A DNA stretch of 64,000 nt, taken from Steroidobacter agaridevorans (lineage in GTDB: Bacteria; Pseudomonadota; Gammaproteobacteria; Steroidobacterales; Steroidobacteraceae). Positions 1 through 64,000 of the stretch are shown here, piece by piece. The position numbers were made by a program, and so were the translations under genes. The stretch lies in contig NZ_BLJO01000005.1 of NCBI RefSeq assembly GCF_009932555.1, forward strand, positions 147,140 through 211,139, in the 5' to 3' direction. Numbering within the stretch: the first letter of the stretch is position 1; each line of letters starts with the position of its first letter. The notes below the pieces were generated by a model. The model did not search any database. It was not told the origin of the DNA and saw only the letters and a program-made list of their open reading frames with translations.

Positions 1-1
1 C

Positions 2-313
2 GACAACAAGGAACCGCCGCTGCAGACCGCGCAGCGTGAGCTGGAAGAAGAGGCCGGCCGTCGTGCGCGCGAGTGGCGCAGCCTCGGCGACTTCCTGCCC
101 TCTCCCGGTTTCCTGACGGAAGTCGTGCATTTGTTTCTGGCCACCGATCTGACCGAGGTCGCCAACCGGCTGGAAGCGAGCGAAGTGCTCGAAGCGCATT
201 GGCTGCCGTTCGAGCAAGCGATGCAGATGGCGCAGTCCGGCGAGCTGCGCGATGGCAAGACCCTGGCGGCGCTGCTTCGAGCCGCTCCTTATGTGCAAAC
301 ACGGGAGCCATGA
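2..313 (+). CDS. Nudix hydrolase, C-terminal part (5' end outside window)
   Basis: The frame is open from base 2 and ends at TGA 311-313. The visible residues contain the second half of a Nudix box: RELEEEAG at about residues 12-19 of the fragment, matching the REUXEEXG pattern that binds the metal-pyrophosphate. The following SPGF and the FLATDL strand resemble ADP-ribose/nucleoside-diphosphate-sugar pyrophosphatases of the NudF type. The start and the Gly residues of the box are upstream of the window, so substrate cannot be assigned. Family call is firm, subfamily tentative. Confidence 0.85.
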   Translation, partial: DNKEPPLQTAQRELEEEAGRRAREWRSLGDFLPSPGFLTEVVHLFLATDLTEVANRLEASEVLEAHWLPFEQAMQMAQSGELRDGKTLAALLRAAPYVQTREP

Positions 314-395
314 CTGTCGGTATTTTTAGCGCATTTGCAGCACTGTCGATGGTCATGACAGTCAAGGATGCACATCCGGCACTCACATCACACTT

Positions 396-893
396 TTGCA
401 ACTTGCCCGCGGTTGTGCGAAGCAATTCAATAACGGCACCCGTCCAAAGGGATACGAGGACGTGGAATTCTCAACAGGGCCGGAAGGAGCAAGCCTCCCG
501 ACGGGAGATGGAGACGCGGAGTTGAATGACGATTTGAAGAAACTGGGTTTCCGACTGCGGCCTCGAGTGGTCGAGCCGAAGCAGCCGGGCCGCATTGCCT
601 TCGACGAGCGGGGCAATGCCGTTTACGAGTGGAAGGACGATCGCTTCACCGAAGACGGCGAGGAAGGCGAGCGCGCGCGCCGCAAGGCCCTCGATCACCC
701 CGGCCTGTCGTTCGTGGAAGAAGAGCAGCCGGCCAACTCGATCCAGAACAACGCCAAAGGCACGCGCCTGGGCTACAACCCCTACGAGAGCGGACTTTTG
801 AAGCGCAAGCCGGCCGCCCCGAAGCGCGACCTGCGCGAGCTGTCGAAGTGGATCGAGCTGAAGAAGAAGGTCGGCAACAACAGCGGCGAGTGA
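396..893 (+). CDS. Conserved hypothetical protein, highly charged
   Basis: A 165-codon frame whose composition (charged, with ELSKWIELKKK near the end) looks like a real soluble protein, but I do not recognise a domain. The track start is a TTG at 396. Better candidates are GTG 462 and TTG 522; the latter follows a purine-rich GGAGATGGAG stretch and begins the conserved-looking segment LKKLGFRLRPR, so the native protein is probably about 123 residues. Repeated short basic/acidic blocks and the NPYESGLL segment suggest an unstructured or nucleic-acid/protein-contact role, which is only inference. It lies between the Nudix gene and a convergent gene, with no partner that hints at function. Confidence 0.6.
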   Translation: MQLARGCAKQFNNGTRPKGYEDVEFSTGPEGASLPTGDGDAELNDDLKKLGFRLRPRVVEPKQPGRIAFDERGNAVYEWKDDRFTEDGEEGERARRKALDHPGLSFVEEEQPANSIQNNAKGTRLGYNPYESGLLKRKPAAPKRDLRELSKWIELKKKVGNNSGE

Positions 894-896
894 GCC

Positions 897-1550
897 TCAC
901 ACCGCGAGTTGCCTGATCTTCTCCTGATGTCCGCAACGGAAGAAGCGGCGTAGCTCGGCCAGCCACTTCTCCGGTTGCGAGCGCCGCGGATGCAGATAGC
1001 GCTGATCCAATGAGCGGCAATAGCGCGCCGCGTGCCGATTGGCTTCTTCGTAGCGACGCCGGCTGATCTCATCCAGCTGCGGCAGGAAACTCACCCCGTT
1101 GAACATCCTTGCATGCAACGCGCCCGGGAACGCGCCCGCGCGTTGCTGGGTGATCAAGGCGAGCGCCGTGGCGTACTTGTCCACTTCGGCCTGCAGCTCC
1201 AGCTCGAGCAGCGACACCGGCCGGCCGCGCGCCAGACTCCAGATCAAGTAGTGAAAGTGACTGACGCCTTCGAGCGCCGTGCAGAAGTCGTGCAGGTTGC
1301 CTTCGTCGAGCGCGTTCAGCGGATCCTGACGTTCCAGGCGGTCGAGCACCCGCTCATCGATGAACAGGCCGATGCGCACGTCGCCGTCTTCCTGCACCAC
1401 GAACACCTGCTCGTCGCTGAGCGGCCCGCGCTGATCGCCGACCACTTCACGCAGCCGTTGCGGGTCGCTGATCAAAAAATCTTCGGCGTCGTGCTCGACG
1501 GGAGCGTCGTACAGTCGGGTCAGGAGCGACTGCATACGACGCAGCAGCAT
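897..1550 (-). CDS. Conserved hypothetical protein, second gene of a coupled pair
   Basis: About 217 residues, mostly predicted helix, no signal peptide, no recognised motif; the C-terminus is rich in Arg/Trp (PEKWLAELRRFFRC). I place the start at ATG 1550 because it follows the TGA of the upstream gene by a single base (TGA-C-ATG) and has AAAGGAG about nine bases upstream, inside that gene's end. The longer frame from 1574 lacks such a site. Translation is therefore probably coupled to the upstream gene, implying equal amounts and perhaps a complex. Function unknown. Confidence 0.7.
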   Translation of the reverse strand: MLLRRMQSLLTRLYDAPVEHDAEDFLISDPQRLREVVGDQRGPLSDEQVFVVQEDGDVRIGLFIDERVLDRLERQDPLNALDEGNLHDFCTALEGVSHFHYLIWSLARGRPVSLLELELQAEVDKYATALALITQQRAGAFPGALHARMFNGVSFLPQLDEISRRRYEEANRHAARYCRSLDQRYLHPRRSQPEKWLAELRRFFRCGHQEKIRQLAV

Positions 1551-1551
1551 G

Positions 1552-2175
1552 TCAGTGCTCCTTTCTCCCGGCATTCACTGGCGCGACACCGAGACGCTGC
1601 AGGATCGCGAAGGCGCGCGGACTGCCCGTCTTCAGCCAGATCTCGTAGAGCCGCAGGATGTCCTTGTCGGTATGCTGATATGCCATCTCGGCCACATCGT
1701 TGAGCACATCGACCAGGCTCTGAAACTTTCTTGCGAGCTCCAGGAACACCGTCGCGAATGCCTGGCCACGGATCGAGTAGCGCATATTCTCGGCGAGCGT
1801 GCCGTACGCGCGGCCGCCCATCGCGATGTGGTAATCGATGTCGACCAGTTTGCGCGCGAAACTTTGCGCGAAGAAGCCAGCGATGAACAAAGAAACATCG
1901 CCCAACCGACGCAATGCCTCGTCACGCTGCTGACTGGATTGCGCGGCCGAGGCATCCGCCAGCATGTGCGCCAGCGGCTTGAGCCGGACGCCTTCGGGCG
2001 TCCTTTCGTAGAGCTCTTCGGAGCGCGCAAACATGGTCAGCACGTTAACGACGTAGTGCTCGGTGTGATCGTCGACAGCCACGCGTTGATTGCGTAGCGC
2101 CTTCTGCACCGAGTCGTGAAAGAACTCGCGCAGATTGGGAACCGCAACTACCGTTCCTGAGCCATCGTCGCTCAT
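1552..2175 (-). CDS. Conserved hypothetical helical protein, first gene of a coupled pair
   Basis: 207 residues starting at ATG 2175 with GAGGG upstream. The protein is helical and soluble, with no signal peptide or catalytic signature that I recognise. Its stop codon overlaps the translation signals of the downstream 217-residue gene, so the two make a two-gene operon. The region upstream (2176-2348, 173 bases) holds no gene and should carry the promoter, but I see no convincing -35/-10 pair. Unknown function; the pair is best studied together. Confidence 0.7.
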   Translation of the reverse strand: MSDDGSGTVVAVPNLREFFHDSVQKALRNQRVAVDDHTEHYVVNVLTMFARSEELYERTPEGVRLKPLAHMLADASAAQSSQQRDEALRRLGDVSLFIAGFFAQSFARKLVDIDYHIAMGGRAYGTLAENMRYSIRGQAFATVFLELARKFQSLVDVLNDVAEMAYQHTDKDILRLYEIWLKTGSPRAFAILQRLGVAPVNAGRKEH

Positions 2176-2348
2176 CGCTTTGGCCCTCGTGCATGACCCT
2201 TGTACTAAGAGATCGGCAAGAGTCGTCGAGAATTTAACCCTCTAGCGTTAGATACGGTTCCCAGGGGCAAGTTCGCAATCAGACTTTGGATGGATGTGGC
2301 GAAATTTGTGAGAAAGTTCCCTTAGCACTCGCCGGCAATGTTTGCTAA

Positions 2349-2912
2349 TTATCTCGCCAGCCTGCCGATGCTCAGCCCGACCACGAGCGAGCCGATCGCC
2401 TTGCCACTATCGAGCACGGGCACCGCGACCTGCAGCTGCTGCAAGCCGGAGGACTCGTCGACCTCCACCTCGCCCTGCCAGGTCTTGCCGCTCATCGGCA
2501 GATCGTGTTTCGGCTTGCCCCGATGACTCCAGTTGGTCGGCTTGCCGAGGAACGCAACCTTGCCGCCATCCGCGCCCGAAAGAAACGCTTCGGAGACGAC
2601 CTCGCCCCGCCTGGTCTTGAGCACTTGCGCCGCCGGCGTCTTGGTGAGGCCGCGCACGAACGGATCGATGACGCTGGTGTTGGTCCACCTGGCCTGATCC
2701 ATCGACGCCGCCTGCGGCGACTTGCTGGTGTTGTACTCCTTCACCGCGCTGACGATGGCCGGATCGGCGGCCCAGGCTTTCACTTCCTTGATCTTCGCGG
2801 TCACACTCGCTTGCAGCGCCGGATCGAGATCCGAGGCTGCGGCGACTTGCGACAGACAAAGCAGCGCCGCCAGCATCGAGCCGGCGAACGCCTTGACGTT
2901 GATCGTTCTCAT
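2349..2912 (-). CDS. Periplasmic PDC/Cache-like sensor-domain protein
   Basis: 187 residues from ATG 2912. Residues 1-25 form a Sec signal peptide (charged start, hydrophobic core, A-A-A end). The rest looks like a single extracellular PDC/Cache sensing fold: a segment with DPFVRG, then GGKVAFLGKPTNW, and a final strand pair VPVLDSGKAIGSLVVGLSI that is typical of sCache domains. There is no membrane anchor or output domain, so it may be a periplasmic ligand-binding protein feeding another receptor. It lies 11 bases downstream of the porin gene on the same strand and is probably cotranscribed, which suggests a role in sensing or handling a periplasmic solute. Longer readings from 3251 run through the porin and are not used. 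Confidence 0.7.
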   Translation of the reverse strand: MRTINVKAFAGSMLAALLCLSQVAAASDLDPALQASVTAKIKEVKAWAADPAIVSAVKEYNTSKSPQAASMDQARWTNTSVIDPFVRGLTKTPAAQVLKTRRGEVVSEAFLSGADGGKVAFLGKPTNWSHRGKPKHDLPMSGKTWQGEVEVDESSGLQQLQVAVPVLDSGKAIGSLVVGLSIGRLAR

Positions 2913-2923
2913 GGCCCTGCCAA

Positions 2924-4207
2924 TCAAAACTTGGTGTTGAAATCGAGCATGAGCCGATCGAAGTCGTACTCGGTGCCCACGTCCTTGTTGTTCGCGTTCT
3001 TGAAGTACGTGGCGTTCAACACCCAGTTCTTCGCCGGCGCATAGCCAGTGCGCAACACCCAGCCGTCGGAGTCCGACACGCCGCCGCCGAAATCGGAGTC
3101 GATGTGTTGGGCGAACAGCGCATCCTTCTCGATCAGCTGATACGCGAGGCCGGTTTCCCACGTGCCTGGGTTCGACGCCTTGCCGACCATCGTGCCCATG
3201 GTGAATGCGGTGTCGTATTCGGCGTCGAGGTTGCGCGCGACCTCGGCCCACACCTGGAACGGCACATCGCGCAGCTTGAAGTTGTACTCCGTCATCAGGT
3301 CCACGACCTGGAAGTCGTACGCCAGACCGCCACTGGGGTTGAGCGAGTTGCCGTTCGGGGAATTGTTATAGAACGGGCGACGGCGTTCGGCGGCGGCGAG
3401 GTCGTAGTAAGAAGCCGCGACCACCAGGTTGTTGCCGCCGAGATCGAAACGATTGCCCAGCTGCAGGCCATACATCTTCGTGTCGGTGGTAGTGCTCGTC
3501 GTGGCGGTGCTCTGCACGTTCTCTTCCAGCCAATAGCTCCACGCCGAGCCGAACATCGAGCCGACGCTGTAGGTCAGCGCGATGCCTTCGGGATTGATGT
3601 CGTTGTCCCAGAACAGACTCTGGCCGGGCCGCACGAACGGCATCTTCATCTTGCCGGCGATGAAATGAGCGTCGTCGGCAAACGTCCAATCGAAATAGGC
3701 GAGATCGAGATACAGCGACTTGCGCGAGAACGCGCCGTCGAGCTGCACGTTCCCGCCGCGCGGACTGCCGGAAGTCACGATGCCAACGGCGGCGACGATG
3801 TTGTCGTTTACTTTTGCTTCCACACCGAGACGTGCGCGCAGCAGATCTTCTTCGCGCTTGGCGCTGGCACTGTCATCGTCGGTCTGTTGATGACGGTAAC
3901 GAACGTCGCCCTTGAGCACGACGCGGCTCGGCCAGTCCGCGCCTTTCACGGCGGGCACTGCCGGCTTCATGTCGGCCGCCCGATTGGCGGCGTGGGCCAC
4001 TTGTTTGCTGACCTGTTCGGTCTGCGCCTTGAGCTGGTCGTTCTCGGATTTGAGCGAGTTGTTTTCGGCTTCGAGCTTGTCGACTCGCTGCATGAGACTT
4101 TGCAACTGCGAGCGGATCTGCGCGAGCTCATCGTTCGAGGCTGCGTGCGCCGCCGAGCCCAAGCTCAGAGCAGCGGCAACGGCGGCCGCGAGGAGCGGAT
4201 TCTTCAC
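2924..4207 (-). CDS. Putative outer-membrane porin
   Basis: 427 residues. A signal peptide (residues 1-22, ending AHA) is followed by a heptad-rich coiled coil (about 24-70, LQSLMQRVDKLEAEN) and then alternating hydrophobic strands rich in aromatic residues, ending in the Phe (FNTKF) that outer-membrane barrels need for BAM-dependent insertion. Coiled coil plus barrel fits the 'putative porin' (Porin_5-like) family; the coiled coil probably trimerises or contacts the cell wall. Substrate is unknown. The downstream Cache-like gene is probably in the same operon. Confidence 0.8.
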   Translation of the reverse strand: MKNPLLAAAVAAALSLGSAAHAASNDELAQIRSQLQSLMQRVDKLEAENNSLKSENDQLKAQTEQVSKQVAHAANRAADMKPAVPAVKGADWPSRVVLKGDVRYRHQQTDDDSASAKREEDLLRARLGVEAKVNDNIVAAVGIVTSGSPRGGNVQLDGAFSRKSLYLDLAYFDWTFADDAHFIAGKMKMPFVRPGQSLFWDNDINPEGIALTYSVGSMFGSAWSYWLEENVQSTATTSTTTDTKMYGLQLGNRFDLGGNNLVVAASYYDLAAAERRRPFYNNSPNGNSLNPSGGLAYDFQVVDLMTEYNFKLRDVPFQVWAEVARNLDAEYDTAFTMGTMVGKASNPGTWETGLAYQLIEKDALFAQHIDSDFGGGVSDSDGWVLRTGYAPAKNWVLNATYFKNANNKDVGTEYDFDRLMLDFNTKF

Positions 4208-4410
4208 AAGGTTCTCCGGTAAGGGACGATGTATGGCCGTCGTGCCGGGACGTCACGCGTCCGTCACACGACTGCAACATTGCGATGGTTACCGGCCTGC
4301 AGCACTGCCGTTATGCGATTTCGCCTGATGCACCCCTACGGCCGGGCCGGGCAGTGACCGTTATGTGAACCTGCTCCCAAGCGGTTTGTGACGTACCTCT
4401 CCAAAAAGAA
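4208..4410. other. Gene-free spacer upstream of the porin
   Basis: This stretch lies between the porin start and the terminator of the RNA-binding protein gene. It should contain the porin promoter on the minus strand. It carries some GC-rich inverted stretches but no repeat, RNA gene or clear promoter that I can defend. Confidence 0.4.
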
Positions 4411-4440
4411 AAACCCCGAGGTATTGCTACCTCGGGGTTC
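4411..4440 (-). terminator. Intrinsic terminator of the RRM protein gene
   Basis: A perfect 12-bp stem (4412-4423 with 4428-4439) closes a TTGC/GCAA loop. Read on the minus strand it is followed by a T-rich tract with two runs of T separated by one C. It sits 36 bases after the stop of the minus-strand RRM gene, as expected for Rho-independent termination. Confidence 0.85.
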
Positions 4441-4475
4441 TTCACAAGCGAAGCTAGCTTCGTTGTTGGCGCCGC

Positions 4476-4793
4476 TTACCAGCGGCCGCCACCGCCGCCG
4501 CCGCCGCCCGGGCCACGGGGGCCACGGCCACCGCCGCCGCCACCACCGCCCTGACGCTCCTGCGCTTCATTGACGCGCAGCGGACGGCCACCCATGTCCT
4601 TGCCGTTCAAGGATTGAATGGCGCGCTGTGCGTCGGCACGCGGCATTTCCACGAAGCCGAAGCCGCGAGGACGACCGGTTTCACGGTCGTTGATCAGGGC
4701 GACGGACTCCACGGTGCCGTGCTGTTCGAACATCTGGCGAACCTGGTCCTCGTTCGCCGAGAACGGCAGGTTACCCACATAGATCTTTGTCAT
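4476..4793 (-). CDS. Glycine-rich RNA-binding protein (single RRM)
   Basis: 105 residues with one RNA-recognition motif at about residues 2-78: RNP2 is IYVGNL and RNP1 is RGFGFVEM, both with their aromatic RNA-stacking positions intact. The last 25 residues are almost only Gly/Arg/Pro, as in bacterial and plant glycine-rich RNA-binding proteins linked to cold and stress responses. It binds single-stranded RNA in the cytoplasm and may act as an RNA chaperone. The gene stands alone: a strong terminator follows, and a gene-free region of 388 bases precedes it. The GGN codon repeats come from the Gly tail, not from a tandem repeat insertion. Confidence 0.9.
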   Translation of the reverse strand: MTKIYVGNLPFSANEDQVRQMFEQHGTVESVALINDRETGRPRGFGFVEMPRADAQRAIQSLNGKDMGGRPLRVNEAQERQGGGGGGGGRGPRGPGGGGGGGGRW

Positions 4794-5181
4794 AGCGATA
4801 CAGTCTCTCTGAAAAAGCCTCGAGCGCGATCCCCCTGCTGGGAAATATCATCACTGCGAGGCCTGGTTACATTCGGGCTCCGCCCCTGCACTCCCCCAGT
4901 CGTTCCTGACGCAGAAGTCATGCGGTTTAGGTTCCCAGGCCTACGTTCGCGGTCTCGTCGGATTTTTCAGAAGTTGGCCGAAAAAAGGGTCTTCAATGAC
5001 CCGGCTGGCCAAGCCAGAGAAAAAAGCGGGCAAAGGCACAACGAACGGCGCGGAATGTACGCCAATCAAAGAGTCAAGGCAATCGGCGACAAAGCCCGCA
5101 GGTCCTTGAAAATAGGGATACAACGGCGAATGTATCGGGCGCGCAGCGCACCGTAATGCGCGCCCCGGCGCGGGGCCTTGG
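4794..5181. other. 388-base gene-free region upstream of the RRM gene
   Basis: Both flanking genes are on the minus strand, so this contains the 3' end of the metZ-HAD transcript and the promoter/leader of the RRM gene. Apart from the small terminator at 4981-5002 I see no gene. Small frames in it lack a plausible ribosome site and show no protein-like composition. A long leader would suit a cold-regulated transcript, but I found no cold-box motif. Confidence 0.4.
4981..5002 (-). terminator. Probable intrinsic terminator of the metZ-HAD operon
   Basis: On the minus strand a short GGGTC/GACCC stem with a six-base loop is followed directly by six T (4981-4986). It lies about 180 bases after the HAD gene stop. 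The stem is only five pairs, so the call rests mainly on the T tract. Confidence 0.5.
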
Positions 5182-5886
5182 TTAGCGCCGCAGCCCCAAC
5201 AGGGTGCCGAGCTCATGCAATGTTCGCACTGTATGCACCGGCGCCCCGAACTCGGCCGACCATGCGAAGTCGCCGCGATTGATCCAGACCGGATGCATAC
5301 CGGCGGCCCTTGCCCCGACTACGTCCAGGGCCGGATCGTCGCCCACATACACAACCTGTTGTGGTGTCAGTCCGGTTCCTTCAATTACCTTGTGGAACAG
5401 GAGCGGATCCGGCTTCAACGCACCGACCTCCCGGGCGGCCAGGCAGCGCTCGAAATAATGCGCCAGACCGATGCGTTTTAGATCGGCGTTACCGTTACTG
5501 GCGGTAAACAGACGGAAGTGCGGCTTGAGCCAGTCCAGGCCCGGCAGCACGTCGTCGTACAGCACCACTTCGTTGCGCGCCTGGAGGAAAGCCTCGAACG
5601 CCTCGTCGGCCATGGCCTCGGCGTAACCGAACTCCCGGGCATGATCGGCCAGTGTCTGCCGGCGCAAAAAAGTAAAGTCATGCGCCATTTGGGGGTAGGC
5701 CTGCGCAGTCTCCTGGCGAGCTTTGCGCAACATCTCGACCGTCATGGCGGCGGTCACGCGGGGGTACTTGAGGGCTAGAAAATCGTACATGGCCTGTTCG
5801 GCCCGCTCGATCACCGGCATCACGTCCCAGAACGTGTTGTCCAGATCGAAGCAGACCGCGCGGACGCCCGACAGGTCGCCCGCCAT
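5182..5886 (-). CDS. HAD-superfamily hydrolase (YigB/GpH-like phosphatase)
   Basis: 234 residues from ATG 5886. All four HAD motifs are visible: I, DLDNTFWD (nucleophile Asp and acid/base Asp); II, TASNG; III, the Lys in LKPDP; IV, GDDPALD. A helical cap lies between motifs I and II, as in C1-type small-metabolite phosphatases. It probably dephosphorylates a cytosolic metabolite; the YigB flavin-pathway role is one option, unproven here. The start overlaps the metZ stop (TGATG), so translation is coupled. The longer 554-residue frame is discarded because its first part is an out-of-frame reading of metZ. Confidence 0.85.
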   Translation of the reverse strand: MAGDLSGVRAVCFDLDNTFWDVMPVIERAEQAMYDFLALKYPRVTAAMTVEMLRKARQETAQAYPQMAHDFTFLRRQTLADHAREFGYAEAMADEAFEAFLQARNEVVLYDDVLPGLDWLKPHFRLFTASNGNADLKRIGLAHYFERCLAAREVGALKPDPLLFHKVIEGTGLTPQQVVYVGDDPALDVVGARAAGMHPVWINRGDFAWSAEFGAPVHTVRTLHELGTLLGLRR

Positions 5887-7076
5887 CACGCCGCCACCGC
5901 ACGAACCGCCGCGAGGCCGCGCTCGAGATCGGTTTGCAGATCGCGCACGTCTTCCAGACCGACCGAGATGCGGAGCAAACCTTCCGTAATGCCGGCGCGC
6001 TCGCGCTCCGCGGGACTGATTCTCGAATGAGTGGTCGTCGCCGGATGAGTGATGGTGCTCTTGGTGTCGCCGAGGTTCGCAGTGATCGAGAGCAACCGCG
6101 TCGCGTCGACGAACGCCCAGGCGCCCTTTCGGCCCTGCTCGACATCGAACGCGATAATGCCGCCGAAGCCGCTCTGCTGCCGCTTCGCGAGCGCATGTTG
6201 CGGGTGCGACTCCAACCCCGCGTAGTACACCTTGCTGACGCCCGGCTGCACTTCCAGCCAACGGGCCAGCTGCAACGCGGCGGCGGAATGCGCCCGCATG
6301 CGCAGTTCCAATGTTTCCAACCCCTTCAGGAACACCCAGGCATTGAACGGGCTCATGCTCGGCCCGGCGGTGCGCAGGAAGCCGAAAATATCCTTGCCGA
6401 CCAGTTGTTCGTTGCCCAGCACCGCGCCGCCCACGCAGCGCCCCTGACCGTCCAGATATTTGGTGGCCGAGTGGATCACCAGATCCGCGCCCAGCTCGAA
6501 CGGTTTCTGCAATGCCGGCGTGCAAAAACAGTTGTCGACGATCAACAGCACGCCGCGCTCGTGCGCGATATCGGCGATGGCGCGAATGTCCGCGATGACC
6601 GAAAGCGGGTTCGACGGGGTCTCGAGGAAGAACAACTTGGTGTTGCTCTTGATCGCGCGCCGCCATGCCTCGCTGTCGTCCGGACGCACATAGGTGACTT
6701 CGACGCCGAACTTCACCAGGTACCGATTGATCAGCGCGATGGTCGAGCCGAACACGCTGTCGGAACAAACGATGTGATCGCCCGCCTTCATCAGCGCCAT
6801 GCAGGTCGCGAGAATGGCCGCCATGCCGGAGCCGGTCGCGACACACGAGGCCGCGCCTTCCAGCGCCGCGAGCCGCTCTTCGAAGCAGCGCACGGTGGGA
6901 TTGGTGAAGCGCGAATAGATATTGCCCTTGACGCTCTCGTCGAAGCGCGCGGCGGCATCGGCGGCGCTCGCGAACACATAGCTCGACGTGGTGAAGATGG
7001 GCTCGGAATGCTCGGCTTCGTGGGAGCGGCTCTGGCCGGCGCGGACCGCGAGCGTGGCAAGGTGATGTTCAGTCAT
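5886..7076 (-). CDS. metZ: O-succinylhomoserine sulfhydrylase
   Basis: About 396 residues of the Cys/Met-metabolism PLP enzyme family. Visible marks are SGMAAI in the cofactor-binding region, PSNP, VDNCF and the Schiff-base lysine in HSATKYLDGQGR. The last is typical of MetZ, which joins sulfide to O-succinylhomoserine to give homocysteine. The family usually has about 400 residues, so it is full length. I take ATG 7076 rather than the TTG six bases earlier. It is divergent from the GST gene with a 65-base gap that must hold both promoters. The coupled downstream HAD gene suggests cotranscription, not necessarily a shared pathway. Confidence 0.92.
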   Translation of the reverse strand: MTEHHLATLAVRAGQSRSHEAEHSEPIFTTSSYVFASAADAAARFDESVKGNIYSRFTNPTVRCFEERLAALEGAASCVATGSGMAAILATCMALMKAGDHIVCSDSVFGSTIALINRYLVKFGVEVTYVRPDDSEAWRRAIKSNTKLFFLETPSNPLSVIADIRAIADIAHERGVLLIVDNCFCTPALQKPFELGADLVIHSATKYLDGQGRCVGGAVLGNEQLVGKDIFGFLRTAGPSMSPFNAWVFLKGLETLELRMRAHSAAALQLARWLEVQPGVSKVYYAGLESHPQHALAKRQQSGFGGIIAFDVEQGRKGAWAFVDATRLLSITANLGDTKSTITHPATTTHSRISPAERERAGITEGLLRISVGLEDVRDLQTDLERGLAAVRAVAA

Positions 7077-7141
7077 GGTCAACGAGGGTTTAATAAATCT
7101 CGGTGGACGGGATGCGGGGCGTGCCGCATTCTACTCAACCC

Positions 7142-7780
7142 ATGCTTACTCTCGTCATCGGCAACAAGAATCTCTCCTCCTGGTCGCTGCGCCCCTGGCT
7201 GGTGCTGAAGCATTTCGGCGTGCCGTTCCAGGAAGTGAAGCTGCCGCTCGACACACCTGAATTCCAGCGCGACATCGTCAAGTATTCGCCGACGCGGCGC
7301 GTGCCGCTGCTGATCGACGGCGAGCTGAAGATCTGGGACTCGCTGGCCATCGCCGAGTACCTCAACGAGCGGCTTCAGGGCCGCGCCTGGCCGTCCGATC
7401 CCAGCGCCCGGGCGCTGGCGCGTGCGGTCAGCGCCGAGATGCATTCAGGCTTCGCGGCCTTGCGCACTAACTGGCCGATGAAGGCGATCGGTACCGCGAT
7501 CGTGCCGCTGCCTCCGCAAGGCATCGACGATGTGAATCGGGTTCAGCAGCTGTGGCACGAGTGCCGTTCGCAATATGCGCAACGTGGGCCGTGGCTGTTC
7601 GGCGAGTACTCGATCGCCGATGCCATGTACGCGCCGGTCGCCGTGCGTTTCCGCCACTACGGCTCGAGGTTTTCCAGCCCCATCGTCGAGGCGTACCAGC
7701 AGCAACTCCTCCAGGATCCATACATGCAGGAGTGGATCGCCGAGTCCCAGGTGGAAGTGGACACGGGCTTCGGCACTTAA
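7142..7780 (+). CDS. Glutathione S-transferase family protein
   Basis: 212 residues from ATG 7142. The N-terminal thioredoxin-like half has NKNLSSWSLRPWLVL (Ser near the glutathione thiol), the cis-Pro in RRVPLLIDG, and the glutathione-binding DSLAIAEYL. The C-terminal half is all-helical, with the usual SIADAMYAP motif. Likely a cytosolic conjugating or reducing enzyme; substrate unknown. The 39-base longer reading begins within the intergenic promoter region and is rejected. A 129-base gap separates it from the next gene. Confidence 0.9.
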   Translation: MLTLVIGNKNLSSWSLRPWLVLKHFGVPFQEVKLPLDTPEFQRDIVKYSPTRRVPLLIDGELKIWDSLAIAEYLNERLQGRAWPSDPSARALARAVSAEMHSGFAALRTNWPMKAIGTAIVPLPPQGIDDVNRVQQLWHECRSQYAQRGPWLFGEYSIADAMYAPVAVRFRHYGSRFSSPIVEAYQQQLLQDPYMQEWIAESQVEVDTGFGT

Positions 7781-7909
7781 CCGAGTCGGTAAATAACGCT
7801 CAGCTCGCAGCGCTGCCGACGACAGGCCGCGCGACGGCGATTGCAGAATGGCATTTAACGAAAGAATGCCTAGAATCGAGCGCTCGACTCGCATTCAAGC
7901 AGGACAGCT

Positions 7910-9094
7910 ATGCGCTGGGCATCCGCCGTCGACACCGATAATTCCTTGCGGGCCGCAGTGGAGCATGCCGCTGAGACCGTGTTCCTCGGGCTGGGACGTC
8001 AGGAACCGGATCTGGCGATCGTGTTCGTGAGCGCCGAGCACTCGGGCCACTTCGACGCCGTGCCGGCGCTGCTCCAACGCGAGTTCGAAAATGTCTTCAT
8101 TTTCGGCTGCTGTGGCGGTGGCGTGATCGGCGGCGGTCGCGAGATCGAAGATCGTCCCGCCTTTTCGTTGACCGGCGCAGTGCTGCCCGGCGTGCGCCTG
8201 AAAGGCACGCATCTGGATGCCGCCCAAGTGCCGCCGGTGTACGCCGAAGCACGCGCGTGGGAAGACGCATTGCGGGTCACCTCCGCTCAGCAGCCCTCAT
8301 TCCTGTTGCTTGCCGACCCTTTCAGCTTCGAGGCCGAGACCTTCATCCGTGGCCTGGACCGAATCTATCCGTTGGCGCCGAAGATAGGCGGCCTGGCGAG
8401 CGGCGCGCGGCAGGTGGGCGGCAGCGCGTTGTACCTGGGCAATCAGGTCTACCACTCGGGCTGCATTTCACTCGCCCTGACCGGCAACGTCGATATCGAC
8501 ATGGTGGTCGCGCAGGGCTGCCGGGCGATCGGCGATCCGATGTTCGTCACGTCGGCGCACGAGAATCTGATCCGGGAGCTCGACGGGCGCTCGCCCCGGG
8601 ATGTGCTGTCGGCGCTGTTCGAGCGCCTGCCCGCGCCCGATCGGGAGTTGTTCAGTCAATCTTTGCATCTGGGCATGGCGATGCGCACCGACGCGAGCGA
8701 ATTCACGCCGGGCGATTTTTTGATCCGTGGCATTCTCGGCATGGATCCGCAAAGCGGCGCGTTGTGGGTCAGCGCCAACGTGCCCGCGAATAGCGTCGTG
8801 CAATTCCATCTGCGCGACGCCGCCACCTCGGCCATCGACCTGGAACGCACGCTGCGGGCTTATCGGGCTTCGCATCCCGTCGAACCCGATGCCGGGGCGT
8901 TGCTGTTCTCCTGCCACGGCCGCGGCATTGGCTTGTACGGTCAGGCCGATCACGACAGCAATGCGTTCCGGCGCCTGGTCGCTGACCTGCCCATCGGCGG
9001 CTTTTTCTGCGACGGCGAGTTCGGGCCCATCCAGAACTCCACCTTCCTGCACAGCTACACCAGCGCCTTCGCGGTTATCCACGAGAAGAAATAA
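7910..9094 (+). CDS. FIST N/C domain sensor protein
   Basis: 394 residues. The N-terminal FIST domain shows GCCGGGVIGGG and the PKIGGLASG turn; the C-terminal FIST_C part includes MAMRTDASEFTPGDFLIRGILGMD and ends in GGFFCDGEFGPI. FIST domains are small-ligand (amino-acid-like) sensors usually found with histidine kinases, GGDEF or MCP partners. No output domain is fused here, and no signalling gene is adjacent. FIST pairs with F-box-like partners in other organisms, but nothing here shows its target. ATG 7910 follows AGGACAGCT. Confidence 0.85.
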   Translation: MRWASAVDTDNSLRAAVEHAAETVFLGLGRQEPDLAIVFVSAEHSGHFDAVPALLQREFENVFIFGCCGGGVIGGGREIEDRPAFSLTGAVLPGVRLKGTHLDAAQVPPVYAEARAWEDALRVTSAQQPSFLLLADPFSFEAETFIRGLDRIYPLAPKIGGLASGARQVGGSALYLGNQVYHSGCISLALTGNVDIDMVVAQGCRAIGDPMFVTSAHENLIRELDGRSPRDVLSALFERLPAPDRELFSQSLHLGMAMRTDASEFTPGDFLIRGILGMDPQSGALWVSANVPANSVVQFHLRDAATSAIDLERTLRAYRASHPVEPDAGALLFSCHGRGIGLYGQADHDSNAFRRLVADLPIGGFFCDGEFGPIQNSTFLHSYTSAFAVIHEKK

Positions 9095-9148
9095 GCGCTT
9101 GCGATAAGCTCTATACTCCCGCCCTTTCGCCGGACCGGAGTCCCCTTG

Positions 9149-11218
9149 ATGCGTCAGTCGTTCGCCCCTGCCGCCTGTGCGTTGTCCGCTTGTTTACTGA
9201 TGCCGCTGGGCGCCCTCGCTGCCCCCCATCCCTTCAATGTCGAAGACCTGGTCCGCATGCAGCGCGTGTCCGAGCCGGTGCTCTCGCCCGATGGCCGCAC
9301 GGCCGTTTTCACGATGCGTGAGACCGATCTGGCCGCGAACCGGGGCCGCACCGATCTTTGGGCGCTCGATATCGCAACCAAAGGGGCGCAGCCTCGCCGG
9401 CTCACCACCCATCCCGAGGGCGACAGCTCGCCGGAATGGACCGCCGACGGTCGCGAGATTTATTTCCTGTCGACGCGCAGCGGCTCCAGCCAGGTGTGGC
9501 GTTTGCCGGCCAACGGCGGCGAAGCGATTCAGGTCACCGACCTGCCGCTCGATGTCGGTTCGTTCCACGTTGCCAGCCAGGCCGGCCGCCTTGCCGTGAC
9601 GTTGGAAGTATTCCCCGACTGCAACGACCTGCCGTGCACGGTCGACCGGCTCAAGGAAGCCAAGAACGTGAAGGACAGCGGCGAGGTTTACGACCGCCTG
9701 TTCGTGCGCCATTGGGACGCCTGGAGCGACGGCCGCATCTCGCAACTGTTCGTGCTCCAGCTGAGCAATGGGGCGGCCACCGAGCCAGTGTCGGTCAGCA
9801 AGGCCCTCGATGCCGACGTGCCGTCCAAGCCCTTCGGCGATGCGAGCGAATATACGTTCTCGCCGGATGGCTCCAGGCTGGTGTTCTCGACGCGCCTCAA
9901 GGGCAAGTCGGAGCCGTGGTCGACCAACTTCGATTTGTATGAAGTCGGCGTCGACGGCAGCGGCCTGCGCAACCTCACCGAAGACAACCCCGCCTGGGAC
10001 ACGCAGCCCGTGTTCTCTCGCGACGGCAGCCAGCTTGCGTGGCGCGCGATGGAACGCGCCGGCTTCGAAGCCGACCGTTTCCACGTCGTGGTCATGGATC
10101 TGAAGAGCGGCCAGCGTCGCGCGCTCACCAAGGAATGGGACCGTTCGGTCGACGGCATGGCCTTCGCCAACGACGGCAAGACGTTGTTCGTGACCACCGA
10201 TCATTTCGGCCAGCATCCGCTGTGGTCGGTCGAGGTGAAGACCGGCAAGCCCACCATGCTGACCGGCCCGGGACGCGTCGAAGCCTTCAGCGTCGGCGAG
10301 AAAGAAATCGTGCTGACGACGTCCTCGCTGAAATCTCCGGCCGAGTTGCAGGCGCTCACCATCAAGGGCGGCGATCTGCGGGCACTGCCTCGCATGAACG
10401 AAGCGGCGCTGGCGGAGGTCAAGCTCGGCGAGCCGGAGCAGTTCACGTTCGCGGGCGCCGAAGGTGCGACGGTATATGGCTTCGTGATGAAGCCGGCCGA
10501 CTTCAAGCCCGGCACGAAATATCCGGTCGCGTTCATCATCCATGGCGGCCCGCAGGGCTCGTTCGCCAATTCCTGGAGCTATCGCTGGAATCCGCAGACC
10601 TATGCGGGCGCGGGCTACGCGTCGGTGTTCATCGATTTCCATGGCTCGACCGGTTACGGCCAGGCGTTCACGGATTCGATCAGCCAGGACTGGGGCGGCA
10701 AGCCGCTCGAAGACTTGCAGAAGGGTCTCGCGGCCGCGCTCGACAAATATCAATGGCTGGACGGCGCTCGCATGTGCGCGCTCGGCGCGTCGTACGGCGG
10801 TTACATGATCAACTGGATCGCAGGCAACTGGGCCGAGCCGTTCAAGTGCTTGGTGAATCACGACGGCGTGTTCGACTCGCGCGCCATGGCCTACTCCACC
10901 GAGGAGCTGTGGTTCACGGAATGGGAGCAAGGCGGAATTGCGTGGGAAGTGCCGGAGAACGTCGAGAAGTTCAACCCGGTCAATCACGTCGCGAATTGGA
11001 ACAAGCCGATGCTCGTCATCCACGGCACGCGCGATCATCGAATTCCGTACGCGCAGGGCCTGTCGGCGTTCACAGCGCTACAGCGCAAGGGCATTCCCAG
11101 CCGCCTGCTGATGTTTCCGGACGAGAACCACTGGGTGCTCAAGCCCAACAACAGCATCCGCTGGCACCACGAGGTGCAGAAGTGGCTGAATGAGTGGACC
11201 GGCAAGAGCGGCGAATGA
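9149..11218 (+). CDS. S9-family prolyl oligopeptidase (dipeptidyl-peptidase-like)
   Basis: 689 residues. A signal peptide (1-24, ending ALA) leads to a beta-propeller assembled from SPDG-type WD40-like repeats (about 30-400) and an alpha/beta-hydrolase peptidase domain. The triad is clear: Ser548 in GASYGGY, Asp629 in GTRDHR and His661 in ENHW. The oxyanion region HGGPQGS is present. It should cleave short peptides in the periplasm, with the propeller screening substrates. ATG 9149 has GGAG eight bases upstream, better than the TTG one codon earlier. A strong terminator follows. Confidence 0.93.
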   Translation: MRQSFAPAACALSACLLMPLGALAAPHPFNVEDLVRMQRVSEPVLSPDGRTAVFTMRETDLAANRGRTDLWALDIATKGAQPRRLTTHPEGDSSPEWTADGREIYFLSTRSGSSQVWRLPANGGEAIQVTDLPLDVGSFHVASQAGRLAVTLEVFPDCNDLPCTVDRLKEAKNVKDSGEVYDRLFVRHWDAWSDGRISQLFVLQLSNGAATEPVSVSKALDADVPSKPFGDASEYTFSPDGSRLVFSTRLKGKSEPWSTNFDLYEVGVDGSGLRNLTEDNPAWDTQPVFSRDGSQLAWRAMERAGFEADRFHVVVMDLKSGQRRALTKEWDRSVDGMAFANDGKTLFVTTDHFGQHPLWSVEVKTGKPTMLTGPGRVEAFSVGEKEIVLTTSSLKSPAELQALTIKGGDLRALPRMNEAALAEVKLGEPEQFTFAGAEGATVYGFVMKPADFKPGTKYPVAFIIHGGPQGSFANSWSYRWNPQTYAGAGYASVFIDFHGSTGYGQAFTDSISQDWGGKPLEDLQKGLAAALDKYQWLDGARMCALGASYGGYMINWIAGNWAEPFKCLVNHDGVFDSRAMAYSTEELWFTEWEQGGIAWEVPENVEKFNPVNHVANWNKPMLVIHGTRDHRIPYAQGLSAFTALQRKGIPSRLLMFPDENHWVLKPNNSIRWHHEVQKWLNEWTGKSGE

Positions 11219-11227
11219 GTTTCGATT

Positions 11228-11260
11228 TTAAAGGCCCGCTGCGAAGCGGGCCTTTTTCTT
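11228..11260 (+). terminator. Intrinsic terminator after the S9 peptidase
   Basis: A ten-pair stem (11231-11240 with 11245-11254) with a short GCGA loop is followed by a T-rich tail on the plus strand. It sits between convergent genes and may also help end the minus-strand operon, whose stop is at 11268. Confidence 0.85.
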
Positions 11261-11267
11261 TGCCCGG

Positions 11268-12302
11268 CTACTCTTCGTCGGCGCGCCAGGCGGCTTGGTA
11301 GTTGTTGCCAACCCGAATGATCTGTTCCAGCAGCGCCGGATACTCCAAGCCGGCGGCGAGCGCCGAGTCGGCGAAGTCCTCCTCGCGGCTGATGTTCGGA
11401 TTGCAGTTCGCTTCCAGGACGAACACGCTGCCGTCCGGCCGCATGCGAAAGTCCATGCGCGCGTAACCGCTCAGGTACAGCGAGCGGAAGATGCGTTTCG
11501 ATAACTTATCCAGATAAGCGGCGCACCCTTCCGGCAGGTTCTGCGCAGCGCCGGTGCGGATGCCATGTTTCGTCTGATAGCGGCGATCCCACTTCACTTT
11601 GCGGGTGGCGATACCCGCCATCACGTCCGGCAAGGTGCCGAAATCCATCTCCCACACGGGCAGGGTCCGCAACCGGTCGTTGCCGAGCACGCCGACGTAC
11701 AGCTCGCGGCCCTCGATATATTCCTCGATGAGTGCGTCCGAGTTGGTCTGCTCGTGGATGAACTGGATACGTTCCTTCAACTTGTCGGCATCGGGGACCA
11801 CCGACGCTTGTGAGATGCCGAGCGACGCATCCTCGGTCACCGACTTCACGAACAGGGGAAACTTGAGCTTGCGCGGCAGCCGGTAGCGCTGCCCTTTGCG
11901 AATGACCGCGAAGCCCGGGGTAGGAATGCGGTGATAGGAAAGAATCTGTTTGGAGAGCGCCTTGTCGCGCGAGATCATCATGCCGCGCGGGTTGCAGCCG
12001 GTGTACGGCAGCTTCATCAGCTCCAGGAATGCGACCACGTACTGGTCGTAAGTAACGATGCCCTGGAATTCCTCGAGCAGATTGAAAGCCACATCGGGCT
12101 TCCACTCGGTGATGATGGAGCGCAGCTCGGCGAGATTGTCGCCCAGCCCGAGCGCCCGCACTTCGTGGCCGGCCTTCTCCAGCGCCGCCTTCACATCGTA
12201 TTCAGTCCTGAACTCGTCGATTTCCTTATCACTGAGGCCCTTGAGACTCTCTGGCGGCACCAGACTCTCATGCATCAGCACCAGGACTCGACGCGGCTTC
12301 AT
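11268..12302 (-). CDS. D-Ala-D-Ala ligase-like ATP-grasp protein
   Basis: 344 residues. The N-terminal part (VAFNLLEEFQGI), the central ATP-grasp (FPLFVKSVTEDASLGIS with the ATP lysine, IEEYIEGRELYVGVLG) and the C-terminal metal site (MDFRMRPDG, EANCNPNIS) follow the Ddl plan. Ddl enzymes usually end in EVNTLPG; here EANCNPNIS departs from that. The protein is therefore probably not the housekeeping Ddl but a related peptide/amino-acid ligase. ATG 12302 overlaps the stop of the upstream zinc peptidase by four bases (ATGA), giving coupled translation. Pairing a ligase with a peptidase suggests making and breaking of one peptide or isopeptide bond; that is inference. Confidence 0.85.
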   Translation of the reverse strand: MKPRRVLVLMHESLVPPESLKGLSDKEIDEFRTEYDVKAALEKAGHEVRALGLGDNLAELRSIITEWKPDVAFNLLEEFQGIVTYDQYVVAFLELMKLPYTGCNPRGMMISRDKALSKQILSYHRIPTPGFAVIRKGQRYRLPRKLKFPLFVKSVTEDASLGISQASVVPDADKLKERIQFIHEQTNSDALIEEYIEGRELYVGVLGNDRLRTLPVWEMDFGTLPDVMAGIATRKVKWDRRYQTKHGIRTGAAQNLPEGCAAYLDKLSKRIFRSLYLSGYARMDFRMRPDGSVFVLEANCNPNISREEDFADSALAAGLEYPALLEQIIRVGNNYQAAWRADEE

Positions 12303-13360
12303 AGGGTGTAGCGTTCGCGGTCCCGCCGCAGCATGTCGATCAAGATTCGCTCCAGTACGCCCAGCAACGAGCGCTTGGCTTCGTGTTTGGAAGTATCCAG
12401 CACCAGGTCCAGCTCACGGCAGCGTTGAGTCACCGTCCTCAGCACATGATGCACGAGATAAGGATACAACCGCGAGCGCCGCATCAGCCAACGTTCCAAT
12501 TCCGGCCGGCTCTGGCGCACGAACGTGCTCGCACGTACGCGCCGCCGACCCTTTTGATATTTGCCGAAGACACGCTTGAGCCGCAAGTCATACGCGTCCG
12601 GCGTATCGAAGTCATAGCGGGCCCGCTTGCGGCGATAGTGCTCGGCCAGCGTGGTTTTGTTCTTGCCGATCGGCTCGATCAGCGAACGGTTCATCACGTG
12701 CGGCAGCGTGCCGGACAGCTCGATCATCAGCCGATCCACATATTCCAGCTTCTCGAGCGCGGGCCAGCCCTGATAGTCGCGCCGCCAGCGCGCTTTGGGC
12801 TGCATCCACACCGCGAAGGTTTCGGCCCAGTCTTCGGTGGGATGGCTCTGCGCGTACCAGTGGCCCAGATGTAAGACGAAGTCACGACTGGCGGGCCGCG
12901 GCCGATACACGTTTGGATAGCGCCGCTCCGGATCGCCGAAAGTCTCGCGCCATCCCTTGCGGCGGCGGATGCGATAGGCATTGTCGAGGGCGTGCGCGAA
13001 CTCGTGGCGCATGATGCGGGTCAGCCAGTTGGCATTGCCGCCCTCCACCTCGTCCATCATCTTGCGCTCCAGGCGCATCAGCCGCGGATGCGCCATATAG
13101 AACGCGATGGCGATGCCGGGCACGCCATCGGGGGAGAACCATTCTTCGGACAGCCAGACATGCGGCGCGAACAGGATGCCGCGGCGCTTGAGATCGCGCC
13201 GGATCTGGCGGATGTGACTGTCGATCTCCGTGTGGCGCAGAGTCAGCCGCAGGTCGCAGAAACGTTTCTGCAACAGCTCCTCGTCGCTGAGCCGTGTCCA
13301 GGCGGGTTCGCGGGAGCGCACACGACGACGAGCAGGAGCACGCTTGATCCGAGTCGCCAT
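12299..13360 (-). CDS. Putative zinc-binding metallopeptidase
   Basis: 353 residues, strongly basic, no signal peptide. The zincin helix HEFAH is at residues 119-123 (ligands His119, His123, catalytic Glu120). A downstream WAETFAVW places Glu180 as a likely third ligand, the arrangement of the 'putative zinc-binding metallopeptidase' family. A long RIRRRKGW insert lies between them, and the C-terminus is Arg-rich. It is probably cytosolic; substrate unknown. It starts three bases after the stop of the phosphatase-fusion gene and overlaps the ATP-grasp start, so all three form one operon. Confidence 0.8.
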   Translation of the reverse strand: MATRIKRAPARRRVRSREPAWTRLSDEELLQKRFCDLRLTLRHTEIDSHIRQIRRDLKRRGILFAPHVWLSEEWFSPDGVPGIAIAFYMAHPRLMRLERKMMDEVEGGNANWLTRIMRHEFAHALDNAYRIRRRKGWRETFGDPERRYPNVYRPRPASRDFVLHLGHWYAQSHPTEDWAETFAVWMQPKARWRRDYQGWPALEKLEYVDRLMIELSGTLPHVMNRSLIEPIGKNKTTLAEHYRRKRARYDFDTPDAYDLRLKRVFGKYQKGRRRVRASTFVRQSRPELERWLMRRSRLYPYLVHHVLRTVTQRCRELDLVLDTSKHEAKRSLLGVLERILIDMLRRDRERYTL

Positions 13361-13363
13361 CGC

Positions 13364-14791
13364 TCAATGCATCAAATGGCGGGCCAGGGAGCGCAACACG
13401 GCTTCTTCGGACAACTGCCGTTGCAGTTCGGGCGAAATGGCATCGCCGCCATGATAGGCGCCGCACAGGGCGCCACAGAGCGCGGCTGCCGATGGCGCGG
13501 CTCGCGAGGAAGTGAGCACACGAATCAACGAATCGTGTAGCGTCTTGGCGCCGGCAAAGCCGTTCAACGCCACGCAGGTTACCGCGAGGGCATCGCTGGC
13601 ATCGACACAAGGCTTCGCGCGCCCCTCGACCAATTGTTTGACCTGCGGCTTGAGCTGGCGCTGCCGAACCAACTGCATCGCCGGCCCGCCGAAGCCCAGC
13701 AATGTTTGTTTGTTCACGCCGGCGAACGCATCGACGAACAGCGCCGCCCAGACGCGGCACAGATCCAGCACGATCGGCGACTGCTGCGTGGTGCGCGAAG
13801 CTTCGACCGCTGCGTCGATGGCCGCTTGCGGATCGCTGCGAAGAAACATTGCGACCACCAAGGTGCGCGGCAGCGAATGCGGATCCAGATTGGCTGGGTC
13901 GTGCGTGCCCGCCAGCTTTTTTCTCGACCATTGCCACCCCGCCAGCGCCCGGCGCACTTCCTGAGGCACGCCGATATTGCCGACGCTCTGGCTCCAGGCG
14001 AGATAGCGCTGCATCTGGTCGTCGGAATCGTTGATGCCCTTGGCCAGCAAGCTCTCGGCCAAGGCGCGAGTCATCGCCGTGCTTGCGCCGGTGACGAGCA
14101 TTCCGGCATCGCGCAGGCCGCCGCCAGCCACCAGCGTTGCGGCGTCGAAATTGCTGTTCGCGACCATGCTGCCGAACGCGTCGCCGATCGCCAGTCCGAC
14201 GATGCTGGCTTCATACCGTCCCAGCACATCGACCGGACTGCCCGGCGCCATCGACTCGCGCCATTGACGCACGAATTCGATTTGCTCGTCGGTCTCGGGA
14301 ATGGTCGGCCAGCGGTGCGAGCGGCCGCACTGCTGCCACAGATCCTGCAGCCGATCGAGCGCTGCCTCGCTGCCCAAGCCGCTGCGGATCAAATGACAGC
14401 CGATCGTGGTGCCGGTGCGGCCGATGCCTGCCCGGCAGTGAACGTAAACGCAGCGGCCGGCGGCCAGCTCGCTGTCGATGAAATCCAGGATTCGCACCAT
14501 GTGGGCCGGCGACTCCGGCAAGCCATGATCGAGCACCGGCAGCCGCCGATAACGGATGTGCTGCTCGCTGAGCTTGGCCAGGAGCGGATCGTAGGCGGGC
14601 ATCTCGCCCTCTTCGGTCAGGTCGACGAAGCTGTTGATGCCCGCGTGCAACAGCTTCTGCACGCGTTCTGTCGCCTCGGCGCGCGACATCGATCCCGGAT
14701 ACTCACCGGCGAGCAGCTGCCCTGGGCGCACCCAATAGCTGTTCGGGATCGGCACCGAGGCGATGCCGACAGTGAAAGGATCGGTACTCAT
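13364..14791 (-). CDS. Tyrosine/dual-specificity phosphatase fused to a degenerate ADP-ribosylglycohydrolase domain
   Basis: 475 residues from ATG 14791. Residues 15-180 are a cysteine phosphatase with the P-loop HCRAGIGRTG (Cys119, Arg125) and intact-looking WPD-region sequence. Residues 190-450 align with the ADP-ribosylglycohydrolase fold: GLAIGDAFG (199-207) at its start, ALAESLL near 243-249, and GALCGAYHG (440-448) at its end. The two acidic metal sites of that family are gone: TDDT is replaced by GAST (235-238), and the GD-x-DT stretch by TSSRAAPSA (427-435). The second domain is thus probably a binding rather than a cleaving module. First gene of the three-gene operon. Confidence 0.82.
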   Translation of the reverse strand: MSTDPFTVGIASVPIPNSYWVRPGQLLAGEYPGSMSRAEATERVQKLLHAGINSFVDLTEEGEMPAYDPLLAKLSEQHIRYRRLPVLDHGLPESPAHMVRILDFIDSELAAGRCVYVHCRAGIGRTGTTIGCHLIRSGLGSEAALDRLQDLWQQCGRSHRWPTIPETDEQIEFVRQWRESMAPGSPVDVLGRYEASIVGLAIGDAFGSMVANSNFDAATLVAGGGLRDAGMLVTGASTAMTRALAESLLAKGINDSDDQMQRYLAWSQSVGNIGVPQEVRRALAGWQWSRKKLAGTHDPANLDPHSLPRTLVVAMFLRSDPQAAIDAAVEASRTTQQSPIVLDLCRVWAALFVDAFAGVNKQTLLGFGGPAMQLVRQRQLKPQVKQLVEGRAKPCVDASDALAVTCVALNGFAGAKTLHDSLIRVLTSSRAAPSAAALCGALCGAYHGGDAISPELQRQLSEEAVLRSLARHLMH

Positions 14792-14943
14792 GGGCAGCCA
14801 TGATAAGGGATGCGGTCGGCATAAACCCGCACCGCGGCCGGTGCGTTCCACCTATATTCGCGCCCGGCCGGAAGACGCCTCGCGACCTTGACTTGGCCGC
14901 AGCCGCCGCCAATTCTCGTCAGACCCCACCCGAGGACTCTTCC

Positions 14944-15417
14944 ATGCAAAAGCCCACCGAATCGGCCGTCAGCTCCGCCAGCGGCTACGACCTGCGTCCC
15001 TTGAGCAAGGCCGAACGTGAACGGCTCGCGGTCTCGCTGACCCCGGAAGAGCGCCACATCATTCTGGATCACGGCACCGAGCGGCCGTTCTGCGGCACTT
15101 TGCTGAACAACAAGCAGTCGGGGCTGTATGCCTGCCGCCTGTGCGGGTTGCCGCTGTTCCAGGCCAATGCCAAGTTCGAGTCCGGCACCGGCTGGCCGAG
15201 CTTCTATCAGCCGTTCGATCCCGAGCACATCACCGAGCTGCGCGATGTCAGCCACGGCATGATCCGCACCGAGATCCGCTGCCGCCGCTGCGACGGTCAC
15301 CTGGGACACGTGTTCCCGGACGGCCCGCCGCCGACTCATCAGCGCTATTGCCTGAACTCGGCGTCGATGCAGTTCTATCCGGAAGGTCAGCCGCCGGAAC
15401 AGCACACGGCCGCATAA
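14944..15417 (+). CDS. msrB: Peptide-methionine (R)-S-oxide reductase
   Basis: 157 residues from ATG 14944, preceded by GAGGA. The MsrB fold is plain: two zinc-binding CxxC pairs (CRLC and CRRC), the substrate-site FESGTGWPSF, HLGHVFPDG, and the catalytic cysteine in RYCLNSASM. It reduces the R epimer of methionine sulfoxide in proteins, in the cytosol since no signal peptide is present. The longer reading from 14800 overlaps the divergent gene's promoter and has no protein-like start. Confidence 0.95.
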   Translation: MQKPTESAVSSASGYDLRPLSKAERERLAVSLTPEERHIILDHGTERPFCGTLLNNKQSGLYACRLCGLPLFQANAKFESGTGWPSFYQPFDPEHITELRDVSHGMIRTEIRCRRCDGHLGHVFPDGPPPTHQRYCLNSASMQFYPEGQPPEQHTAA

Positions 15418-15432
15418 GCAACCGCGTATCCC

Positions 15433-15456
15433 GGGGCGAGGTTCAAGCCTCGCCCT
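15433..15456. terminator. Hairpin between convergent msrB and yqhA
   Basis: An eight-pair GC-rich stem (15434-15441 with 15448-15455) and a six-base loop lies 17 bases after the msrB stop and overlaps the end of the convergent gene. No T tract follows in either direction, so termination may need Rho. Confidence 0.4.
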
Positions 15457-15970
15457 CGTGATCGTGACTGCCGTGGGACTTGGCGGTAATTCGATCCAGC
15501 ACGCCCATCATCACCGCCGACACGACGAACGTCAGATGGATGATGACGTACCACATCAGCGTGTCGCCTTTCTCGGCCAGCGTCGGCGTCTCCATGAAAG
15601 CGCGCAACAAATGAATCGATGAGATCGCGACGATGGACGAGGCCACCTTCAACTTGAGGGAATTGGCGTCGAGCTTGCCCAGCCAGCTCAACTTTTCGGC
15701 GCCCTCCTCCACATCCAGCGCCGACACGAAGTTCTCGTAACCCGAGAACATCACCATGACGATCAGGCTGCCGACCAGCACCATGTCGACCAGCGCGAGC
15801 AGCAACAGCACCATGTCCGCTTCGGCCATGAAGGCCACATCGGTGATCAGGTGGTACAGCTCCTGGAAGAACTTGATGCCCAGCGCGACCAGCGCCAGCG
15901 ACATGCCCAGATAGACGGGCGCCAGAATCCAGCGACTGGCAAACAACAACTTTTCGATCGTCTTTTCCAT
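15443..15970 (-). CDS. YqhA/UPF0114-family inner-membrane protein
   Basis: 175 residues with four hydrophobic stretches: about 12-34, 52-77, 105-122 and 137-158. [24 protein letters not shown] and the [11 protein letters not shown] segment are characteristic of the YqhA (TIGR00645) family. Function of the family is not established. The C-terminus is a His/Asp/Glu-rich tail. The start at 15970 is the first ATG at the conserved N-terminus; a longer reading runs into the divergent promoter. Confidence 0.9.
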
Positions 15971-16067
15971 TGCTCCGTTCCGGACCGGCGGTACCGGCGG
16001 GGATTCTACCGTATGACCCGCTGAACGTATTGGATGTCGATCCGGTCGGGGGTACAGTCCGCCCAGC

Positions 16068-17360
16068 ATGAGCGCAGACACTCAGCAGGGAGAAGGCAGC
16101 GGAAGCCCGGCTTCGTTCGCAACCGAGCGCATGCAGCTGGCCCGGCTGCACGCCAGCCCGGCGTCGCGGCTACGCGACTTGTGGTTGCAACTGTCGGAAA
16201 TTGCGGCGCGAACCTTGAACGTCGAGCGCGTCGGCGTATGGATTCTGGCCGACGAGGATCGAGCGCTGCGTTGTCGATATCTGCTGCAATTCTCCAGTCA
16301 GCAGGTTTTTCAAGGCGCGGTGTTGCGCGCGCAGGATTTTCCCACTTATTTTCAAGCGCTGCAGCAGCAGCGCACCATTGCCGCCGATGACGCACTCAGC
16401 GCAACGACCACCGGCGAGTTGCGCGAGTCGTATCTCGAGCCGCTGGGTATTACCTCGCTGTTGGATGCCCCGATTTACGTAGGCGGCAAAGTGGTCGGCG
16501 TCGTTTGTCACGAGCACATCGGTGCGCCACGCATGTGGAGCGAAGCCGAAAGCGATTTCGCGGCGACGATCGCGGATACGATTGCACGCCTCTATGGCGA
16601 ATATGAGCATCGCCACGCCGAGACAGCGCTGGAAAGTTACCAGCTGCATCTGATGGAGTTGCATCGCATGGAGGCGCTGGGGCGCATGGCCGCCGGCGTC
16701 GCGCATGACTTTCGAGGGATTGTGAGTATCGCGCTCGGCTTCACCGAGTTGATCCGCCGCGTTCCCAATCTGGCGCCGCAGGCGGATCACTATGCGCAGC
16801 GCGTGATCGAAGCGCTCCAGCGAGGTCAGAATCTCACCCAGGAGATCATGAACTTCGGCAAGGACGATCCGGTGTCACCGCGCGTTCTGGACATTGGCGC
16901 GGCGCTGTCGAAATGTTCTCACATGTTTCGTGTACTGCTCGGCACCGGCATCCGCCTGCGAGTGCGCAGCTCGGGCCCGGTGAGTCGAGTGTTCATGGAC
17001 GCGTCGCAGTTCGAGCGCATGATGCTGAACCTGGTCATCAACGCGAGAGACGCCATGCCCTCGGGCGGCGACCTCGACATCGACTACCAGGACGCCATCA
17101 TCGGCGACGAAGATGACGAACGTGCGACGTATGTCGCGATCTATGTCCGCGACAGCGGCGTCGGCATGGATGAGATGACGCGCCTCAACGCGTTCAAGCC
17201 GTTCTTCACGACCAAGGGCGACCGAGGCACTGGCCTCGGATTGGTGATCGTCGATCAAATCGTCGCGCGCGCCGGCGGCCGAGTGAAGATCGACAGCGAC
17301 GTCGGTCGCGGCACGACGCTGCAGGTTTATTTGCCGAGAATCGCGGCGGCGGCTCGGTAA
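16068..17360 (+). CDS. GAF-domain sensor histidine kinase
   Basis: 430 residues, soluble. A GAF domain spans about 25-185. The dimerisation/phosphoacceptor segment has [13 protein letters not shown] with His213. The kinase domain carries the N box ([16 protein letters not shown]), G1 (VRDSGVGM) and G2 (GTGLGL). The phosphoacceptor is followed by DFRGIV rather than the usual DFNNLL/ELNNPL, a mild deviation. No response regulator gene is adjacent, so the partner is elsewhere. ATG 16068 lies 97 bases from the divergent yqhA. Confidence 0.9.
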
Positions 17361-17368
17361 GGAAACGG

Positions 17369-17533
17369 GTGGCATCAAACGAAGCTTCTCGTCACTTGAT
17401 GGCCGCCGCGGGCAATCGCGGCCCAGCCTTCAAGCTGCAACAACAGATCGAACGATTGAGCCAGCTGCCCAAGGCCAAGCAGAAGGTCGTCATCAAGATG
17501 CTCGATGGCGTGCTCAGTCAGGCCGGTAGATAA
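17369..17533 (+). pseudogene. C-terminal remnant of an XRE-type HTH regulator
   Basis: A 54-codon frame from GTG 17369 to TAA 17533. Its end, QQIERLSQLPKAKQKVVIKM, matches the linker/tail that follows the HTH in many short phage-type repressors (pattern LPKAKQ...MLD). The DNA-binding helices that should precede it are missing; the space is occupied by the end of the histidine kinase gene. AAGGA does precede the GTG, so a small protein could still be made. I read it as a truncated relic marking the left edge of the accessory region. Confidence 0.45.
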
Positions 17534-17571
17534 ATTCAAAGCCCTGGATAAAAGGGCATGGGGAGACAACT

Positions 17572-18237
17572 ATGGACTTGGGTCTATCCGAGCTCGGTGT
17601 CCGCGACTGGTCGGTGATCATCGCCACGATCGCCGGTCCCATTCTCGCTGTTCAGGCGCAGAAGTGGCTCGAACGCTTGCGCGAACGTCGCAACCGCAAG
17701 CTCTGGGTCTTTCAACAGCTGATGGCCACGCGCGCCTCGCGCCTCTCCAACGATCATGTGCAGGCACTCAACATGATCGATCTCGTGTTCTACGGCACGC
17801 ACTTTTTCGGCATCCATCGACGCACCAAGGGCGAGACCAGCGTCGTCGAAGCGTGGCACGAGTATCACGATCACCTCGGCAACAAGTTCGATGATTCAAC
17901 GTTCGCGATCTGGAACACCAAGGGCGACGAGCTGTTCATCAACCTGTTGTTCGCTATCGCCACCGACGTGCATTTCAAGTTCGATCGCGTACAGCTAAAG
18001 AAGGGCTCCTACTCACCGATCGCTCACGGCAACCTCGAGCACGAACAGAACTTGATCCGCAAGTCCGTGCTCAAGCTTCTCGCAGGTCAGAGCGCGCTCA
18101 AGATGGAAGTCACCAGCTTTCCTATGAACGAAGATGTCGCCAACGCCCAAGCCACGCTGCAGAAGGCGATGAGCGAAGCCTTTGCCGGTAGAGGCGCGCT
18201 CAACGTGATCGTCAAGGGCGATGGTGCTGGCAGCTAG
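17572..18237 (+). CDS. DUF6680-like membrane-anchored protein
   Basis: 221 residues from ATG 17572 with GGGAGA upstream. An N-terminal hydrophobic helix (about 13-29, WSVIIATIAGPILAVQAQ) is followed by a basic ERLRERRNRK stretch and the segment LMATRASRLSNDHVQALNMI, which I associate from memory with the DUF6680 family. The rest is a soluble cytosolic domain without known catalytic residues. It sits beside an RHS toxin locus and an HTH relic. Function unknown; a role in defence or a mobile element is only suggested by location. Confidence 0.7.
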   Translation: MDLGLSELGVRDWSVIIATIAGPILAVQAQKWLERLRERRNRKLWVFQQLMATRASRLSNDHVQALNMIDLVFYGTHFFGIHRRTKGETSVVEAWHEYHDHLGNKFDDSTFAIWNTKGDELFINLLFAIATDVHFKFDRVQLKKGSYSPIAHGNLEHEQNLIRKSVLKLLAGQSALKMEVTSFPMNEDVANAQATLQKAMSEAFAGRGALNVIVKGDGAGS

Positions 18238-18524
18238 GTTCGTTCCGAATCGGAAAGAAACGTCCTATTCAATCGTCGCTCAAGCACCTGCCTGAGCTGA
18301 GGCCAATCGCCTTCCAGAAAATCCTTTGCCTCGGTGGACCCAAGCGCAATCGATTGACGCGCTAATCCTTCAACAACTGACAGCATGGCGTGAACGTCCT
18401 TCTGGACTACTCGCGTCATGTAAAGCTGAGCCAGATCGAACGCTGCATCCTTATCTCCTGATGAGATTCGATCGAGGCATTCTCGTATCAATTCGTGATT
18501 GACCTGAGCCGCGTTCTCGTCCAC
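18234..18524 (-). CDS. Candidate immunity protein for the displaced RHS tip
   Basis: 96 residues from GTG 18524, with AGGAG seven bases upstream; that site is formed by the stop codon (TAG 18534-18536) of the preceding tip reading frame. The protein is acidic and all-helical (CLDRISSGDKDAAFDLAQLY), reminiscent of TPR/Sel1-like helical pairs but without a certain family. A small acidic gene directly after an RHS tip is the standard position for the cognate immunity gene. It overlaps the convergent DUF6680-like gene by four bases. Function is inferred from position only. Confidence 0.6.
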   Translation of the reverse strand: MDENAAQVNHELIRECLDRISSGDKDAAFDLAQLYMTRVVQKDVHAMLSVVEGLARQSIALGSTEAKDFLEGDWPQLRQVLERRLNRTFLSDSERT

Positions 18525-18533
18525 TGGTTTCTC

Positions 18534-19013
18534 CTAGCACATGGGCCCGCAAGATTGGTAGCACTCCACGTAACGCCGATTCGCCTCCTTCTTACACGCC
18601 ACCCAACCACCTTTCGGCCGGCCCTTCATTTTCCACATCCATTCGCACTGAAACATATCCCTATCCCACTGCTCATCACATGCCTACTCACATTCTGCGC
18701 GCGCCTTCTCCCGATCCCTCTCAGACATATCCGGTATCGGAAACGCCGGATCGGCGGGCCACGGACGTGGCGTAACCCTTGGCCTTGGCACAACCCAAGG
18801 CCGCGGAACGAACCATGGCGCAGCGACCTGCAATCCCTCTGGGTCAACATTGGAAACAGGATTGGATAGCGCATAGGCGTAGGTGTTAATGCCACCATCC
18901 AACCCGATCGGATCTGACTCCACATACCTTCCCGTCGCCGGGTCGTAGTCCCTGAAGTAGTTATAGTGTCGCCTAAGGCGATTACAAAGCTCCCCCCATC
19001 CAGAATTTGGCAT
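18534..19013 (-). pseudogene. Displaced (orphan) RHS C-terminal tip, interrupted by an amber codon
   Basis: The frame begins with a copy of the RHS junction: [26 protein letters not shown], then DPEGL. It continues into a Pro/Arg-rich linker ([10 protein letters not shown]) and a Cys-rich tip. An in-frame TAG at 18684-18686 cuts the tip. Reading on in the same frame gives 49 more codons with regularly spaced cysteines (ACDEQ, FQCEW, VACKK, VECYQ, QSCGP) ending at TAG 18534, which abuts the next gene's ribosome site. The frame has no good start of its own; such cassettes are known as reservoirs for tip exchange. Probably silent unless recombined, and then truncated unless the amber is suppressed. 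Confidence 0.7.
18833..18968 (-). repeat. RHS junction repeat, copy 2 (orphan tip)
   Basis: About 135 bases encoding the conserved end of the RHS core, similar in DNA and protein to 19733-19868 and exactly 900 bases from it in the same orientation. Recombination between the copies would delete the current tip and its coupled immunity gene and join the orphan tip to the core in frame. Confidence 0.75.
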
Positions 19014-19278
19014 TCACGCCGATCACCAAAGCGAACAAGAACACGATGCATGAAAATATAAGCGCTGACATGAGTGCCACTGGCCTTCTGCCGATTGCTC
19101 GCCAATGAATCACTATCGTTGCGATAGCAAAGAAGGCAGTGAGCGAATAGAAAGTCAAGGAACCAAACAAAGGCTCGCGCGCGCGGACCTCAAGCATGAT
19201 GGCCATCAGCACGAGAACCAGATACATAGCGCCTGCTATACAACTCAGGCGCAATGCATCTTTAAGACCAATAACCAC
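18982..19278 (-). CDS. Three-helix membrane protein, candidate immunity to the active RHS tip
   Basis: 98 residues from GTG 19278. Three hydrophobic helices are visible (about 10-29, 38-60, 66-89), joined by short Arg-containing loops ([16 protein letters not shown]). The start overlaps the RHS stop by one base (TAGTG), so translation is coupled to the toxin gene. No family recognised. Position directly after the tip and small size fit an immunity protein; a membrane location suggests protection at the inner membrane or against a periplasm-acting toxin. Its last 11 codons overlap the orphan-tip frame. Confidence 0.65.
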
Positions 19279-22200
19279 TAGCGCCTCCCCGGCCTAAAGC
19301 CGCGGCAAAGATTTCCGCCATAAAGCAAGCAGTCCATATCACCGGGAGAGCATCGGCCGCACACGTCATCACTTTGGCAACCAACGCCGCTACACGGCGC
19401 CCCGAGGCGCCCACCCGGCGATCCGGGCGAAGTCAACCCGGCTGACTTGATGCAGTCATTGGCCGCATTGTGGCAATCATTGAACCCCGGAAACCACAAT
19501 CCATTGTTCGCGTTCTTCTTGCAGCAACTCATCACTTGGTCTTCGAGACCGTCACTGCCGTCGACCTTGACGCAGAAATCGACCGAGGGCCCCTTCTCTT
19601 TGTCTCCGGTGGGCCCAAACCCAAACGATCCTTGCATTCCACAAGAGGCATTGGACTTGTCGTTCCAGAGGTAGCCGTGATTTCCGAAGCCAGGAAACCC
19701 GCTAACTTTTCGGTTGCAGAGCCAGATCGCAAGACCTAAGGGATCCGTCCATTGCAGCGGATTGCCCTTCACATATGCATATGTGTTGAGACCGCCTTTC
19801 AGACCAATCGGATCGGATTCGACGTACCTTCCGGTCGGCGGGTCATAATCCCTGTGGTAGTTGTAGTGCAGCCCCATCTCCGCCATCGCAATCTGCCCCG
19901 GAAAGCGCAGATTGAACTCAAACACGCCCGCACCAGATGGGTCGTCATTCGTCGCCCCACCGCCGAACGGCTCACCATCCCAGCGCCATCGCACGGCGGC
20001 GGTTGCCGAGTCGGTGATGACACGCGGCGCGTTCAGATGATCCGTGTGGATGTTGTAAAGCTTCACGCCGCCGCCGCTCTGCGGCCGCAGAGTTGCGATT
20101 GGCGTGTCGCCCAGCCAGACGATTTCTTCCGTCAGCGCGCCACTGCCATCATAAATTCCCAGGACGTGCCCGGCGTCGTCGTAGTAGTACAGCGTGCTCC
20201 CGGCCTTTTTTGCGAGTTGGCCAAGCGCATTGTAGACGTAGTTGGTCGTCACCCCATTCTTCGTCGACGAGCTCATCCGCCCACGGTTGTTGTAGGTGAA
20301 CGAAATGCCTGTGAAACTGGTCGTGTTGCCAGCGTCATCGTAACCGTAGATGCGCGACAGCGCGCCCGACGCGACCGAGAGCCGATTGCTATTCGCAGCG
20401 ATTGTGAACGTCGATGGATGCGAGCCGGTCTCTGTTAGACGATTGCCGTTGGCATCGTACGTGTAGCCAATCGTCGTGCCGCTCTTCGATGCGCTCGTCA
20501 ATCGATCCAGATCGTCGTAGCCATACGTCCAGCTGAACGCGGAATTGGTCGTATCCGTGATGCCGGTTACACGAAAGGCATCGTCATAGCTGTAGGTCTT
20601 CAGACCAGCGCTATCGATCAACGCAATACTGCCGTCTTGGTCGAACGTGCGAACGGCCAGCGAACCGTCGGCCCAAGTCCATTGGCGCACAGGACCGAAG
20701 GGATCGTAGAGGATGCCCGAGACGATGACGGTCCCGTTTACGCTGATGCTGGTGACCTTGCCGTTCGTATAGCCGTATGTGATGACTTGGCCGGACGGGG
20801 TCGTCATGCTTTGGCGCAAGCCGTTAGCATAGGTGTAGCTCGTCGTCTTGCTAATCGAGTCCACGACTTGAGTCGCCGTCAGCGCGCGACCATGCTCGTC
20901 GTAGGTCCATGCCAATGAGTGACTGGCGTCGTACGCACCGGTGAGACGGCCTTTACCGAACGCGCCTGCGTCGTATATGTATGTAAGCACCTGGTCCGTA
21001 ACTCCACCGGCAGAGAACGAAGTCGTCGCGACGCGATGGAGTTCGTCGTAGGTGTGAGACGCAACGGCGTTTCGCGCATCCGTACTCGTGGCGAGGTTGC
21101 CGGCCGAGTCGTACGTATTGGCGGTGCCCCCGGTGTCGGGGCTGGTCTGCTGCTGCAGATCACCCAGAGCGTTGTACGAGTAGGACGTGACTAAGCCACG
21201 CGGATCGGTGACAGAGATCAATTGGTCCAGCGCGTTGTAGCCATATTGGGTAACGCCATTAAGCGGGTCGGTAGCGGTCGTCAGTCGATTCAGCTCGTCG
21301 TAACCCTGTGCCGTGTCGCGCCCGAGCGGTGCGGCGAGACTCGTTTGATTGCCGTTGTTGTCGTAGCCGTAGGTTGATGTAACGCTGGCTGTGCCCGCTG
21401 CACCGATCTCCTGGTGCAGACGGTTTAGGGTATTGAAAACCCGTGTACGACTACGCGCTAACGCGTTCGAGGGATCGTATGTTTGCTCGTTCGTTCGATT
21501 GCCCATCGCATCCAGCATATAGTGGATGCGGTTGCCCTCGGCATCGTTAATATCGGTGAGGCGATGAGCGGCGTCGTAGGTGTACTCGAGATAGCTGCCA
21601 TCGGGCAGGGCGGCCTTCTTCAGCAAACCCGTCGGCCAATAGCTGAACATCGTTACTTCGCCCGCGACGGTGCGCGACGTCAGGCGCTGACGCAAATCGT
21701 AGCTTAGCGTCCTCACAACGCCGTTTGGATCGGTGATCGTGAGCGGCTGCCCGTGCGCATTGTATGTGTTGTAAGTGGTGACGTGACCGGCGGCGTTGGT
21801 GACGGTCTGAACCTGGCCGCATTGATAGCCGGTCACGCAGCTGTAGTACGTGTACGTCGTGACGTCAGAGACATCGGCGCGCGGTCCATCCGCGGTCAGC
21901 ACCTGGCCGAAACTGTTGTATGTGTACGTCCAGGCACGCGAAACGTTCGTTGTGGTATCCAGCACTGTGCGTGTGAGCACGTTGCCGGTCGCGTCGCGGG
22001 TAAATGTTGTGCGTTTGCCAGGTTCGTCAATCTGCACCGGAAGACGGTATGTGGGGTGCCACTGGGTTGTTATCGTCCTGGCCAGCGACGTTCCGTAAGC
22101 TTCGGTCCGAGACGTTTCCAACGTACGAGAAAGATCGTACGTGTACCGTGTCTCGATGTTGTTGAAATCGGTACTCGCTGAGACGTTCCCCTTCAGGTCG

Positions 22201-22910
22201 TACTGCACCGATTTCGATTCGGCGCATCCATCGCAGAAAGAAGGCGATGACGTGTATCGCCGAGCGCCATACCGCACCTGGGAATTGTGAACACGCGCGA
22301 CACCCAGAGGATCCGTTACCGTTCGAGTGCTGCTGGTGGAGGTGAAGCTATACCGATTGACGCCGCCGGCATGCTCCGTGCTCGTGGCAGCGCTGCCGTA
22401 ATAGCCGAAGGTCGCATAGCGTTGTACCGACTCGTCGGTGATTCCCGTCAGCAAATTGACTTGGATGGACGAAGTCATCTCGTAGTGGTAGGTACGCGTC
22501 GATCCATCAGGGTATTCAGACTGCGTCAGATTTCGAGACGAATCGTATGTGTAAGCGATTTGAGAGCCATCCGGAAGTGTAATGCTCACGAGCCTCTGGT
22601 CGGCATTCCATGTGAAGACTAGTGCGTGTCCGAAGCTATCCGTCACGGAGGCGAGCATGCCGCTTGAGCCATAAGAAAGTGTCTGCACAACGCCGGCGCG
22701 AGCGGTGACTGACACAAGCTTGCCCGTGAGATCATATTGCTCGATATCATCATCCTCGGTGATGTACTTCCATCCGATGTGACTGCCATTCGCGTCCAGC
22801 ACGCGCTCGACGCGATCGGCGATCTCGCCGCCATAATCGAAAACGCCTGTCGCAGCCTCCGTGTAGCCCAGCACGGAGCCATTCGGGCGGTATGCCCATA
22901 CGCCCTGCAA
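19278..22910 (-). CDS. RHS repeat protein, core and C-terminal toxin tip (frameshifted from its N-terminus)
   Basis: 1210 residues in this frame. Residues 1-1000 are dozens of YD/RHS repeats (YDxxGR..., e.g. YGYDDAGNTTSF), which in this family fold into a hollow shell around the toxin. The junction RFPGQ...[19 protein letters not shown]...DPLGL ends near 1056. The last 154 residues are the variable tip: Cys-rich, with His1078 in GNHGYLW and Cys1146-His1147 in FNDCHNAAND. This layout recalls permuted papain/NlpC-like peptidases, but the enzyme class is unproven. The frame joins the N-terminal part across the G9 tract at 22914-22922; one extra G would fuse them. Confidence 0.85.
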   Translation of the reverse strand: MQGVWAYRPNGSVLGYTEAATGVFDYGGEIADRVERVLDANGSHIGWKYITEDDDIEQYDLTGKLVSVTARAGVVQTLSYGSSGMLASVTDSFGHALVFTWNADQRLVSITLPDGSQIAYTYDSSRNLTQSEYPDGSTRTYHYEMTSSIQVNLLTGITDESVQRYATFGYYGSAATSTEHAGGVNRYSFTSTSSTRTVTDPLGVARVHNSQVRYGARRYTSSPSFCDGCAESKSVQYDLKGNVSASTDFNNIETRYTYDLSRTLETSRTEAYGTSLARTITTQWHPTYRLPVQIDEPGKRTTFTRDATGNVLTRTVLDTTTNVSRAWTYTYNSFGQVLTADGPRADVSDVTTYTYYSCVTGYQCGQVQTVTNAAGHVTTYNTYNAHGQPLTITDPNGVVRTLSYDLRQRLTSRTVAGEVTMFSYWPTGLLKKAALPDGSYLEYTYDAAHRLTDINDAEGNRIHYMLDAMGNRTNEQTYDPSNALARSRTRVFNTLNRLHQEIGAAGTASVTSTYGYDNNGNQTSLAAPLGRDTAQGYDELNRLTTATDPLNGVTQYGYNALDQLISVTDPRGLVTSYSYNALGDLQQQTSPDTGGTANTYDSAGNLATSTDARNAVASHTYDELHRVATTSFSAGGVTDQVLTYIYDAGAFGKGRLTGAYDASHSLAWTYDEHGRALTATQVVDSISKTTSYTYANGLRQSMTTPSGQVITYGYTNGKVTSISVNGTVIVSGILYDPFGPVRQWTWADGSLAVRTFDQDGSIALIDSAGLKTYSYDDAFRVTGITDTTNSAFSWTYGYDDLDRLTSASKSGTTIGYTYDANGNRLTETGSHPSTFTIAANSNRLSVASGALSRIYGYDDAGNTTSFTGISFTYNNRGRMSSSTKNGVTTNYVYNALGQLAKKAGSTLYYYDDAGHVLGIYDGSGALTEEIVWLGDTPIATLRPQSGGGVKLYNIHTDHLNAPRVITDSATAAVRWRWDGEPFGGGATNDDPSGAGVFEFNLRFPGQIAMAEMGLHYNYHRDYDPPTGRYVESDPIGLKGGLNTYAYVKGNPLQWTDPLGLAIWLCNRKVSGFPGFGNHGYLWNDKSNASCGMQGSFGFGPTGDKEKGPSVDFCVKVDGSDGLEDQVMSCCKKNANNGLWFPGFNDCHNAANDCIKSAGLTSPGSPGGRLGAPCSGVGCQSDDVCGRCSPGDMDCLLYGGNLCRGFRPGRR
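19733..19868 (-). repeat. RHS junction repeat, copy 1 (active gene)
   Basis: The segment encoding [19 protein letters not shown] to DPLGL in the main RHS gene. It is the partner of 18833-18968 and the boundary between the conserved core and the exchangeable tip. Confidence 0.75.
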
Positions 22911-23779
22911 CTGCCCCCCCCCATGCTATATCTCAGATGCTGAAGGTAGCTTCCGGCCCAGCCGATGCCGAGAGGTTCGAATCGATCGTTAGTAGCGTCG
23001 TTGTATGCGTAGGCGTATTTGCTGTTATAGGAGCGCACGAAGCTCAAACCGTTTGGACCACTGTAGTCGCGCTCCACCTGGTGCTTGTTACCGGACATGA
23101 CGATGCAAGGATTTCCCTTGCACATCGATCCCTTGTATGTGACGGGAGGAGCACATTCACTGCTCCAGGGGCACGCGCAATATGCTCGAATGCCTGCAGA
23201 ATCGTCACCACTGAGAGTCCAGCCTTTCGGACAAGTCACTTCTCTCTGACGATAAATCGTAGCCTCGTAGATCCAACTCTGATTGCATGGGACCACATTC
23301 GTCTTATGCGCAATCACCTCATACTGCAGCCGGACATACTGACGTCGGAGAACGCCATGAACATAGGTTTCCGAACCGGGGGTGCTGGACAGATACGGCA
23401 TCTCGCACCAACTCGAATCGGGCAAGATGCTGGCCGGGATAGCTGCAATCAACTCCTCTTGCGAACTCCGCCAGTGGTTTGGAAACCCCACCATGTGGTC
23501 ATACCCGAGGCTGTAGACCCGCCAGCGCCATGGCCCAATGTCCACCGGTTTGCATGCAGCGCCGATTGTCGACCCTTCAGGTGTGCATTGATACTGCGTG
23601 GGAATGGCGCTCGCTGCAGCATGCGAGAATACAAGCGCAATCAGTGCCACCAAGGCCGATAGGGCGAGCGGCAGAACGCTGCGGGATAACTTGAGTGTGA
23701 TTGGCGCAGTCGGCCCGGATAGTGCGATTGAAGAGGGCGCGCTCCTCCATGGACTCAGCAACGACGAACGCAGCGACAT
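22643..23779 (-). CDS. RHS protein N-terminal part with signal peptide and DUF6531 domain (frameshifted)
   Basis: From ATG 23779, preceded by GGAAAGAGG, better than the TTG at 23812. A long signal region has a hydrophobic stretch LPLALSALVALIALVFSHAA around residues 35-54, then a Cys-rich ectodomain. The DUF6531 start of RHS proteins follows (NPCIVMSGNKHQVERDYSG, SFVRSYNS). No PAAR or VgrG-type domain is present, so export looks Sec-dependent rather than by type VI loading. The true reading should leave this frame at the G9 tract; residues after SMGGG in this frame are out-of-frame RHS sequence and not real. Confidence 0.75.
   Translation of the reverse strand: MSLRSSLLSPWRSAPSSIALSGPTAPITLKLSRSVLPLALSALVALIALVFSHAAASAIPTQYQCTPEGSTIGAACKPVDIGPWRWRVYSLGYDHMVGFPNHWRSSQEELIAAIPASILPDSSWCEMPYLSSTPGSETYVHGVLRRQYVRLQYEVIAHKTNVVPCNQSWIYEATIYRQREVTCPKGWTLSGDDSAGIRAYCACPWSSECAPPVTYKGSMCKGNPCIVMSGNKHQVERDYSGPNGLSFVRSYNSKYAYAYNDATNDRFEPLGIGWAGSYLQHLRYSMGGGSCRAYGHTARMAPCWATRRLRQAFSIMAARSPIASSACWTRMAVTSDGSTSPRMMISSNMISRASLCQSPLAPALCRHFLMAQAACSPP
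22914..22922 (-). repeat. G9 homopolymer at the RHS frame break
   Basis: Nine C on the plus strand (G on the coding strand). With nine G the upstream frame reads SMGGGSCR and soon terminates RHS similarity. With ten it reads SMGGGQLQGVWAYR and continues through the 1210-residue core. It could be a phase-variable switch or a base-call error in a homopolymer. Confidence 0.85.
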
Positions 23780-23954
23780 GCCTCTTTCCTGCTTCCTCAC
23801 GTCATGTCGCAACCCTGCTTGCCGCCATCCATGAGCGAGTCGATTGACTATTATACGACGAGCCTAGGGCGATCTTACAAACAGGGTCAATCGGGGAATA
23901 GATGAAGTACAGTGGTAACGAGGTTCCCACTGGACTACCGTGATGGAATAGGGG
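23780..23954. other. Spacer upstream of the RHS gene
   Basis: Low-GC relative to the window and without a gene. It should hold the RHS promoter on the minus strand. I see no confident -35/-10 pair or repeat. Confidence 0.35.
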
Positions 23955-24110
23955 CTCATCGTGGGACGTGACCGCAACGAGCACATCGCCATTCGGCAGC
24001 ACATACAACTACCGCGGATGATCGAGCTCACACGCGAACCGAGAGACGGCGCGTCCTTTTGCTGCGGCCGGCGCTTGATCCGCAGCCCACGCTTTTTGCT
24101 TCGGCAACGT
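23955..24110 (-). pseudogene. Fragment of a PQQ-type (sorbosone dehydrogenase-like) sugar dehydrogenase
   Basis: Reading the minus strand from 24110 gives TLPKQKAW, then VSRFACELDHPR, TAG (24011-24009), then LYVLPNGDVLVAVT. This is the start of the beta-propeller in L-sorbosone dehydrogenase-like proteins, where HPRWLYVLPNGDVLVAE is usual; the TAG replaces the expected Trp codon (TGG). Similarity stops soon after, and no propeller follows. A short, nonsense-containing relic at the right edge of the RHS island. Confidence 0.6.
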
Positions 24111-24167
24111 TTACTGTGGAATGAGGGCAAGCCTTCTTTACGGACACTGCCGGCATCAGTAACAAGG

Positions 24168-25106
24168 CTACTTGTTCGCCTCGCGCGCGGTGTCGTTCTC
24201 AGCCACCTCATAATTCGGGAAGGCGGCGACAAAGAGTTTCCACTGGCGGTCGGCTTCTTCTGGTTTGTTATCTTTCCGCAGCTGGCGAATGTCTTTCAGC
24301 CAGGCTTCCGGGTCTGTGTAAGTCTTCTCCAACTTCGCCATGCTATCGGCGCTGGTGACAACGGCGCTGGCGCTGATGGGGCGTGAGTAGCTCAATACCG
24401 CCTTGGGCTCGGGCGTTTCGACGGTGTCGCGAGGGCCGGCGACGCCGGCTTGTTCGCCACGCATGGCTCGTTGCGACGCTGACAGCTCCCGTTCTCGCGC
24501 AGCCGCTTCCAGAGCCGACTTCTGTCGCGCGACGTCGGCCACGAAAGCTGCATTGTCTCTTTCCTCAGCCTTGGCGACCTGCTCCTCGAGCGGCGCAGGA
24601 GCGGGCGCGGCGACCGGCGGCGGCGGGGCTCGACGCTGAACAGCCGTCATCGGCATCTCGGACGCCGAAGCCGGTGGAGGAACCTCGATTTTCGGCGGCG
24701 GCGGCACGGGCATTACCAATTCGGCGGCGGCCGAATCCGCCGCGGGAGCATTGGCTGACGGCTCGCTTGCCGGCTCCTCGATCATCCTCGTCTCAATCGG
24801 CGCTTCCGCAGCCTCGCGTTTTTCCTGCATCGCGGACACGGTCGTTTCATCTCGCAAGCCCGTCTCGAGCACGATCGAAACCACCAGCACGGCCGAAGCC
24901 GCAACCGCGAGCGGCGCAGTCCAACGCATCCACGCAGGCCGCGACGGACGCTTCACCGCCTCCTCCGCCTGACGAAGCACGAGACGATCGAGCGACGGCG
25001 GAACGTCCGCACCGGGCAGCTGACGATATTGACGAGACACGCTGGAACCCCCCTTCAGGTATTCGTCCAGCGGCTGCTCGTCAACCTTGTCGGTGGGTTC
25101 GGTCAT
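24168..25106 (-). CDS. Membrane-anchored anti-sigma-like protein
   Basis: 312 residues. The cytosolic N-terminus (about 1-60) is followed by one transmembrane helix (about 65-81, APLAVAASAVLVVSIVL). A long Pro/Ala/Glu-rich periplasmic stalk (82-230) ends in a helical domain (AWLKDIRQLRKDNKPEEADRQW). Its ATG overlaps the sigma-factor stop by four bases, the normal place for an anti-sigma factor that holds the ECF sigma at the membrane until a signal arrives. The N-terminus lacks a zinc (HxxxCxxC) motif. The stalk contains APIETRMIEE, nearly the same as a motif in the vWA lipoprotein of the operon. Confidence 0.7.
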   Translation of the reverse strand: MTEPTDKVDEQPLDEYLKGGSSVSRQYRQLPGADVPPSLDRLVLRQAEEAVKRPSRPAWMRWTAPLAVAASAVLVVSIVLETGLRDETTVSAMQEKREAAEAPIETRMIEEPASEPSANAPAADSAAAELVMPVPPPPKIEVPPPASASEMPMTAVQRRAPPPPVAAPAPAPLEEQVAKAEERDNAAFVADVARQKSALEAAARERELSASQRAMRGEQAGVAGPRDTVETPEPKAVLSYSRPISASAVVTSADSMAKLEKTYTDPEAWLKDIRQLRKDNKPEEADRQWKLFVAAFPNYEVAENDTAREANK

Positions 25107-25780
25107 GACACGCTCGACTGCAGAGTCGGAGATTGATGCTGGCGCAGCGCCCCGCGCAGCTTGCCCAAGGCATAACGCAGGCGGCTCTTCGCCGTTTCCA
25201 TGGCGACACCGGTGATGCGGCCGATATCCTCCAACCCAAGCCCCGTTTCTTCGTACAGCAGGAATACATCGCGCTGTTCCGCCGGCAATTCATCCAGCGC
25301 GCGTTTGAAATCCGCACGCAGCTGCGCTTCGGAGAGCGCGGCATCGGGACTTTCATGACCCGGCCCGGGCAACTCGTCCGCCAGCGCATCGACATCCTGT
25401 GCGCCTTTTTCCTGCGGCCGGCCGGCACGGCGGAAATAGTCGATCGCGCAGTTGTGCGCGATGTGAAACAGGAACGTCGTGAACTTGGCGCGCACTTCGT
25501 AGCGCTCGCGGCTGGCGATCACCTTGCTCCACACCTCCTGAAACAAATCATTGGCCGCCTCCTGGCTGCGGCACAGGCGCCGCAGGTAACGATACAGCGA
25601 TCCCTTGTGCCGCTCGTAAAGCATCTCGAACGCGCGCACATCGCCCTTGCGATAGCGAAGCATGAGCGTCGCGTCGTCCGGCGCCGCGCCGATGGTCGAT
25701 ACCGTCGCGCCGGCCGCGCCGGTGACATCGCCCGCCGCAGCCGACATCGGCTGCGGGCCAGGAGTGGAAGAAAGATCCAT
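25103..25780 (-). CDS. ECF-type RNA polymerase sigma factor
   Basis: 225 residues. Region 2 (about 40-105) includes AFEMLYERHKGSLYRYLRRL, DLFQEVW and FTTFLFHIAHNCAIDYFRR (promoter melting and -10 binding). Region 4 (about 160-215) has LPAEQRDVFLLYEETGLGLEDI and AMETAKSRLRYALGKLR, the -35-binding HTH. The first 35 residues are a poorly conserved extension. It starts 24 bases after the vWA lipoprotein stop and overlaps the anti-sigma gene, so the three genes are one operon, probably autoregulated. Confidence 0.92.
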   Translation of the reverse strand: MDLSSTPGPQPMSAAAGDVTGAAGATVSTIGAAPDDATLMLRYRKGDVRAFEMLYERHKGSLYRYLRRLCRSQEAANDLFQEVWSKVIASRERYEVRAKFTTFLFHIAHNCAIDYFRRAGRPQEKGAQDVDALADELPGPGHESPDAALSEAQLRADFKRALDELPAEQRDVFLLYEETGLGLEDIGRITGVAMETAKSRLRYALGKLRGALRQHQSPTLQSSVS

Positions 25781-25804
25781 GCAGCGAAGAATATCAGCAA
25801 TGCT

Positions 25805-27559
25805 TCATTCTGAAATCTGGCTGACCTTACTGGCGTCCGTCGACGGCGTCAGGCTCTTGGCCAGCGCCACCAGCGACACGAACTCCTTCCGATAACCATC
25901 GCGATCCGCACCGAGCGCACCGTTCGCGAGCTTGGTGACATCGCCGTAGCTGAACTCGCCCATGTATTTTCCACCTCGCAGCAGCTGCCCGAACGCCGCG
26001 ACGCTGGCCGCGAAGCGGAAATCGGCGGTCACCTTATCTGCGACCGAATCCTTGCGGATCGGATATTCCAACAACTGGCTGGCATCCGAGCCGGGCTTCT
26101 TGTAACGCAGCCGGACGTTCGCGAGCTCGCCCTTGCCAGCGGTAGCTTCGGTCTTGGCGCCGTAGCGCAATGAGTCGACGCGACCCTTCGCACCCACCGG
26201 CACGACTTCATACAACGCCGTCACTCGATGGCCGGCGCCGATCTCGCCCGCATCGACCTTGTCGTTGTTGAAATCCTCACGGGCCAGCATGCGGTTCTCG
26301 TAACCGATCAGACGATACTCGAGCACTTCGGACGGATTGAACTCGACCTGGATCTTCACGTCCTTGGCGATGGTGTATAGCGTCGAGCTGAGCTGCGAGA
26401 CCAGCACCTTGCGCGCTTCGGACAACGTATCGATGTATGCGTAGTTGCCGTTGCCGGCATCGGCGAGGCGCTCCATCAATTGCTCGTTGTAGTTACCCGT
26501 GCCGAAGCCCAGTGTCGTCAGCTCGACGCCCGTGGTCCGCTCGCGCTCGACGATGTCCACCAGCGCTTCGAAATCCACCGTGCCGACGTTGAAGTCGCCA
26601 TCGGTCGCGAGCACGACGCGATTGATGCCGCCTTTGACGAAGGTGTCGTGCGCCAGTTTGTAAGCGAGCTGGATGCCGGAGGCGCCATTCGTCGAGCCGC
26701 CGGCGGACAGACGAGCGAGCGCTTCCTGAATTTGATGTTTCGCATTGCCCGGCGTCGGCTCGAGCACGACGCCCGAACTGCCGGCGTACACAACCATGGA
26801 AACACGATCGCGACCGGTCAACTGATCCGTCAGCAGGCGAAACGCATTCTTGAGCAGCGGCAATTTATCGGGCGAGTCCATCGAGCCCGAGACGTCGATC
26901 AGAAACACCAGGTTCGCGGCCGGACGTTCCTTCGCCTCCACTTCGAAACCTTTGATGCCGATGCGCATCAGCAACGCTTGCGAATTCCATGGCGCGGCGG
27001 ACAGCTCGGTCGACACATTGAACGGAATGTCGCGACTGTTCGGGGTCGCGTACTCGTAATCGAAATAGTTGATCAGCTCCTCGACACGGACGGCATCCTG
27101 CGGCGGCAGGCTGCCGTTGTTGAGGAAGCGACGCACGTTCGCATATGCGCCCGTGTCTACGTCGATAGAGAAAGTCGACACCGGCTGCTCCGCGGCAACC
27201 TGTATGCCGTTGTCTTGTTGATGTTGGTAGCGATCGGTGTCGGCGGGATTTGCCGGCATCGCGAAACCAGACGACGCCATCTTCATTTGCACCTCGGCCC
27301 GGCGCAGCTGATCGGCCGATGTCACCTGCCGGTACGACTCCTGAGCTGGGGCGGGCAGGGCTGCGGGCGGAACCGGCGCCGCTTGAATCGCCGCGTCGGC
27401 GGGAGATGCGACTGCCTGTTCTTCGAGCATGCGGGTTTCTATGGGCTCTGCATTGCCCACCTGCTCCGCAACGGTCTGTTTTTCTTCCCGCTTGGCGGCG
27501 CAAGCAGCAAGCACGGCAGCAGCAATCAACAAGGATCCCCGACTGACGACCCGATTCAT
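25805..27559 (-). CDS. vWA-domain lipoprotein with DUF3520 (YfbK-like)
   Basis: 584 residues from ATG 27559. A lipoprotein signal ends in LAAC (Cys about residue 20). A low-complexity linker follows, then a YfbK-type N-terminal domain (NNGSLPPQDAVRVEELINYF). The von Willebrand A domain has an intact MIDAS (DVSGSMDSP, and TDGDFNVG later), and a DUF3520 region ends at FVSLVALAKSL. It should sit in the outer or inner membrane facing the periplasm and bind ligands through a divalent metal. The linker carries PIETRMLEE, echoed in the anti-sigma protein. First gene of the sigma operon. Confidence 0.9.
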   Translation of the reverse strand: MNRVVSRGSLLIAAAVLAACAAKREEKQTVAEQVGNAEPIETRMLEEQAVASPADAAIQAAPVPPAALPAPAQESYRQVTSADQLRRAEVQMKMASSGFAMPANPADTDRYQHQQDNGIQVAAEQPVSTFSIDVDTGAYANVRRFLNNGSLPPQDAVRVEELINYFDYEYATPNSRDIPFNVSTELSAAPWNSQALLMRIGIKGFEVEAKERPAANLVFLIDVSGSMDSPDKLPLLKNAFRLLTDQLTGRDRVSMVVYAGSSGVVLEPTPGNAKHQIQEALARLSAGGSTNGASGIQLAYKLAHDTFVKGGINRVVLATDGDFNVGTVDFEALVDIVERERTTGVELTTLGFGTGNYNEQLMERLADAGNGNYAYIDTLSEARKVLVSQLSSTLYTIAKDVKIQVEFNPSEVLEYRLIGYENRMLAREDFNNDKVDAGEIGAGHRVTALYEVVPVGAKGRVDSLRYGAKTEATAGKGELANVRLRYKKPGSDASQLLEYPIRKDSVADKVTADFRFAASVAAFGQLLRGGKYMGEFSYGDVTKLANGALGADRDGYRKEFVSLVALAKSLTPSTDASKVSQISE

Positions 27560-27648
27560 GGCTTCGCTCCCCACTCCGACGCGGCTTGCGTCACTGGGGG
27601 TATGAACGGCGGGTGAGCTCGGATCGGGTTAAGGCGGGGTAAAGATTT

Positions 27649-28071
27649 TCAGCCCGGTCCCCAGACCAGCTCGTCCAGCAGCTTCTCTCGGGGCGGCCAG
27701 CCATACCGGTCCAGATCCACCCGGCCGCCGACGAAATCTATGCCCTCGTTCTCCAGATGCTTACGCTGGCGGGCATAGCCATCGCTGCCGAGGGGAAAGG
27801 AAATGCGGCCACTGGCGTTGATGACCCGAAACCAAGGCAATCCTCGCGACGCCGGCGTCTGGCGCAACACCGTGCCCACCAGCCGTGCCCGTCGGGGCAG
27901 ACCGGCCACGTCGGCTACGCCGCCATACGTGCAGACCTTTCCTCGCGGAATTCGCTTGATTGCCGCAATGATGCGAGCCGCGTCGTTCGCCGGTGCGACC
28001 GTCGCGGTCTTTTTCTTCGAGATCTTTCGCGTCGCGTTCTTCCGAGCTTTTTGTTTGTTACGCGAAGCCAC
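27649..28071 (-). CDS. Alkyltransferase-like (MGMT-fold) DNA-binding protein
   Basis: 140 residues from GTG 28071, after GAGGTG. A Lys/Arg-rich N-terminal tail (about 1-30) leads to the Ogt/MGMT C-terminal domain: IPRGKVCTYGGVA, the HTH/Arg-finger region RRARLVGTVLRQ, then LPWFRVINASGRIS. In true methyltransferases the latter is PCHRV; in alkyltransferase-like proteins PWHRV. Here the Cys is Trp and the His is Phe. It cannot accept alkyl groups but may flag O6-alkylguanine for nucleotide excision repair. Nine bases after the symporter stop, same strand. Confidence 0.88.
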   Translation of the reverse strand: MASRNKQKARKNATRKISKKKTATVAPANDAARIIAAIKRIPRGKVCTYGGVADVAGLPRRARLVGTVLRQTPASRGLPWFRVINASGRISFPLGSDGYARQRKHLENEGIDFVGGRVDLDRYGWPPREKLLDELVWGPG

Positions 28072-28079
28072 GAGTCACC

Positions 28080-29534
28080 TCAGATCGGCACGCGATCGTG
28101 CACGGTTTCCTGGGAGCGATCGGCGCGGTCGGGATTGCGCCGGCGCTCACCGCCGGTGAGTGCGATACCCAGCGAAGCCACGAAAGGCATGACGCGCTCC
28201 AGGAAATCGCCCGGCGCATCCGGCAGCAAATGAAATAGCAAAGAAAGAATGAACCCGGACCAGATTGCCGCGAGCATTGCACCGGGACGTACGCGCTTGC
28301 CGCACACGCGAACCAACAGCAGCGGCCCGAAGGACGAGCCGATCGCCGCGTAACCGAACATTGCATGCTCGAACACTGTCGCCGGCGCCCATAGCGTCGA
28401 TAGCACGATCAGCACCGCCGACAACACCATGGCGGCTCGACTCCAGCCGATGGACAGCGGCGCGTTCACACGGCGCATGTCGATTCCCAAGGTGGTCGCG
28501 AGCGCCAGCAACTGACTGCCCAGGTTGGCGAAGATCGCGGCGATCAGGCTCGCGACGATGAATGCCGCCAGCAGCGGCGGCAGCAGCCGGTCCGCGATCG
28601 TAAACAGCGCCAGCTCGGGCCGATCCAGGTCCGAATACAGAATGCCGGCAGCCCAGCCACAACCCAGCACCAGACCGACCAGCAGCGTCGTGAGCAGGAG
28701 CGACAGGCAGCTGGCCCGCAACAATGTTTTCTCATCGCGAGCCGCCATGAATCGAGTGGCGAGCTGCGGCTGGCCGGTCATGCCCAAGCCGATACAAAAC
28801 ACACCGGCGGCGAACGCCAGCGACACCACACCCTTGCGCCCCCCAAACCAATCGGAGGCCAGGGGTCCGAGCGCCGTGAAGGCGATTTTGAATTGGTCCC
28901 AACCTTCGATTGCGACACTCGCGCCCGCCAGCAACAGGGCAGCGAACAGTCCGACAGCGATCACTTGCACGGCATCGCCCACTGCCGCCGCACGCAAGCC
29001 GCCGGCGAATGCGCCCACGGTGATAAGAAACATCGAGGTCAGCGTGATGCTGATCAAGTTGAATCCAAACTCGTCGACCAGCAGCCCGCCGGCGAAGCGC
29101 AACATCGCACTGGTCTGCAACAGCACACACAGCATGAAGATGAGAATGGCCGAGCGCGCCACCAAAGGTTGCAGGCGATCGCCCGCATCGACGCTCAACA
29201 CCTGAAACAAAGTGGCCGTGCCCTGGCCCACGGAGATGCCACGCAGGCGCGGAGCGATAAAGAACAGATTGAGCGCGGAGCCAAGCACGAAGGCGCCGCA
29301 AATCCAGACCGCCGACCAGCCCCAAGCGAAGGCGGCGCCGGCGAGCGTCATCAACAGCCAGCCGTTGACGGTATTCGCTGTACAGCTGACCGCCGTCAGC
29401 CAGACACCAAGACGGCGATTCGCCAGCGCGAAATCGGCCGCGTTGTGCGTGCGCCGGCCCGCCCACGCCGCCACCACCAGCAGCAGCGCCGCGAAGGCCA
29501 TCAGCGTCAGCAACACCGTGGCGGAGCGGTTCAT
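28080..29534 (-). CDS. Sodium:solute symporter (SSS family)
   Basis: 484 residues with about 13 hydrophobic helices. N-terminal RRTHNAADFALANRRLG, the TANTVNGWLL unwound first core helix and GMTGQPQLATRFMAA are PutP/SSS-family marks. It should import an organic solute with sodium; substrate cannot be read (proline/panthothenate-like types are all possible). The next gene downstream (Atl) is only nine bases away, a pairing without obvious functional logic. Confidence 0.9.
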   Translation of the reverse strand: MNRSATVLLTLMAFAALLLVVAAWAGRRTHNAADFALANRRLGVWLTAVSCTANTVNGWLLMTLAGAAFAWGWSAVWICGAFVLGSALNLFFIAPRLRGISVGQGTATLFQVLSVDAGDRLQPLVARSAILIFMLCVLLQTSAMLRFAGGLLVDEFGFNLISITLTSMFLITVGAFAGGLRAAAVGDAVQVIAVGLFAALLLAGASVAIEGWDQFKIAFTALGPLASDWFGGRKGVVSLAFAAGVFCIGLGMTGQPQLATRFMAARDEKTLLRASCLSLLLTTLLVGLVLGCGWAAGILYSDLDRPELALFTIADRLLPPLLAAFIVASLIAAIFANLGSQLLALATTLGIDMRRVNAPLSIGWSRAAMVLSAVLIVLSTLWAPATVFEHAMFGYAAIGSSFGPLLLVRVCGKRVRPGAMLAAIWSGFILSLLFHLLPDAPGDFLERVMPFVASLGIALTGGERRRNPDRADRSQETVHDRVPI

Positions 29535-29612
29535 GGTCGAATACGAGTCCTCAAGCGGCCGGCCGGCGATGCTACACGAGGCCGTGTTCGCGCGCGAAAG
29601 GTGTCGCCAGAA

Positions 29613-30236
29613 TCAGGCAATCGCTCGCAATAGCGCGTAGAGCCGCTGCCAATCGAAGGCCGGGCCCGGATCGGTCTTGCGGCCCGGCGCGATATCGCTG
29701 TGTCCCGCGATTCGAGCGAGCGACAGCGACGGATAGGCTTCACACAGCGCCAGGATGACCGCGCTCAGCACGCGATACTGCGCCGGCTCGTACGGAATCT
29801 CATCGGCGCCCTCCAACTCGATGCCGACGGAAAAATCGTTGCAGCGCTCGCGCCCCTGATAGCTCGACGCGCCGGCGTGCCAGGCGCGCTCGTGAAACGG
29901 CACGTACTGCACCGGCTCGCCGTCGCGACGGATCAACAAGTGCGAGGACACCTTCAGATCCTTGATCTTCTCGAAGTACGGATGCTCGGCAGGCGGCAGC
30001 GTGTTGGTAAACAAGCGGTCGATCCACGGCCCGCCGAATTCGTCCGGCGGCAAGCTGATGCCGTGCACGACAATGAGTTCTGGCAAGATGCCGCCCGGCC
30101 GCGCATCGAAGTTCGGCGACGGCGCCTGCCGGGCCGCACGCAGCCAGCCGCTGTTCGCGTCGATGCCCGCCGCCACCGTGAGCAGGTGGTGGTACAGAGC
30201 GTCGGGCGGCGAAGTGAAGTGCATGGGCTGTTCCAT
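29613..30236 (-). CDS. ampD: 1,6-anhydro-N-acetylmuramyl-L-alanine amidase
   Basis: About 207 residues of the amidase_2 family. The three zinc ligands are apparent: His in LIVVHGISLPP, and His and Asp in AGHSDIAPGRKTDPGPAFDW; the HLLIRRDGEPVQYV strand and RAWHAG segment also fit AmpD. No signal peptide, so it is the cytosolic enzyme that removes the peptide from anhydro-muropeptides in cell-wall recycling; loss of AmpD often induces AmpC beta-lactamases in relatives. Start is ATG 30236 or 30224; both leave the fold intact. Divergent from rsmE. Confidence 0.93.
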   Translation of the reverse strand: MEQPMHFTSPPDALYHHLLTVAAGIDANSGWLRAARQAPSPNFDARPGGILPELIVVHGISLPPDEFGGPWIDRLFTNTLPPAEHPYFEKIKDLKVSSHLLIRRDGEPVQYVPFHERAWHAGASSYQGRERCNDFSVGIELEGADEIPYEPAQYRVLSAVILALCEAYPSLSLARIAGHSDIAPGRKTDPGPAFDWQRLYALLRAIA

Positions 30237-30322
30237 CACGGTGTCACGGCACAATGTTTGCTTGGCCTTGAATAGATCATGACTGGTCAGGGCTAGGATC
30301 CCCTACTCGCAATGAGGCGAGC

Positions 30323-31057
30323 ATGAGAATGAACCGAATCTTTTGCGACGGCCCGCTGGCCGGTCGCACCGAAATCGACCTGCCTCCGGCCGGCGGTTAC
30401 CACGTCGCACGCGTCCTGCGTATGCGCGAGGGTGCACCGCTTAGTGTATTCGATGGCAGCGGCCAGGAATTCCGCGCCGAAATCGTGCGCGTCGAAGGCG
30501 ACAAGGTCACCGTCAGCCTCGGCGATCCCACGCCCGGCACCGCCGAGTCGCCCTTGAAAATCACCCTGGTCCAGGGCGTCTCGCGCAGCGAGCGCATGGA
30601 TTGGACGCTGCAAAAAGCGACGGAGCTGGGCGTGGCCGCGATCTCGCCCGTGCTGACGGCCCGCAGCGTCGTACGCCTCGATGAGAAGCAAGCCGCCAAA
30701 AAACGTGAGCATTGGAAGGGCATCGTCATCGGCGCCTGCGAGCAATGCGGGCGCGCGAAGATCCCGGCGGTATCGGCGCCGATGACGCTGCGCGAGTACT
30801 TTGCCAACGTGAAAAAGGACGGCCTGCGACTGGTGCTGAGCCCGTCCGCGCCGGCGTCGCTGGTCGGCCTGTCGAGCATGCCTAGCAAAGCCGAATTGTT
30901 GATCGGCCCGGAAGGCGGCCTGGACGACGACGAACTGCACGCCGCCCAGAAAGCCGGCTTCATGCCGGTGCGTCTCGGCCCGAGAGTGCTCCGAACCGAA
31001 ACAGCGGCAGTGGTCGCTCTGTCTGTTTTGCAAGGTCTATGGGGTGACCTTCAGTAG
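30323..31057 (+). CDS. rsmE: 16S rRNA (uracil1498-N3)-methyltransferase
   Basis: 244 residues. An N-terminal PUA-like domain (NRIFCDGPL, HVARVLRMREG) and a C-terminal SPOUT knot domain with LIGPEGGLDDDEL and LGPRVLRTETA, the SAM-binding knot of RsmE. It methylates U1498 of 16S rRNA in the 30S subunit. GAGG lies before the start; ATG 30329 is an alternative. It is convergent with chpC, with only three bases between stops. Confidence 0.95.
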   Translation: MRMNRIFCDGPLAGRTEIDLPPAGGYHVARVLRMREGAPLSVFDGSGQEFRAEIVRVEGDKVTVSLGDPTPGTAESPLKITLVQGVSRSERMDWTLQKATELGVAAISPVLTARSVVRLDEKQAAKKREHWKGIVIGACEQCGRAKIPAVSAPMTLREYFANVKKDGLRLVLSPSAPASLVGLSSMPSKAELLIGPEGGLDDDELHAAQKAGFMPVRLGPRVLRTETAAVVALSVLQGLWGDLQ

Positions 31058-31060
31058 GAA

Positions 31061-31540
31061 TTAAGCTGCCCGACTCTCTTCGCTGATCATCTGCTCCAGA
31101 TGCTCGAAGTCCGGAATGAGCGGCGACTCATTCAACATGCGCACCTGGCACAGGATCGGACCGCGTTCCGGAAAAGTTCTGCTTGGATCGGATTTCACAA
31201 CGTCATTGTTGACGCGCACCAGCTGCGGGAAGCCTTGCGTAATGACACCGAAATAGCCGCCCGTTACCTGGCTGCTCAAAGCGACGAAAATCACAATACG
31301 CGTACGCGTACCCGGCGTCGGCACAGCCTGGCCGCAGGCGGCTTCGAAGGAGATCACCGGCACCGGCCGCCCGCTCCAGGAAATCGTGCCCAGATACCAC
31401 GGCGGCACGCCCTCCACCTTCTCCGGCGTCTGCCACGTCACGACCTCGGCCACGCACGCGCGCGGCACGATCAACCGTTCCTGCGCCAGCGGGATCAGCA
31501 GGCTGTACAGCTCGTGCGAGGGGACGTCAGTAGCACTCAC
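31061..31540 (-). CDS. chpC: CheW-like chemosensory adaptor
   Basis: 159 residues, a single CheW domain (YSLLIPLAQERLIVPRACVAEVV, then VPVISFEAACG). Located last in the Pil-Chp operon, the position of chpC, the second CheW that couples receptors to ChpA. The start is GTG 31540, overlapping the chpA stop (GTGA), so translation is coupled. The name rests on position and domain; it lacks sequence marks that would separate it from other CheW paralogues. Confidence 0.85.
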   Translation of the reverse strand: MSATDVPSHELYSLLIPLAQERLIVPRACVAEVVTWQTPEKVEGVPPWYLGTISWSGRPVPVISFEAACGQAVPTPGTRTRIVIFVALSSQVTGGYFGVITQGFPQLVRVNNDVVKSDPSRTFPERGPILCQVRMLNESPLIPDFEHLEQMISEESRAA

Positions 31541-34500
31541 GACACTTTCCTTCTACGCGCCTGCACCAGCGGCTCGATCGCATCGAGCAGCTGATTTTCC
31601 TGATACGGCTTGCCGAGGTAATCGTTCACGCCGATCTCGATCGCGCGGGCGCGATGTTTCTCGCCGACGCGCGATGTGATCATCACGATCGGAATATCGG
31701 TCAGACGCGCATCGGCGCGCACCTGCGTCGCCAGCTCGTAACCGTCCATGCGCGGCATTTCGATATCGAGCAGGATCACATCCGGGATGTGTTCCTGCAG
31801 GATCGACAGCGCATCGACGCCGTCCTTCGCCGTCATCACTCGCATGCCATTGCGCTCGAGCAGACGCTGCGTCACGCGGCGCACGGTGATCGAGTCGTCG
31901 ACGACCAGCGCGAACGTACGGTTGTCCTGCTTCGGACCCTGCTGTTCCAACGGCGCCTTGCCGCCGCGCCAATCCGAGCGCACCAGCGTGCCCATGTCCA
32001 AGATGATGACGATGCGGCCGTCGCCCAGGATCGTGGCGCCGGCAATGCCGCGAATCGTCGCGATCTGCGGGCCCACCGACTTCACGACCATCTCACGGCT
32101 GCCGACCAACTCGTCGGTGACGATCGCCGTCGAATGCTCGCCGGCACGGATCAGAATCAGCGGCACCGATACGTCGAGCTCGGGCAGCGCCGACGGACCG
32201 CCGCCCACGAACGCGCCGAGATGCTGCAATCGATAGACCTGTCCGCCGTAGTTGAAGGTCGGCGATTCTTCGGCCAGATGTCTCTGCACTTCCGACTTCG
32301 GAATGCGAGCGACGCCTTCGACGGACGGCAGCGGCAGCGCGTACAGCTCATCGCCCGTGCGGACGATCAACGCTTGCGTGATGGCCAGCGTGAACGGCAG
32401 ACGGATCGTGAACTTCACGCCCTTGCCCAACTCCGAGGCGGTAAACAGCGCGCCGCCGAGTTTCTTGATCTCGTTGACCACCACGTCCATGCCGACGCCG
32501 CGGCCGGCATGTTGAGTGATGGTGCTAGCGGTGCTGAAGCCCGGCTCGAGAATGAGCTGCATCGCTTCTTCGTCGGTCAGCACGCGGCCCGCTTGTAACA
32601 AGCCCCGCTGCTTGGCGCGCTCGCGCACGGCGTTCACGTCGATGCCGCGACCGTCGTCTTCGAGCACGATGACCATTTCCGAGCCTTCTCGGTGCAGGCC
32701 GACTTTGATCGTGCCTTGCGCCGGCTTGCCGCTCGCAACGCGTTCTTCCGGCGTTTCGATGCCGTGCACGACGGAGTTACGCAGCATGTGCTCGAACGGC
32801 GGCAACATGCGCTCGAGCACCTGGCGATCGAGCTCGCCGTTCGCACCGACGACCACCAGCTCGACACTCTTCTTCGTGTCGTTGGCGACCTGGCGCACCA
32901 ATCGGCTGAGACGTTGCACGTGGCGCTGGAACGGCACCATGCGCGTGCGCATCAGGCCGTTCTGCATTTCCGTCACGACACGCGACTGCTGCAGCAACAG
33001 GTTCTGCGCTTCGCGCGTGAGATTTTCCAGCAAGCCTTCGATCGAGCTCACGTCGCTCACCGATTCGGCGAACGCGCGCGTCAACTGTTGAATGGTCGAG
33101 TAACGATCCATTTCCAGCGGATCGAAGTCGGCGCGATCCGGGAACTGTTCCTGGTGGCGGTGCAGGATCTGCGATTCGGTTTCCAGCTCGAGCTTGCGCA
33201 GCTGTTCCTTCAATCGTGTGACGGTGCGGCCCAGCTCGGCGAGGTTGAACTCGATGGAGCTGACCTGCTGTTCCATGCGCGAGCGGAAGATGCTGACTTC
33301 GCCGGCGTTGTTGAGCAGGTTGTCGAGCAGGTCGGCATCGACGCGCGCGAATTCGCGAGGTTCCTGCTGAGTCGGCTTTTCGCGGCCCGGCAGTGCGGGG
33401 GCTTGCGCTTCCGCAGCTTCTTCCTGCTGCTCGCTGCCGTCGGGCGGCAGCTCGGGAGCGACCGCTGAGACATCGTGGGCTGCATGCACGCCGGTGGCGG
33501 CGTGCTCCGCCTGGATGGCGGCGTCGGGAGTTTCTTCCACGCGAACGGATTCGCGCGGAGCGACGGCGCCCAGTTCGTCGGCGCCGAATTCAACTTCGAC
33601 GTCGGAGACGGCTTCGATTTCCGGCGCGGATGGCTCTTCGCTCCATGCGCCTTCGGACAGCTCGCCTTCGGCGAGCGCCTTTTCGGCGGCCGCTTCTTCT
33701 TCGACCAGCGCTTCGATGTCGGTGAGCGTCGGGACGATGTCGGTTTGCGAGCCGATGTCCCGGTCGTCGGGCGAGTAGTCCTCGATCTCGACGATCTCTT
33801 CCGCGGGCGCATCGAACACCGGCTCCGGCGTGAGCGCGGCCGGAGGCACGATTTCAGGCGCGATCGGAGCAGCGGGCATGATCGCAGCGGCGGACGTCGG
33901 TTCGGCGGCTGCGGCCTGCGGCGCGCTGACTGGCGCGGGCGCTTCTTCGGCTTCGCCGTTGGCCAGCGCACGAATGCGCCTCATCAGTTCGCGAGCCGGC
34001 TTGCAGCGCTCGCCGCTGGCGACCACATCGCGCATGCGATGCAGTTCGTCGAGGCTGGCCTGCAGGGCGTCGAACACCCTTTGCTCGGCGGGCACCTGGC
34101 CGGTTTCGACCAGACCCATCAATGTTTCCAACTCGTGGCTGAGATCGCCCATGGCGCGAATGCCCGCCATGCGAGCGCCGCCCTTGAGCGTGTGCACGAC
34201 GCGTTTCAGCTCGAACACCAGCGCGGTGTTGGCGCGATCGCGGATCCACGAGGAGAGCGATTGATCGGCGGTTTCGAGCAGCTCGGTGGCCTCTTCGGTG
34301 AAGATGGCCGCGACGTCGGGGTCGAAATCGCTGTCGTCGTAGTCGCCTTCGTCCTCGGGCTCCGTCGCAGACGCGCCTGGCTGCTGCGCAGCCGGCGCTA
34401 CTTCAGAAACAGCTTGAGATTGAGCAGCGCTCGCCGGCTCGGAAATCGGCTCTGCCGATGTCTCAGAAGCCATAGCCTGTGACTGCTCTGCGCCCGGCGC

Positions 34501-37500
34501 TGCTTCAGAAGGTGCGGCCGGCTGATCGTCGAATGCCGCCATTTCAGCCGGTTCGGAGAACGGTGCGAGCTCAGGCGTTGCCGCCATCGCAGCGGCCTCG
34601 CCCAATGTTTCATCGGCAGCCGGCCGCAGCGACGGGCTGCGAATCGTCTCCGCGTCATCGCGTGCAACCGCCGACTCCGGCGGCAACATTGGCGGCTCGT
34701 ATTCCGCCGCCCACGGTGCAGTCTCAACGATGAGATCGGTAGCTTCGGCGGGCAGCGGCTCGTTCAGTTGCAGCAGCGCGCGATTGCTTTCATCGAGCAG
34801 GAGCTGCGCCTCATCGACGACGATCCCCGGCTCTTCCTGGGTCAACTCCGCCAGCGCAGCCGCTTCCTGCGTGAGATCGTCATCCGAGCTCAGCTCGACT
34901 GCTTCGACCTGCAGTTCGCCGCTGGAACCATCATGGTTGGCGGCATCGGCGCCGTCCTTCGGGAAGTTCTCGTAGGACCACTGCAGCGTATCGAGACCTT
35001 TGAAGCCAGCTTCGATCTCGACGACCTCGCCAGCCGGCTCATCGAGCGTGATCTCTTCCGGCGTGACCTCGACCGCGCCGAGCACGATCTCTTCGCCGAG
35101 CGCTTCGGTGGCGCCGCCCGCCAGGGCGGCCGCGTCGAGCGTGATTTCCTCGACGACGAGCTCCGGCACGGCCAGCTCGATGTCTTCGACAGAGACTTCG
35201 GGCGCCTGCAGATTGATCTCTTCGCCGACGACCAGCGTGGTCGCATCGAATGCGCCCGACTCGAGCATGCTCGGCTCGACGGGGCTGAGCTCGAAGGTTT
35301 CCGGCTCGATCGGCGGCAGCATGGCATTGACCTCCGCCAGCGACATCTCGTCGACGTGGACGGGTTCGAGCGGCGGCACGCTCAGCTGCAGATTGACGCT
35401 GGTGGCCGCGGTCGACGTGATCAGATGCTCGCCCGTCGCCTCGCTATTCGTAGCATTGGCCGAGGTGGTTGCACCGAGCTCGGCGATGCGCGAAATCTCC
35501 GCATCGAGCGAGTGCTCGAGGTCGTTCAAGCGACGCACGATCACGTCGTGGTCGAGGAAGAATCCGGTGTTCTCGTTGATATTTTCAACGACCTGCTGGA
35601 TCGCGGTCACCGCATCCGACAACGACGCCAGCCCGGCGTCGGACATGCCGATGGAATTGTCGTAGAGCTTGCGGATGTAACGATTCAGCGGCTCCGCGAT
35701 CTTGATGCCCTGGCGCGCGCCGGCAGTCTTCGCCGTGCCGCTCAGGGTGTGACAGGAGCGATGCAGATCTTCCGTAACGACATAAGGAGGCGTCGCCAGC
35801 CGGCAGGCTGCGATGAACTTATGAATCGTCGCGAGGTGTCCCGCGGTTTCTTTGGCGTAGATCTCGTGGAGCGCCGGGTCCATTCGGGATTCTGCCGATT
35901 CCGCCGCGGGGGTTATTGCCTGCGGGGCTGGCTCTGTTTTTTTTTCCGGCAGAGGCGACAGTGTTGGCGCCTCCATGGCGGCGGCCGTGAGCACCGGCGG
36001 CTCCGGACGACGCGCCGGAGCAGGCTTGGGAGCAGCAGCCGGCGCGGCGGCCAATGTCTGAGTCGCCGTTCCCGGACGAACGCCGGCGAGCGTATTCGCC
36101 GTGTTGATGATCTTTGCGATATCGGCCTGCGGCGCGCGACCGGTTTCGAGCTGCTCGACGAGCTCCGGCACGGCGGCCACGGCGGAGCGCATCAGCGCCA
36201 TGATGTCGGGCGTGCGATCCAGCGTCTTGTTGATGACGCGATTCAACATGTTCTCGACCGACCATGCGAAGTCGCCGATGAGCTGCGCGCCCACCATGCG
36301 ACCGCTGCCCTTCAATGTATGGAAGGAACGGCGCACGTTGACCAGCGCTTCCTGATCCTGCGGGTTGGAGTCCCACAGCGGGAAGAACTGGTTGAGCTTG
36401 GCGATTTCGTCCTTGGCTTCTTCGATGAACAGCTCGACGAACTCCGGATCGACTTCGCGATCGACGGGCTTCGTGAGCGCGGGCGGCATCGGCGCTGGCG
36501 GCTGCGGAGCGGCGGCCGGCTTGGTCGGACGACGCACTTCCTGCGTGACCGGATCAAGCACAGCAGTCGGCTCGTGCTCGGTGCCGAGCGCAACGGTGGC
36601 CGCGTGCGGCTCGATGACGACCGTGCGAGCGTGATCGGAAGTCGTGCCGCCAAACGCTTCGACGCGCGGCACCGGCTGCGCTTCGGCGAGATAACGCAGG
36701 CAGGTTTCGGCGTTGTCGAGCATGTACCAGGGATCGGCGCGGCCGGCCTGGATGGTTTCCATGTAGTACTCGACCGCGACGATGGCATCGGCGAGACGAT
36801 CGACCGCCTCTTGCGGCAGCGTCAGGCCGTCGCTGCGCACGAAGTTCTGCAGCGCCTTGTCGATGCCTTCCATGATCTCGACGACGCGCGTCTTGCCCAG
36901 CATCAGCAAGCCGGCGGTGATGCCGCGCATGAGCTGAGGAATCTGGTCGACGGCCGTGCCTTCGCGAGGCTTGTCCAACGAGTGCGCGATCGCTTCCTTG
37001 ATGCGCGCCATGTTGACGATACATTCGCGCAGCACCGCCTCGGTGACCTGGCGGAACTCGATATCGTCCGGGCCGGCTGGCTTCGCCGGTGCGCTGCTGT
37101 CAGCCGTCGGCACGATCATGCCGACCAGCTGCTCATCGAGACTGTCTTCGACCTTGATGAGCGTCGCCGCCATGCGCAGCAACGTGCCTTCGCTGGCCTT
37201 GGACTTCTGCGCGACGATGGCCTGCAGATCGGCTGTCTCGGTCTGCACTTTGTCGCGCAGCTCGCCGAGGCCGAGCACGCCGAGCGTATCGGCGATCTTC
37301 TTCAGCAGTTCCAACTGCGGCGCGAGCTCGTCGACCTGCGTCCCACCCTGGCGCACGAAGATATCGAGCGCGTCTTTGACGCGGCTCAAATCTTCCTTGA
37401 TCGCGGCGGCCACGGTCTTCATCAGCTTGACCGAAGGTGCGGACAAGCTTTCACGCGCCTGCTCGACACCCTCGTCGACCGGCAGCAGCTCGGACAGACG

Positions 37501-38370
37501 GAACGAAGCACGCACGGCGGCAACGCGCGGGCCGTTGGTGCGCGCACGAGCGACGTAATAAAGCAGGTTGTTCAGCAGCTCGAGCGGCGGAGAATCGGCG
37601 TAACGCGCTTCGCCTGCTTCATACAAACGTTTCATTTCCCGGTCGGCCTGACCGAGCAAACGTTTGATCGAGGCACTGCCTTCGAGGCCGCCCTCACGCA
37701 GCGCTTCGAGGATCGCGCCGACCACCCACCACAGCTGGAACACAGCTTGGGTCGTGGCGACATGCTCCAGCTTCTCGGAGGTGCGCGACAGGGTTTCGAG
37801 GTTCTGATCGACGCGCTCGCCCTTGATCCAGCCCAGCAGGCCGAGTTGGAAACGAGTGCGCAGTTTGCGAGCCCACTGCGCGACCGTGAGCGCGCCTTCG
37901 GCGGCGCCCGCGACCGGATTCGCTTGTTGATCCGAGCTGAGATTCAGCAGCAGCAACGTGCCTTCGGACAACAACGCATGACCGCGCACCGCGCGCAGGT
38001 CGTTCAACAAAGGCAACAGCACGAGCGCCATGTCGCGCCCACCGCTCATCACGCGCTCGAGATAGGTCGGCAGCTGCACCATCGCGCGCATCAAGGCGTC
38101 GAGACCTTCGGCGAGATGACGTTTCTCGTTGAAGTTCGCGATCAGGTAGTTCGCGACCTGGCCCATTTCTTCGGCCAGCAAAGCCGCGCCATACACTTCG
38201 GCGACGCGCAGGGCGCCGTGCACCGCGTGCAGGTGTTCATTGCACTTACGAAGCAGCGCCAGGTTGTCCTGCTGCTCGCCGAACGCTTCCAACGAAGCGC
38301 GTGCTTCGTTCAGTTCGCTGGCGAGCTCGCGCGCAACGATGTGCAGAGTCTGCGATGAAACCTCAGCCAT
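31537..38370 (-). CDS. chpA: Chemotaxis histidine kinase ChpA, multi-Hpt hybrid
   Basis: 2277 residues. An N-terminal FimL/Hpt-like part has His51 in HAVHGALRV. Further Hpt sites are His684 (SFHTLKGSGRMVG), His874 (SCHTLSGTAKTAG) and His1393 (VVHTLKGGARMAG). Acidic Ala/Glu/Pro-rich linkers lie at about 1010-1330 and 1430-1670. The CheA core (dimerisation from 1675, HATPase with HMLRNSVVHGIE and LEDDGRGID, GRGVGMDVV) is followed by CheW and a receiver with Asp2202 (LLDIEMPRMDG). It phosphorylates PilG/PilH to steer type IV pilus activity and surface sensing. Gap of 15 bases to pilJ upstream. Confidence 0.95.
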   Translation of the reverse strand: MAEVSSQTLHIVARELASELNEARASLEAFGEQQDNLALLRKCNEHLHAVHGALRVAEVYGAALLAEEMGQVANYLIANFNEKRHLAEGLDALMRAMVQLPTYLERVMSGGRDMALVLLPLLNDLRAVRGHALLSEGTLLLLNLSSDQQANPVAGAAEGALTVAQWARKLRTRFQLGLLGWIKGERVDQNLETLSRTSEKLEHVATTQAVFQLWWVVGAILEALREGGLEGSASIKRLLGQADREMKRLYEAGEARYADSPPLELLNNLLYYVARARTNGPRVAAVRASFRLSELLPVDEGVEQARESLSAPSVKLMKTVAAAIKEDLSRVKDALDIFVRQGGTQVDELAPQLELLKKIADTLGVLGLGELRDKVQTETADLQAIVAQKSKASEGTLLRMAATLIKVEDSLDEQLVGMIVPTADSSAPAKPAGPDDIEFRQVTEAVLRECIVNMARIKEAIAHSLDKPREGTAVDQIPQLMRGITAGLLMLGKTRVVEIMEGIDKALQNFVRSDGLTLPQEAVDRLADAIVAVEYYMETIQAGRADPWYMLDNAETCLRYLAEAQPVPRVEAFGGTTSDHARTVVIEPHAATVALGTEHEPTAVLDPVTQEVRRPTKPAAAPQPPAPMPPALTKPVDREVDPEFVELFIEEAKDEIAKLNQFFPLWDSNPQDQEALVNVRRSFHTLKGSGRMVGAQLIGDFAWSVENMLNRVINKTLDRTPDIMALMRSAVAAVPELVEQLETGRAPQADIAKIINTANTLAGVRPGTATQTLAAAPAAAPKPAPARRPEPPVLTAAAMEAPTLSPLPEKKTEPAPQAITPAAESAESRMDPALHEIYAKETAGHLATIHKFIAACRLATPPYVVTEDLHRSCHTLSGTAKTAGARQGIKIAEPLNRYIRKLYDNSIGMSDAGLASLSDAVTAIQQVVENINENTGFFLDHDVIVRRLNDLEHSLDAEISRIAELGATTSANATNSEATGEHLITSTAATSVNLQLSVPPLEPVHVDEMSLAEVNAMLPPIEPETFELSPVEPSMLESGAFDATTLVVGEEINLQAPEVSVEDIELAVPELVVEEITLDAAALAGGATEALGEEIVLGAVEVTPEEITLDEPAGEVVEIEAGFKGLDTLQWSYENFPKDGADAANHDGSSGELQVEAVELSSDDDLTQEAAALAELTQEEPGIVVDEAQLLLDESNRALLQLNEPLPAEATDLIVETAPWAAEYEPPMLPPESAVARDDAETIRSPSLRPAADETLGEAAAMAATPELAPFSEPAEMAAFDDQPAAPSEAAPGAEQSQAMASETSAEPISEPASAAQSQAVSEVAPAAQQPGASATEPEDEGDYDDSDFDPDVAAIFTEEATELLETADQSLSSWIRDRANTALVFELKRVVHTLKGGARMAGIRAMGDLSHELETLMGLVETGQVPAEQRVFDALQASLDELHRMRDVVASGERCKPARELMRRIRALANGEAEEAPAPVSAPQAAAAEPTSAAAIMPAAPIAPEIVPPAALTPEPVFDAPAEEIVEIEDYSPDDRDIGSQTDIVPTLTDIEALVEEEAAAEKALAEGELSEGAWSEEPSAPEIEAVSDVEVEFGADELGAVAPRESVRVEETPDAAIQAEHAATGVHAAHDVSAVAPELPPDGSEQQEEAAEAQAPALPGREKPTQQEPREFARVDADLLDNLLNNAGEVSIFRSRMEQQVSSIEFNLAELGRTVTRLKEQLRKLELETESQILHRHQEQFPDRADFDPLEMDRYSTIQQLTRAFAESVSDVSSIEGLLENLTREAQNLLLQQSRVVTEMQNGLMRTRMVPFQRHVQRLSRLVRQVANDTKKSVELVVVGANGELDRQVLERMLPPFEHMLRNSVVHGIETPEERVASGKPAQGTIKVGLHREGSEMVIVLEDDGRGIDVNAVRERAKQRGLLQAGRVLTDEEAMQLILEPGFSTASTITQHAGRGVGMDVVVNEIKKLGGALFTASELGKGVKFTIRLPFTLAITQALIVRTGDELYALPLPSVEGVARIPKSEVQRHLAEESPTFNYGGQVYRLQHLGAFVGGGPSALPELDVSVPLILIRAGEHSTAIVTDELVGSREMVVKSVGPQIATIRGIAGATILGDGRIVIILDMGTLVRSDWRGGKAPLEQQGPKQDNRTFALVVDDSITVRRVTQRLLERNGMRVMTAKDGVDALSILQEHIPDVILLDIEMPRMDGYELATQVRADARLTDIPIVMITSRVGEKHRARAIEIGVNDYLGKPYQENQLLDAIEPLVQARRRKVS

Positions 38371-38385
38371 GGTCTCGCGTATTTC

Positions 38386-40494
38386 TTAAGCGTTGAGGCC
38401 GCTGACTTTCTTCGGCGCGTTGGTGCGGTTCGCGGCGGTGCCGCTGCCGGTCGCTGTAAGCGAAGGCGGCGGCGCCACGGGCGGCGCTTTACGGGCCGGA
38501 TCAGTCAACAAGGCAGAGCCACCGGACACAGCGTCCGGCAGACGGAAGCCCGCGACAGACTTGCGCAACTGCGAGGACAGCTCGGCAAGCTTGCCGACCG
38601 AGCTGGACGTAGCGGCGGAATTCTCCGCTGTCTGCGAGCTGATCTCTCTGAGCACGCCCATGTTGCGTGCGATGTTTTGCGCCGCCGAGGACTGCTGGCG
38701 GGCGCTGGCGGAAATGTTCTGCACCAGGCTGGCGATCTGATTCGACACCTGCTCGATCTCTTCCAGGGCCGCGCCGGCGTTTTCGGCCAGCAAGGCTCCG
38801 CCCACCACGTCCGTGGTGCTGCGCTCCATCGACACCACCGCTTCGTTGGTGTCGGCCTGAATCGTGCGCACCAGCACTTCGATCTGCTTGGTGGCGTTCG
38901 CGGCGCGCTCGGCGAGGCGCTGCACTTCGTCCGCGACGACCGCGAAACCGCGGCCCGCTTCACCGGCCATGGACGCCTGAATGGAGGCGTTCAAGGCGAG
39001 AATGTTGGTCTGCTCGGCGATGTCGTTGATCAGCTCGACGATGTTGCCGATCTCCTGCGAGCTCTCGCCGAGGCGCTTGATGCGCTTCGACGTTTCCTGA
39101 ATGGTCTCGCGGATGGTGTTCATGCCGTCGATGGTACGACGCACGGCATCGCCGCCCTTGTGCGCCACGTCCACCGAGTGACGCGCCACGTCGGCCGAAC
39201 GTTCGGCGTTGCCAGACACTTCCTCGGTCGAGGAAGCCATCGCAGCCACCGACTCAGACGCCAGCGCAACTTGCTTGGACTGAGCCACCGACGCCTTCGC
39301 CAGCTGACTGACCGAGCCCTGGGTTTGTTTGGCCGCGGAGTCCAGCGACACCGCCGACTCGTTGATGGTCGCGACCAGCTCGCGCAGCGCTTCGATGGCG
39401 TAGTTGATGGAGTCCGCGATCGCGCCGGTGATGTCTTCGGTCACCGTGGCCTGCACGGTGAGATCGCCGTCGGCCAGGCTCGACAGCTCGTCGAGCAGAC
39501 GCAGAATGGCTTCCTGGTTCTGTTTGTTCCTGCTCGCCTGTACTTCCAGCTGTTTGCGGATATTGCCGCCAATCGAATACAGCAAGGTAAGCACGGTCAG
39601 CGAGATCAAGCCGAGCGCGAGCAAACCGATCGGCAAGGCTTTGCTGTTGACGACGCCGGCCGCAGCGCCGCCCGGCACGCCGACCCGGGTAGCAAACGCG
39701 CCGTAAATCTTGTCGCCGCTGGCAGCAAGCGCTGCCGCAGCTTCGCGTGCGGACTTCACTCGATCGGCGGAGCTGATGGCCGTGCGAACCTTGTCGCTCA
39801 GCTGAGCATACAAAGAGCTGGTGCTCTTGAAGCGGCCTTCGGCTTCCGGCCCGGTGACCTTGGGCAGGCCCAGGCCCGAGTCTTCGCCGCCGAGGCCGCC
39901 GACGACCTGGCCCATATAGTCGTTGCCGTCCGCGAGACGACGCGCAATCACCGTCGCGTCGCCGACGCCGCCGGCGAGCGCTTCGACGTCCTGCTGCAAA
40001 CGCAGGCCGGTCAGCTCGAAACGTTCCAGATGCCGGGTCATGCCTTCGATGCCGGGCGAGCCGAGCGCGCTCGCGACATTACCGAGGCTCTGTAACAGCT
40101 GCGGCACCAGGGCGCGCACTTCGATGGACGATTTCTGCACGCCTTCGATGGCTTCCTGCGCGTTCAGGATTGCCTGGCTTTGTTTCAACAGGTCGGTCGT
40201 GCCGGCAAAGCTCTGCACGTCGGGGCCGAGGGAAGCGGCGAGCGTCGAATAACGGGTGCGCGATTCAGACAGCGCGTTGAACGCGCCCTGCGTGCCGCTC
40301 AGCGCGGCGTTGGCTTGCAACGGCAGCTTCTGCGACAGTGCGAGCAGCTCGTTCATCTCGCGCACGCTCTTGTCGTCGCCGCCCGTATCCGGGCCTGCAA
40401 ACATCATCAAACTCAGTGCCGCGACTACGCACACCAGCGCGACCACCATGAGGGCCGGCAGGAAGCGCACGCCAGTCATTTTTTTGTCAGCCAT
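38386..40494 (-). CDS. pilJ: Type IV pilus methyl-accepting chemoreceptor
   Basis: 702 residues. Membrane helices at about 12-33 and 287-307 flank a 250-residue periplasmic domain (PilJ type, helical, with repeated ALSGTQGAF-like segments). A HAMP-like stretch leads to the MCP signalling hairpin, whose tip reads NDIAEQTNILALNASIQASM and GRGFAVVADEVQRLAERA. It senses pilus contact or retraction and drives ChpA. Gap of 187 bases to pilI upstream, larger than other gaps in the operon and without a gene; an internal promoter is possible. Confidence 0.95.
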   Translation of the reverse strand: MADKKMTGVRFLPALMVVALVCVVAALSLMMFAGPDTGGDDKSVREMNELLALSQKLPLQANAALSGTQGAFNALSESRTRYSTLAASLGPDVQSFAGTTDLLKQSQAILNAQEAIEGVQKSSIEVRALVPQLLQSLGNVASALGSPGIEGMTRHLERFELTGLRLQQDVEALAGGVGDATVIARRLADGNDYMGQVVGGLGGEDSGLGLPKVTGPEAEGRFKSTSSLYAQLSDKVRTAISSADRVKSAREAAAALAASGDKIYGAFATRVGVPGGAAAGVVNSKALPIGLLALGLISLTVLTLLYSIGGNIRKQLEVQASRNKQNQEAILRLLDELSSLADGDLTVQATVTEDITGAIADSINYAIEALRELVATINESAVSLDSAAKQTQGSVSQLAKASVAQSKQVALASESVAAMASSTEEVSGNAERSADVARHSVDVAHKGGDAVRRTIDGMNTIRETIQETSKRIKRLGESSQEIGNIVELINDIAEQTNILALNASIQASMAGEAGRGFAVVADEVQRLAERAANATKQIEVLVRTIQADTNEAVVSMERSTTDVVGGALLAENAGAALEEIEQVSNQIASLVQNISASARQQSSAAQNIARNMGVLREISSQTAENSAATSSSVGKLAELSSQLRKSVAGFRLPDAVSGGSALLTDPARKAPPVAPPPSLTATGSGTAANRTNAPKKVSGLNA

Positions 40495-40681
40495 GATCCT
40501 GCCCTTCCGTGGCGATCATCGGGTCGCAAGACGCCACGCCGTGCAAACCCGCTGTCGCAGGCGCCGGCGCATGCCGTGTGCTGATGCTGTAGTTGTTTTG
40601 CACGACCGTCTTCCAACTCGTCTCGTCTATCTAATTGGCCAAACTGCTCGGACTTTCGGTATCGGCTCGATGCGGGCGCGG

Positions 40682-41248
40682 CTAGGAGGCCGCTGCTTGC
40701 AGAAACTCGGCGCTCTCCAGCAGCGAGCGCAGGCTGAACACGGGCCAGCTCTCCGTGCCACGACGGAACGCGCCGGCGAGATAACGATCGCAACGTACGA
40801 TGGTCGGCGGCGGCGTCGCGGAGAATTCGCCGTCGGCGAAGCGGCGGAATCCCAGCACTTCGTCCACCAGCAAGCCGGCGGGCACTTCGCGATGATTCGC
40901 CACCAGCACGCGCGTGCTGCGATTGGTGTTGGTCATGCCGCCGCCCAGATAGGCGCGCAGATCGACCACCGGCAGCAACTGGCCTCGCACATTGGCGATG
41001 CCACGGATCCAGGGTTTCGCGCCCGGCACGCGCGTCACGACGGACGGATAACTCAACACCTCGCGTGTTTCTTCACGCGCGGCCAGAAAACTTTCCGAGC
41101 TCAAACGGAACGCCACGCCGACCCACTCGCGCTCGGAGGCCGCATCGCGGCCCTGCCCGGTCAGCGCAACGCGCGCCAGTCGCTCGAGCTCCCGCAGGAG
41201 GTCGAACGGCTTGTCTCGCAGCGACTTGAGTGTGGCGGAGGCGCTCAT
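40682..41248 (-). CDS. pilI: CheW-like adaptor of the Pil-Chp system
   Basis: 188 residues, one CheW domain (FRLSSESFLAAREETREVL, GIANVRGQLLPVVDLRAYLGG, LVDEVLGFRRF). Links PilJ to ChpA. It starts 20 bases after pilH and follows the gene order pilG-pilH-pilI-pilJ. Confidence 0.93.
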   Translation of the reverse strand: MSASATLKSLRDKPFDLLRELERLARVALTGQGRDAASEREWVGVAFRLSSESFLAAREETREVLSYPSVVTRVPGAKPWIRGIANVRGQLLPVVDLRAYLGGGMTNTNRSTRVLVANHREVPAGLLVDEVLGFRRFADGEFSATPPPTIVRCDRYLAGAFRRGTESWPVFSLRSLLESAEFLQAAAS

Positions 41249-41268
41249 TTCCTTAGGGCAGTCCGAAG

Positions 41269-41640
41269 TCAGCCGGCCTGGGTCAGGGCGGCCTGCGCTT
41301 TTTCGATCAGCTTTTCCATCGACACCGGCTTCACCAGGTAGTCCTTGGCGCCCTGGCGCATGCCCCAGATGCGGTCGGTCTCCTGGTCTTTGGAAGTCAC
41401 CATGATCACCGGAATCGCCTTGGTGTCGGGATCGGAGGCGAGCTTGCGCGTCGCCTGGAAGCCGTTCACGCCGGGCATCACCACGTCCATGAAAATCAGA
41501 TCGGGCTTCATCTCCTTGGCCTTGCGGATCGCCTCGGCGCCATCGCCGGCGGAGGCCGTCTGATAGCCGTGGCGTTCCAGCGCCTTCTGCATCACGTGCA
41601 CTTCCGTCGGCGAATCGTCGACGATGAGGATCAGTGCCAT
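41269..41640 (-). CDS. pilH: Single-domain response regulator PilH
   Basis: 123 residues from ATG 41640, only a receiver: acidic pocket in LIVDDSPT, phosphoacceptor in LIFMDVVMPGVNG, Thr in VMVTSK, Lys in LVKPVSMEKL. The longer frame from 41691 adds 17 residues that lie in the pilG-pilH gap and is not used. PilH is the CheY-like branch that, in relatives, tunes retraction through PilT/PilU and drains phosphate from ChpA. Confidence 0.92.
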   Translation of the reverse strand: MALILIVDDSPTEVHVMQKALERHGYQTASAGDGAEAIRKAKEMKPDLIFMDVVMPGVNGFQATRKLASDPDTKAIPVIMVTSKDQETDRIWGMRQGAKDYLVKPVSMEKLIEKAQAALTQAG

Positions 41641-41697
41641 ACCTTGCTCCGCCGTACCTTGCTCCGTCCGAGTTGCCAAAGCTGCACGCATATGCGG

Positions 41698-42111
41698 CTA
41701 CCTTGCCGCCGCGCCAACGTGCGTTTCGATCGCGTTCAACAACTCATCCTTGGTGAAGGGCTTGGTCAGATAGTGCTCGGAGCCGACGATCCGGCCGCGG
41801 GCACGATCGAACAAGCCGTCCTTGCTCGACAACATGATCACCGGAATGGAGCGGAACACCTTGTTGTGCTTGATCAGCGAGCAGGTCTGATAACCGTCCA
41901 GCCGCGGCATCATGATGTCGACGAACACGATGTCGGGCTGATGGTCGGCGATCTTCGACAGCGCATCGAAGCCGTCGACCGCCGTGAACACCTCGCAGCC
42001 TTCCTTCGACAGCAGCGTCTCGGCCGTCCGGCGAATGGTCTTGCTGTCGTCGATGACCAGCACTTTGAGGCCCGAAAGTCGGGCGGACTGGCTCGCTGCT
42101 AGGTTCTCCAT
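41698..42111 (-). CDS. pilG: Single-domain response regulator PilG
   Basis: 137 residues, a receiver with VLVIDDSKTIRRTAE, phosphoacceptor in VFVDIMMPRLDG, and LTKPFTKDELL. First gene of the operon and divergent from gshB. PilG~P promotes pilus extension (through PilB-related control) and cAMP production in relatives. The 185-base region to gshB must hold both promoters. Confidence 0.95.
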   Translation of the reverse strand: MENLAASQSARLSGLKVLVIDDSKTIRRTAETLLSKEGCEVFTAVDGFDALSKIADHQPDIVFVDIMMPRLDGYQTCSLIKHNKVFRSIPVIMLSSKDGLFDRARGRIVGSEHYLTKPFTKDELLNAIETHVGAAAR

Positions 42112-42296
42112 CGCGCTAATTCCTCAAGCCCTCAACTGATCCGGAAAAAACTGCCGGGGCACAACCGCCGGAACTTTTAACATATTGGTTATAGGGCCGC
42201 CATCGCCCGCCTTCCTATACTATGAAGCCCGTCACACAGCGCTCGCACCGCGAATTCCGTGTGATGTGTACGCTCGACTTCCCAGGTGAAATGCCC

Positions 42297-43289
42297 ATGT
42301 CCCCCACGACCGACAAGACCCGCCCAAGCACTGTGTCGCAACCTGTCCGCGTCGTCGTGGTCATGGATCCCATCTCTGAGATCAAACCGGCCAAGGACAC
42401 GACGCTGGCCATGCTGCTGGCCGCCCAGGAGCGGGGCTGGGAGCTGTGGTATGCCGAGCAGCGGGACCTGTGGCTGCGCGATGGCGCGCCCCTGGCCCGG
42501 CTCGCACGGGTCACGGTGAAGAACGATCTCGAGGATTGGTATGAGCTGGGCGAATCCCAGGTACAGGGATTGTCCGAATTCGATGTCATCCTGATGCGTA
42601 AGGACCCGCCGTTCGACATGGAGTACATCTACACGACGTACATCCTCGAACGGGCCGAGGAGGCCGGCGTGCTGGTGGTGAACCGGCCGCAGGGCCTGCG
42701 CGACATGAACGAGAAGGTATACACAGCCTGGTTTCCGCAGTGCTGTGCCCCGACGCTCATCACGCGCGACATGGCCGACATGCACGCGTTCCTGAAGGAG
42801 CACGGGCGCATCGTCTGCAAGCCGCTGTATGGCATGGGCGGCCGCTCGATCTTCGTGCTCGAGCAGAGCGACAAGAATGCCAATGTGATTTTCGAGACCA
42901 TGACCGAGTACGGCACGCGCTTCGCGATCGTGCAGAAATATCTGCCGGAGATCGTCGAGAGCGGCGACTCGCGCATCCTGGTCATCGATGGCGAGCCGGC
43001 GCCGTATGCACTGGCGCGGATACCGTCGGCCACTGACAATCGCGGCAATCTCGCCGCTGGCGCCAAGGGCGTGGGCCGCGAGCTGAACGAGCGCGACCGC
43101 TGGCTGGTCGGCCAGATCGGCCCCGAGCTGCGGCGTCGCGGGATGTTGTTTGTTGGACTGGACGTGATCGGCGGCTTTGTCACGGAGATCAACGTGACCA
43201 GCCCGACCGGCGTCCGTGAACTGGACAAGCAGTTCGGCACCCGGATCGCCGGCCTGCTCATGGATGCGATAGAGAAACGACTGCAATGA
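42297..43289 (+). CDS. gshB: Glutathione synthetase
   Basis: About 330 residues. ATG 42297 is chosen because AGGTGA ends eight bases before it; ATG 42291 is too close and the 42222 start adds a non-family tail. The fold is clear: VVVMDPISEIKPAKDTT, MRKDPPFDMEYIY, NRPQGLRDMNEK, the ATP-grasp CKPLYGMGGRSIF and the metal/substrate end FVTEINVTSPTGVREL. It joins gamma-glutamylcysteine to glycine with ATP. Overlaps tonB by four bases. Confidence 0.95.
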   Translation: MSPTTDKTRPSTVSQPVRVVVVMDPISEIKPAKDTTLAMLLAAQERGWELWYAEQRDLWLRDGAPLARLARVTVKNDLEDWYELGESQVQGLSEFDVILMRKDPPFDMEYIYTTYILERAEEAGVLVVNRPQGLRDMNEKVYTAWFPQCCAPTLITRDMADMHAFLKEHGRIVCKPLYGMGGRSIFVLEQSDKNANVIFETMTEYGTRFAIVQKYLPEIVESGDSRILVIDGEPAPYALARIPSATDNRGNLAAGAKGVGRELNERDRWLVGQIGPELRRRGMLFVGLDVIGGFVTEINVTSPTGVRELDKQFGTRIAGLLMDAIEKRLQ

Positions 43290-44188
43290 ATGCTTCGGCT
43301 CAGCCTGACGATTCGTCGCTCTCCAGCGAGCTGCAGGAGGGTCAGGCGCCCGTCAACGACCGGCTGACCACCACTTTGTTTCTGGCGGCGCTGTTTCACG
43401 GCATCGTGATCCTGGGGATCACTTTCGCCGCGCCTCGCGGCGACAACAGCCCGACGCCGACCCTGGAAGTGCTGTTGCTCACCAGTAACGACACCCGCGC
43501 CGCCGATAATCCCGGCGCCGAATACCTGGCTCAACGCAGCCAGCAAGGCAGCGGCACCACCGACGAGCGCGTGCGGCCGGCGAATCCCACCTCCTCGCCC
43601 GTGATGGCCGACCTGGATGGCGTGCCCGACGGCAACAGCGATCGCTACAAGGAAGCGGTCAGCGGCCAGCAATCCACCGAGATCGTCAGCAGCCGCAGTG
43701 ATCGCAGCGAAGTCGAATATCGCAGCGGCGACAACAATCCGTCACAGCAGGCCGAAGTGCCGCTGGCTCTGTCGCCGACCGCGCCGCGCCCGATCGCCAC
43801 CAGCGCGACCGACACGTCGCTCGTGCTTCGCGGCAAGCGCATGGACGGCGTGACGGAGATCGTGCCGAACACGCGCGAGTCCAAACTCGCGCCCTATTTG
43901 AATAGCTGGCGGACCAAGGTGGAACGTCTGGGCACGCTGAACTTTCCGCAGTACGCGCGCAACGGCCAGACCGGCAACCCGGTGCTGGAAGTTTCGCTGA
44001 AGCCCGACGGCACCCTGGGCGACGCCCTGATCCGCCGCTCCAGCGGCAGCAAGGAAATCGACCAGGCGGCGCTGTCCATCCTGCGCCTGGCCTCACCCTT
44101 CGACCCGTTCCCGAGCGAGCTGCGTAAGCAGTACCAGGAATTGCGGTTCGCCTATGAGTGGCAATTCCTTGGCGCCGCCAAAAATTGA
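43286..44188 (+). CDS. tonB: TonB-family energy transducer
   Basis: 300 residues. A cytosolic N-terminus (1-30) is followed by one membrane helix (about 31-49, FLAALFHGIVILGITFA) and a long Ser/Pro-rich periplasmic spacer. The C-terminal TonB domain (about 205-297) contains FPQYARNGQTGNPVLEVSLK and DQAALSILRLASPFDPFP. No exbB/exbD is adjacent. In Pseudomonas the TonB at this gshB/pilG position is linked to twitching motility, so a pilus-related role is plausible here; that transfer is inference. ATGA overlap with gshB. Confidence 0.9.
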   Translation: MNASAQPDDSSLSSELQEGQAPVNDRLTTTLFLAALFHGIVILGITFAAPRGDNSPTPTLEVLLLTSNDTRAADNPGAEYLAQRSQQGSGTTDERVRPANPTSSPVMADLDGVPDGNSDRYKEAVSGQQSTEIVSSRSDRSEVEYRSGDNNPSQQAEVPLALSPTAPRPIATSATDTSLVLRGKRMDGVTEIVPNTRESKLAPYLNSWRTKVERLGTLNFPQYARNGQTGNPVLEVSLKPDGTLGDALIRRSSGSKEIDQAALSILRLASPFDPFPSELRKQYQELRFAYEWQFLGAAKN

Positions 44189-44234
44189 GCTTCCGTGCTT
44201 GAGCCCCGGCGGGAGCGGCCGGATACTTGGGCTC

Positions 44235-44798
44235 ATGTCCGAAGGCGACTTCCTCACCAATCAGTTCCTCATCGCCATGCCGGCGATGACCGACAGTAAT
44301 TTTGCCCAGACGGTCACGTTCATCTGGGAGCACAACGCGGACGGCGCCCTCGGCATCATCATCAACCGGCCGCTGCAGATGCGGCTGCTGGACGTGTTCG
44401 AGCAGCTGAAAATGCCGACGGCGCCCGGGGTGTTCGGTCACCAGCAAGTCTTGCAAGGCGGCCCGGTGCAAACCGACCGCGGCTTCGTCGTGCATCAGGT
44501 CGGCGGGCATTGGGAACATACCCGCCAGGTGTCGCCGCGCCTGCAAGTCACGACTTCGCCGGACATCCTGAATGCCATGGCTCGCGGCAGCGGGCCGAAC
44601 ACCGCGCTGGTCGCCTTGGGCTATGCCGGCTGGAGCGCCGGTCAGCTGGAAACCGAATTGGCACAAAATGCCTGGCTCACCGCGCCCTGCGATGAGCGCA
44701 TTCTGTTCGACACGCCCTATGAGCAGCGCTGGCGCGCCGCCGGCCGTCTGCTGGGCGTGGATCTCGCCACCATCAGCGACCAGGTGGGCCACGCCTGA
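44235..44798 (+). CDS. YqgE/UPF0301 family protein
   Basis: 187 residues from ATG 44235 (MSEGDFLTNQFLIAMPAM), the usual family start. Typical stretches are HNADGALGIIINRP, VLQGGPVQTDRGFVVH and GYAGWSAGQLE. Function unknown across bacteria, but it is nearly always next to ruvX. The longer frame from 44154 overlaps tonB and is not supported. Confidence 0.92.
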   Translation: MSEGDFLTNQFLIAMPAMTDSNFAQTVTFIWEHNADGALGIIINRPLQMRLLDVFEQLKMPTAPGVFGHQQVLQGGPVQTDRGFVVHQVGGHWEHTRQVSPRLQVTTSPDILNAMARGSGPNTALVALGYAGWSAGQLETELAQNAWLTAPCDERILFDTPYEQRWRAAGRLLGVDLATISDQVGHA

Positions 44799-45241
44799 GC
44801 CCGCAGGTCATCCTCGCGTTCGATTACGGAACGAAACGCATCGGCGTCGCCAGCGGCGACACGCTGACTCGCACCGCTCGCGCGCTCACCACGCTCGAAC
44901 GCGGTGAAGTCGTGCCCTGGGCGGCGATTGCCAAGCTGGTGCAGGAGTATCAGCCGTCGCAGTTCGTTGTAGGACTGCCCTGGAACATGGATGGCACACC
45001 GACGGTGCTCACCGACGTCAGCCGTTCCTTTGCAGCCGAATTGAAGTCTCGTTACAACAAACCGGTGGCGCTGGTCGATGAAAGATTGAGCTCGCGCGAG
45101 GCCGAGGCTCAGCTGCGCGATGCCCGAGCGTCGGGAATGAAGAAGCGTCGCACCACCCACGCCGACGTCGACATGATCGCTGCGCGCATCTTGCTCGAAC
45201 AATGGCTCGAGAATCCTCACGCTGCGGAACAGGCGACCTGA
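44795..45241 (+). CDS. ruvX: RuvX/YqgF-family Holliday-junction resolvase-like nuclease (CTG start proposed)
   Basis: About 148 residues. The RNase H-like core starts with ILAFDYGTKRIGVASGD (catalytic Asp) and continues through FVVGLPWNMDG, LVDERLSSREAE and DVDMIAARILLEQWL. There is no in-frame ATG, GTG or TTG upstream of that essential first strand. The best start is CTG 44795, overlapping the yqgE stop (CTGA) with AGGTGG about eight bases upstream. The in-frame ATG/GTG at 44912 would delete the catalytic Asp. Such enzymes act in pre-16S rRNA 5' processing and perhaps recombination. Confidence 0.88.
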   Translation: MSPQVILAFDYGTKRIGVASGDTLTRTARALTTLERGEVVPWAAIAKLVQEYQPSQFVVGLPWNMDGTPTVLTDVSRSFAAELKSRYNKPVALVDERLSSREAEAQLRDARASGMKKRRTTHADVDMIAARILLEQWLENPHAAEQAT

Positions 45242-45403
45242 ATATCGATCCGAGGCGGCGAGCAAGCGTGACGCGCCTCTCAATTTCTCCGGCAAACGCA
45301 GCGCCGACGCTCGCTGGAAATAATTCGACACAGCTACGGCGCATCCATCGCTCGCCTGGCGCCGAAGCAGCCTGCATCTGCAGCCGAAGCAACAGGCGAC
45401 CCC

Positions 45404-47854
45404 ATGAATCCCAACGCTCGCGCCGTTACGGCCCGCGTTCCGTTTGCTTTATATGCGTTGCTCACGCTGCCGCTCCTGGGATGCAGTAGCGGCGGCGGCA
45501 ACGACGATTCAGCGCCCGCGCCAACGCCTAATCCACCGAGCGGCATCGTGCCGGGCGATACGTTCGCGGTCACCAGCTCGAACCGCCTGATGAGTTTCAA
45601 CAGCGCCACCCCCGGCACCGGTTCGGCGGTTGCCATCGCCGGCCTGCGCGCCAACGAAAACATCGTTGGCTTCGATCTGCGGCCCGGCGGCTCGCCCGCC
45701 GGACAACTGATCGCCGTGGGCAATCAAGGCGGCGTCTACACCGTCGATCCGAACAGCGGCACGGCCACGCTCAAAAGCTCGATGGTCGCCGACCCATCGG
45801 ACACCAGCGATCCCTACACGGCGCTGTCGGGCACACGGGTCAGCATCGATGTGAATAACGTCGTCGACCAGTTGCGAATCGTCAGCAACTCCGGTCAGAA
45901 CCTGCGCGTGAACATGGACACCGGCGCGACCTTCACCGACCCGCCGCTCACGGTGGCGGGCCTGCGCAACATCGGTGTGGTCGAGGTTGCTTATACGAAT
46001 AACTTTTCGTCCGCGTGCCGCACGACGGTTTATTACCTCGACACCACGGACGATCGTTTGCTCACGAGCGCTAACGCCAGCGGCGGCGTGCTGACCACGG
46101 TCGGCCCGCTGACCGTGAACGCCGGAATCGGGGGCTTCGATATCTCTACCGCCCCCGACGGCACGCAGTCCGCCATCGCCGCGCTGTCCGTGGGCAATGT
46201 GACTTCGCTATACATGATCGATCTGAACACCGGCGCGGCCACGCTCGTCGCCGGAATCGGCGGACTGAACAGCGGCGAAACCGTGCTCGGCCTGGCGCGC
46301 CCGGTGCCCACGACGACGCCGCCGCAACCGGTCGGCGAACTGTTGGCGCTGACCGAAGGCAATGGCCTGGCCTCTTTCAACAGCGGTCTGCCCGGGAAAC
46401 TCTGCACGAACGCCACCATCAACGGCTTGCAAGGTAACGAGACCGTCGTGGGCGTCGACACGCGGCCCGCCGACCGCAACGTCTACGCGCTCACCAGCGC
46501 CGGACGGCTCTACACCGTCAATGCAGCTACCGGCACCGTGGCGCTCAAGGCAACGCTTACTGCATCGTCGAGCGATTCGACGTCGCCGTTCACGGGCCTC
46601 GATGGCGGCAACATCACCGTCGACGTAAGCCCGGTGGCCGATGGCTTGCGCGTCCTGAGCAGCAACGGCATGAACCTGCGCGTGCTGTTCGATACCGGAG
46701 AAACATTCACCGACGATCGGCTCAACCCGTCCGGGTCGAGCGTGACTGCGGCGGCGTACACCAACAGCTTCGCCGGGACGGGCACGAGCACGTTGTATGT
46801 AATCGATACGGCGAACGATCGGCTGATGATTCAAGGACGCGCGCCGAGCACTCCTGTCGCGGGCGATTTGCAGCCCGTTGGCCCATTGGGCATCACCGGT
46901 GACGTGCAGACAGTCGCCGGCCTGGATATCAATGCCATCAACAACAACGCTTTCGCGGCGCTGAATGTCGGTACCGCAACCACTTCCGATCTCTACAGCA
47001 TCGATCTCACGACCGGCGCAGCTACTCGGATCGGCCCCATCGGCTCGACAGCGCGCATCCGCGCGCTGACGCATTCGAACGTGCCGCAAGCGACGCTGCT
47101 CGGCATCACCAACGACGGGCGCTTGCTCAGCTTCAACGTCAACACGCCGGGAACGATCGCCAGCAACCTGGCCGTCACCGGCCTGCAAGGCGGCGAACGG
47201 GTGCTGGGCTTCGACATCCGTCCCTCGAACCAGGTGTTGTATCTGCTGAGCGACGCAGGCCGCATCTACACCGTCGATCCGGTGGCCGCCCGTGCGACGC
47301 TCGGCAGGGCATTGATGCCCAACATCGGCGATCCCTTTCGAGCACTGATAGGCACGACATTCGGCACCGACTTCAGCCCGACCGCAGACGCGCTCCGAGT
47401 GCTCAGCGACGCCGAGCACAACCTCGCCGTCATCGTGGATTCCGGCGCGACCGGCACCGCCACGTCCTTGCGGCGCATCCCCGACGAGAATGGCCGGCCG
47501 GCGCCCGATGTGGTCGCGATCGCATACACCAACAACTACGCCAACCCGGGCGACACCACCCTTTACAACATCGATCTGGGCAGCAATGCACTGGTGACCC
47601 AGAAGCCGGCGAACAACGGCCTGCTCACGACCGTCGGCCCGCTGACCACCGACCGCCAGACCTTCACCTTCAGCGGCGGCTTCGACATCGTGGGCGGCGA
47701 CAATGGCCTTGCCGTGGCGGCGCTCCAGCCCACGGGCAGCAGCCAGTCGACGCTGTACCGAGTGGACCTCCGCACCGGTGCGCTGACCGCCATCGGCCCG
47801 ATCGGTGCGGCCGATACGATGCGGCTGATGGGGCTGACGATCCGGCTCCAGTAA
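45404..47854 (+). CDS. DUF4394-repeat lipoprotein
   Basis: 816 residues. A signal sequence with lipobox LLGC (Cys about residue 27) is followed by a Ser/Gly/Pro linker. Three tandem DUF4394 units of about 255 residues start near 50, 307 and 563, each opening with a F/LA(V/L)T..N.LxSFN strand and GFDIRP motif. They hold many IDLNTGAAT and YTNN elements and probably form beta-propellers. It is likely surface- or periplasm-exposed; function unknown. It sits between ruvX and pyrB, where relatives usually have pyrR, with 162- and 107-base gaps. Confidence 0.88.
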   Translation: MNPNARAVTARVPFALYALLTLPLLGCSSGGGNDDSAPAPTPNPPSGIVPGDTFAVTSSNRLMSFNSATPGTGSAVAIAGLRANENIVGFDLRPGGSPAGQLIAVGNQGGVYTVDPNSGTATLKSSMVADPSDTSDPYTALSGTRVSIDVNNVVDQLRIVSNSGQNLRVNMDTGATFTDPPLTVAGLRNIGVVEVAYTNNFSSACRTTVYYLDTTDDRLLTSANASGGVLTTVGPLTVNAGIGGFDISTAPDGTQSAIAALSVGNVTSLYMIDLNTGAATLVAGIGGLNSGETVLGLARPVPTTTPPQPVGELLALTEGNGLASFNSGLPGKLCTNATINGLQGNETVVGVDTRPADRNVYALTSAGRLYTVNAATGTVALKATLTASSSDSTSPFTGLDGGNITVDVSPVADGLRVLSSNGMNLRVLFDTGETFTDDRLNPSGSSVTAAAYTNSFAGTGTSTLYVIDTANDRLMIQGRAPSTPVAGDLQPVGPLGITGDVQTVAGLDINAINNNAFAALNVGTATTSDLYSIDLTTGAATRIGPIGSTARIRALTHSNVPQATLLGITNDGRLLSFNVNTPGTIASNLAVTGLQGGERVLGFDIRPSNQVLYLLSDAGRIYTVDPVAARATLGRALMPNIGDPFRALIGTTFGTDFSPTADALRVLSDAEHNLAVIVDSGATGTATSLRRIPDENGRPAPDVVAIAYTNNYANPGDTTLYNIDLGSNALVTQKPANNGLLTTVGPLTTDRQTFTFSGGFDIVGGDNGLAVAALQPTGSSQSTLYRVDLRTGALTAIGPIGAADTMRLMGLTIRLQ

Positions 47855-47961
47855 ATCTCTACTCGCCGGCCGGGCCTCGGGGCGCCGGCAACGATTGCTG
47901 GCGAGCGCGCCTCCAGAACGCGGCGCGCCGAGCCGCCTTCGACTACAATCCCGCCCCGACT

Positions 47962-48948
<987 letters not shown>

Positions 48949-48964
48949 TTCATGCAGGTGAGTC

Positions 48965-49375
48965 GTGCGACTCCTGATCGGCACCGACTCGGAATACGCG
49001 GCGGTCGTTCGGACCGCCAACGAAATGCAGCAAGCCGACGATCGCTCGCCGCTGCTGGTGCTGATCGGTAGCGCGAGCTCGTTTTCGTTCAAGCCCCGCC
49101 CCTCGACCATCCTGGTGCCCGGCATGCCCGCCGGCGTGATCGCCGCCGTGCCGTCGTTGGAAGAGTTTGGGATTGCGAGCCGGCTCGCGAGTGAAGCCGG
49201 TCTGCCGGGTTGTTACGACGGCCCTGTCGTCGAGCTCGCGGCAGCCTGGCTGGGCTCGCTGCCAAACGAACTACGTTCGCAAACGCAGGTCATCTTCGCC
49301 GCAGCTGCCAGCGGGATAGCGCCGTTGGCCGAGCGCTTGGGCGTTCCGGGAAGCTCGATACAAGTGCTATCTTAG
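48965..49375 (+). CDS. Small oxidoreductase-like protein (reductase NAD-domain resemblance)
   Basis: 136 residues from GTG 48965, 16 bases after pyrB. The segment FGIASRLASEAGLPGCYDG followed by LAAAWL and VIFAAAASGIAPLAERL resembles the C-terminal nucleotide-binding half of ferredoxin-reductase/dihydroorotate dehydrogenase electron-transfer subunits. The FAD domain and the iron-sulfur Cys cluster are lacking. It is probably cotranscribed with pyrB, which hints at a link with pyrimidine synthesis. Likely a reduced, perhaps non-catalytic, relative. Confidence 0.5.
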   Translation: MRLLIGTDSEYAAVVRTANEMQQADDRSPLLVLIGSASSFSFKPRPSTILVPGMPAGVIAAVPSLEEFGIASRLASEAGLPGCYDGPVVELAAAWLGSLPNELRSQTQVIFAAAASGIAPLAERLGVPGSSIQVLS

Positions 49376-49410
49376 CCCCGCCACTTCAACAACTCACATC
49401 GAGGGATCGA

Positions 49411-49743
49411 ATGAAAAGAGCAATATTCGCGGCGGGCGCGTTGCTATTACCACTGGCGTCGTTTGCGGGATGGGGCCAGCCGGTGAACGTTACCGGATAC
49501 TACGTTTGGGACAACGGCGTGGCCTACATCAAGACATCGAGTCACGCCAACCCTCAGTCTTGCTCCAGTGCCCAATACCTGGCGCTGGACACGGAGCAGA
49601 AAAACTTCAAAGCAATCTGGGCGCAGATCATCTCGGCGCATGCGCAGGGGCTGACCGTCTCGCTGTTCTACGACGGCTGCATGCAGACCGTTGAGGCAAG
49701 CTATCCCAAGATACGAGCTATCGCGGTGCCCAACGTCTGGTAA
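49411..49743 (+). CDS. Small secreted hypothetical protein
   Basis: 110 residues from ATG 49411 with GAGGGA upstream. A signal peptide (1-19, ending SFA) precedes a mature part of about 90 residues with two cysteines (SCSSAQ and DGCMQ), likely a disulfide. Composition with YYVWDNGVAYIKT suggests a small beta-fold in the periplasm. No family recognised. Confidence 0.7.
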   Translation: MKRAIFAAGALLLPLASFAGWGQPVNVTGYYVWDNGVAYIKTSSHANPQSCSSAQYLALDTEQKNFKAIWAQIISAHAQGLTVSLFYDGCMQTVEASYPKIRAIAVPNVW

Positions 49744-49770
49744 CTGGCGCGCGGAACAGTAACGGGCCAA

Positions 49771-49792
49771 GGCTGAGCGCGCTCGCTCAGCC
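49771..49792. terminator. Hairpin between convergent genes
   Basis: Nine-pair perfect stem (49771-49779 with 49784-49792), four-base loop, overlapping the end of the minus-strand ATPase gene. No T tract, so efficiency is uncertain. Confidence 0.4.
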
Positions 49793-50914
49793 GAAGTTGA
49801 TCTTCGCTTCCAGGTTGGTGCGCGAGTCCGCGTAGGCCAGCGCATCTTCCATCGTGATGCGGCCTTGCTTGTACAACTCGTACAGCGCCGTATCGAAGTG
49901 CTGCATGCCCTTCTCCGAGCTGGTGCGCAGAGCTTCCTTCGCACCGAGCACGTCGCCTTTCTTGATCAGCTCCTGGACGTGCGGCGTGTTGATCAGCAAC
50001 TCCACCGCGGCGACGCGGCGCTTGTTCTTACCCGGCACCAGACGCTGCGCGATGATCGCGCGAAGGTACTGCGAGAGGTCGAGGAAGATCTGCGTGTGCT
50101 GATCCAGCGGGAACATGTTGATGATGCGGTCGAGCGTTTCCGCCGCATTGTTCGCGTGCAAGGTCGCGAGCACCAGGTGGCCGGTACCCGCAAGCATGAT
50201 CGCCGACTCCATCGTCTCGCGATCGCGAATCTCACCGATCAGCAGCACGTCAGGCGCGGCGCGCATGGCGCTGCGAAGAGCGCGTGCGTAGGACTTGGTG
50301 TCCAGGCCGACTTCGCGCTGGTTGATGATCGACTTCTTGTTCGAGTGCAAGAACTCGATCGGATCCTCGATCGTGATGATGTGGTCCGAAGAGCTCTCGT
50401 TGCGATAGTTGATCATCGACGCGAGCGTGGTCGACTTGCCCGAGCCGGTCGCGCCGACCATGAGCAGCAGGCCGCGCTTCATCATCATCAGATCTTTCAG
50501 GATCTCCGGCAGGCCGAGATCGTCGATGCGCGGCATGTCGGCAGTGATGTAACGAAGCACCATCGCGGGATTGCCGCGTTGATGGAACACGTTCACGCGG
50601 AAGCGGCCGAGGCCGGGCTCGGAAATCGCGAAGTCGATTTCGAGCTCGTCGTTGAACGCGTCGATCTGTTCCTGGGTCATCAAGCCATACGCGGCCTGGC
50701 GCACCACTTCCGGCGTCAGCATCTGCTTGTTGACCGGAAAGATCTGGCCTTCGATCTTGATCTTGATGGGCGCGTAGGAGGTGAAGAACAAGTCGGAGGC
50801 GCGCTTGTCCACCATCAGCTTGAACAACGGCTTGGTGTTGAGAACGACTGTGCGGTCCTCACCGGTGTTCTCGGCACTAGCTTCGCTATTGATCGTTTCG
50901 CCGTCAGCAGCCAT
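49787..50914 (-). CDS. PilT/PilU-family retraction ATPase, third copy
   Basis: 375 residues. The N-terminal PAS-like domain (KRASDLFFTSYAPIKIKIEG) and RecA-like core show Walker A GATGSGKSTT, Asp box TIEDPIEFLH, Walker B LIGEIRDRETM and His box TGHLVLATLHANN. It most resembles PilU rather than PilT (no AIRNLIRE motif; the C-terminus is NLEAKINFG). An extra 20-residue polar N-terminus is present. It is 14 bases after the second ATPase, in an operon of three. Confidence 0.88.
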   Translation of the reverse strand: MAADGETINSEASAENTGEDRTVVLNTKPLFKLMVDKRASDLFFTSYAPIKIKIEGQIFPVNKQMLTPEVVRQAAYGLMTQEQIDAFNDELEIDFAISEPGLGRFRVNVFHQRGNPAMVLRYITADMPRIDDLGLPEILKDLMMMKRGLLLMVGATGSGKSTTLASMINYRNESSSDHIITIEDPIEFLHSNKKSIINQREVGLDTKSYARALRSAMRAAPDVLLIGEIRDRETMESAIMLAGTGHLVLATLHANNAAETLDRIINMFPLDQHTQIFLDLSQYLRAIIAQRLVPGKNKRRVAAVELLINTPHVQELIKKGDVLGAKEALRTSSEKGMQHFDTALYELYKQGRITMEDALAYADSRTNLEAKINFG

Positions 50915-50928
50915 GTTCTGGAATCCAA

Positions 50929-52092
50929 CTATCTACCAATGACGCCTTCGGACTCTTCATCCATGATCCGCAGGCTGTCGCCGCCCTCGTCGGGCAGCTT
51001 CGCTTCGCGCTTGCTCTCGAGCTTGATGCGCAGGCGCACTTCGTTCTTCGAGTCCGCGTTACGCAGCGCGTCTTCGTAGGAGATCATGCCGCTTTCGTAC
51101 AGGTCGTACAGCGACTGGTCGAAGGTCTTCATACCCAGCCGGTTCGACTTGCCCATCACGTCCTTGATCTGCGCGACTTCGCCCTTGAAGATCAGGTCCG
51201 CGATCAGCGGCGAGTTCAGCATGATCTCCATCGCGGCGATGCGGCCCGTGCCGGTCTCGCGCGGAATCAGGCGCTGCGAAATCAGCGCTCGAATATTCAA
51301 AGACAGATCCATCAGCAACTGTTCCCGGCGCTCTTCCGGGAAAAAGTTGATGATGCGGTCCAGCGCCTGGTTGGCGCTGTTGGCGTGCAGCGTAGCGAGC
51401 ACCAGGTGGCCGGTTTCGGCGAACTGAATGCCGTATTCCATCGTGTCGCGGTCACGGATTTCGCCGATCAGGATCACGTCCGGCGCCTGGCGCAGCGTGT
51501 TCTTGAGCGCCACGTGCCAGTTCTCGCAGTCGACGCCGACTTCGCGGTGAGTAATGACGCACCCCTTGTGGTTGTGCACGTACTCCACCGGATCTTCGAT
51601 GGTGATGATGTGGCCGCGGGTCTTTTCGTTGCGGTAGTTCAACATCGCGGCCAGCGACGTGGACTTACCCGAGCCGGTGCCGCCGACCAGGATCACCAGG
51701 CCGCGCTTGCTCATCACGACATCGCGCAGGATGAGCGGCAGCTGCATTTCTTCCAGCGTCGGGATCTTGGCATTGATGGTTCGCACCACGCAGCCGATCT
51801 GGCCCTGCTGCACGAACGCGCTGACACGGAAGCGGCCGATGCCGGCCGGCGCGATCGCGAAGTTACATTCCTTGGAGGCGTCGAAGTCGCGCGTCTGCTT
51901 GTCGTTCATGATGGAACGGACCAGCACCGCGGCCTGCTCCGGCGTCAGCACCCGCTCGGACTGCGGACGGATCTCGCCGTCGACTTTGATGGCGGGCGGG
52001 AAGCCCGCGGTGATGAACAGGTCCGAGCCCTTGCGGTCGACGACACGCTTGAGCAGGTCCTGCATCAGCTTGATAGCTTGTTCGCGTTCCAT
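50929..52092 (-). CDS. pilU: Type IV pilus retraction ATPase PilU
   Basis: 387 residues. Walker A GGTGSGKST, TIEDPVEYVHNHKG, LIGEIRDRDTME, TGHLVLATLHANS, and a polar C-terminal tail (SKREAKLPDEGG) that is usual in PilU. It assists PilT in pilus disassembly at the inner-membrane platform. Gene order pilT-pilU is conserved; 32 bases separate them. Confidence 0.92.
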   Translation of the reverse strand: MEREQAIKLMQDLLKRVVDRKGSDLFITAGFPPAIKVDGEIRPQSERVLTPEQAAVLVRSIMNDKQTRDFDASKECNFAIAPAGIGRFRVSAFVQQGQIGCVVRTINAKIPTLEEMQLPLILRDVVMSKRGLVILVGGTGSGKSTSLAAMLNYRNEKTRGHIITIEDPVEYVHNHKGCVITHREVGVDCENWHVALKNTLRQAPDVILIGEIRDRDTMEYGIQFAETGHLVLATLHANSANQALDRIINFFPEERREQLLMDLSLNIRALISQRLIPRETGTGRIAAMEIMLNSPLIADLIFKGEVAQIKDVMGKSNRLGMKTFDQSLYDLYESGMISYEDALRNADSKNEVRLRIKLESKREAKLPDEGGDSLRIMDEESEGVIGR

Positions 52093-52124
52093 TTCGCAAC
52101 CTCAACTGTCAGCGCACGGGCGCT

Positions 52125-53165
52125 TTAGAACGCGTCCTTGTTTTGAGCGCGGAAGCGCGCTTCTTCCTTCGTCACTACGCCCTTCTGCAGCAGTTCGGCC
52201 AGGCACTGGTCGAGCGTCTGCATGCCGTCTTTCTGGCCGGTTTGAATCGCCGAGTACATCTGCGCGATCTTGCCTTCGCGGATCAGGTTACGGATCGCCG
52301 GCGTGCCGATCATGATCTCGTGCGCGGCCACTCGGCCGCCGCCGATGCGCTTGAGCAACGACTGTGAGATCGCGGCGCGCAGCGACTCGGACAACATGGT
52401 TCGCACCATTTCTTTTTCAGCCGCGGGGAACACGTCGACGATACGGTCGATGGTCTTGGCCGCCGAGCTGGTGTGCAACGTGCCGAACACCAAGTGGCCG
52501 GTTTCCGCCGCGGTCAACGCCAGGCGGATCGTTTCCAGGTCGCGCATTTCGCCGACCAGCACTACGTCGGGATCTTCACGCAACGCCGAGCGCAAGGCTT
52601 CGGAGAAGCCGAGCGTGTCACGATGCACTTCGCGCTGGTTGACCAGCGAGCGTTTGCTCTCGTGCACGAACTCGATGGGATCTTCGATCGTGATGATGTG
52701 ATCGGGCTTATTGTCGTTGACGTAGTTGACCATCGCGGCCAGCGTCGTCGACTTGCCCGACCCCGTCGGCCCCGTCACCAGCACCAGGCCGCGCGGCTGC
52801 ATGGCGAGATCCTTGAAGATCTTCGGCGCATTCAAGTCGTCGAGCGACATGATCAGCGAGGGAATGGTCCGGAACACCGCGGCCGCGCCACGGCTTTGAT
52901 TGAATGCGTTGACGCGGAAGCGCGCCAGCTTGGGAATCTCGAAGGAAAAGTCCGTCTCGTAGAACTCTTCATAAGCCTTGCGCTGCTTGTCATTCATAAT
53001 GTCGTACACCATGCTGTGTACTTCCTTATGAGAGAGCGCCGGCATGTTGACGCGCTTCATGTCGCCGTCGACACGGATCATCGGCGGCACACCGGCCGAC
53101 AGATGCAGATCCGAGGCGTTGTTTTTGACGGCGAAAGCCAACAGCTGCGCGATATCGACAGGCAT
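52125..53165 (-). CDS. pilT: Type IV pilus retraction ATPase PilT
   Basis: 346 residues from ATG 53165 with AAGGAAG upstream. N-terminal DIAQLLAFAVKNNASDLHLS, Walker A GPTGSGKST, TIEDPIEFVHESKR, VLVGEMRDLETI, FGTLHTSS, and the PilT signature AIRNLIRE. It powers pilus retraction and twitching. Divergent from yggS with a 99-base gap. Confidence 0.96.
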   Translation of the reverse strand: MPVDIAQLLAFAVKNNASDLHLSAGVPPMIRVDGDMKRVNMPALSHKEVHSMVYDIMNDKQRKAYEEFYETDFSFEIPKLARFRVNAFNQSRGAAAVFRTIPSLIMSLDDLNAPKIFKDLAMQPRGLVLVTGPTGSGKSTTLAAMVNYVNDNKPDHIITIEDPIEFVHESKRSLVNQREVHRDTLGFSEALRSALREDPDVVLVGEMRDLETIRLALTAAETGHLVFGTLHTSSAAKTIDRIVDVFPAAEKEMVRTMLSESLRAAISQSLLKRIGGGRVAAHEIMIGTPAIRNLIREGKIAQMYSAIQTGQKDGMQTLDQCLAELLQKGVVTKEEARFRAQNKDAF

Positions 53166-53264
53166 GAATCTTCCTTCCAATCCGCTTCGCCCGCCGGGAT
53201 AGGTCAGGGTGCGGACGCAAAAGATGAGCGTGCGGCAGTATAACGGAGCGGTATCGGGCTCAAT

Positions 53265-54002
53265 ATGTTAACCGGTCCGCAGATTTCGGCTGACACAGTG
53301 ACAGACAGCGCATCTCGAAACCTGGCGAATAGCTGGTCGCAGACCCGGCAACGCATTGCCACAGCGGCGTCGCAGTGGGGCAGACTGTGCGATTCCGTCG
53401 GATTGGTCGCAATCAGTAAGGGCCACCCGGCCAGCGCGATCCGCGCCGTGGCGGCCCTGGGCCAGCGCGACTTTGGCGAGAATTACCTGCAGGAGGCGCT
53501 GCCCAAGCTGCAGGAATTGCAGGATCTGGAGCTCACCTGGCACTACACCGGCCAGCTCCAGGGCAACAAGACCCGGCCGGTCGCGGAGCATTTCCATTGG
53601 GTCCACACCCTGGACCGGCAGCGCATCGCCCTGCGTCTGAATGAGCAGCGGCCGCACTACGCCCCGCCGCTCAATATATGTGTGCAAGTCAGCCTGGCGC
53701 CCGAGCCCGGCAAAGGCGGCGTGCCGCCGGAAGAAGTATTGTCCCTGGCACAGAGCGTGGCGGCGCTGCCCAAGCTCAAGCTGCGCGGGCTGATGTGCAT
53801 TCCGCCGCCGCGCGATACGTTCGATGAACAGCGTGCGCTGTTCGAACAACTCGTCGCTTGTCAGCGTCAGCTGCTGGACGCGGGCCTCGCCGTCGATACT
53901 TTATCGATGGGCATGTCGGCCGATCTGGAAGCCGCCGTCGCGGCGGGGGCGACCTGGGTCAGAATTGGCACCGCGATCTTTGGCGTGCGAACTCCCAAGT
54001 AG
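53265..54002 (+). CDS. Pyridoxal-phosphate homeostasis protein (YggS)
   Basis: 245 residues, alanine-racemase-like N-terminal barrel fold without the second domain. PLP lysine in VAISKGHPAS (often SKTKP), FGENYLQE, HYTGQLQGNK, LRGLMCIPP, LSMGMSADLEAA and VRIGTAIFG. It buffers free PLP in the cytosol. The usual first gene of yggS-proC-yggT. The first 20 residues are not family-conserved, so the true start may be slightly downstream. Confidence 0.93.
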   Translation: MLTGPQISADTVTDSASRNLANSWSQTRQRIATAASQWGRLCDSVGLVAISKGHPASAIRAVAALGQRDFGENYLQEALPKLQELQDLELTWHYTGQLQGNKTRPVAEHFHWVHTLDRQRIALRLNEQRPHYAPPLNICVQVSLAPEPGKGGVPPEEVLSLAQSVAALPKLKLRGLMCIPPPRDTFDEQRALFEQLVACQRQLLDAGLAVDTLSMGMSADLEAAVAAGATWVRIGTAIFGVRTPK

Positions 54003-54073
54003 ACGCAACGGTTAAGCGACAACAGTCCGCATAGACTTCCACGGATTCATCTAGACAAATAAGTATCCGACTC

Positions 54074-54895
54074 ATGAAACAACGCATCGCATTCATCGGC
54101 GGCGGCAATATGGGGCGCAGCCTGATCGGGGGCTTGATCGCCAAGGGCGCCGATCCGTCGCAGCTCGTGGTCGCCGATCCCTACGCACCGACGCTGCAAG
54201 CTCTGCAAGCTCAGTACAACGTACAGACCGTCAGCAACAATGCCGACGCCGTGCGCGATGCGAACGTGGTGCTGCTCGCCGTCAAGCCGCAGGAATTGCG
54301 TAATGTGGTCAGCTCGTTGCAGGAGCAGATTCTGCGCACCCGTCCGCTGCTGATTTCGATAGCGGCCGGCATTCTCGCGACCGACATCCAGCGCTGGGCC
54401 GGCGGCCTGCCGGTCGTGCGCTGCATGCCGAATCGCCCAGCCATGCAAGGCTGCGGCGTCACCGCGCTGTACGCGAATGAATTGGTGACCGAAGCGAACC
54501 GCGCACTCGCGGAGCAGATCCTCGGTGCGGTCGGCGCGACGCTGTGGGTCGAACGCGAAACCGACATGGATACGGTGACCGCGATTTCCGGCAGCGGCCC
54601 GGCCTATTTCTTCCTGCTGATCGAGATGCTGGAAGCGGCCGGCCAGTCGCTCGGCCTGTCGCCGGACGTGGCGCGCAAGCTCGCGGTCGAGACGGCGTAC
54701 GGCTCCGGATTCATGGCGCACGAGTCAAGCGACTCGCCCGCAACTTTGCGCCAGCAGGTCACGTCCAAGGGTGGAACCACCGAAGCGGCGCTCAAGCATC
54801 TGGAAGCGAACAATGTCCGTGCTATCTTTTCGCAGGCCGTAGCCGCCGCCGCGCAACGCTCGGCGCAATTGGCCAAAGAACTGGGCAGCACCTAA
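54074..54895 (+). CDS. proC: Pyrroline-5-carboxylate reductase
   Basis: 273 residues. Rossmann start IAFIGGGNMGRSLIGGL, LAVKPQ, RCMPNRPAMQGCG and the substrate region SGSGPAYFFLLIEML, TSKGGTTEAALK. Last step of proline synthesis. Lies 71 bases after yggS. Confidence 0.96.
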   Translation: MKQRIAFIGGGNMGRSLIGGLIAKGADPSQLVVADPYAPTLQALQAQYNVQTVSNNADAVRDANVVLLAVKPQELRNVVSSLQEQILRTRPLLISIAAGILATDIQRWAGGLPVVRCMPNRPAMQGCGVTALYANELVTEANRALAEQILGAVGATLWVERETDMDTVTAISGSGPAYFFLLIEMLEAAGQSLGLSPDVARKLAVETAYGSGFMAHESSDSPATLRQQVTSKGGTTEAALKHLEANNVRAIFSQAVAAAAQRSAQLAKELGST

Positions 54896-54901
54896 CGACA
54901 C

Positions 54902-55435
54902 ATGGAATCCATCAGATTCATCATCGGCACCTTGCTCCAGGTGCTGCTGGTCACGGTTTTCTTATTGCGCGTGTTACTGCCGCTGGCCCGCGCCGAGACC
55001 CGCAATCAGCTGTCACAAGCAGTGATCCGGATGACCAATCCTCTGGTCCTGCCGCTGCGTAAAGTGCTGCCGCCGATCGGCAAGGTCGACACTGCGTCCA
55101 TCGTCGCGTTGATCATCGTGCAGGCGGCGGCGGTCGCATTGATGTGGTTGCTGGGCGGTTACCCGGGGATTTTCACCCCCAGCCAGTTCATCACGGTCGT
55201 GCTCCTGACGCTGATCAGGACCATCATCAACTTCTACATCTTCGCGCTGTTCCTTTACGTCATCCTGAGCTGGATCGCTCCCGGCACCAACAGTCCCGGC
55301 GCGGCGCTGATCGATACGCTGTGCGAGCCGCTGCTGCGTCCGGTGCGCCGGCTGATTCCGCCGCTCGGCGGGTTCGATCTTTCGGCGTTGTTCGTCATCA
55401 TCGGTCTACAGGCGCTAAACATCGCGATCACCTGA
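54902..55435 (+). CDS. YggT-family membrane protein
   Basis: 177 residues with two YggT halves, each with two hydrophobic helices and an RxxxPxxxPxR(K) motif (NPLVLPLRKVLPPIG; CEPLLRPVRRLIPPLGG). An inner-membrane protein; related proteins are tied to osmotic shock or cell-division-linked complexes, without a firm role. Six bases after proC. Confidence 0.92.
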   Translation: MESIRFIIGTLLQVLLVTVFLLRVLLPLARAETRNQLSQAVIRMTNPLVLPLRKVLPPIGKVDTASIVALIIVQAAAVALMWLLGGYPGIFTPSQFITVVLLTLIRTIINFYIFALFLYVILSWIAPGTNSPGAALIDTLCEPLLRPVRRLIPPLGGFDLSALFVIIGLQALNIAIT

Positions 55436-55465
55436 CAAAGCGATCGGTGCTATAAACAGTTCTCC

Positions 55466-56014
55466 ATGCCCTTTTGGAGAACATCGGTGCTCAATAACAC
55501 ACGCAAGCACACCGCCGTTCGCACGTTCCGGAATTCGCCGCTCGGCCCGCTGCTCGCCTTGCTCGCGGCCACCTTGCTGGTCGGTTGCACGGAGCAGCCC
55601 GAGCAACGCGCCATGCCGGCGCAGGCGCTGGACGAAACCTTCAAGGACTTCGGAAATTACGAGGTGCATTTCAACGCGCTTCGCACCGACGAGCTGACTC
55701 CCGAGGTGGCGCGCGCCTATGGCATTCAGCGCAGCGCCAACCGAGTCATGCTCAACGTAACGGTGTTGCGCAAGGAAGCCGAGCATGCGCCGCGCAAGCC
55801 GGTGGAAGCCACCGTGGCGGTGGACGCCTACAACTTGAACGGTCAGTTGAAGGACATCGAGATGCGCCGTGTTTCCGAAGGAGAAGCGATCTACTCCATC
55901 GGCGAGGTCACGATCGCCGGCACCGAAATCCTGGTGTTCGACATCAACGTCACACCGCAGGGCGAATCGTCGCCGTTCAACGTGAAGTTGAAGCGTGAAT
56001 TCGTCTCGGATTAG
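55466..56014 (+). CDS. DUF4426 lipoprotein
   Basis: 182 residues. A hydrophobic signal ends with lipobox LVGC (Cys about residue 41), then one DUF4426 domain (KDFGNYEVHFNALRTDELTPEVARAYGI). Start could be GTG 55487. The family often lies near proC/yggT in gammaproteobacteria; function unknown, periplasmic. Confidence 0.87.
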   Translation: MPFWRTSVLNNTRKHTAVRTFRNSPLGPLLALLAATLLVGCTEQPEQRAMPAQALDETFKDFGNYEVHFNALRTDELTPEVARAYGIQRSANRVMLNVTVLRKEAEHAPRKPVEATVAVDAYNLNGQLKDIEMRRVSEGEAIYSIGEVTIAGTEILVFDINVTPQGESSPFNVKLKREFVSD

Positions 56015-56293
56015 CTCGGCAAAAGTCGCGCCTTTTGCCGGGCGCATCGAAAGGGCCTTGGCCGCTTTCGATCAGGGAAGTAGTCCGAAAGTCGCATTCG
56101 TCCGACGACTTTGGCCTCAACGAACGGTTCGTCGCTGTGAGGGAGTGCGCGCGAGCCTGAAAAAATAGGCGAAAAAACCGGTCCGCTGCTTATTTCCCGG
56201 CAAATCTTGTGCTATTTTCCGCGCGTCTTGCGATTGCCCGCGACCGATCCATTTCAAGACGGCGCGATTTGTCACTTACTCAGGAGACTACAA
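56015..56293. other. Spacer between the DUF4426 gene and the HU-like gene
   Basis: Contains a weak inverted repeat (ATCGAAAG...CTTTCGAT near 56046-56072) without a T tract. It also holds a possible extended -10 (TGCTATTTT, 56210-56218) for the HU-like gene, lacking a good -35. Nothing else seen. Confidence 0.35.
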
Positions 56294-56605
56294 ATGGCAA
56301 AAAAGAATGCTGCGCCGACCAAGTCGGAGATCCTTGCGCAGATTTCCAAAGACACGGGTCTTGCCAAGAAGCAAGTGTCCGATGTGTTTGAGTCGTTGAG
56401 CGGCGTAGTGAAGAAGAGCCTGAAGGGTTCGGGACTGTTCACCCTGCCGGGCCTGCTGAAGATGAAGGTTGTGAAGAAGCCTGCCACCAAGGCTCGCGAA
56501 GGCGTCAACCCGTTCACGGGCGAGAAGATGACCTTCAAGGCGAAGCCCGCCAGCAAGAAAGTGCGCATCGCTGCACTGAAGAGCCTGAAGGAAATGGTGA
56601 ACTAA
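56294..56605 (+). CDS. HU-family DNA-binding protein
   Basis: 103 residues from ATG 56294 with AGGAGA before it. The HU/IHF fold is visible: KSEILAQISKDTGLAKKQV, LFTLPGLLKMKVVKKPA, then the DNA-gripping arm region NPFTGEKMTFKAKPASKKVRI. It is longer at the N-terminus than classical HU (basic MAKKNAAPT), a type common in Xanthomonas-like bacteria. Bends and packages DNA. Confidence 0.92.
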   Translation: MAKKNAAPTKSEILAQISKDTGLAKKQVSDVFESLSGVVKKSLKGSGLFTLPGLLKMKVVKKPATKAREGVNPFTGEKMTFKAKPASKKVRIAALKSLKEMVN

Positions 56606-56630
56606 GAGTTCACTGCTTCCGATGCTTTTC

Positions 56631-56656
56631 GCGGCGCCGGCTCCGTCCGGCGCCGC
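56631..56656. terminator. GC-rich hairpin between convergent genes
   Basis: Ten-pair perfect stem (56631-56640 with 56647-56656), six-base loop, 25 bases after the HU-like stop and 15 bases beyond the TerB stop. No T tract on either side. Confidence 0.5.
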
Positions 56657-56671
56657 TCCCGCCCCGACGCC

Positions 56672-57124
56672 TCAACGATCCACGACCACTTTCAGCTTCA
56701 GGCGCACCCGGTCGCGATCGGAAATATGCAGTAACCCTGCGATCCGCTGGACCAACTGCTCCTCGTGCTTGTCGATCCGGCCGTCGGCATGACTGACCCG
56801 CCAGAGCATTTCGACGATCTGCAGCTTGTCCGCCTCAGGCAATTCCCGATTCAACCGATGCGTGAATTCATGCAGCGAGACCGCTTTGTCGGCGCGCTTC
56901 GTGGCATTGATCATGAGCACATCGAGCGCTTCGTCGGTCAGCTCGAACCGTTTCTGCAACAGATGACGGATGGCCTGCACCTCGGCATCGCTCTCGGAAA
57001 AATCAGCGCGCGCCAGCTCCAGCAGCAGCGCCGCCGTCGCCAGCTCGAACGGCTCGCGATCTTCCAGCACGCCGCGCGGCACGGGATCTTCGCCAAAAAT
57101 CTTTTTCAATTGACCCAGTAACAT
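56672..57124 (-). CDS. TerB-family protein
   Basis: 150 residues, all helical. TerB marks are ELATAALLLELARADFSESDAE and the acidic metal-binding-like VSHADGRIDKHEEQLV. Named after tellurite resistance, but single copies like this have no proven link to it. Cytosolic; 25 bases after the alpha/beta hydrolase gene on the same strand. Confidence 0.88.
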   Translation of the reverse strand: MLLGQLKKIFGEDPVPRGVLEDREPFELATAALLLELARADFSESDAEVQAIRHLLQKRFELTDEALDVLMINATKRADKAVSLHEFTHRLNRELPEADKLQIVEMLWRVSHADGRIDKHEEQLVQRIAGLLHISDRDRVRLKLKVVVDR

Positions 57125-57149
57125 GCGTACTCCGTAAGTCCGGCGCGGC

Positions 57150-57809
57150 TCAGCGGCCCAGATGCGCCAGCTCGATCAACCATTGCACCACGACCTGGCG
57201 CAATTCGTTCAAGCGGCCGTGGAAGAAGTGTTCCACGCCGTTCAGCACCGCCAGGCGGGGCGACTCCGGCAATGCTTGCGCCCATTGTTGGATATCGTTC
57301 GGGTCGACCAGTTCATCCCGATCGCCTTGCACGATCAGCCAGGGACATTGCGGTAACGAGCCATCGTCGACGCTGACTCTGCGAATCGCCGGCGCTACCG
57401 TCACCAATCTCGCCACGTCGCGTGCCGCGGCGGCACGAATCGCGACCGCGCCACCGAATGAAAATCCACCGAGCCACAAGCGTGCACCAGGCCAGCGCTG
57501 CGCGGCCCAATCGAGCACGGCGATCGCGTCGTCGGTTTCACCCTTGCCTTCGTCGTAGTTGCCCGTGCTCTTGCCCACGCCGCGATAGTTGAACCGCACC
57601 GATGGCGCACCGGCTTCATTGAACGCTCGGGCAATCGAATACACCACTTTGTTGGTCATGGTGCCGCCGTACTGCGGATGCGGATGACAGATCACCGCAA
57701 CCGACTCGGGCGCGGCAATCGTGGCGGGTACATCGAGCAATGCTTCCAGCGTTCCGGCCGGGCCGGGGATGGTCAGCGTCTGTGAGGCGGTCGGGGCGGT
57801 TGCAGTCAT
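57150..57809 (-). CDS. Alpha/beta hydrolase (dienelactone/CocE-like small type)
   Basis: 219 residues from ATG 57809 with GGAAG upstream. CHPHPQYGGTMTNKVV oxyanion region, nucleophile elbow GGFSFGGAV (Ser), acid Asp in VQGDRDELV and His in GVEHFFHGRL complete the triad. The family is common and substrate unknown. A 27-residue longer frame crosses the divergent promoter and is not used. Confidence 0.88.
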   Translation of the reverse strand: MTATAPTASQTLTIPGPAGTLEALLDVPATIAAPESVAVICHPHPQYGGTMTNKVVYSIARAFNEAGAPSVRFNYRGVGKSTGNYDEGKGETDDAIAVLDWAAQRWPGARLWLGGFSFGGAVAIRAAAARDVARLVTVAPAIRRVSVDDGSLPQCPWLIVQGDRDELVDPNDIQQWAQALPESPRLAVLNGVEHFFHGRLNELRQVVVQWLIELAHLGR

Positions 57810-57937
57810 TCTTCCAGGGTACCATTCATGGCCGGGGCGCCGGCGCCGAAGCTCGACCGGGCGAAGTTTTCGCACCGGCTGACGGAACATCGACTGCCGT
57901 CGTTCAATTCTTTCTGATCCGACCTTGCGAGACTGTC

Positions 57938-58585
57938 ATGAAGCTTACTTCCTCCAGCTTCCAGCACGATCAGCCCATCCCGGAGAAATTCGCGTTCGGC
58001 GCGCCGGATCCTGTGCTGCACATCCGCCTTACCGACAATCACAATCCGCAGTTGCAGTGGGCCGATGCGCCCGCGCAGACACGCAGTTTCGCCTTGATCT
58101 GCGTCGATCCGGATGTGCCGACGAAACCGGACGATGTGAACCAGGAAGGCCGCAGCGTGCCGGCGAGCCTGCCGCGCACCGATTTTTATCACTGGGTGAT
58201 GGTCGATATCCCGGCGCAGACCGCCGAAATCAAGGCCGGCGAAAGCTCCAAGGGCATCGTTGCCGGCGGCAAGAAAGAGCTCGGCGGGCCCGCCGGTTCA
58301 CGCCAGGGCGTGAACGATTACACGGCGTGGTTCGCGGGCGATGCCGACATGAAAGGCACGTACAAAGGTTATGACGGCCCGTGCCCGCCGTGGAACGACG
58401 AGATCGTGCATCACTACAACTTCACGGTGTACGCGCTCGATTGCGCGAAGGCGCCGGTGGATGGCGATTTCACGGGGCCGCAGGTGTTGCAGGCGATTCG
58501 CCCGCACATCCTTGCGCAGGCGACGCTGACCGGCACTTACTCGAACAATCCGAAATTCAACAAGCCGAAGCCGTTGGATAAATAA
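57938..58585 (+). CDS. YbhB/YbcL-family PEBP-like protein
   Basis: 215 residues. The phosphatidylethanolamine-binding fold shows LICVDPDVPTKP, the FYHWVMVDIP ligand site and YDGPCPPWNDEIVHHYNFTVYALD. No signal peptide, so cytosolic. Bacterial members have no settled role. The start MKLTSSSF is the family-typical one. Confidence 0.92.
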   Translation: MKLTSSSFQHDQPIPEKFAFGAPDPVLHIRLTDNHNPQLQWADAPAQTRSFALICVDPDVPTKPDDVNQEGRSVPASLPRTDFYHWVMVDIPAQTAEIKAGESSKGIVAGGKKELGGPAGSRQGVNDYTAWFAGDADMKGTYKGYDGPCPPWNDEIVHHYNFTVYALDCAKAPVDGDFTGPQVLQAIRPHILAQATLTGTYSNNPKFNKPKPLDK

Positions 58586-58588
58586 CGG

Positions 58589-59095
58589 TTACGGCGCCGG
58601 CGGTGGCGGTGGGTCTTCGATTGCCAGCAACTCGACGTCGAACAACAAGGTCGCGTTCGGCGGAATCTGTCCGCCACCCGCGCCCGTTGCACCGTAACCG
58701 AGATCGGAAGGAATGATCAGCTGACGCTGACCGCCGGGCTGCATGCCCTGCACGCCCTCCTCCCAACCTTTGATCACTTTGCCCTGGCCGATCACGAAAC
58801 GAAACGGCCGGCCGCTGTCGCGCGAGCTGTCGAACTGCTTGCCCTTGCGCTCGGGCGCGCTGGGGTCGTACAGCCAGCCGGTGTAATGCACGACCGCCTG
58901 CTGTCCGGAAGAAATCCCCTCACCGGCTCCCTTGACGATATCGATCTTCCGCAGCTCGGTGACTGGCGCCGCGGTCGGCGGAGGATTCTCCACCGGCCGG
59001 CGGGCCGTACTCGGGGCATCGTTACCGCACGCCGCCACGAGCAGAGCCGCGGCGACGCCAGCCAGAACCAACGACGATGAACGCGTGTGCTTCAT
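58589..59095 (-). CDS. FKBP-type peptidyl-prolyl isomerase, lipoprotein
   Basis: 168 residues from ATG 59095. Lipobox VAAC (Cys about 23), Pro-rich linker, and one FKBP domain (about 60-160) with [26 protein letters not shown] and [14 protein letters not shown]. It helps fold envelope proteins. Ends with a Pro run. Convergent with the PEBP gene (three bases between). Confidence 0.92.
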
Positions 59096-59139
59096 TCTGA
59101 CGATCCAGTTTTTATCGAAGCGCCAATAGTGCCCGCGAA

Positions 59140-61095
59140 TCAGGCGGTCTTCATCAGTAGCCGGTTCAAGCGCTGCACGAACGCGGCGGGCTCGGGCAGC
59201 TGACCGCCATCCGCCAGCGTCGCCTGCTCGAACAACAGCATCGACAGATCGTTGAACTCCGCATCCTCGGCGGTCTTCTCGATCCGTTGCAGCAACGGAT
59301 GATTCGGGTTCACTTCCAGCGTCGGCTTGCTGACCGGCGCCTTCTGTCCCGCCGCTTCCATGATCCGGCGCATCTGCGCACCCATGTCGTACTGACCGAG
59401 CACCAGACACGCGGGCGAATCGGCCAGGCGAACGGTCACGCGCACATCGCTGACCTGATCGGTGAGCGCCTTCTTCATGCGCTCGACCAGATCGGTGTGG
59501 CCCTTCGAAAGCTCTTCCTGCGCTTTCTTTTCCTCGTCCGACTGAATGGCCGCGAAATCCAGCTCGCCGCGCGCCACGTTCTTCAGCTGCTTGCCATCGA
59601 ACTCGCGCAGGTGATCGACCAGCCATTCATCGACGCGATCCGACAACAGCAACACTTCGATGCCCTTCTTCCGCAGCACTTCCAGATGCGGGCTCGACTT
59701 CGCGGCGCCGAAGTTGTCGGCGATGACGTAATAGATCTCCTTCTGACCTTCCTTCATGCGACCGACGTAGTCCTCGAGCGACACGTCCGCTTCCGGCTTG
59801 TCGGCCAGCGTGCTGGAGAAACGCAGCAGCTTGGCGATGCGTTCGCGGTTGGCGTGATCCTCGGCCGGACCTTCCTTCATCACCGTGCCGAATTCCTTCC
59901 AGAACGTCGCGTACTTCTCCGGCTCGTCCTTCGCCATCTTGGCCAGCATGTCGAGCACGCGCCGTGCGAGACCGGTCTTCATGGTCTCGATCGCCGGATC
60001 GTGCTGGAGCATTTCGCGAGAAATGTTGAGCGGCAGATCGGCCGAATCGACCACGCCTTTGACGAAGCGCAGATACAGCGGCAGGAACTGCTCGGCGTCA
60101 TCCATGATGAACACGCGACGCACGTACAGCTTCAGACCGCGAGCGCCTTCGCGATGCCACAGGTCGTAAGGCGCGCGCGACGGGATGTACAGCAGGCTCG
60201 TGTATTCCTTCTTGCCTTCGACCTTGCCGTGCGACCACGCGAGCGGATCGGTGAAGTCGTGCGTGACGTGACGATAGAACTCTTTGTATTCCTCGTCCTT
60301 CAACTCGGTGCGCGGCCGCGCCCAAAGCGCTTGCGCCGCGTTGACGGTTTCGAATTCCGGCTTCGCGTCTTCCGGCTTGACCTCGGCAACGACCGAATCG
60401 TCCTTCTTCTCTTCATCCTCGCCCTTGTAGGGCGCGGGCTTGGGCATGCGCACGGGGAACGCGATGTGGTCGGAATACTTCCGCACCAGGGAACGAATGC
60501 GATATTGATCGGCGAACTCGTGATCGCCTTCCTTCAAGTGCAGCACGATGCGCGTGCCGCGCTCCGGCAACTCGATGTCCGACACGGTGAATTCACCGTC
60601 GGCGGCCGACGTCCAATGCACGCCAGCGCCCGCCTCGAGCCCGGCACGGCGCGAGAACACTTCCACTTTCTCGGCGACGATGAACGATGAATAGAAGCCG
60701 ACGCCGAACTGGCCGATCAGCTGCGCGTCCTTCTTCTGATCGCCGGTGAGCTTGGCGAGGAAGTCGGAGGTGCCGGACTTGGCGATGGTGCCGAGGTGCT
60801 CGATGGCTTCCTGGCGGCTCATGCCGATGCCGTTGTCGACGATGGTGATGGTGTGCGCTTTGTCGTCGGCGTCGATGGTGATGGTCAGCTCACCGCCGCC
60901 TTCCAGCAGCTCGGGCTTGGCGAGCGCCTCGAAGCGCAGCTTGTCGAGCGCGTCGGAGGCGTTGGAGATCAGCTCGCGGAGAAAGATTTCCTTGTGGCTG
61001 TACAGCGAATGGATCATCAGCTTCAGCAGCTGCTTCACCTCGGCCTGAAAGCCCAGCGTCTGGGTCTGGGTCTCGTGCGTGCCCGTGTCGTTCAT
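59140..61095 (-). CDS. htpG: Molecular chaperone Hsp90
   Basis: 651 residues from ATG 61095 with GGAGAGC upstream. GHKL ATPase: [45 protein letters not shown]; the middle domain has [10 protein letters not shown] and LNISREMLQ. An insertion near residues 245-275 ([11 protein letters not shown]) is charged as in the usual linker. Long frames on the other strand are shadows. The 193 bases upstream show no clear sigma-32 site. Confidence 0.96.
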
Positions 61096-61249
61096 TGAGT
61101 GCTCTCCATAAGTTCGCGTCGCGCCCAGCCGCCTGTCGGAATGGCGTGGCTGAACGGTGAAAGGCCGGTCCGGGAGACCGACCATGATAGAGGGACGCGG
61201 GGGCTTATGGGGACCCGGGCTACGGATTCAAGAGCCGGGGTCCGGGCAT

Positions 61250-61275
61250 TCTCCCCGATATATTTTTCGGGGAGT
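61250..61275 (-). terminator. Hairpin after the small membrane protein gene
   Basis: Eight-pair stem CTCCCCGA/TCGGGGAG (61251-61258 with 61267-61274) with an AT-rich loop, 14 bases after the minus-strand stop. No T tract follows, so it may also be a processing or pause site. Confidence 0.4.
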
Positions 61276-61288
61276 TACGTAGCGGGTG

Positions 61289-61519
61289 TCAGTCGTTATT
61301 AGCCAGTTCTGCGCGGCGCCGACGCCAATAGTCATAGAGCGAGGCCGACAGCATCAGGCCGATGGCGGCCAGCGTCGCCTGGGGCGCCAGCATCAGCGCG
61401 AATCCGGTGAGCGCGAACAGAGCGAAAGCCAGCAGGAAACCGAGAATTTTCGGCGCCAGGTGCCGGGTGGCACACAGGGCGTCGTCAAGGTTGTCCCACC
61501 ACAGCAGCAGGAATTCCAT
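61289..61519 (-). CDS. Small two-helix membrane protein
   Basis: 76 residues from ATG 61519 (MEFLLLWWDNLDD), with GAGGA upstream. Two hydrophobic helices (about 22-40 and 42-58) and a basic end YDYWRRRRAEL. No family known; amphipathic start suggests inner-membrane association. Confidence 0.65.
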   Translation of the reverse strand: MEFLLLWWDNLDDALCATRHLAPKILGFLLAFALFALTGFALMLAPQATLAAIGLMLSASLYDYWRRRRAELANND

Positions 61520-61701
61520 AGGGGTCCTCAAAGTTGATGGCGACGACTCTAGCGGCGGCCAGTTGGGGTCGGTGTGAGCCGACTCACAGCAACGGCAACC
61601 ACGGCCGGTGATGATCGTCACAACTCTGAGCTTGCGGCGTTGCCAAACGCTGCGTAGGCTGATTCACGACAGAAAGTGACTCTATTTGACAGTCGGCGAG
61701 C

Positions 61702-62670
61702 ATGCAAAAGATCGTCGTATTGAATCCCAAAGGTGGCTCCGGCAAGACCACGATAGCGACCAACCTGGCCAGCTATTTCGCGGTCGAGCAGCTGCGCCCG
61801 ACGCTCATGGACATGGACGCCCAGGGCTCGAGCACGCACTGGCTCAGCAAGCGCACCCCGGAGCAACCGCTGATCAGCGGCATTGCCGCTTACGAGCGTA
61901 ATACCGGATTGACCCGCAGTTTCGCCACCCGTCTGCCGCTGGATACACAGCGTCTGGTGGTGGATACGCCTGCGGCCGTCGAGCCTCAGAAACTCCCCGA
62001 CATCACCCGCAATGCCACTGCCGTGCTGGTGCCGGTGCTGCCGTCGGACATCGACATTCACGCCGCGGCTAAATGCATATCCAATCTGCTGCTGATTGCC
62101 AAGCTGCGTCGTGACGAGCAGCGCATCGCGGTGATCGCCAATCGGGTGAAAAAGCAGACGCTGATCTACAAGTCGCTGATGAAGTTTCTGGAGAACCTGC
62201 AGATTCCGGTGATCGCGACGCTGCGCGACTCGCAGGCTTATATCCGTTCGGCCGAGACCGGCTTGGGCGTATTCGAGATGAAGCCGAATGGAGTGCGCGA
62301 AGACCTGGAGCAATGGCTGCCGCTGGTGGGCTGGCTCGCGCAACGCAAGCCGCTACCCATCGAGCCCGGCACACCGGCGATTACGTCGGCGCCGACTACG
62401 GCGCCAAAAACCGCGACCACTTCGCTCGAATCTCTCGTGACACCGACACCGCCTGCGAAGCCGGTGCTGGCTCAAGCACTCGCCGCTCCACCCGCTCGAT
62501 TCAATCCCGCTGCTGAATCCGCGAAGCCGCCGCAGGTGAGTCCGGACGCGGTCGTGAACGCGCTCGCGAGTCCAGCCAGCGCGCTGACTCCTCGGGGCTC
62601 CAGCGGCACGAACAAGATCGAGCGCTCCGAGTCGTTGCTGCCGTCACTGCTTCGCCGCGTCTTCGGCTGA
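61702..62670 (+). CDS. ParA-family ATPase, orphan
   Basis: 322 residues. Deviant Walker A KGGSGKTT, switch I MDMDAQGSS, Walker B LVVDTPAAV. The ATPase ends near 225; a Pro/Ala-rich tail of about 80 residues follows, closing with LLPSLLRRVFG, possibly an anchor. No parB gene or parS-like repeats are beside it, so it is not an obvious plasmid or chromosome partition pair. It more likely positions another cargo. Confidence 0.88.
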   Translation: MQKIVVLNPKGGSGKTTIATNLASYFAVEQLRPTLMDMDAQGSSTHWLSKRTPEQPLISGIAAYERNTGLTRSFATRLPLDTQRLVVDTPAAVEPQKLPDITRNATAVLVPVLPSDIDIHAAAKCISNLLLIAKLRRDEQRIAVIANRVKKQTLIYKSLMKFLENLQIPVIATLRDSQAYIRSAETGLGVFEMKPNGVREDLEQWLPLVGWLAQRKPLPIEPGTPAITSAPTTAPKTATTSLESLVTPTPPAKPVLAQALAAPPARFNPAAESAKPPQVSPDAVVNALASPASALTPRGSSGTNKIERSESLLPSLLRRVFG

Positions 62671-62675
62671 AGCAG

Positions 62676-62693
62676 CTCCGCTCGAAAGCGGAG
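62676..62693. terminator. Hairpin between convergent genes
   Basis: Seven-pair perfect stem (62676-62682 with 62687-62693) and CGAA loop, directly between the ParA stop and the convergent small gene's stop. No T tract. Confidence 0.45.
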
Positions 62694-62966
62694 TTACTTG
62701 CCGCTCTTCGTATCCTTGTCCCAACTGCTCTTCACCTTGTCAGTCCAGCTCTTGTAGTTGGACCAGGTGTGCAGCGAGCGCGTGATCGCGGCATGACGCG
62801 AGTTGCTCGCGGCCGTCGGCGCACGGTCGAGCCAGTTGGCTCGCTGCGGCTCACGCGGCGGAGTGCCCGTGCCGGCGCGAACGATCGCACCCGCGCTCTC
62901 GCCCGCCCAGGCGCGATGCCGGCCCGTGGCGGTCATCTCATCGATCTTGGTTTCGGTGGTGGTCAT
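62694..62966 (-). CDS. Small hypothetical protein
   Basis: 90 residues from ATG 62966 with AGGAGAT upstream, polar throughout and likely disordered (TGTPPREPQRANW), ending in a Lys/Ser/Asp-rich tail. No family recognised. A gene-free 266-base region (62967-63232) lies upstream and should carry its promoter; I see no other feature there. Confidence 0.6.
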   Translation of the reverse strand: MTTTETKIDEMTATGRHRAWAGESAGAIVRAGTGTPPREPQRANWLDRAPTAASNSRHAAITRSLHTWSNYKSWTDKVKSSWDKDTKSGK

Positions 62967-63232
62967 GTGTGATCTCCTGTTGTGAGCGAAGTTACGGAGC
63001 ACACACCACACACAAGAGGAACTACATCACAGCGATGAAGCGACGTCTCCAGAGTGCGACAGCCATCGCAAGGGCGGCGCCTCACACGTCACAAAGCGCG
63101 CTGCATTTAACCGGCCGTTATGCATTATTGGAGCGATTGCACCGCGTCGCGCGCAACACACATCGATGCACGCATGCGTTCATCGGCGAGAGTGGAAAAA
63201 GTTCCGACACTCGCGGCTAAGTAACAAATGTT

Positions 63233-63934
63233 TTATTTCGCTGCGAGCAACGCAGCGAAGGCCGGTTTGATCTCGTCAAGGATGTCGTGGATCGCGGCAG
63301 GCACGAGACTGCTGAACACATCGAGCAGCACCACTGCATTCACGATCGCATCCTGTCGGCTCGCCGCGCGCAGACGCGTCGCCATGCCGCGATTCACCGA
63401 GTGCACGCCGCGATACACGCGTTCGAGATCGTTGAGCACGAAATCCGCCGATGCACCTTCGCGCGCAGCGTAGTGCTGAGCGAGCAGATACATCGATGCA
63501 ACTCGATACGCCGTTTCGGATTCGCTGGAGAACGGCAGATGGAAGCGCGCCATCGGGCGAAACACCGCGGTGCGCGGGCAACCGCTCGATGCCATGATCA
63601 AGCCCATCAGCGAAGCGAGTGCTTGCTGTGCGGCCAAGGTCGCTGTGACCTGGCGCTCTTCGCTCTCCACCGTCACTTTCACCTTGTCGTAGGAAACGAT
63701 GTCGGTGAAGCCATCGATCACGCCGGCGAGCTGCAAAGCCGCGGGACAATGCGGCGTCTCGGCGGCATTGAACGGACAGCCGGTGCACTGATTGAAGCCC
63801 AGCGCCGTCCACGCCGGCGGCTGCGGCACATTCGGCGGACTGAGCTCCGCCGTGTCGCGATCCATCTCCAGCTCGAAAGCGCGTTCCTGGGAATCGGGGA
63901 AGGTGAAGCGATAGGTAAGTGTGACCTTGCTCAT
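63233..63934 (-). CDS. Conserved hypothetical protein with CxxCP-type motif
   Basis: 233 residues. A beta-rich start (VTLTYRFTFPDSQERAFEL) precedes FNQCTGCPFN, a further HCPA and, later, SSGCPRT. Four cysteines, each near Pro, could bind a metal or cluster. The C-terminal half is helical. Not recognised. ATG overlaps the stop of the next upstream gene (ATGA), so the two are an operon. Confidence 0.7.
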   Translation of the reverse strand: MSKVTLTYRFTFPDSQERAFELEMDRDTAELSPPNVPQPPAWTALGFNQCTGCPFNAAETPHCPAALQLAGVIDGFTDIVSYDKVKVTVESEERQVTATLAAQQALASLMGLIMASSGCPRTAVFRPMARFHLPFSSESETAYRVASMYLLAQHYAAREGASADFVLNDLERVYRGVHSVNRGMATRLRAASRQDAIVNAVVLLDVFSSLVPAAIHDILDEIKPAFAALLAAK

Positions 63935-63999
63935 GCGACCAGCCGATAGCAGGGCTTGTATTCGCCCGCGAGCTTCATGCGTTTTTGCCGCACGAACGC
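63931..63999 (-). CDS. Unidentified protein, last 22 codons only
   Basis: The frame enters from the window's end and stops at TGA 63933-63931, reading AFVRQKRMKLAGEYKPCYRL then Val-Ala. Too short to classify. The four-base overlap with the next gene is the evidence that it is real. Confidence 0.5.
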   Translation of the reverse strand, partial: AFVRQKRMKLAGEYKPCYRLVA

Positions 64000-64000
64000 C

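Follow-up and report, generated by a model that had tools for sequence, protein, structure and literature searches.

What does an ADP-ribosylhydrolase (ARH) fold do once its catalytic residues have been replaced, and why does it stay joined to a phosphatase that has kept its own? The question is raised by a gene in a 64,000-nucleotide stretch of Steroidobacter agaridevorans DNA, the whole of which we call the window. The gene occupies 13364..14791 of the minus strand, exactly the coordinates originally predicted, as a single open frame with its ATG at 14791 and a stop ending at 13364. The open reading frame, Pfam matches and relatives together define its 475-residue product, P0001, as a fusion of a DSP phosphatase and a pseudo-ADP-ribosylglycohydrolase. 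Comparisons were made in a set of 81 proteins, namely that of the window and those of the best 80 of 226 confirmed stretches, and because only these 80 were kept the set represents the nearer part of the family. The nearest named relatives among the best 80 of 226 are Peristeroidobacter agariperforans (94%), P. soli (90%) and Steroidobacter (83%).

The N-terminal half is a DSP/PTP domain (residues 13-178; 14258..14755, minus strand), matched in Pfam by PTP-SAK (residues 19-148, E 7.2e-15) and DSPc (E 3.6e-10). Its P-loop HCRAGIGRT (residues 118-126, with Cys119 and Arg125; 14414..14440, minus strand) agrees with HCxxGxxR[S/T] and is intact, as had been claimed, and the acid loop DHGLP supplies Asp88 (14528..14530, minus strand) as the putative general acid. 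Cys119 and Arg125 are invariant in all 81 proteins (best 80 of 226 plus the window) and Asp88 is found in 80, the one exception, L053, being gapped at that position. Comparison with VIA-align matched this half to Tk-PTP, VHZ and KAP with Z about 19-21, and these proteins share the P-loop. Unlike P0001, the solved entries for VHZ/DUSP23, KAP and Tk-PTP have no attached ARH domain and, to our knowledge, the full-length proteins carry none. The DSP half is probably a working phosphatase.

The C-terminal half (residues 190-470; 13382..14224, minus strand) has the ARH fold and is predicted to be non-catalytic. Pfam places it in the PF03747 fold family (ADP_ribosyl_GH, residues 196-454, E 1.9e-25). 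The AlphaFold2 model of the fusion (54 sequences) has a mean pLDDT of 89.9 and a pTM of 0.65, and the mutual packing of the two domains is not fixed by the model; alignment A2 comprised 54 of the 81 proteins and alignment A3 had 32 rows. Foldseek returned 2cwc first, with TM scores by target length of 0.83-0.84 to 2cwc and 2yzw. VIA-align gave Z 36.4 to both 2yzw and 6drh, which we take to be Tri1, the latter with an rmsd of 2.1 over 280 residues. The ARH scaffold is therefore kept, in agreement with the original prediction. ARH-like folds within larger machines were also matched, those of the Ycf2/Orf2971-FtsHi motor at Z 28-29 and those of mitoribosome assembly at Z 22-23. These matches suggest a capacity of the fold for structural or docking roles. 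No second PF03747 protein turned up when the window's genome was searched, and a single macrodomain protein did.

Upon alignment with the Thermus ARH 2cwc, the metal motif TDDT falls on GAST (residues 235-238; 14078..14089, minus strand) and DADT on AAPS (residues 431-434; 13490..13501, minus strand). Replacement of both acidic motifs had been proposed, with GAST at 235-238 and TSSRAAPSA at 427-435, and the numbering proved right. Three further losses accompany these: the catalytic Glu of GDALGxxxE is Ala, the GNG loop has become DPH within a replaced region spanning residues 295-309 (13865..13909, minus strand), and the His of RTTH is Gln, so that RTTQQSP (residues 333-339; 13775..13795, minus strand) stands in place of RTTHG. 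P0001 thus lacks every sequence feature by which an active ARH or DraG was recognized, namely both metal motifs ([T/S]DDT and DxD[T/S]), catalytic Glu, GNG loop and TTH His. The possibility that Asp pairs are supplied from elsewhere was rejected at the level of sequence as far as nearby residues go: residues 229-244 and 425-440, which surround the two metal motifs, contain neither Asp nor Glu, in line with the predicted losses. In four close genomes GAST and either AAPS or AAPA occupy the same places in a frame without internal stops, and since these replacements are shared the site loss in P0001 is no one-off error.

In ARH1 and ARH3, according to the available text of PMC6309922, the metals are held by a Glu and by [T/S]DDT and DxD[T/S]-type motifs, and mutation of even one abolishes activity. 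DraG, Tri1 and ARH3 have a fold in common with P0001 (Z 33-36) and are clearly homologous to it in sequence, but they keep the Glu and metal motifs that are needed for activity (on the basis of ARH1 and ARH3, in the same portion of PMC6309922) and P0001 does not. By the features tested P0001 would therefore belong to the ARH fold family by descent without being an ADP-ribosylhydrolase; its ARH half would no longer bind the two metals nor hydrolyze ADP-ribose.

The replacements extend beyond the metals. Gly138 and His168 of LchARH3 sit on the pyrophosphate of the ligand, as given in the available part of PMC6309922, and their likely equivalents in our alignment are the GNG loop and the His of TTH. 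As the GNG loop, the TTH His and the catalytic Glu are all replaced, P0001 is more than a metal-less ARH, for these ADP-ribose contacts have gone as well, and with the pyrophosphate-side loops of ARH3 replaced ADP-ribose binding is not the default prediction. This bears on the original prediction of a pseudoenzyme that binds ADP-ribose or a nucleotide and steers a phosphatase. The pseudoenzyme part stands well with a degenerate ARH domain, an intact phosphatase and the purifying selection described below, but its ADP-ribose part does not survive as the default; the remodeled pocket may still take up a nucleotide or some other small ligand. The corresponding explanation, that the ARH half binds but does not cleave ADP-ribose, NAD or a related nucleotide, or else ADP-ribosylated proteins, and directs the phosphatase to these ligands, seems to us unlikely. 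The fold and a remodeled, conserved side of the pocket remain, ARG-phosphatase systems elsewhere are predicted to handle ADP-ribose (PMC9503650, in the sections available), and a standalone relative of the DSP half (43%) lies beside Sir2 and MavL-type macrodomain genes on a Sphaerotilus plasmid. However, both loops whose putative ARH3 counterparts contact the pyrophosphate (PMC6309922, available text) are replaced, and comparable site changes in the pseudo-ARH ADPRHL1 are said, in the portion of PMC7390403 at hand, to prevent docking of ADP into the model.

Loss of the site proceeded stepwise among the relatives. In the 81 proteins (best 80 of 226 plus the window) all four metal Asp residues are retained in 24, three in 28, two in 7, one in 8 and none in 14, including P0001; L099 and L112, which end before the second metal motif, are both counted among the 7 with two. 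Both complete motifs, [T/S]DDT and DxD[T/S], are present in L066 only. Within the same 81 proteins GNG is kept in none, the catalytic Glu in 2 (L061 and L072) and the TTH His in 28. The residue following the TTH-His position (Gln337 in P0001) is Gln in 81 of 81, and His297, Asp298 and Arg309 are found in 77, 78 and 80 of the 81 fusions, respectively (again best 80 of 226 plus the window).

These changes were placed on a quick maximum-likelihood tree made with the motif columns excluded, a tree that has SH-aLRT support only, 18 open forks and long branches to L072 and L114. The first Asp of TDD was lost once on this tree, in a group of 22 proteins including that of the window (SH-aLRT 92), and the first Asp of DxD required 13 changes. 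In a second group of 11 proteins it is the second Asp of TDD that is replaced, mostly by Lys, and this Lys/Arg/Glu group is a second route to losing the metal site. Its members are L054, L056, L057, L059, L060, L063, L079, L080, L087, L091 and L105, with Arg in L087 and Glu in L060.

The attached phosphatase served as a yardstick for selection on the ARH half. In the five closest genomes (10 pairs) the ARH half has a median dN/dS of 0.096 and the DSP half one of 0.0955, values that are approximate given dS of up to 1.15 in this set, and the degenerate ARH domain is under purifying selection in these genomes. Over nine genomes the medians are 0.255 for the ARH half versus 0.178 for the DSP half (35/36 pairs usable each). 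The ratio of ARH to DSP protein distances is 1.66 in proteins that lost the first TDD Asp (21 proteins), 1.13 where only the second is replaced (11), 1.01 where both are kept (45) and 1.21 in the five closest genomes; note that the pairs are not independent and that L053, L089, L099 and L112 plus the ARH-only controls L032/L033 were excluded from these ratios. There are, then, signs of loosened selection on the ARH half alongside retained constraint.

Faster ARH evolution where TDD is lost, together with the nine-genome dN/dS values, also fits slow decay. The main rival explanation is built on this: the ARH half would be a decaying relic left after its substrate vanished, and the phosphatase alone would do the job. 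We consider this improbable, although the stepwise loss over the tree also speaks for it. Against a relic speak an ARH dN/dS as low as that of the DSP half in the five closest genomes, a frame that is free of stops in all five, and the conserved His297 and Gln337, residues absent from canonical ARHs at these places.

The distribution of constraint along the domain bears on the same point. When stretches of the window's clade (12 proteins) were ranked by conservation, only 2 of 274 were as conserved as RTTQQSP or more so, itself included, and 8 of 266 as conserved as residues 295-309 or more so. The places of the old metal site are ordinary in this clade, the corresponding figures being 92 of 277 for GAST and 194 of 277 for AAPS. 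The contrast is weaker over the 81 proteins (best 80 of 226 plus the window), in which the loops rank at 16 of 274 (RTTQQSP) and 17 of 266 (295-309) and the TDDT and DxDT places at 48 and 174 of 277. We read this as constraint that has probably moved to the former pyrophosphate side in the window's clade.

The genes behind the fusion, its putative operon partners, give an indication of its context. Three nucleotides past the fusion stop begins a gene for a HExxH metallopeptidase (12299..13360, minus strand; Pfam Peptidase_Mx, with HEFAH at residues 119-123), and this gene overlaps by 4 nt that of a D-Ala-D-Ala-ligase-like ATP-grasp enzyme (11268..12302, minus strand; Pfam). The latter was rejected as the housekeeping Ddl, since a different gene elsewhere in the window's genome is the stronger Ddl match. 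The peptidase model is weaker (pLDDT 74.5), and its fold is matched best by the anthrax lethal factor catalytic core (Z 8.9) and next by Pro-Pro endopeptidases (Z about 7), which we read as probably reflecting the shared zincin core only, with no family assignment. On the other side of the fusion lies a divergent msrB-like (SelR) gene (14800-15417, plus strand); an msrB-like match lies close to the fusion in 11 of the 80 loci (best 80 of 226), all in the window's clade.

Gene order was counted by tblastn in 68 of the 80 loci (best 80 of 226), 12 with less than 2,300 nt downstream being left out. In 57 of these 68 the fusion is followed, at the spacing expected and without a change of strand, by the peptidase gene and then the ATP-grasp gene. 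The other 11 comprise seven loci with the ATP-grasp gene directly behind the fusion and no peptidase match, L083 with both partners further off, L045 with a weak partial ATP-grasp match, and L064 and L067 with neither partner. In the genome of L064 (G026) the peptidase starts about 20 kb from the fusion and crosses a contig end into a piece that has the ATP-grasp gene. In G024 the ATP-grasp gene is present and fusion and peptidase were undetected. HExxH is kept in all 62 peptidase homologs of the best 80 of 226 loci that had a stop-free matched stretch of at least 280 residues, the requirement for being counted.

In two genomes of the family a DSP without an ARH half precedes the same peptidase/ATP-grasp pair, directly in L178 and with a gene between in L177. 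The intervening gene of L177 (5427-5915), between phosphatase and peptidase, encodes a response-regulator receiver protein. That these two relatives keep DSP, peptidase and ligase without ARH also favors the relic explanation. Together with the gene order, they tie the phosphatase to the ligase/peptidase pair and make the ARH half look like an addition. Among 299 genomes sampled from the phylum, strong peptidase matches were limited to that of the window and to five belonging to a single other genus; five weak matches lay outside these. In each of the three of those five genomes that were examined (L162, L163 and L164) the Peptidase_Mx-like gene adjoins a Ddl-like ATP-grasp gene and nothing matches the fusion, so the fusion-free pair may be an older module of two genes.

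The fused form prevails in the window's own family. A 60-genome sample contained 37 Steroidobacteraceae genomes, the window's own included, of which 36 gave a match and 33 had both halves together (one of these, G003, seemingly split by a frame break). The exceptions are G019 and G023 with phosphatase only, G014, where a contig end truncates the match, and G024 without a match. An order-wide sample of 147 genomes gave at least 20 fusions, all in Steroidobacteraceae, with phosphatase alone or ARH alone in other families; G717 and G721, of Steroidobacteraceae, had a weak ARH match only. Among the matches listed for 274 genomes of the class, with just five candidates scored in some of them, none spanning both halves lay outside Steroidobacteraceae. 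An extra ARH-like stretch without phosphatase (32-33% to the ARH half) was seen in G029 (C77) and G036 (C13) in addition to the fusion of each genome. A plasmid-borne fusion module was rejected: none of 72,556 plasmid records reached 80% coverage of the protein, 16 of them had partial matches, and the peptidase has no plasmid match. The Sphaerotilus sulfidivorans plasmid pSna507_unt13 (L034, 1948-8495) carries the standalone DSP relative with Sir2, MavL-type macrodomain (annotated DUF4804), MoxR and VWA genes, a run that was likened to an ADP-ribose/vWA conflict-type cluster.

The original prediction had called the pairing unusual, a view the literature does not bear out. The available part of PMC9503650 (section 3.8) states that a little over 55% of ARG neighborhoods couple ARG to a phosphatase, encoded within one polypeptide with it or by a neighboring gene, so the pairing itself is known. 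Like those systems, P0001 joins ARG/ARH to a rhodanese-superfamily phosphatase, here in one polypeptide. In that text, however, the ARG is taken as active and often has WYL/Nudix regulators and chaperones with it, whereas P0001 has lost the site and is accompanied by a Ddl-like ATP-grasp enzyme and a HExxH peptidase. P0001 would not count as an ARG able to process ADP-ribose in the sense of PMC9503650, its metal and ligand residues being absent. None of the 8 genes scanned at 5886-16081 of the window encodes a WYL/Nudix regulator or a vWA/TY/SseB chaperone, families that the available text gives as frequent and not universal. ATP-grasp and metallopeptidase appear in PMC9503650 only in other contexts, "inactive" is used only of TIR-type domains, and Steroidobacter is unmentioned. 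In two genomes of the class sample, G280 and G304, a DSP gene lies near one for an ARH whose motifs are intact, and G304 additionally encodes a WYL regulator and a VIT/VWA protein in that neighborhood. The L146 stretch (3136-11065) has a WYL regulator, an intact-motif ARH, a TPR-like gene (by eye), a DSP and a VIT/VWA gene in one run, and it and the G304 neighborhood resemble the ARG-centered systems in the available sections of PMC9503650.

The same two-domain pairing, as given in the available text of PMC9503650, is what would favor an anti-phage system in which an ARH still active through other residues strips off viral ADP-ribose marks. We regard this as very improbable, because P0001 has none of the four metal Asp, no catalytic Glu and no acidic residue near either metal motif, because the 8 nearby genes, the two partners included, lack WYL or Nudix regulators and vWA or chaperone families, and because gene order is conserved across the family. 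The CDC123/R2K-type ATP-grasp reported beside ARG in the accessible portion of PMC4431377 was set aside as a different ATP-grasp type from the Ddl-like partner. Nothing resembling the fusion-type pairing was found in the available text on NTP-dependent conflict systems (PMC7159879).

Given the domains, losses, conservation, selection and gene order established from sequence, the explanation we prefer, with confidence that is evenly balanced, is a phosphatase that carries in cis a non-catalytic module of ARH fold, with a binding or regulatory role, and that serves a ligase/peptidase module. The ARH fold would have turned into a metal-free module whose pyrophosphate-side loops were remodeled and are conserved as the metal-site positions drift, and it would most likely recognize a ligand or protein and thereby localize or gate the phosphatase. 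The fusion would work with the HExxH metallopeptidase, which would cut peptides, and with the Ddl-like ATP-grasp ligase, which would add an amino acid or peptide, the three genes forming a small Steroidobacteraceae module. A more specific version, which we offer only tentatively, is that the ARH domain has been rebuilt as a metal-free sensor or docking unit, that its former pyrophosphate loops (GxHDPxN...L.R and RTTxQxP) now line a new conserved pocket which gates the DSP, and that the DSP in turn controls a reversible peptide-tagging cycle of ligase and metallopeptidase.

A precedent in kind is ADPRHL1 (ARH2), a vertebrate pseudo-ARH in which, according to the available part of PMC7390403, metal and substrate residues are replaced and the fold is kept and needed, much as that of P0001 is kept by selection. 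ADPRHL1, however, is a vertebrate heart protein that has no phosphatase (same source, as available), and its loss is presumably independent of that in P0001. P0001 may work like ADPRHL1 with a phosphatase added, a likeness in kind and not one of orthology. No description of an inactive bacterial ARG with phosphatase, or of the gene trio, was recognized among the leading matches in the open literature. What seems to be new is an ARH-site loss that is stepwise, complete in the window's clade and under continued selection, together with conserved ligase and peptidase partners.

For Steroidobacteraceae, a family of environmental bacteria, this means that one architecture can be traced from complete metal motifs (L066) to full degeneracy with the attached phosphatase as an internal yardstick, and such an erosion series within one family makes the birth of a pseudoenzyme testable. 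The findings suggest that a dead enzyme has been reused as a regulatory or docking part, and they point to a three-gene module of phosphatase, peptidase and ATP-grasp ligase that may modify proteins or peptides.
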